A stretch of 13,055 bases of DNA from Methylobacteriaceae bacterium (GTDB taxonomy: Bacteria > Pseudomonadota > Alphaproteobacteria > Rhizobiales > Beijerinckiaceae), in NCBI GenBank assembly GCA_019247255.1, contig JAFAPJ010000348.1, forward strand, positions 1 to 13,055, written 5' to 3'. Position 1 is the first letter of the stretch. Each line of letters begins with the position of its first letter. The notes below the pieces were generated by a model. The model had not been told where the DNA came from. It saw nothing but the letters and a program-made list of their open reading frames with translations, and did no database searches. Shown one piece after another: positions 1 to 13,055 of this stretch. The translations under genes were made by a program, and so were the position numbers.

Positions 1-116
1 CCGCCACCGAGGAATTCGCCAAGGCGGGCGAGCGCGTCATCATCGTGGTCGGGGTTCCGCTCGGCACGCCCGGCGCCACCAACATGCTGCGCATCGCCCG
101 CGCGCCGTCCGTCTGA
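1..116 (+). CDS. pyk: Pyruvate kinase, C-terminal end (5' truncated by window)
   Basis: Read from base 3, the frame encodes 37 residues ending at a TGA at 114-116. It contains GERVIIVVGVPLGTPGATN followed by MLRIARA. This is the characteristic end of bacterial pyruvate kinase: the last strand of the C-terminal domain with the G-x-P-x-G-T-x-G-x-T-N motif. Pyruvate kinase makes ATP and pyruvate from phosphoenolpyruvate and ADP in the cytosol as the last step of glycolysis. The catalytic barrel lies outside the window, so integrity cannot be judged. The stop lies only 2 bp before an EcfG-like -35 element serving the next gene, and I see no hairpin between them, so some readthrough is possible. 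Confidence 0.9.
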   Translation, partial: ATEEFAKAGERVIIVVGVPLGTPGATNMLRIARAPSV

Positions 117-118
117 CC

Positions 119-143
119 GGAACAGCGCGCCCGACCTCACGTT
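119..143 (+). promoter_or_regulatory. EcfG-type (general stress sigma) promoter for the yihY-like gene
   Basis: GGAAC at 119-123, sixteen bases, then CGTT at 140-143. This is an exact match to the GGAAC-N16/17-CGTT consensus of alphaproteobacterial EcfG sigma factors, which are controlled by the PhyR/NepR partner switch. The implied transcription start is near 150, 12 to 36 bases before the two candidate start codons. The match is seen directly; use by EcfG is inferred. Confidence 0.7.
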
Positions 144-185
144 TGTAGCCGGGCGGCCAGCGTGGCCGCGAGCGGGTCACGCGCG

Positions 186-1307
186 ATGGCGACCGAGGCG
201 AGGCGGACGGGTGGGGGCCGAAGCGAAGCCGCGATCGGCACGGCGGCGCTCGCGCTCGTCCTCTCGGTCGTGCTCGGGCGACGGCGGGCCCCGGGCGAAG
301 CCTCCGTCGGTGGGAGAGGTCGCCAGACCTCGTCCGGCAGCCCGGCCGCCGCCGCACGCGAGCCCGGCCGGGGGCGGGAGGCCGACAGCCCGACCGAGAT
401 CCCGTCGCGCGGCTGGTGGGACATCGCCTGGCGGGTCTACGGCGAGATCGACGACGACCGGATCCTCGCGGTGGCGGCCGGCGTCACCTTCTACGGCTTG
501 CTCGCCCTCTTTCCGGCGGTCGGCGCGCTCGTCTCCCTCTACGGGCTCGTGGCCGATCCCGGCACCATCGCGGGCCAGCTGCAATCCCTCTCGACTTTCC
601 TGCCGGGCGGCGCGCTCGAGATCATCAACGGCCAGATCCAGCGCATCACGAGCGGCGGGCACACGGCGCTCGGCTTCGCGTTCTTCTCCGGCCTCGCGAT
701 CTCGCTCTGGAGCGCGAATGCCGGCATGAAGGCCATCTTCGACGCGCTGAACGTCGCCTATGAGGAGAAGGAAAAGCGGAGCTTCATCGGTCTCAACCTC
801 ACCTCGCTCGTCTTCACCTTCGGGATGATCGTCTTCCTGGTGGTGGCCATCACGGGCGTCGTCGTGCTGCCGGCGGCTCTCGCCTACGTGGGGCTCGGCG
901 CGCTGACCGAGTGGCTCGTCTGGATCGGACGCTGGCCGGCGCTCTTCGCCGTCCTGCTGCTCGTTCTCGCGCTGCTCTACCGCTTCGGGCCGAGCCGCGA
1001 ACGCCCGCGCTGGCGATGGGTCACTCCGGGGAGCATCCTCGCGGCGGCCGGCTGGCTCGTCTTCTCGCTCCTGTTCTCCTGGTACGCGGCAAATTTCGGG
1101 AACTACAACGAGACCTACGGCTCCCTCGGCGCCGCGATCGGCTTCATGACCTGGATGTGGCTCTCGGCGACGATCATCCTGGTCGGGGCCGAGCTCAACG
1201 CCGAGATCGAGCATCAGACCGCCGAGGACACGACCGAAGGTCCCGGCCTCCCGCTGGGCGGGCGCGGCGCCCGGATGGCCGACTCGGTTGGAAAAGCCCG
1301 CGCCTGA
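186..1307 (+). CDS. YihY/BrkB (virulence factor BrkB) family inner-membrane protein
   Basis: Integral membrane protein of the YihY/BrkB family, once mis-called RNase BN; its biochemical role is unsettled. From ATG 186 it is 373 aa. A GTG at 162 would add 8 residues; neither start has a good Shine-Dalgarno (SD), and the ATG is preferred. After an 80-residue Ala/Arg/Gly-rich leader with one hydrophobic stretch (AALALVLSVVL), the family core begins at GWWDIAWRVY, followed by DDRILAVAAGVTFYGLLALFPA, the hallmark first membrane segment. Five further hydrophobic segments follow, then NFGNYNETYGSLGAAIGFMTWMWLS and VGAELNAE, both strong family signatures. The tail is polar. The long leader is unusual next to the compact E. 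coli YihY. The EcfG-type promoter directly upstream suggests induction under general stress, with the stress operon downstream. Family assignment is firm; function is open. Confidence 0.93.
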   Translation: MATEARRTGGGRSEAAIGTAALALVLSVVLGRRRAPGEASVGGRGRQTSSGSPAAAAREPGRGREADSPTEIPSRGWWDIAWRVYGEIDDDRILAVAAGVTFYGLLALFPAVGALVSLYGLVADPGTIAGQLQSLSTFLPGGALEIINGQIQRITSGGHTALGFAFFSGLAISLWSANAGMKAIFDALNVAYEEKEKRSFIGLNLTSLVFTFGMIVFLVVAITGVVVLPAALAYVGLGALTEWLVWIGRWPALFAVLLLVLALLYRFGPSRERPRWRWVTPGSILAAAGWLVFSLLFSWYAANFGNYNETYGSLGAAIGFMTWMWLSATIILVGAELNAEIEHQTAEDTTEGPGLPLGGRGARMADSVGKARA

Positions 1308-1318
1308 CGTGCTCTCCC

Positions 1319-1336
1319 CTTGGGAACTCGCCCAAG
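1319..1336. repeat. Inverted repeat CTTGGG-N6-CCCAAG over the -35 element
   Basis: Perfect 6-bp arms at 1319-1324 and 1331-1336 with loop AACTCG. It lies 12 bp after the yihY-like stop and embeds the GGAAC of the next promoter. It may end the upstream transcript, though no T-run follows, or act as an operator. Seen in sequence only. Confidence 0.4.
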
Positions 1337-1347
1337 CGCCGGTTGTT
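1323..1347 (+). promoter_or_regulatory. EcfG-type promoter for the four-gene stress operon
   Basis: GGAAC at 1323-1327, sixteen bases, then TGTT at 1344-1347. The GTT has the same spacing as in the exact site at 119-143, with C replaced by T in the first -10 base. The implied start site is near 1354, giving a leader of about 24 nt before ATG 1378. The four genes behind it are tightly packed, so one promoter could serve them all. Confidence 0.6.
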
Positions 1348-1349
1348 AC

Positions 1350-1374
1350 TCCCTCGGATTTCTTGAGCGAGGGA
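1350..1374 (+). repeat. Inverted repeat that could mask the SD of the first operon gene
   Basis: TCCCTCG at 1350-1356 and CGAGGGA at 1368-1374 are perfect 7-bp complements separated by 11 bases. The 3' arm contains the SD-like GAGGGA four bases before ATG 1378. If the transcript includes the 5' arm, folding would hide the ribosome site. A start near 1354 would remove part of that arm, so the effect depends on the exact start site. Confidence 0.4.
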
Positions 1375-1377
1375 AGC

Positions 1378-1956
1378 ATGGCTCACAGCACGCAAGGCAG
1401 CGCGCTCGCCGACGACGCGCGCGCGGCTGGCGACAAGCTCGCGCCGCAGGTTTCGGCCGCGGCCCAGAAGGCGAAGACCGTGAAGGATGAGGCGGGCGAC
1501 CTCGTCGGCATCGCGGGCGACATCGCCTCGACCGCCGTCGAGCAGGGCCGCAACCTCCTTCAGAACGCGAAGGGTCACGCGACCGGCTTCGCGGACCAGC
1601 GCAAGGACGACGCGGCGCAATCGATCGCCGACGTCGCCCGGTCGCTGCGCGAGAGCGGCACGGGCTTCGACGATCGGCCGAACATCGCGGCCTTCGTGGG
1701 CAGCGCGGCCGACGGCCTCGACCTACTGGCGAACGGGATCCGCGAGCGCTCCTTCGCGGAGATCTACGCGGAAGCCGAGACCTTCGCGCGGGAGCGGCCG
1801 GTCGCGGTGGGGATCGGCGCGGCGCTTGCCGGCTTTTTCCTTGCCCGCTTCATCAAGAGCTCGGCCGACGAGTTGGCCGCGACCCATCACGAGCAGATCT
1901 CGGCGCGGGCGAACGCCGCGCGCTCGGGGATCAACGCGCCGACGCATCGGGTCTGA
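1378..1956 (+). CDS. DUF883/YqjD-like, alanine-rich tail-anchored stress protein
   Basis: 192 aa from ATG 1378, chosen because GAGGGA lies just upstream; an upstream in-frame start at 1288 would overlap the yihY-like gene. There is no signal peptide. Residues 10-90 are Ala/Lys/Asp-rich and predicted long amphipathic helix (KLAPQVSAAAQKAKTVKDEA), as in phasin-like or LEA-like proteins. Residues 137-162 (ARERPVAVGIGAALAGFF then LARFIKSS) form the glycine-rich membrane tail preceded by R-E-R-P that typifies the DUF883/ElaB/YqjD family. A polar 30-residue tail follows. E. coli YqjD is an RpoS-dependent inner-membrane protein that associates with ribosomes; a similar stationary-phase role here is inference. 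It heads a tight operon (10 bp to the next gene) behind an EcfG-like promoter. Related rhizobial genes are sometimes labelled nutrient deprivation-induced. Confidence 0.75.
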   Translation: MAHSTQGSALADDARAAGDKLAPQVSAAAQKAKTVKDEAGDLVGIAGDIASTAVEQGRNLLQNAKGHATGFADQRKDDAAQSIADVARSLRESGTGFDDRPNIAAFVGSAADGLDLLANGIRERSFAEIYAEAETFARERPVAVGIGAALAGFFLARFIKSSADELAATHHEQISARANAARSGINAPTHRV

Positions 1957-1965
1957 GGACGCAGC

Positions 1966-2358
1966 ATGTCCGACCGTCAACCCGCCACCCTTCAGGAGCT
2001 CGTGGTCGAGGCGATCCGCGATGCGGTGGACCTCGCCCGCGGCGAGTTCGCCCTGTTCCGCGCCGAGATGGCGAACAACGTGACGGGGCTCGCGAAGGGC
2101 GCCGTCATGTTCGGCGTCGCGGCCGTGTTCGCGATCGCGGCGCTGATCTGGCTCACCCAGGCGCTCGTCTACGGCCTCGAACTCGTGGTCCATTCGCGCT
2201 GGATCGCGGCCCTGATCGTCGGAGGGGCGCTCGCCGTCATCGCCGGCGTCCTGGTCATGGTCGGCAAGAACCTGATGAGCGCCTCGAGCCTCGCGCCCAA
2301 CCGGACCGTCCGTTCGCTCAAGCGCGACGGCGAGGTCCTGACCGAGCGGGTGAGCTGA
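1966..2358 (+). CDS. Phage holin-family / YqjE-like (DUF1469) membrane protein
   Basis: 130 aa, start ATG 1966 with GAGGA about 9 bases upstream. The N-terminal amphipathic helix (LQELVVEAIRDAVDLARGEFALFRAEM, residues 9-35) precedes two membrane segments at about 44-71 and 79-101, then a short basic tail. This is the layout of PF07332 (holin-X, DUF1469) proteins such as E. coli YqjE. Despite the family name there is no sign of a prophage here: no lysin or structural genes occur nearby. In E. coli yqjE sits next to yqjD, matching the order here (DUF883-like, then YqjE-like). The function is unknown; a membrane role in stationary or stress physiology is inferred from context. Its stop overlaps the next start by one base, implying translational coupling. 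Confidence 0.85.
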   Translation: MSDRQPATLQELVVEAIRDAVDLARGEFALFRAEMANNVTGLAKGAVMFGVAAVFAIAALIWLTQALVYGLELVVHSRWIAALIVGGALAVIAGVLVMVGKNLMSASSLAPNRTVRSLKRDGEVLTERVS

Positions 2359-2759
2359 TGGCGGCGAGCGACGTGCAATCGATCGAGCGCGAGGTCGAGG
2401 AGGCCCGCGCGCGCCTCGGCGAGAAGATCGATCTCATCCAGGACAAGCTGACGGTTTCGGGGATCGTGGACGAGGTCATGGGGGCGGCCGGCGTGCCGCG
2501 CCTCGCGAACGGCCATGACTTCGTCCTGGCGCTGCTACGCCGACATCCCGTCCCGCTCATGATCGCGGCCGCCGGGCTCGGCTACGCCATCTACCGCATG
2601 AACCGGACGGGTCGCTCCGTCGGCGAGCTCGAGGTCGAGCCGGTTTCGGTTCCCGTCATGAATACCGGACGGGCCCGGGTCTACGACCCCGACCTGCCCG
2701 TCATCCATCCCCGCAGTGACGTGGTCGAAGGCCGGCAGGCCCTCGACGCGCAGGCTTGA
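2358..2759 (+). CDS. DUF3618 domain-containing protein
   Basis: 133 aa. The ATG at 2358 shares its A with the preceding TGA, so no independent strong SD is needed. Residues 5-35 (VQSIEREVEEARARLGEKID then LIQDKLT) match the DUF3618 signature I-E-x-E-x-x-x-R-x-x-L-x-x-x-x-x-x-L-x-x-K. This is a predicted coiled coil. A short hydrophobic membrane segment follows (VPLMIAAAGLGYAIYRM, about 65-81), then a polar tail ending in Gln-Ala. DUF3618 proteins are common in Rhizobiales beside holin-family and DUF883-like genes; their biochemistry is unknown. Position three of four in the operon suggests they act together at the inner membrane. Family call by motif; role not known. Confidence 0.85.
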   Translation: MAASDVQSIEREVEEARARLGEKIDLIQDKLTVSGIVDEVMGAAGVPRLANGHDFVLALLRRHPVPLMIAAAGLGYAIYRMNRTGRSVGELEVEPVSVPVMNTGRARVYDPDLPVIHPRSDVVEGRQALDAQA

Positions 2760-2773
2760 TTCGGAGACGTCCC

Positions 2774-3481
2774 ATGAACGAGGTCGAGAAGCATTACGGC
2801 AGCGAAGGCGAAGTCGGGTCCGAGAAGGGCGCAGCTCGCTCGGGTTCCGCGGCGACGAACCCGGCCGACATCGCGAAATCCGCGATCGATCAGGCCGTCT
2901 CGTCCGCCCGGTCGGGCTTTCGCAGCGTGTCGGACGCGGCCGGATCCGCGGGCTCGACGGCCCGGGAGACCTACGAGCGCGTGACGGATCGGGCGTCGGA
3001 TTACTACGAGGGCGCGACCCGCCGAGCCTCCGACATGCATCAGCGCTCGACCGCGCATCTGTCGCGCCACCGGCGCAACGTCGAATCCTTCGTGGGCGAG
3101 AACCCCATCATGATCGGCGTCGCGGGCTTCGCGGCCGGGCTGCTGGTCGGCGCGCTCATTCCGACGACCCGGCGCGAGAACAAGCTGTTCGGCCGGTACG
3201 CGGACGAGGTGCGCGAGCAGGGGATGCGCTACGCGCGCGACCTCGCCCAGCAGGGCAAGCAGCTCGTGGAGGAGAACCTGTCGCAGGCGAGCCAGGGCTC
3301 CAGCCACGGCGACGACGGCGCGGCATCGGCGAGCCGCATGACGAACCCGTCTCCCGCGAGCGGCGGCGTCGCCGCGAGCGCGGGCCACGAACTCGGCCGC
3401 GAGAGCGACAAGGGCGGCGTACGTCCAGCCGGCGCCGGCAAGAGCGGGACGGGCGCCACCACGGGCGCTCGCTCCGCCTGA
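2774..3481 (+). CDS. DUF883-like tail-anchored membrane protein with extended polar tail
   Basis: 235 aa from ATG 2774, which has GGAG about 8 bases upstream; an in-frame TTG at 2756 is less likely. The first 100 residues are Ser/Ala/Arg/Asp-rich helix with repeated A-R-S/S-D-A steps. Residues 103-136 (VESFVGENPIMIGVAGFAAG then LLVGALIPTTRREN) form the DUF883-type glycine-rich membrane segment. Residues 137-172 are charged helix (RYADEVREQGMRYARDL...). The last 65 residues are low-complexity Gly/Ser/Ala. It resembles the first operon gene in plan, so the operon is bracketed by two related proteins. Last gene of the operon; a hairpin lies 25 bp downstream. The function is unknown. Confidence 0.75.
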   Translation: MNEVEKHYGSEGEVGSEKGAARSGSAATNPADIAKSAIDQAVSSARSGFRSVSDAAGSAGSTARETYERVTDRASDYYEGATRRASDMHQRSTAHLSRHRRNVESFVGENPIMIGVAGFAAGLLVGALIPTTRRENKLFGRYADEVREQGMRYARDLAQQGKQLVEENLSQASQGSSHGDDGAASASRMTNPSPASGGVAASAGHELGRESDKGGVRPAGAGKSGTGATTGARSA

Positions 3482-3487
3482 GATCGG

Positions 3488-3502
3488 TTAAGGACAGATT
3501 GA
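3488..3502 (+). promoter_or_regulatory. Degenerate CtrA-type box TTAA-N7-TTGA
   Basis: TTAA at 3488-3491 and TTGA at 3499-3502 with a 7-base gap, one mismatch from TTAA-N7-TTAA. It is centred 42 bp (about four helical turns) from the perfect box at 3530. On its own it would be weak evidence. Confidence 0.4.
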
Positions 3503-3505
3503 GAT

Positions 3506-3530
3506 ACGGCCCGCCTGCGAGGTGGGCCGT
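3506..3530 (+). terminator. Hairpin ending the stress operon
   Basis: ACGGCCCGCCT, loop GCG, AGGTGGGCCGT: an 11-bp stem with one G-U wobble, 25 bp past the stop at 3481. The tail is TAACGTGTTATT, only moderately T-rich, so it is a terminator-like rather than textbook intrinsic terminator. Its last base is also the first T of the CtrA-type box. Confidence 0.6.
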
Positions 3531-3545
3531 TAACGTGTTATTAAC
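3530..3545 (+). promoter_or_regulatory. Perfect CtrA-type binding box TTAA-N7-TTAAC
   Basis: TTAA at 3530-3533, seven bases, then TTAAC at 3541-3545, matching the full CtrA consensus. TTAA is rare in this GC-rich window, so the match stands out. It lies about 100 bp before the response-regulator GTG at 3644, and no other start is better placed to be its target. Confidence 0.65.
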
Positions 3546-3643
3546 CGCTGCGGGCCGAGCTTGACCGCATTGGCGACCGCTCCGCGACGGCCCTGACGGG
3601 CATCTCGCTCGCGCCGCGGCCAGCCCGGGCGTGGGGCCGGCAC

Positions 3644-3994
3644 GTGCGTATCCTGATCCTCGAAGACGATGTCCTCACGGGCCTGCAGATGCAGGCCCTT
3701 CTCGAGGAGAGCGGGCACGACGTCGTGGGGCCCTGCGGGACGCTCGCGAAGGCCTGGGGGGCGCTGGCGCCCAGGCCGGACTACGCCTTCCTCGACATCG
3801 ACCTGCCCGACGGCAAGAGCTTCGGGGTCGCGACCGCCCTGCAGACCGCGCGCGTGCCCTTCACCTTCGTGTCGGGTTCGCGGCACGCGGAAATCCCCGC
3901 GCCGCTGGCGGGAGCGCCTTTCATCGCCAAGCCCTTCGCCGACGCCGCGATCCAGGCGGCTCTCCTCCGCGCGACCGAGTTCGTTCCGGCCTGA
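3644..3994 (+). CDS. Single-domain response regulator (CheY-like receiver)
   Basis: 116 aa, the usual size of a stand-alone receiver, with a GTG start where MRILILEDD begins the first strand. Key residues are present: acidic pair D8/D9, phospho-acceptor D51 in FLDIDLPDG, S77 in place of the switch Thr (FVSG), and K96 in IAKPF. There is no output domain, so it would act by protein contact or as a phosphate sink. It may be phosphorylated by a hybrid or HWE-type kinase not in this window; the partner is unknown. The paired CtrA-type boxes upstream suggest cell-cycle control, which fits with chpT further along. It converges with the next gene, leaving 2 bp between stops. The SD is weak. Confidence 0.9.
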   Translation: MRILILEDDVLTGLQMQALLEESGHDVVGPCGTLAKAWGALAPRPDYAFLDIDLPDGKSFGVATALQTARVPFTFVSGSRHAEIPAPLAGAPFIAKPFADAAIQAALLRATEFVPA

Positions 3995-3996
3995 CG

Positions 3997-4932
3997 TCAG
4001 GCTGCGAGGCGCGCCGCGCGCGTGTCGTGACGGGCTAAGCGCGCGAGCAGGTAATCGACCTCCGCGCGCGAGGGCACGCTGAGCGACGCGCCGGGCCGGC
4101 GTTGCGCGTCTGACGCCAAAATCCCGCGGCGCATCAGGACGTATTTGCGGACCGCGAGCCCGATTCCGGGCTGCTGCTCGTAGCGTACGAGCGGCAGGTG
4201 AGCGTCGAAGAGGTCGTGCGCCTCCTCGCGTCGGCCGGCTGCCTGCAGCCGCACGAGGTCGACCAGCATGTCCGGGAAGCAGTAGCCCGTCATGGCGCCG
4301 TCCGCGCCGCGCTCCATCTCGAAATCGAGGAAGAGCCCGCCATTGCCCGTGAGGATCGAGAGCGGGCGCAGCCGACCCTCCCGCTGGAAGCCGCGCAAGG
4401 CCGTGATCTTGTCGAGACCCGGCCAGTCCTCGTGCTTGAGCATCACGCAGGACGGGCTCGCCTCCACGATCCGGCGGATCACCTCCGGGGTCATCACGAC
4501 CGAGAGGGTCAGCGGGTAATCTTGAAGCACCCAGGGCACGTCCGGCCCGATCGCCTCCGCGGCGCCCGCGAAGTAGCCGAGGATCTGCTCGTCGGTGCGC
4601 AGATGCGGCGGCGGCGCGATCATCACGCCCGCCGCCCCCGCCGCCATGACGCCCTCGCTCAGCGCCCGCATGGAGGCGAAGCCGGGGGCCGAGACCCCGA
4701 CGATCACCTGGAGCGCACCGGCCCGGCGGATGAAGCGGGTCGCGACCGCGAGCGCCTCCGCGGACTCGAGCTTCGGCGCTTCCCCCAGGATGCCGAGCAC
4801 CGTGATCCCGTTGCAGCCCGTCTCCCGATAGAGCTCGACCAGCCGGTCGATCGACCCATCGTCGACCCGGCCGTCGGGCGAGAAGGGCGTCGGAGCGATG
4901 GCGTAGACGCCGCGCGCGGTCGGGTCGAGCAT
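3997..4932 (-). CDS. DapA/N-acetylneuraminate lyase-family aldolase (not canonical DapA)
   Basis: 311 aa, a full-length (beta/alpha)8 class I lyase of the dihydrodipicolinate synthase family. The Schiff-base lysine is K166 in CVMLKHED, and the general-acid tyrosine is Y139 in LQDYPLT. The phosphate/carboxylate-binding GTTGE motif of DapA is here G47-I48-L49-G50-E51: both threonines (T44/T45 in E. coli DapA, which belong to its proton relay) are replaced by Ile-Leu. The opening GVYAIAPTPFSPDGRVD is typical of the family. The substrate is therefore probably not aspartate semialdehyde plus pyruvate; a 2-oxoacid aldolase or dehydratase is more likely, but which cannot be told. It is divergent from the transaminase across 130 bp, with no same-strand neighbour to suggest a pathway. 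Confidence 0.85.
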   Translation of the reverse strand: MLDPTARGVYAIAPTPFSPDGRVDDGSIDRLVELYRETGCNGITVLGILGEAPKLESAEALAVATRFIRRAGALQVIVGVSAPGFASMRALSEGVMAAGAAGVMIAPPPHLRTDEQILGYFAGAAEAIGPDVPWVLQDYPLTLSVVMTPEVIRRIVEASPSCVMLKHEDWPGLDKITALRGFQREGRLRPLSILTGNGGLFLDFEMERGADGAMTGYCFPDMLVDLVRLQAAGRREEAHDLFDAHLPLVRYEQQPGIGLAVRKYVLMRRGILASDAQRRPGASLSVPSRAEVDYLLARLARHDTRAARLAA

Positions 4933-5062
4933 GGGTGGGGCTCCGGTCGGTCCGCCCGGTCTTAAGAGGCGAGACCACGCGGGGACAAGCGCGCTTGCCC
5001 TCCCGGGCCGGGTCGGGCACCACTCGGCCCGAACTTATCGCCGCGCGCTCTTCGAGGCCTCC
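4933..5062. other. Divergent promoter region between aldolase and transaminase genes
   Basis: 130 bp between two divergent start codons, so it should hold both promoters. I see no recognisable sigma-70, EcfG or CtrA site. A CTTAAG at about 4960 is the only AT-rich island. Confidence 0.4.
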
Positions 5063-5929
5063 ATGTCCCGCATCGTCTTCGTGAACGGGGTCTTCCTCCC
5101 CTACGAGGAGGCCCGCATCCCAATCATGGATCGCGGCTTCCTGTTCGCGGACGGGGTCTACGAGGTCGCCTGCGTTCTGGACGGACGCCTCGTCGACAAC
5201 GAGGCGCATCTCGCGAGGCTCGAACGGTCGCTCGGCGAGATCCGGATCGCGAACCCGTTCAGCCCCGCGGAGTGGACACGGCTTGAGGAGGAGCTCGTCC
5301 AACGCAACCATCTCGAGGAGGGGCTCGTCTACATGCAGGTGACCCGGGGCGTCGCCGAGCGGGATTTCGGCTTCCCGAGCGATGCGCGGCCGACCGCGAT
5401 CATGTTCACGCAGCCGAAGGTCATCCGCCATTCGGCCGCCGCGGAGGCCGGGATCAAGGCCGTCACGGTCGAGGACATCCGCTGGAAGCGGCGCGACATT
5501 AAATCGGTCGCGCTTCTCGCCCAGGTGCTCGCGAAGCAGGCGGCGGTCGAGGCCGGGGCGGGGGAAGCCTGGATGGTGGAGGACGGCTTCGTGACGGAGG
5601 GCTCCTCCTCGACAGCCTTCATCGTGACGCCGGACGGCCGGCTCGTGACCCGCCCGCTCTCGAACGCCATCCTGCCTGGCATCACGCGGGTCGCCGTGAT
5701 GCGGCTCGCCGCCGAGGCGCAGATCCGGGTCGAGGAGCGGCTGTTCTCCGTCGCGGAAGCGGAGCACGCGGCGGAGGCCTTCATCACGAGCGCGTCGAGC
5801 CTCGTGATGCCGGTCGTGTCCCTCGACGGGAAGCCGATCGGGACAGGACGTCCCGGGCCGATCGCCCGGCGCCTGCGGGAGCTCTATCTCGAGGAAGCGC
5901 TGCGCCCGGCCTCCGCCGCCGCGGCGTGA
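5063..5929 (+). CDS. dat: D-amino-acid transaminase-like, fold-type IV PLP enzyme
   Basis: 288 aa, close to the 283 or so of Bacillus D-amino-acid transaminase. The ATG at 5063 begins MSRIVFVNGVFLP, the usual N-terminus; a longer in-frame reading has no family similarity. PLP-binding K147 lies in RRDIKSVALL and E179 in VTEGSSSTAF, both fold-IV hallmarks. YMQVTRGVAERDFGFP (90-105) matches the D-transaminase signature: R100 aligns with carboxylate-binding R98 of the Bacillus enzyme, while the partner His is Phe (F102). LPGITR (about 224-229) is the conserved phosphate-binding turn. It would move amino groups between D-amino acids and 2-oxoacids, supplying D-Ala/D-Glu for peptidoglycan or degrading them. 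Branched-chain or aminodeoxychorismate activity is less likely given the VTRG motif. Cytosolic; no signal peptide. Confidence 0.85.
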   Translation: MSRIVFVNGVFLPYEEARIPIMDRGFLFADGVYEVACVLDGRLVDNEAHLARLERSLGEIRIANPFSPAEWTRLEEELVQRNHLEEGLVYMQVTRGVAERDFGFPSDARPTAIMFTQPKVIRHSAAAEAGIKAVTVEDIRWKRRDIKSVALLAQVLAKQAAVEAGAGEAWMVEDGFVTEGSSSTAFIVTPDGRLVTRPLSNAILPGITRVAVMRLAAEAQIRVEERLFSVAEAEHAAEAFITSASSLVMPVVSLDGKPIGTGRPGPIARRLRELYLEEALRPASAAAA

Positions 5930-5958
5930 TCCCGGGCGGGGCTCGGCACGGTGCGCGC

Positions 5959-5984
5959 GGAACCCGCCCCTTCGCGAAAAGGTT
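5959..5984 (+). promoter_or_regulatory. Possible EcfG-type promoter for the small exported protein
   Basis: GGAAC at 5959-5963, seventeen bases, then GGTT at 5981-5984. The spacing is within the accepted range but the -10 has G for C, so this is weaker than the sites at 119 and 1323. The implied start near 5990 gives a leader of about 30 nt. Confidence 0.35.
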
Positions 5985-6019
5985 GGCACCGCGACATCCA
6001 TGTCGCGAGAGGACCAACG

Positions 6020-6328
6020 ATGCCCCGCACCCTCCTGTCCGGCCTCGTCCTCGCGTTCGCGCTGACGGGCGGGGCGCTCGCCGAGACGACCGATCATCCG
6101 CCTCCGGCCGGCGCCAACCCGAATGTCCGATCGGATCGTTTCGAGCCGGGCGCGACGAATTCCACCCAGACGCTGAGCGAGCGGCTGGACGCGACGGACG
6201 GCGTCATCCGTCCGCCGGCCACCGGCGCGGGGCGGGTGATCACGCCGCCCGTGCCCGAACCGAACTCGACGCCCGTGATCACGCCCCCGGGCGAACCTGG
6301 CGGAAACCCGCTCGTTCAGCCGAAGTGA
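6020..6328 (+). CDS. Small proline-rich exported protein of unknown function
   Basis: 102 aa, ATG 6020 with GAGAGGA 7 to 13 bases upstream. Residues 1-21 are a clear signal peptide (MPRTLLSGLVLAFALTGGAL-A) with predicted cleavage at ALA-E. The mature 81 residues are polar and Pro/Gly/Thr-rich. They contain three spaced copies of V-I-R/T-P-P (62-66, 73-77, 86-90) and end in GGNPLVQPK. There are no cysteines, so neither disulphides nor a lipobox. It looks like an intrinsically disordered periplasmic protein; similar small proteins with a PP-rich tail occur in Rhizobiales but have no assigned role as far as I know. It stands alone between two intergenic gaps and converges with the SDR gene, 9 bp apart. 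Confidence 0.8.
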   Translation: MPRTLLSGLVLAFALTGGALAETTDHPPPAGANPNVRSDRFEPGATNSTQTLSERLDATDGVIRPPATGAGRVITPPVPEPNSTPVITPPGEPGGNPLVQPK

Positions 6329-6337
6329 CGGCCGGGG

Positions 6338-7120
6338 CTAGATCGCCCGCACGGCCCCGCCGTCGACCTTGATCATCTCGCCCGTCAGATAGGACGCGCG
6401 TTCCGAGACCAGGAAGCAGGCGACGCTCGCGAATTCCTCGACGCGCCCGTAGCGGCCGACCGGGATCGTCGCCCGGGCGGCGGCCGCGACCTCGGCCTCC
6501 GTCTTGCCGGCCTTGGCGGCGTTCGCGGCATCGAGCTCGCGCGTCCGGTCGGTCTCGATGCGTCCAGGCAGGATCAAGTTCACGGTGACGCCGTCCGCCG
6601 CGACCTCCGACGCCAGCGTCTTCGCCCAACCGAGGATCGAGGAGCGGAGCGCGTTCGACATGACGAGGTTCGGGATCGGCTGCACGATCCCGGACGAGGC
6701 GACCACGAGCAGGCGCCCGAACCTCGCCTCCCGCATCGCCGGGAGCACGAGGCTCGCCATCCGGAAGACCGGGACCACCATCGCGTCGAACTGCGCCGTC
6801 CAGGCGTCGGGCGCGACGCCGAGTGCGGTCCCGGGCGGCGGCCCGCCGGTATTCGCGACCAGGATCTCGATAGGTCCGCCGAGCGCCGCGACGGCCTTGT
6901 CGTGGAGGGCGGCGCTGTCCTTGAGGTCGGCCGCGATCGCCGTCGCGCGTCCGGCCCCCCGCGCGTTGATGGCCGCGGCCGCCGCCTCGAGCTTATCGCC
7001 GCTCCGTGCGGTCAGCACGACGTCGCTTCCTTCGGCCGCCAGCGCCTCGGCGATCCCGCGCCCGAGCCCGCGGCTCGACGACATGACGAGGGCGCGCCGG
7101 CCCTTGAGACCCAGATCCAT
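6338..7120 (-). CDS. SDR-family oxidoreductase with non-canonical active site
   Basis: 260 aa, classical SDR length. The Rossmann start is LVMSSSRGLGRGIA (11-24), a variant of TGxxxGxG, with VANTGGPPPG (88-97) in place of NNAG, the catalytic-loop Ser pair S142/S143 (VVASSG), and a C-terminal LTGEMIKVDGG. Where the catalytic Y-x-x-x-K should be, the sequence reads S155-N-A-L-R159, so both Tyr and Lys are replaced. The whole block (NLVMSNALRSSILGWAKTLA) recurs in a known subgroup of FabG-like SDRs, so this is a family feature and not damage. The substrate is unknown; it should bind NAD(P)(H), but the chemistry must differ from standard SDRs. The start ATG 7120 is preceded by GGGGAGAAG. Upstream on the same strand lies the small ORF ending at 7148. 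Confidence 0.88.
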   Translation of the reverse strand: MDLGLKGRRALVMSSSRGLGRGIAEALAAEGSDVVLTARSGDKLEAAAAAINARGAGRATAIAADLKDSAALHDKAVAALGGPIEILVANTGGPPPGTALGVAPDAWTAQFDAMVVPVFRMASLVLPAMREARFGRLLVVASSGIVQPIPNLVMSNALRSSILGWAKTLASEVAADGVTVNLILPGRIETDRTRELDAANAAKAGKTEAEVAAAARATIPVGRYGRVEEFASVACFLVSERASYLTGEMIKVDGGAVRAI

Positions 7121-7147
7121 CCCGCTTCTCCCCGATCGGAGGCGGGC

Positions 7148-7357
7148 TTAGCGAGGCGCTTCCTTACGGGCAATGTCGGGCCGGGGCGAGCTGTCCTGCG
7201 CGAGGAGGGCGTCCGCGAGCTCGTCCATGCGTCGCTTGAGCGCCGCGTTCTCGGCCCGGATCGCGGCGGCCTCGGCGTCGCGTCGGCCGAACCGGCCGAT
7301 CGCGAAGCCGGCGAGCGCGCCCGCGATCGCGGCCGCGAGGGTCAGAACGGGTTCCAG
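7148..7357 (-). CDS. Small membrane-anchored coiled-coil protein with probable CTG start
   Basis: 69 codons if the CTG at 7357 starts it (reading E-P-V-L-T-L-A...). Alternatively 65 codons from the CTG at 7345, which overlaps the eipA stop as C-TGA. There is no ATG, GTG or TTG in frame before the helix. The product has a hydrophobic glycine-zipper segment (LTLAAAIAGALAGFAIGRF), then basic RR, a charged heptad-like helix (DAEAAAIRAENAAL then KRRMDELADALLAQ), and a polar tail. Nearly every third base is G or C, the same bias as neighbouring genes, which supports real coding. It would be a single-pass inner-membrane protein with a cytoplasmic coiled coil. Overlap with eipA suggests translation by termination-reinitiation. 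The function is unknown and the start is uncertain. Confidence 0.5.
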   Translation of the reverse strand: MEPVLTLAAAIAGALAGFAIGRFGRRDAEAAAIRAENAALKRRMDELADALLAQDSSPRPDIARKEAPR

Positions 7358-7929
7358 GTCGGGGCGTCCGTGTATTTGAGGTAGCCGACCGCGACGCCGA
7401 GCCGAAGCCCGAGCCCGGAGCGGATCGGCACGACCACGGTGTCGCCCGCCTGGGCGGCCGTCATGCCGAAGCCGGCCACGAGATAGGCCGAGCCGTCGAT
7501 CTCGACGAAGCGCTGGTAGAGCTCCTCGGCGCTCGCGAGGTTGTAGACGAGCGTCATGCTCCGGGCGCCTTCGCCGCCGAAGTCGAAGCCAAGCGACGGA
7601 CCCTGCCAGAACACTTTCCGGCCGCGGCCGCGGCGCGCGTAAAGCGTGCCCTCGCCGTAGCGGAGGCCGCCGATGAAGGCGCCCGAGCCCTCCTGGCCGA
7701 GAATGTAGTTGGAGGGCTCGCCCCAGCGGCGCACCGCTTCCTCGACCGTGAGGGCGAGGCCGCGCGACACGTTGCCGAAGAACTTATGGCCCGACCGGAC
7801 GAGCTCGTCGGTTGAAAAACGCTCGTCGCCCGTCTCGCCGGGCGCGCCGACCCGACGCGCCGCGAGGGCCGGCGCAGTGAGCGAGCCAAGGCCGAGAGCG
7901 AGCCCTCCGGCGAACGTGCGACGCTTCAT
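7342..7929 (-). CDS. eipA: EipA/DUF1134-family periplasmic envelope-integrity protein
   Basis: 195 aa from ATG 7929, chosen because it starts a signal peptide (MKRRTFAGGLALGLGSLTAP, cleavage after ALA at about 23); the reading frame stays open to 8037 but that extension is non-signal-like. The mature domain carries the DUF1134 blocks: KFFGNVSRGLALTVEEAVRR, WGEPSNYILGQEGSGAFIGG, LRYGEGTLY, WQGPSLGFDFGGEGAR, LVYNL, and the closing GLGLRLGVAVGYLKYT. The Brucella abortus homologue EipA is a soluble periplasmic eight-stranded beta-barrel needed for envelope-stress resistance, and its gene is activated by CtrA. An equivalent role here is inferred from homology; no good CtrA box lies in the 113-bp gap upstream. 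Divergent from the YHS-like gene. Confidence 0.85.
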   Translation of the reverse strand: MKRRTFAGGLALGLGSLTAPALAARRVGAPGETGDERFSTDELVRSGHKFFGNVSRGLALTVEEAVRRWGEPSNYILGQEGSGAFIGGLRYGEGTLYARRGRGRKVFWQGPSLGFDFGGEGARSMTLVYNLASAEELYQRFVEIDGSAYLVAGFGMTAAQAGDTVVVPIRSGLGLRLGVAVGYLKYTDAPTWNPF

Positions 7930-8042
7930 CTCAGCCTCCGGGTCCCGATGCGTCGCCTTTGAGCCATGCCCTTCACGGCTTCTGAGGGGGCGTGCCGCAG
8001 GAAGGCGCCGCGTCTCACGGCACGCTAGAGCGATCACCGTTA

Positions 8043-8543
8043 ATGATGTCCTTCCCGAGGCTCGCGGCGCTGCCGCTCGCCCTTCTTCTCCTCGCGCCCG
8101 CGCCGGGCGCCGCCGAGAGCGCTCGCTCGCTCCCGGCCCCGCTGGGCACGACCGAGCTCATGGTCTCGGACCGGGCCTCGGGCCTCGGGCTGTCGGGCTT
8201 CGACCCGGTGACGTTCCAGGTCGACGGCGTGCCGCGCCCGGGCCGGCCGGAGCGCGAGCTCGTCTGGGGCGGCGTCGCGTGGCGCTTCGCCGGCAACGCC
8301 AATCTCGAGGCGTTCCGGCGCGACCCCGCGGGCTTCGCGCCGCGCCTCGGCGGCTACGACGCGACCGCCATGGCCGACGGCCGGCTCGTCGCGGGCGACC
8401 CGCGCTTCTTCCGCGTGGAGGAGGGGCGCCTCTACGTGTTCCGGGATGAGGCCGCACGCGACCGTTTCGCGGCCGAGCCGGGCCTCGGGGCTGCCGCCGA
8501 GGCGCGTTGGCCGGCCGTGCGGGACGGGCTCGTCCGGTTCTGA
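8043..8543 (+). CDS. Exported YHS-domain-like protein lacking the motif cysteine
   Basis: 166 aa. ATGs at 8043 and 8046 are adjacent and in frame. The signal peptide is residues 1-24 (LAALPLALLLLAPAPGAA). The body has the order seen in YHS-domain proteins: GLSGFDPVTFQVDGVPRPGR (G-x-D-P-V), then VWGGVAWRFAGNANLEAF, DPAGFAPRLGGYD, and EEGRLYVFRDEAARDRFAA. In typical exported YHS proteins the GGY is followed by Cys (G-G-Y-C-A). Here it is Asp (D106) and the protein has no cysteine at all, so metal binding through Cys is not possible. It is probably periplasmic. The divergent partner eipA is also periplasmic, so the pair may share an envelope role; this is inference. A hairpin follows 20 bp after the stop. 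Confidence 0.75.
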   Translation: MMSFPRLAALPLALLLLAPAPGAAESARSLPAPLGTTELMVSDRASGLGLSGFDPVTFQVDGVPRPGRPERELVWGGVAWRFAGNANLEAFRRDPAGFAPRLGGYDATAMADGRLVAGDPRFFRVEEGRLYVFRDEAARDRFAAEPGLGAAAEARWPAVRDGLVRF

Positions 8544-8562
8544 AGGGTTCGGCCCTGCGGCT

Positions 8563-8596
8563 CCCGGCCGACGACGGCGCTGCATCATCGGCCGGG
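8563..8596. terminator. Hairpin between convergent YHS-like and fasciclin genes
   Basis: Perfect 9-bp arms CCCGGCCGA (8563-8571) and TCGGCCGGG (8588-8596) with a 16-base loop that can partly pair further. It is followed on the + strand by CCTTTCGGTTT. Positioned to stop both converging transcripts. There is no long T-run. Confidence 0.55.
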
Positions 8597-8627
8597 CCTT
8601 CGGTTTCCCGCCGACTCGCGGCAGGCC

Positions 8628-9206
8628 TCAGGGCATCAGGACGGTGTCGACCACGTGGATGACGCCGTTCGACTGCAGAACGTCAGCGATCGTCACGTTC
8701 GACTTGCCGCCCTTGGAATCGACAACCTCGAGCTTGCTCCCGCTGACCTCGGTCACCGTGAGCGTCTCGCCGGCCGCCGTCTTGAAGCTCGCCTTGCCGT
8801 TGCCGGCCTTGACGGCCTTCATCAGGTCGGCGGCGGTGTGCTTGCCCGGAACGACATGGTAGGTCAGCACCTTCGTCAGCGTGCCCTTGTTCTCGGGCTT
8901 CAGCAGCGTGTCGACTGTGCCGGGCGGCAGCTTGGAGAAGGCGGCGTTCGTCGGCGCGAACACGGTGAACGGACCGGGTCCCGCGAGCGTGTCCACGAGC
9001 CCGGCCGCCTTGACCGCCGCCACCAGGGTCGTGTGATCCTTCGAGTTGACGGCGTTCTCGACGATGTTCTTCGACGGATACATCGGCGCGCCGCCGACGG
9101 TGACGGTCTTTTCCTGTGCGATCACGGGCGAAACGGTCGTGGCGCCGGCACCGAGAAGTACCAGCGTAGAGAACGCAGCGGAGAAGACGTGACGAGAAGG
9201 TGACAT
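8628..9206 (-). CDS. Exported fasciclin (FAS1) domain protein
   Basis: 192 aa from ATG 9206, preceded by AAGGAG at good distance; the frame stays open further upstream but without coding character. The signal peptide is residues 1-30 (ending ...VSPVIA-Q). A single FAS1 domain fills about 45-192: [19 protein letters not shown], the H1 motif [17 protein letters not shown] (78-94), VLTYHVVPG (113-121), and the H2 motif [13 protein letters not shown] (180-192). This is the length and order of small bacterial fasciclin proteins such as Sinorhizobium Nex18; their roles are mostly unknown, with adhesion or stress suggested. It lies 131 bp downstream of the Moco oxidoreductase on the same strand, with its own promoter (9249-9276) that also occurs before the cytochrome b gene. 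Confidence 0.93.
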
Positions 9207-9213
9207 GAGCGGG

Positions 9214-9219
9214 CTCCTT
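9214..9219 (-). promoter_or_regulatory. SD site of the fasciclin gene
   Basis: AAGGAG on the minus strand, seven bases before the ATG at 9206. It decides the start codon within a frame that remains open well upstream. The overlapping hairpins begin at the next base upstream (9220). Confidence 0.75.
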
Positions 9220-9244
9220 ATCCGCCAGCATCGGGCGGATGCTG
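9220..9244 (-). repeat. Two overlapping, mutually exclusive hairpins in the fasciclin leader
   Basis: Plus-strand ATCCGCC (9220-9226) pairs with GGCGGAT (9234-9240), and CAGCATC (9226-9232) pairs with GATGCTG (9238-9244). Both stems are perfect 7-bp. They share bases, so only one can form at a time. They sit between the promoter and the SD. Confidence 0.5.
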
Positions 9245-9248
9245 CTGG

Positions 9249-9276
9249 TACGGAGCCTCGCGATCGAAAGTTTCGC
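9249..9276 (-). promoter_or_regulatory. ECF-type promoter GAAAC-N17-CGTA of the fasciclin gene
   Basis: On the minus strand, GCGAAACTTT (9276-9267) and TCCGTA (9254-9249). Counted from GAAAC to CGTA the gap is 17 bases. The same two blocks at the same spacing occur before the cytochrome b gene and nowhere else that I found in the window. The AAC-bearing -35 and CGT-bearing -10 are typical of ECF sigma factors. Confidence 0.65.
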
Positions 9277-9337
9277 TCGTTGCTGAGAAGTTGCTCGGCC
9301 TCAACGAAAGTCGAAGATCGGGCGCAGGCGCGGCAGG

Positions 9338-10123
9338 TCAGATGCCGGCATACCACTCGTAGCCGCGATCGGCCCAGAAACTGCCGCGCCCTCGCCCGAG
9401 CTCCGAGAAGCCGTCGACGAGCTCGAGACGCCTGATGAACTTCGCCTGCTTGTAGCCCAGCTGGCGTTCGACGCGCAGGCGCAGAGGCGCGCCGTGCCGG
9501 ACGGGCAGGTCCTGCCCGTTCATCCCGTAAGCCAGGATCGTTTGAGGGTGAAAGGCGTCGACGAGATCGAGGCTCTCGTAATAGGTGCCGCTGCCGTCGA
9601 GCGTCGCCTCGGCCTCGTCGAAGCAATGGAAGACGACGTAGCGCGCCTCCGGGCGAAGGCCGGCCGTGCCGAGGATCGCGCGGAGCGGGACGCCGGTCCA
9701 CTTCCCGATCGCGCTCCAGCCCTCGACGCAATCGTGCCGCGTGATCTGGGTCCGTGCCGGGAGGCGCTTCAGGTCGTCGAGCGACAGGTCGAGCGGCGTC
9801 TCGACCTTACCGTCGACCCGCAGCCGGAAATCGGCGAAGCCGCCGTCCAGCAGCCGCGCGTAATCGTCGCCGTCCGGCATCTCGGTGCCGTTCGCCCGAA
9901 ACTCGGGCGACATCTCGGCTTCGGTGAACTCGCGCGCCAAGTTCCCGGGGGAAAGGAGCAGGCGCTGGGCCGAGCGCGTGAGCGTCTCGGCGAGCTCGAG
10001 CCAGCTCGGCGCGCCGGCGCTGCCCGTCGAGGCGGCGTAGGCTGCCGATGCGGCGCTGCCGAACGCGCCGGCGAGCAGAGCGCGGCGGGACAGGGCGACG
10101 CGCCTGATGCGCCCGCGGCTCAT
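9338..10123 (-). CDS. Tat-exported molybdopterin-dependent oxidoreductase (sulfite oxidase/MsrP superfamily)
   Basis: 261 aa from ATG 10123. A twin-arginine leader (L-S-R-R-A-L-L-A-G at 11-19, then AAYA at about 30) indicates folded export to the periplasm. The Moco-binding core has D-G-x-V-x-x-P (104-110), then [21 protein letters not shown] with the molybdenum-ligand cysteine C132, [23 protein letters not shown] (181-203), [25 protein letters not shown], and a C-terminal [14 protein letters not shown]. It lacks the C-terminal dimerisation domain of true sulfite oxidases and is shorter than MsrP. It overlaps the cytochrome b stop by 4 bp (ATGA), so the two are co-translated and the cytochrome is its probable electron partner. 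The substrate is unknown; a methionine-sulfoxide- or other S-oxide-like reductase or sulfite-type oxidation is possible. Confidence 0.9.
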
Positions 10124-10971
10124 GAGCCTGCCCTCGCGATCCGGATCGCGTAGCGGCCTGTTACCATCGACCGCATGTTGTTCCAGGGACCCGACAGCAC
10201 GACCATCGCGAGGTGGACGAGCGTGAACAGGACGAGCAGCGACGCGCTGATGAAGTGAAGCGTGCGCGCGCTCTGGCGTCCCCCGAAGAGGTCCACGAGC
10301 CAGGGCGCCGCCGCGTTGATCGCCGGCGACATGCACAGACCGGTCAGCACCATGACGGGCAGCAGGATCGCGACGACGGCCAGATAGGCCAGCCGTTGCA
10401 GGGCGTTGTAGCGCCGGGCGGCCTCGCCCTTCGGGAAGCGCAGCCGGGCGTGATCGGCGATCTCGCGCAAAAGGTGGGACGGCCGGACCTGGTCTCGGCT
10501 CGGCAGGACGTCGCGGCGCAGATGACCGGACAGCACTCCGTGGCCCAGATAGGCGAGGCCGTTGAACGCGAACAGCCAGGCGAAGAAGAAGTGCCAGCGC
10601 CGACCGTCCGCCAGGCTCTGCACGGCCGGAAGCGTGGCCCAGCTCGGGAAGGCCCGCAGCGCCTCTCCGTCCCGGCGGCCCGACACGCCGAGCACGCCGG
10701 TCGTCGGCAGCGTCACCGGCCCGACCCGGGCGAAGCCCTTGACCGTCTCTCCCTCGCCCGCGGCCCCGATCTCGAACGCGGCCCGATCAGGATCGGCGCC
10801 GTACTGCCCCCAGTACAGGCGCGGGTGCGCATTGAAGATCTGCAGCCCGCTCGGCAGCAGGACCGCCATGCAGATGACGTTCACCCAATGCGTGACCCGA
10901 ACGAGCGCCGAATGTCGGCGCACGAGCAGGCGGGTCGTGCGCGATTCATCCGTCCCGGTGAGCGGTTTCAT
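10120..10971 (-). CDS. Cytochrome b561/b6-like di-heme membrane subunit
   Basis: 283 aa with four to five membrane segments, of the cytochrome b/b6 (Ni/Fe-hydrogenase or thiosulfate reductase b-subunit) type. Segments lie at about 26-45 (with H28 in RVTHWVN), 126-150 (H127, H144 and H150 in RRWHFFFAWLFAFNGLAYLG-H), 191-212, and 237-260 (H239 and H253). These histidines are candidate ligands for two b hemes. The insert at 47-120 is the periplasmic or loop region usual for this group (LYWGQYG, PSWATLP). The end PWNNMRSMVTGRYAIR is a strong family signature. It should pass electrons between the quinone pool and the Moco protein encoded immediately downstream (4-bp overlap). The promoter at 11025-11052 lies about 55 bp upstream of ATG 10971. 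Confidence 0.9.
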   Translation of the reverse strand: MKPLTGTDESRTTRLLVRRHSALVRVTHWVNVICMAVLLPSGLQIFNAHPRLYWGQYGADPDRAAFEIGAAGEGETVKGFARVGPVTLPTTGVLGVSGRRDGEALRAFPSWATLPAVQSLADGRRWHFFFAWLFAFNGLAYLGHGVLSGHLRRDVLPSRDQVRPSHLLREIADHARLRFPKGEAARRYNALQRLAYLAVVAILLPVMVLTGLCMSPAINAAAPWLVDLFGGRQSARTLHFISASLLVLFTLVHLAMVVLSGPWNNMRSMVTGRYAIRIARAGS

Positions 10972-11024
10972 GGAGGCCTCGGCCGCGTCGACGCCTTGAA
11001 GCCGAGGCGCGATCTGCCCAGCAT

Positions 11025-11052
11025 TACGGAAGGTCCGCGCGCAAAGTTTCGC
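11025..11052 (-). promoter_or_regulatory. ECF-type promoter GAAAC-N17-CGTA of the cytochrome b/Moco operon
   Basis: On the minus strand, GCGAAACTTT (11052-11043) and TCCGTA (11030-11025), a 17-base gap from GAAAC to CGTA. It is identical in both blocks and in spacing to the site at 9249-9276, while the spacer sequence differs. The implied start near 11018 leaves a leader of about 47 nt. Confidence 0.65.
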
Positions 11053-11079
11053 GGAGCGGGTCGGCGGCGCCGTCGGTAC

Positions 11080-11910
11080 TCAGCGGCAGGAGGTGGGAAG
11101 CGAGAGCTCGGACGCGAGTTCAGGGACGCCGAGCGCCGCGAAGGGACCGTTCAGGAACCCGCGTTCGGCATGGCCGTAGGAGAGGGGCCGCCGGTCCGGC
11201 CCGACCACGATCCCGCCCGCGCAGGTCAGGATGTGATCGCCCGCCGCCACGTCCCATTCCATGGTCGGTCCGCAGCGCAGGTAGACGTCGGCCTCGCCGG
11301 ACGCGATCAGGCAGAACTTGAGGGCCGAGGAGGCGACCCGTCGCTCTCCGACAGGCAGGCCCGACAGGCAGGCCTCCGTGTCGGGATCGCCGTGTCGACG
11401 GCTGACGAGCGCGGTCGCGCCCACCTCCGGGGTCGGCCGGACCACGACCGGCGCCCAGACGAGCTCGTCCGCGATCGGCGCCACCGCGGCGCGGCGCCCG
11501 GCGGCCCAGACACGTCCGTTCGCCGGGACCGCGATGGCGGCGGCGACCGGGCGCGAGCCGGCGACGAGCGCGATGTTCACCGAATATTCGCCGAGCCCGG
11601 CCATGAAGTCGCGCGTGCCGTCGAGCGGATCGACCACGAAGTAGAGCGCCGCGGGGTCCTCGTGCAGCGGGTCGAGGCCCTCCGCGCTCTCCTCGGCCAC
11701 GACCGCGATCCCGGGCCATCGCTCGGCGAGGCGGCGCACGATCAGGGCTTCCGCGGCCTGGTCGGCATCCGTCGTCGGCGAGCCGTCCGCCTTCGCGCGG
11801 TGGCCGCAGCCACGGTCGGCGACGGCGGCGAGCAGGCGGCCTGCCTCGACCGCGACCTCGCCGAGGCCCCGCGCCACCGCGTCCAGGTCCCATCCGCGGA
11901 CCCGTTCCAT
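11080..11910 (-). CDS. cysQ: Inositol monophosphatase-family, CysQ-like 3'(2'),5'-bisphosphate nucleotidase
   Basis: 276 aa from ATG 11910. It carries the full lithium-sensitive phosphatase metal site: SPTTDAD (44-50), E73-E74 (AEES), D94-P-L-D97-G-T (94-99) and E218-W-D220-V-A-A-G (218-224). K40 before SPTTDAD, DFMAG after the DPLDGT motif and PTMEWD are typical of CysQ rather than of inositol phosphatase. CysQ turns 3'-phosphoadenosine 5'-phosphate into AMP, protecting sulfate assimilation and exoribonucleases from this inhibitor. Inositol-1-phosphatase activity cannot be excluded. It is the first minus-strand gene of its stretch, divergent from chpT across 119 bp, and sits 108 bp upstream of the cytochrome b operon, which has its own promoter. 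GAGGA lies directly before the ATG. Confidence 0.85.
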   Translation of the reverse strand: MERVRGWDLDAVARGLGEVAVEAGRLLAAVADRGCGHRAKADGSPTTDADQAAEALIVRRLAERWPGIAVVAEESAEGLDPLHEDPAALYFVVDPLDGTRDFMAGLGEYSVNIALVAGSRPVAAAIAVPANGRVWAAGRRAAVAPIADELVWAPVVVRPTPEVGATALVSRRHGDPDTEACLSGLPVGERRVASSALKFCLIASGEADVYLRCGPTMEWDVAAGDHILTCAGGIVVGPDRRPLSYGHAERGFLNGPFAALGVPELASELSLPTSCR

Positions 11911-11977
11911 TCCTCGACGCTCCTCCGCCCGGTCAGCTTTGCAAGCCGCCGGACGCCCGTTATCGGGAGAGAGCCCC

Positions 11978-11992
11978 CGCGCGATTCGCGCG
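11978..11992. repeat. Palindrome centred on a GANTC (CcrM) site upstream of chpT
   Basis: CGCGCGATTCGCGCG is a perfect 7+1+7 palindrome. Its centre is GATTC (11983-11987), the recognition sequence type of the cell-cycle methylase CcrM. Outer GGGAG (11965-11969) and CTTCC-like CTCCC (11998-12002) arms could extend it. It is 37 bp before the chpT ATG. Confidence 0.45.
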
Positions 11993-12029
11993 ACCCCCTC
12001 CCTTGTCGCAGACGCTCCCGGAGCCAGTC

Positions 12030-12674
12030 ATGGCCACGCTCACACTCGACGCCCTCGACCTCGCGGCGCTCCTGTGTTCACGCGTCTGTCATGACGTCAT
12101 CAGCCCGGTGGGCGCGATCGTCAACGGTCTTGAGGTCCTGGAAGAGGAGAAGGACCCGGCGATGCAGGAGTTCGCGCTCGACCTCATCCGGAAGAGCGCG
12201 AAGCAGGCCTCGGCGCGCCTGCAATTCGCGCGGCTCGCCTTCGGGGCGGCGGGCTCGGCCGGGGCCGCGATCGATCTCGGCGACGCGGAGGCGGTCGCGC
12301 GCGGAATGTTCGGGGACGAGAAGACGACGCTCGCCTGGTCGGCGCCGCGCGCGCTCATGCCGAAGAACCGGGTGAAGCTCCTGCTCAACCTCGTGGTGCT
12401 GGCGACGGCCGCGATCCCGCGCGGCGGGGCGGTCGACGTTCTCGTCACCGGCGACGAGGACACGACGAGCTTCGTGCTCACCGCGAAAGGCGTGAACGCC
12501 CGCATCCCGCCCCATGCCGAGGCGCTGCTCAGCGGGGAGCCGGAGGAGGGCCGCGTCGACGCGCACGGCATCCAGACGTTCTTCGCCGGGCTCGTCGCCC
12601 GGGAGGCCGGCATGGGGGTGCGCCTCTCGCTCGAGGGCGACACGGTCACGATCCGGGCCCGGGCCGAGCGCTGA
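12030..12674 (+). CDS. chpT: Histidine phosphotransferase ChpT
   Basis: 214 aa from ATG 12030, which has GGAG six bases upstream; a TTG at 12003 would add nine residues and is less likely. The phospho-accepting helix is LDLAALLCSRVCHDVISPVG (9-28), with H21 in the C-H-D-x-I-S-P-V-G-A-I motif diagnostic of ChpT. KNRVKLLLNLVVLATAAIPRG marks the degenerate ATPase-like domain that does not bind ATP. ChpT passes phosphate from hybrid kinase CckA to CtrA and CpdR, controlling replication licensing, flagellar genes and division in alphaproteobacteria. It is usually single copy. The gene is followed after 102 bp by a CheA-like kinase, the arrangement I associate with Methylobacterium. A GANTC palindrome lies upstream. 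Confidence 0.9.
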   Translation: MATLTLDALDLAALLCSRVCHDVISPVGAIVNGLEVLEEEKDPAMQEFALDLIRKSAKQASARLQFARLAFGAAGSAGAAIDLGDAEAVARGMFGDEKTTLAWSAPRALMPKNRVKLLLNLVVLATAAIPRGGAVDVLVTGDEDTTSFVLTAKGVNARIPPHAEALLSGEPEEGRVDAHGIQTFFAGLVAREAGMGVRLSLEGDTVTIRARAER

Positions 12675-12683
12675 GCGACGAGG

Positions 12684-12707
12684 TTCGGCCCGTCGGATCA
12701 GGCCGAA
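12684..12707 (+). terminator. Weak hairpin after chpT
   Basis: TTCGGCC (12684-12690) and GGCCGAA (12701-12707), a perfect 7-bp stem with a 10-base loop, 9 bp past the chpT stop. The A/G-rich bases that follow do not form a T-run, so it may only attenuate transcription into the kinase gene. Confidence 0.35.
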
Positions 12708-12776
12708 AGAGAACGTAAACCCATCGAGGTCAGTGTCGGCGACGCCCCATCATCGAGTTGCGTCGAGCCGGCCTTC

Positions 12777-13055
12777 GTGGACGATCTGCTCCGAGAGTTC
12801 CTGACGGAGACCGGCGAGCATCTCGACACGGTGGATTCCGAGCTCGTCCGCTTCGAACGCAGCCCGGCCGACGCGCAGATCCTGCGCAACATCTTCCGGC
12901 TCGTCCACACGATCAAAGGCACCTGCGGGTTTCTCGGCCTTCCCCGGCTCGAGGCGCTGGCCCACGCGGCCGAGGCGCTCATGGAGCCGCTCCGGGACGG
13001 CGCCGTCCCGACGGCCGAGGTCGTCACGCTCATCCTCTCGACGGTCGACCGGCTG
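12777..13055 (+). CDS. CheA-like histidine kinase, N-terminal HPt domain (3' truncated by window)
   Basis: The first 93 residues, open to the window end. The start is the GTG at 12777 because the family N-terminus is M-D-D-L-L-R-E-F-L-T-E-T; the frame is open upstream but encodes nothing family-like. The SD is poor. ETGEHLDTVDSELVRFE is HPt helix A. The phospho-accepting H44 lies in RLVHTIKGTCGFLGLPRLEA (41-60), followed by LAHAAEALME. CheA P1 domains have this H-T-I-K-G-T/S-x-x motif. Dimerisation, ATPase and receiver-coupling domains would lie beyond the window. It is probably a non-chemotaxis CheA-type kinase working beside ChpT; this is inferred from linkage alone. Confidence 0.85.
   Translation, partial: MDDLLREFLTETGEHLDTVDSELVRFERSPADAQILRNIFRLVHTIKGTCGFLGLPRLEALAHAAEALMEPLRDGAVPTAEVVTLILSTVDRL

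Follow-up and report, generated by a model that had tools for sequence, protein, structure and literature searches.

Two promoter-like sites of the same two-block design precede a fasciclin gene and a cytochrome b/molybdopterin (Moco) oxidoreductase operon in the window, the whole 13,055-nucleotide stretch of Methylobacteriaceae DNA analysed here. Both are probably read by a SigK-type (ECF18/19) sigma factor under the control of RskA, and a further site, inside the sigK gene itself, would drive rskA. The comparison of sequences on which this reading rests documents the motif with its exact spacing and the conservation of this motif upstream of fasciclin genes, as well as sigK, rskA and fasciclin as linked genes, a five-gene cluster in four genomes and a sigK gene in this genome. 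From these we infer SigK as the reader of both window promoters. The new part is the promoter sequence embedded in sigK, which lies outside the window.

The two sites and the genes behind them are collected in Table 1. The pattern GAAACTTT-N{13,15}-CGTA, scanned over the whole window, has exactly two matches, both of the form GAAACTTT-N14-CGTA and both on the minus strand, at 9249-9274 and 11025-11050. None of 200 dinucleotide-shuffled windows contains two matches to the same pattern (mean 0.00). The preliminary description of this DNA had reported a twin two-block motif with a gap of exactly 17 between GAAAC and CGTA and no third copy. These points stand: the measured gap is 17 in both copies, the flanking GCG...TCCGTA and the unlike spacers agree, and the window scan gave these two copies only. 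The distance from the last base of CGTA to the ATG is 42 nt for fasciclin (ATG 9206) and 53 nt for cytochrome b (ATG 10971). The earlier gene calls, fasciclin and cytochrome b/Moco oxidoreductase, are confirmed by matches to Fasciclin, Oxidored_molyb and b561. The first 4 nt of the oxidoreductase gene are shared with the end of the cytochrome b gene. The arrangement resembles MsrPQ, which has the same PF00174 molybdopterin family and a membrane b-type cytochrome partner. However, the window enzyme scores 107 bits against an MsrP cut-off of 207, with MsrP still its best NCBIfam match, and its partner matches b561/Ni-hydrogenase cytochrome models, with the MsrQ model absent among its matches in the family-model scan.

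Table 1. Predicted promoters and genes in the window
Feature	Position	Strand	Basis or remark
Predicted SigK-type promoter, fasciclin gene	9249..9276	-	Exact match and shuffles; kept before many fasciclin homologues
Fasciclin promoter, -35	GAAAC 9274-9270, inside GCGAAACTTT 9276-9267	-	
Fasciclin promoter, -10	CGTA 9252-9249	-	Spacing 17
Predicted SigK-type promoter, cytochrome b/Moco operon	11025..11052	-	Exact match; same-type motif in 12/40 homologous operons (own counted)
Cytochrome b/Moco promoter, -35	GAAAC 11050-11046	-	
Cytochrome b/Moco promoter, -10	CGTA 11028-11025	-	Spacing 17
Fasciclin-domain protein, 192 aa, PF02469	8628..9206	-	E 1e-34; N-terminus exported-looking by eye
b561-type cytochrome b, 283 aa, PF01292, first gene of operon	10120..10971	-	Reading frame and domain match
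Molybdopterin-dependent oxidoreductase, 261 aa, PF00174 (Oxidored_molyb)	9338..10123	-	Reading frame and domain match

In the whole genome (82.65% complete), GAAACTTT-N{13,15}-CGTA has one extra match, at C51:3671 with N13, and its reversed-pattern control has none. The shorter core GAAAC-N16/17-CGTA gives 10 matches, against 10 for its reversed control, and by itself is not enriched genome-wide. Because the core is no commoner than its control, the case for promoters needs orthologues, and it is carried by the TTT-extended form together with the orthologue evidence.

Before fasciclin genes the expected conservation of the two blocks is found. In a survey of 60 related genomes, own included, 29 of the 30 listed fasciclin loci were counted, the fragment L077 being left out; further listed matches had no loci. 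An exact GAAAC-N16/17-CGTA lies no more than 350 bp upstream in 17 of these 29, with N17 in 12 and N16 in 5. Five of the remaining 12 (L057, L062, L065, L070 and L080) have a GAAAC..CGTA site with one mismatch, and the seven loci lacking a site are six distant homologues (40-61% identity) and L058, which is not distant (70%). Near sigK, GAAAC-N16/17-CGT without any GCATC-type site stands before 54 of 64 fasciclin genes, in a set that excludes fasciclin matches below 60 bits or with less than 100 nt upstream. At sigK loci, 55 fasciclin promoters yield the consensus TGAAACTTT, a spacing of 17 (42 promoters) or 16 (13 promoters), and then CGTANCT. Other -35 classes occur as well. GCATC-N16/17-CGTA and, in two Polaromonas genomes, GAATC-N17-CGTAT precede fasciclin in the loci L176, L178, L181, L186, L191, L204, L209 and L325 and in L368, L369 and L376; sphingomonads and Paraburkholderia are among the hosts of the GCATC class. 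On these upstream sequences, the other classes suggest a drift of the -35 specificity of SigK.

For the cytochrome b operon the same expectation holds in part: 12 of 40 loci, own included, keep GAAAC-N16/17-CGT upstream (shuffle rate 0.85%), but the other 28 do not. Five of these have an ECF16-like GTAAC..CG[AT], two have GCATC..CGT and 21 have none of these forms. The 40 loci are full-length and taken from the top, 13 of 31 plus 27 of 68 listed matches; L328 and L365, discussed below, are outside them. With 17/29 and 54/64 for fasciclin against 12/40 for cytochrome b, fasciclin is, judged from upstream regions, the steady target and the cytochrome b operon the lineage-variable one. One genome (G029) has the motif before cytochrome b, yet no fasciclin was found there and no SigK-clade sigma was recognised among its matches. 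In one family of relatives (L132, L346, L349 and L350), a GAAAC-type cytochrome b/Moco site adjoins an ECF16-like sigma gene, with 36-38% identity in L132, L346 and L349 and 34% in L350. In L116, L352, L354 and L359 the operon has GTAAC-N17-CGTA instead, and these variants look as if the operon had been passed between ECF regulons. In some lineages ECF16 could share the cytochrome b promoter or own it.

Sigma-70 region 2 has six matches in this genome, one of them SigK-like. By sequence reading the six genes are RpoH-like, EcfG (after a NepR-like frame), ECF42-like, ECF26-like, ECF16-like and SigK-like; the family-model comparison covered the SigK-like and ECF16-like genes. The ECF16-like gene, on contig C76, has GTAAT-N17-CGTA (L009, 1364-1389) 12 nt before its listed ATG, by eye; this is near the published ECF16 form, and the next frame looks membrane anti-sigma-like. 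The SigK-like ECF gene is at the end of contig C63, is cut by the contig end and retains region 2 only. A relative, L161, has PF04542 and PF08281, the ECF architecture of sigma regions 2 and 4 with no others. The SigK model PRK09646 (cut-off 226) ranks third on L161 with 150 bits, behind two unnamed sigma models with 165 and 164, and second, below the cut-off, for L145 and for the own fragment. Two cysteines, which we take to be the conserved SigK pair (Mtb C133 and C183), are present in 9/9 aligned full-length SigK-like relatives, matched by position only, and the own copy ends before both.

RskA follows the SigK-like gene in relatives, as PF10099 in 2/2 scanned and, on a profile basis, at 127 of the 156 loci that have a sigK match. 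In this genome rskA was not found in the contigs, the sigK contig ends inside sigK, and fasciclin and sigK are on different contigs. In many relatives the SigK-like gene is close to fasciclin, with a SigK-type promoter before fasciclin. Rhizobium halophytocola DSM 21600 (L173) and Roseibacterium persicicum KMU-115 (L170) are examples of strains that have all of sigK, rskA and fasciclin. In four genomes (L143, L328, L365 and L206) the genes for fasciclin, cytochrome b and the Moco enzyme are clustered with sigK and rskA; in L365 cytochrome b is divergent from sigK and has its own GAAACTTT site ending in CGTT. Sphingobium fluviale (L214) has sigK, fasciclin, cytochrome b and Moco genes with no RskA match. 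The preliminary description had predicted a single ECF sigma factor controlling an envelope redox group, and had suggested looking for a sigma/anti-sigma pair with its own copy of the motif. A single ECF factor finds support, and its best candidate is SigK-type with RskA, a pair that is near fasciclin in many relatives and together with both targets in four genomes. The pair has its own motif copy too, but inside the sigma coding sequence and not upstream.

The intragenic site coincides with the conserved motif A-K-L-x-G-x-x-x-R-[I/V], which is encoded as GCG AAA CTT ... CGT ATC and contains GAAAC-N17-CGTA in frame. GAAAC-N17-CGT is present at that position in 84 of 127 non-identical sigK genes, while synonymous-codon shuffling within each gene gives a mean of 2.3 and a maximum of 7 over 300 runs. 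Elsewhere in the same 127 genes there are 3 further matches, about the shuffle level. The site is found in 54 of 59 sigK genes from the order-level scan. The 127 genes are 126 with adjacent rskA plus that of the window genome; the duplicate L312 and sigK matches lacking an adjacent rskA were dropped, and L193 (no letters there) was kept. From one listing of sigK matches, 60 regions nearer the top were taken, some related genomes being passed over. Searches of the open PMC literature for SigK/ECF19 promoters and for an internal sigK promoter brought up no description of the latter.

Codon choice at the site is strongly skewed. The Arg codon is CGT in 98/118 genes, against 263/2435 (11%) of the Arg codons elsewhere (Fisher 4e-68); for Lys, AAA is used in 88/103, against 202/605 elsewhere (1e-23). 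On the same tree, CGT is found in 10/126, 12/126 and 13/124 at three further invariant Arg columns. Across 106 column tests, that of the site Arg codon ranks highest (z 24). Also raised are CTT for Leu, GCG as the codon before and TTG at a later position, and all three lean toward the promoter consensus. Synonymous sites in sigK are otherwise near saturation; a control Arg column (CGT 10/126) needs 10 tree changes and the site (98/118) needs 12. Coding coincidence as an explanation of the intragenic matches was dropped, the codon bias and the synonymous shuffles being against it. Raised codons that have no promoter explanation are Arg45 AGG (z 12), Arg177 AGA (z 11) and Leu52 TTG (z 7.6), at alignment REF45, REF177 and REF52; the Arg177 bias possibly reflects the ribosome-binding site of rskA. 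The extended -10 is partly shared: it is CGTANCT before fasciclin and CGT ATC T inside sigK, with the T in 44/86 and TTG raised. The base before GAAAC is T in 51/55 fasciclin promoters and C in 77/86 intragenic sites, and the two window promoters carry C, like the intragenic sites. Two broader ideas were given up. Upstream autoregulation of sigK as a general rule finds a GAAAC-type motif in 4/127 sigK upstreams, and a GCATC-type intragenic site as a betaproteobacterial counterpart finds no exact match, since in L185 and L194 the fasciclin promoters are GAATC-N17-CGTAT and the intragenic site is GCATC.

The class of the fasciclin promoter goes with the presence of the intragenic site. With the site, 52 fasciclin upstreams comprise 49 GAAAC, 1 GCATC and 2 neither, the 49 having GAAAC-N16/17-CGT (mononucleotide shuffle rate 0.9%); lacking it, 12 comprise 5 GAAAC, 6 GCATC and 1 both. 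The class agreement has a Fisher value of 1e-5, from 49:1 against 5:7 with the two 'neither' loci omitted. The loci with a GAAAC-type fasciclin promoter and no intragenic site are L147, L154, L160, L212 and L280. CGTG before fasciclin is found in 7/7 loci with intragenic CGTG and in 1/42 others. These correlations are clustered on the tree and rest on few independent changes, of which CGTG accounts for 3; a tree-independent test of the motif agreement, for which no more than 2 independent pairs have support, is not significant. Presence of the site also varies with gene order. Where fasciclin is upstream of sigK in the same direction, the intragenic site is present in 1/6 loci; in the other linked arrangements, with fasciclin downstream of sigK, convergent or divergent, it is present in 50/57 (Fisher 6e-4 against 1/6). 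The six are a small set and include L147 and L280 from one genus, L181 of the GCATC class and L212 with fasciclin 2.9 kb off. An upstream, codirectional fasciclin promoter could already serve sigK-rskA. With no fasciclin within 4 kb, 33/64 sigK genes have the site. It is reasonably probable that many alphaproteobacterial sigK genes hold a SigK promoter in-frame, in region-2 codons, by synonymous selection, and that it yields RskA with no extra SigK.

Other readings of the window sites fit less of this evidence. A chance repeat would agree with a genome count of the core motif equal to its reversed control, but it is scarcely credible in view of 0/200 window shuffles with two matches and of orthologues that conserve the motif. 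The general stress response sigma factor EcfG has the consensus GGAAC at -35 and CGTT at -10. An ecfG-like gene is present, and the window -35 and -10 are each one base off these forms. Yet both window sites have A as the second base of the -35, GAAAC is common before fasciclin genes and the -10 is CGTA. Further, GGAAC-N15-18-CGTT is found in none of the 40 cytochrome b upstreams, and an EcfG match lies beside sigK in L160 only, among 20 loci examined, and we regard EcfG as a very unlikely reader of both promoters. An ECF16 (SigF/EcfF-type) sigma factor has more in its favour. An ECF16-like gene was recognised in this genome by sequence reading, ECF16 regulons take in YedY/MsrP-type genes according to the available parts of PMC3511200 and PMC8315932, GTAAC..CG[AT] precedes cytochrome b in 5/40 loci, and four GAAAC-type cytochrome b loci (L132, L346, L349 and L350) adjoin such a gene. 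The published ECF16 -35, as given in the accessible text, is GTAAC, however, whereas both window sites have GAAAC; it misfits the fasciclin sites, and the GAAAC fasciclin promoters sit at sigK-rskA loci. That the sigma factor on contig C76 reads both promoters seems to us improbable.

For the site inside sigK, the codon bias might instead serve RNA structure, translation or an internal start, with a fortuitous likeness to a promoter. This would be consistent with the deviation of other sigK codons (Arg45 AGG, Arg177 AGA, Leu52 TTG), with the letters of the site that the protein sequence alone supplies, and with the T before GAAAC, which is unmatched inside sigK. The match, however, extends over AAA and the G ahead of it, the Leu codon's C, CGT and the A/G that follows, at promoter spacing. 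The CGTG agreement of 7/7 against 1/42, though from few independent changes, and the absence of most intragenic sites where fasciclin precedes sigK also argue for a promoter. We hold the fortuitous likeness to be rather improbable.

In the SigK-RskA regulation proposed here, the membrane anti-sigma factor RskA would restrain SigK and an envelope signal would free it. Freed SigK would transcribe fasciclin, and also the cytochrome b/Moco genes in genomes that, like this one, have the promoter before them. Active SigK would also initiate within its own gene, and this transcript, which points at rskA, would yield mainly RskA; it may also yield a truncated SigK. Since the internal start would add RskA and not SigK, the response would be self-limiting, the added RskA ending it, with the off switch encoded within the on switch. 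If this is true, a widespread fasciclin family gains a sigma factor, a promoter and a target set, and a so far uncharacterised cytochrome b/Moco enzyme joins the same envelope response. A regulatory element would have been selected within the coding sequence of its own regulator, which would explain the shut-off of SigK. It would also warn against discarding matches inside genes in promoter scans.

MPT70/83-type proteins are fasciclin proteins. SigK-RskA with a fasciclin cassette is known from mycobacteria and Yersinia, as described in the available part of PMC7509140. The mpt83-sigK-rskA cassette (ECF18/ECF19, Veyrier et al., PMC7509140) likewise links fasciclin, a SigK-like ECF factor and RskA, with a SigK site before fasciclin. 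Here, in contrast, the -35 is GAAAC, with GCATC or GAATC in other lineages, the cytochrome b/Moco operon is added, and sigK has an intragenic promoter-like site that the available text of that report does not describe. The ECF16 regulons of SigF, EcfF and BcrS, in the accessible parts of PMC3511200, PMC3420878 and PMC8315932, likewise place an envelope YedY/MsrP-type molybdopterin enzyme under ECF control. They use a GTAAC -35 and a DUF1109 anti-sigma factor according to the same portions, whereas here these are GAAAC and RskA, and the main texts of the three papers do not mention fasciclin. The papers searched on S. meliloti RpoE1/RpoE4 mention neither fasciclin nor nex18. A promoter within a coding sequence of an ECF circuit is also seen in Caulobacter, where, in the available part of PMC13171946, the sigV promoter lies inside cabp. 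There a promoter in a neighbouring gene drives the sigma gene, whereas here it is predicted in the sigma gene and would drive the anti-sigma gene. Unlike the cabp case as presented in that part, the sigK site is kept by codon choice across genera.

The extra genomic match to the extended pattern, at C51:3671-3695 (locus L366, 472-496), has GAAACTTT..CGTA with a spacing of 16 and lies 47 nt 5' of an ORF for a 79-aa protein. The protein is secreted-looking and rich in Met, His and Arg, with Met/His/Arg-rich repeats at its end, and is possibly an oxidation sink within the same regulon. The Brucella ECF16 regulon, in the portion of its description available, has a Met-rich protein, and the Met/His-rich protein here may belong with the window genes too.
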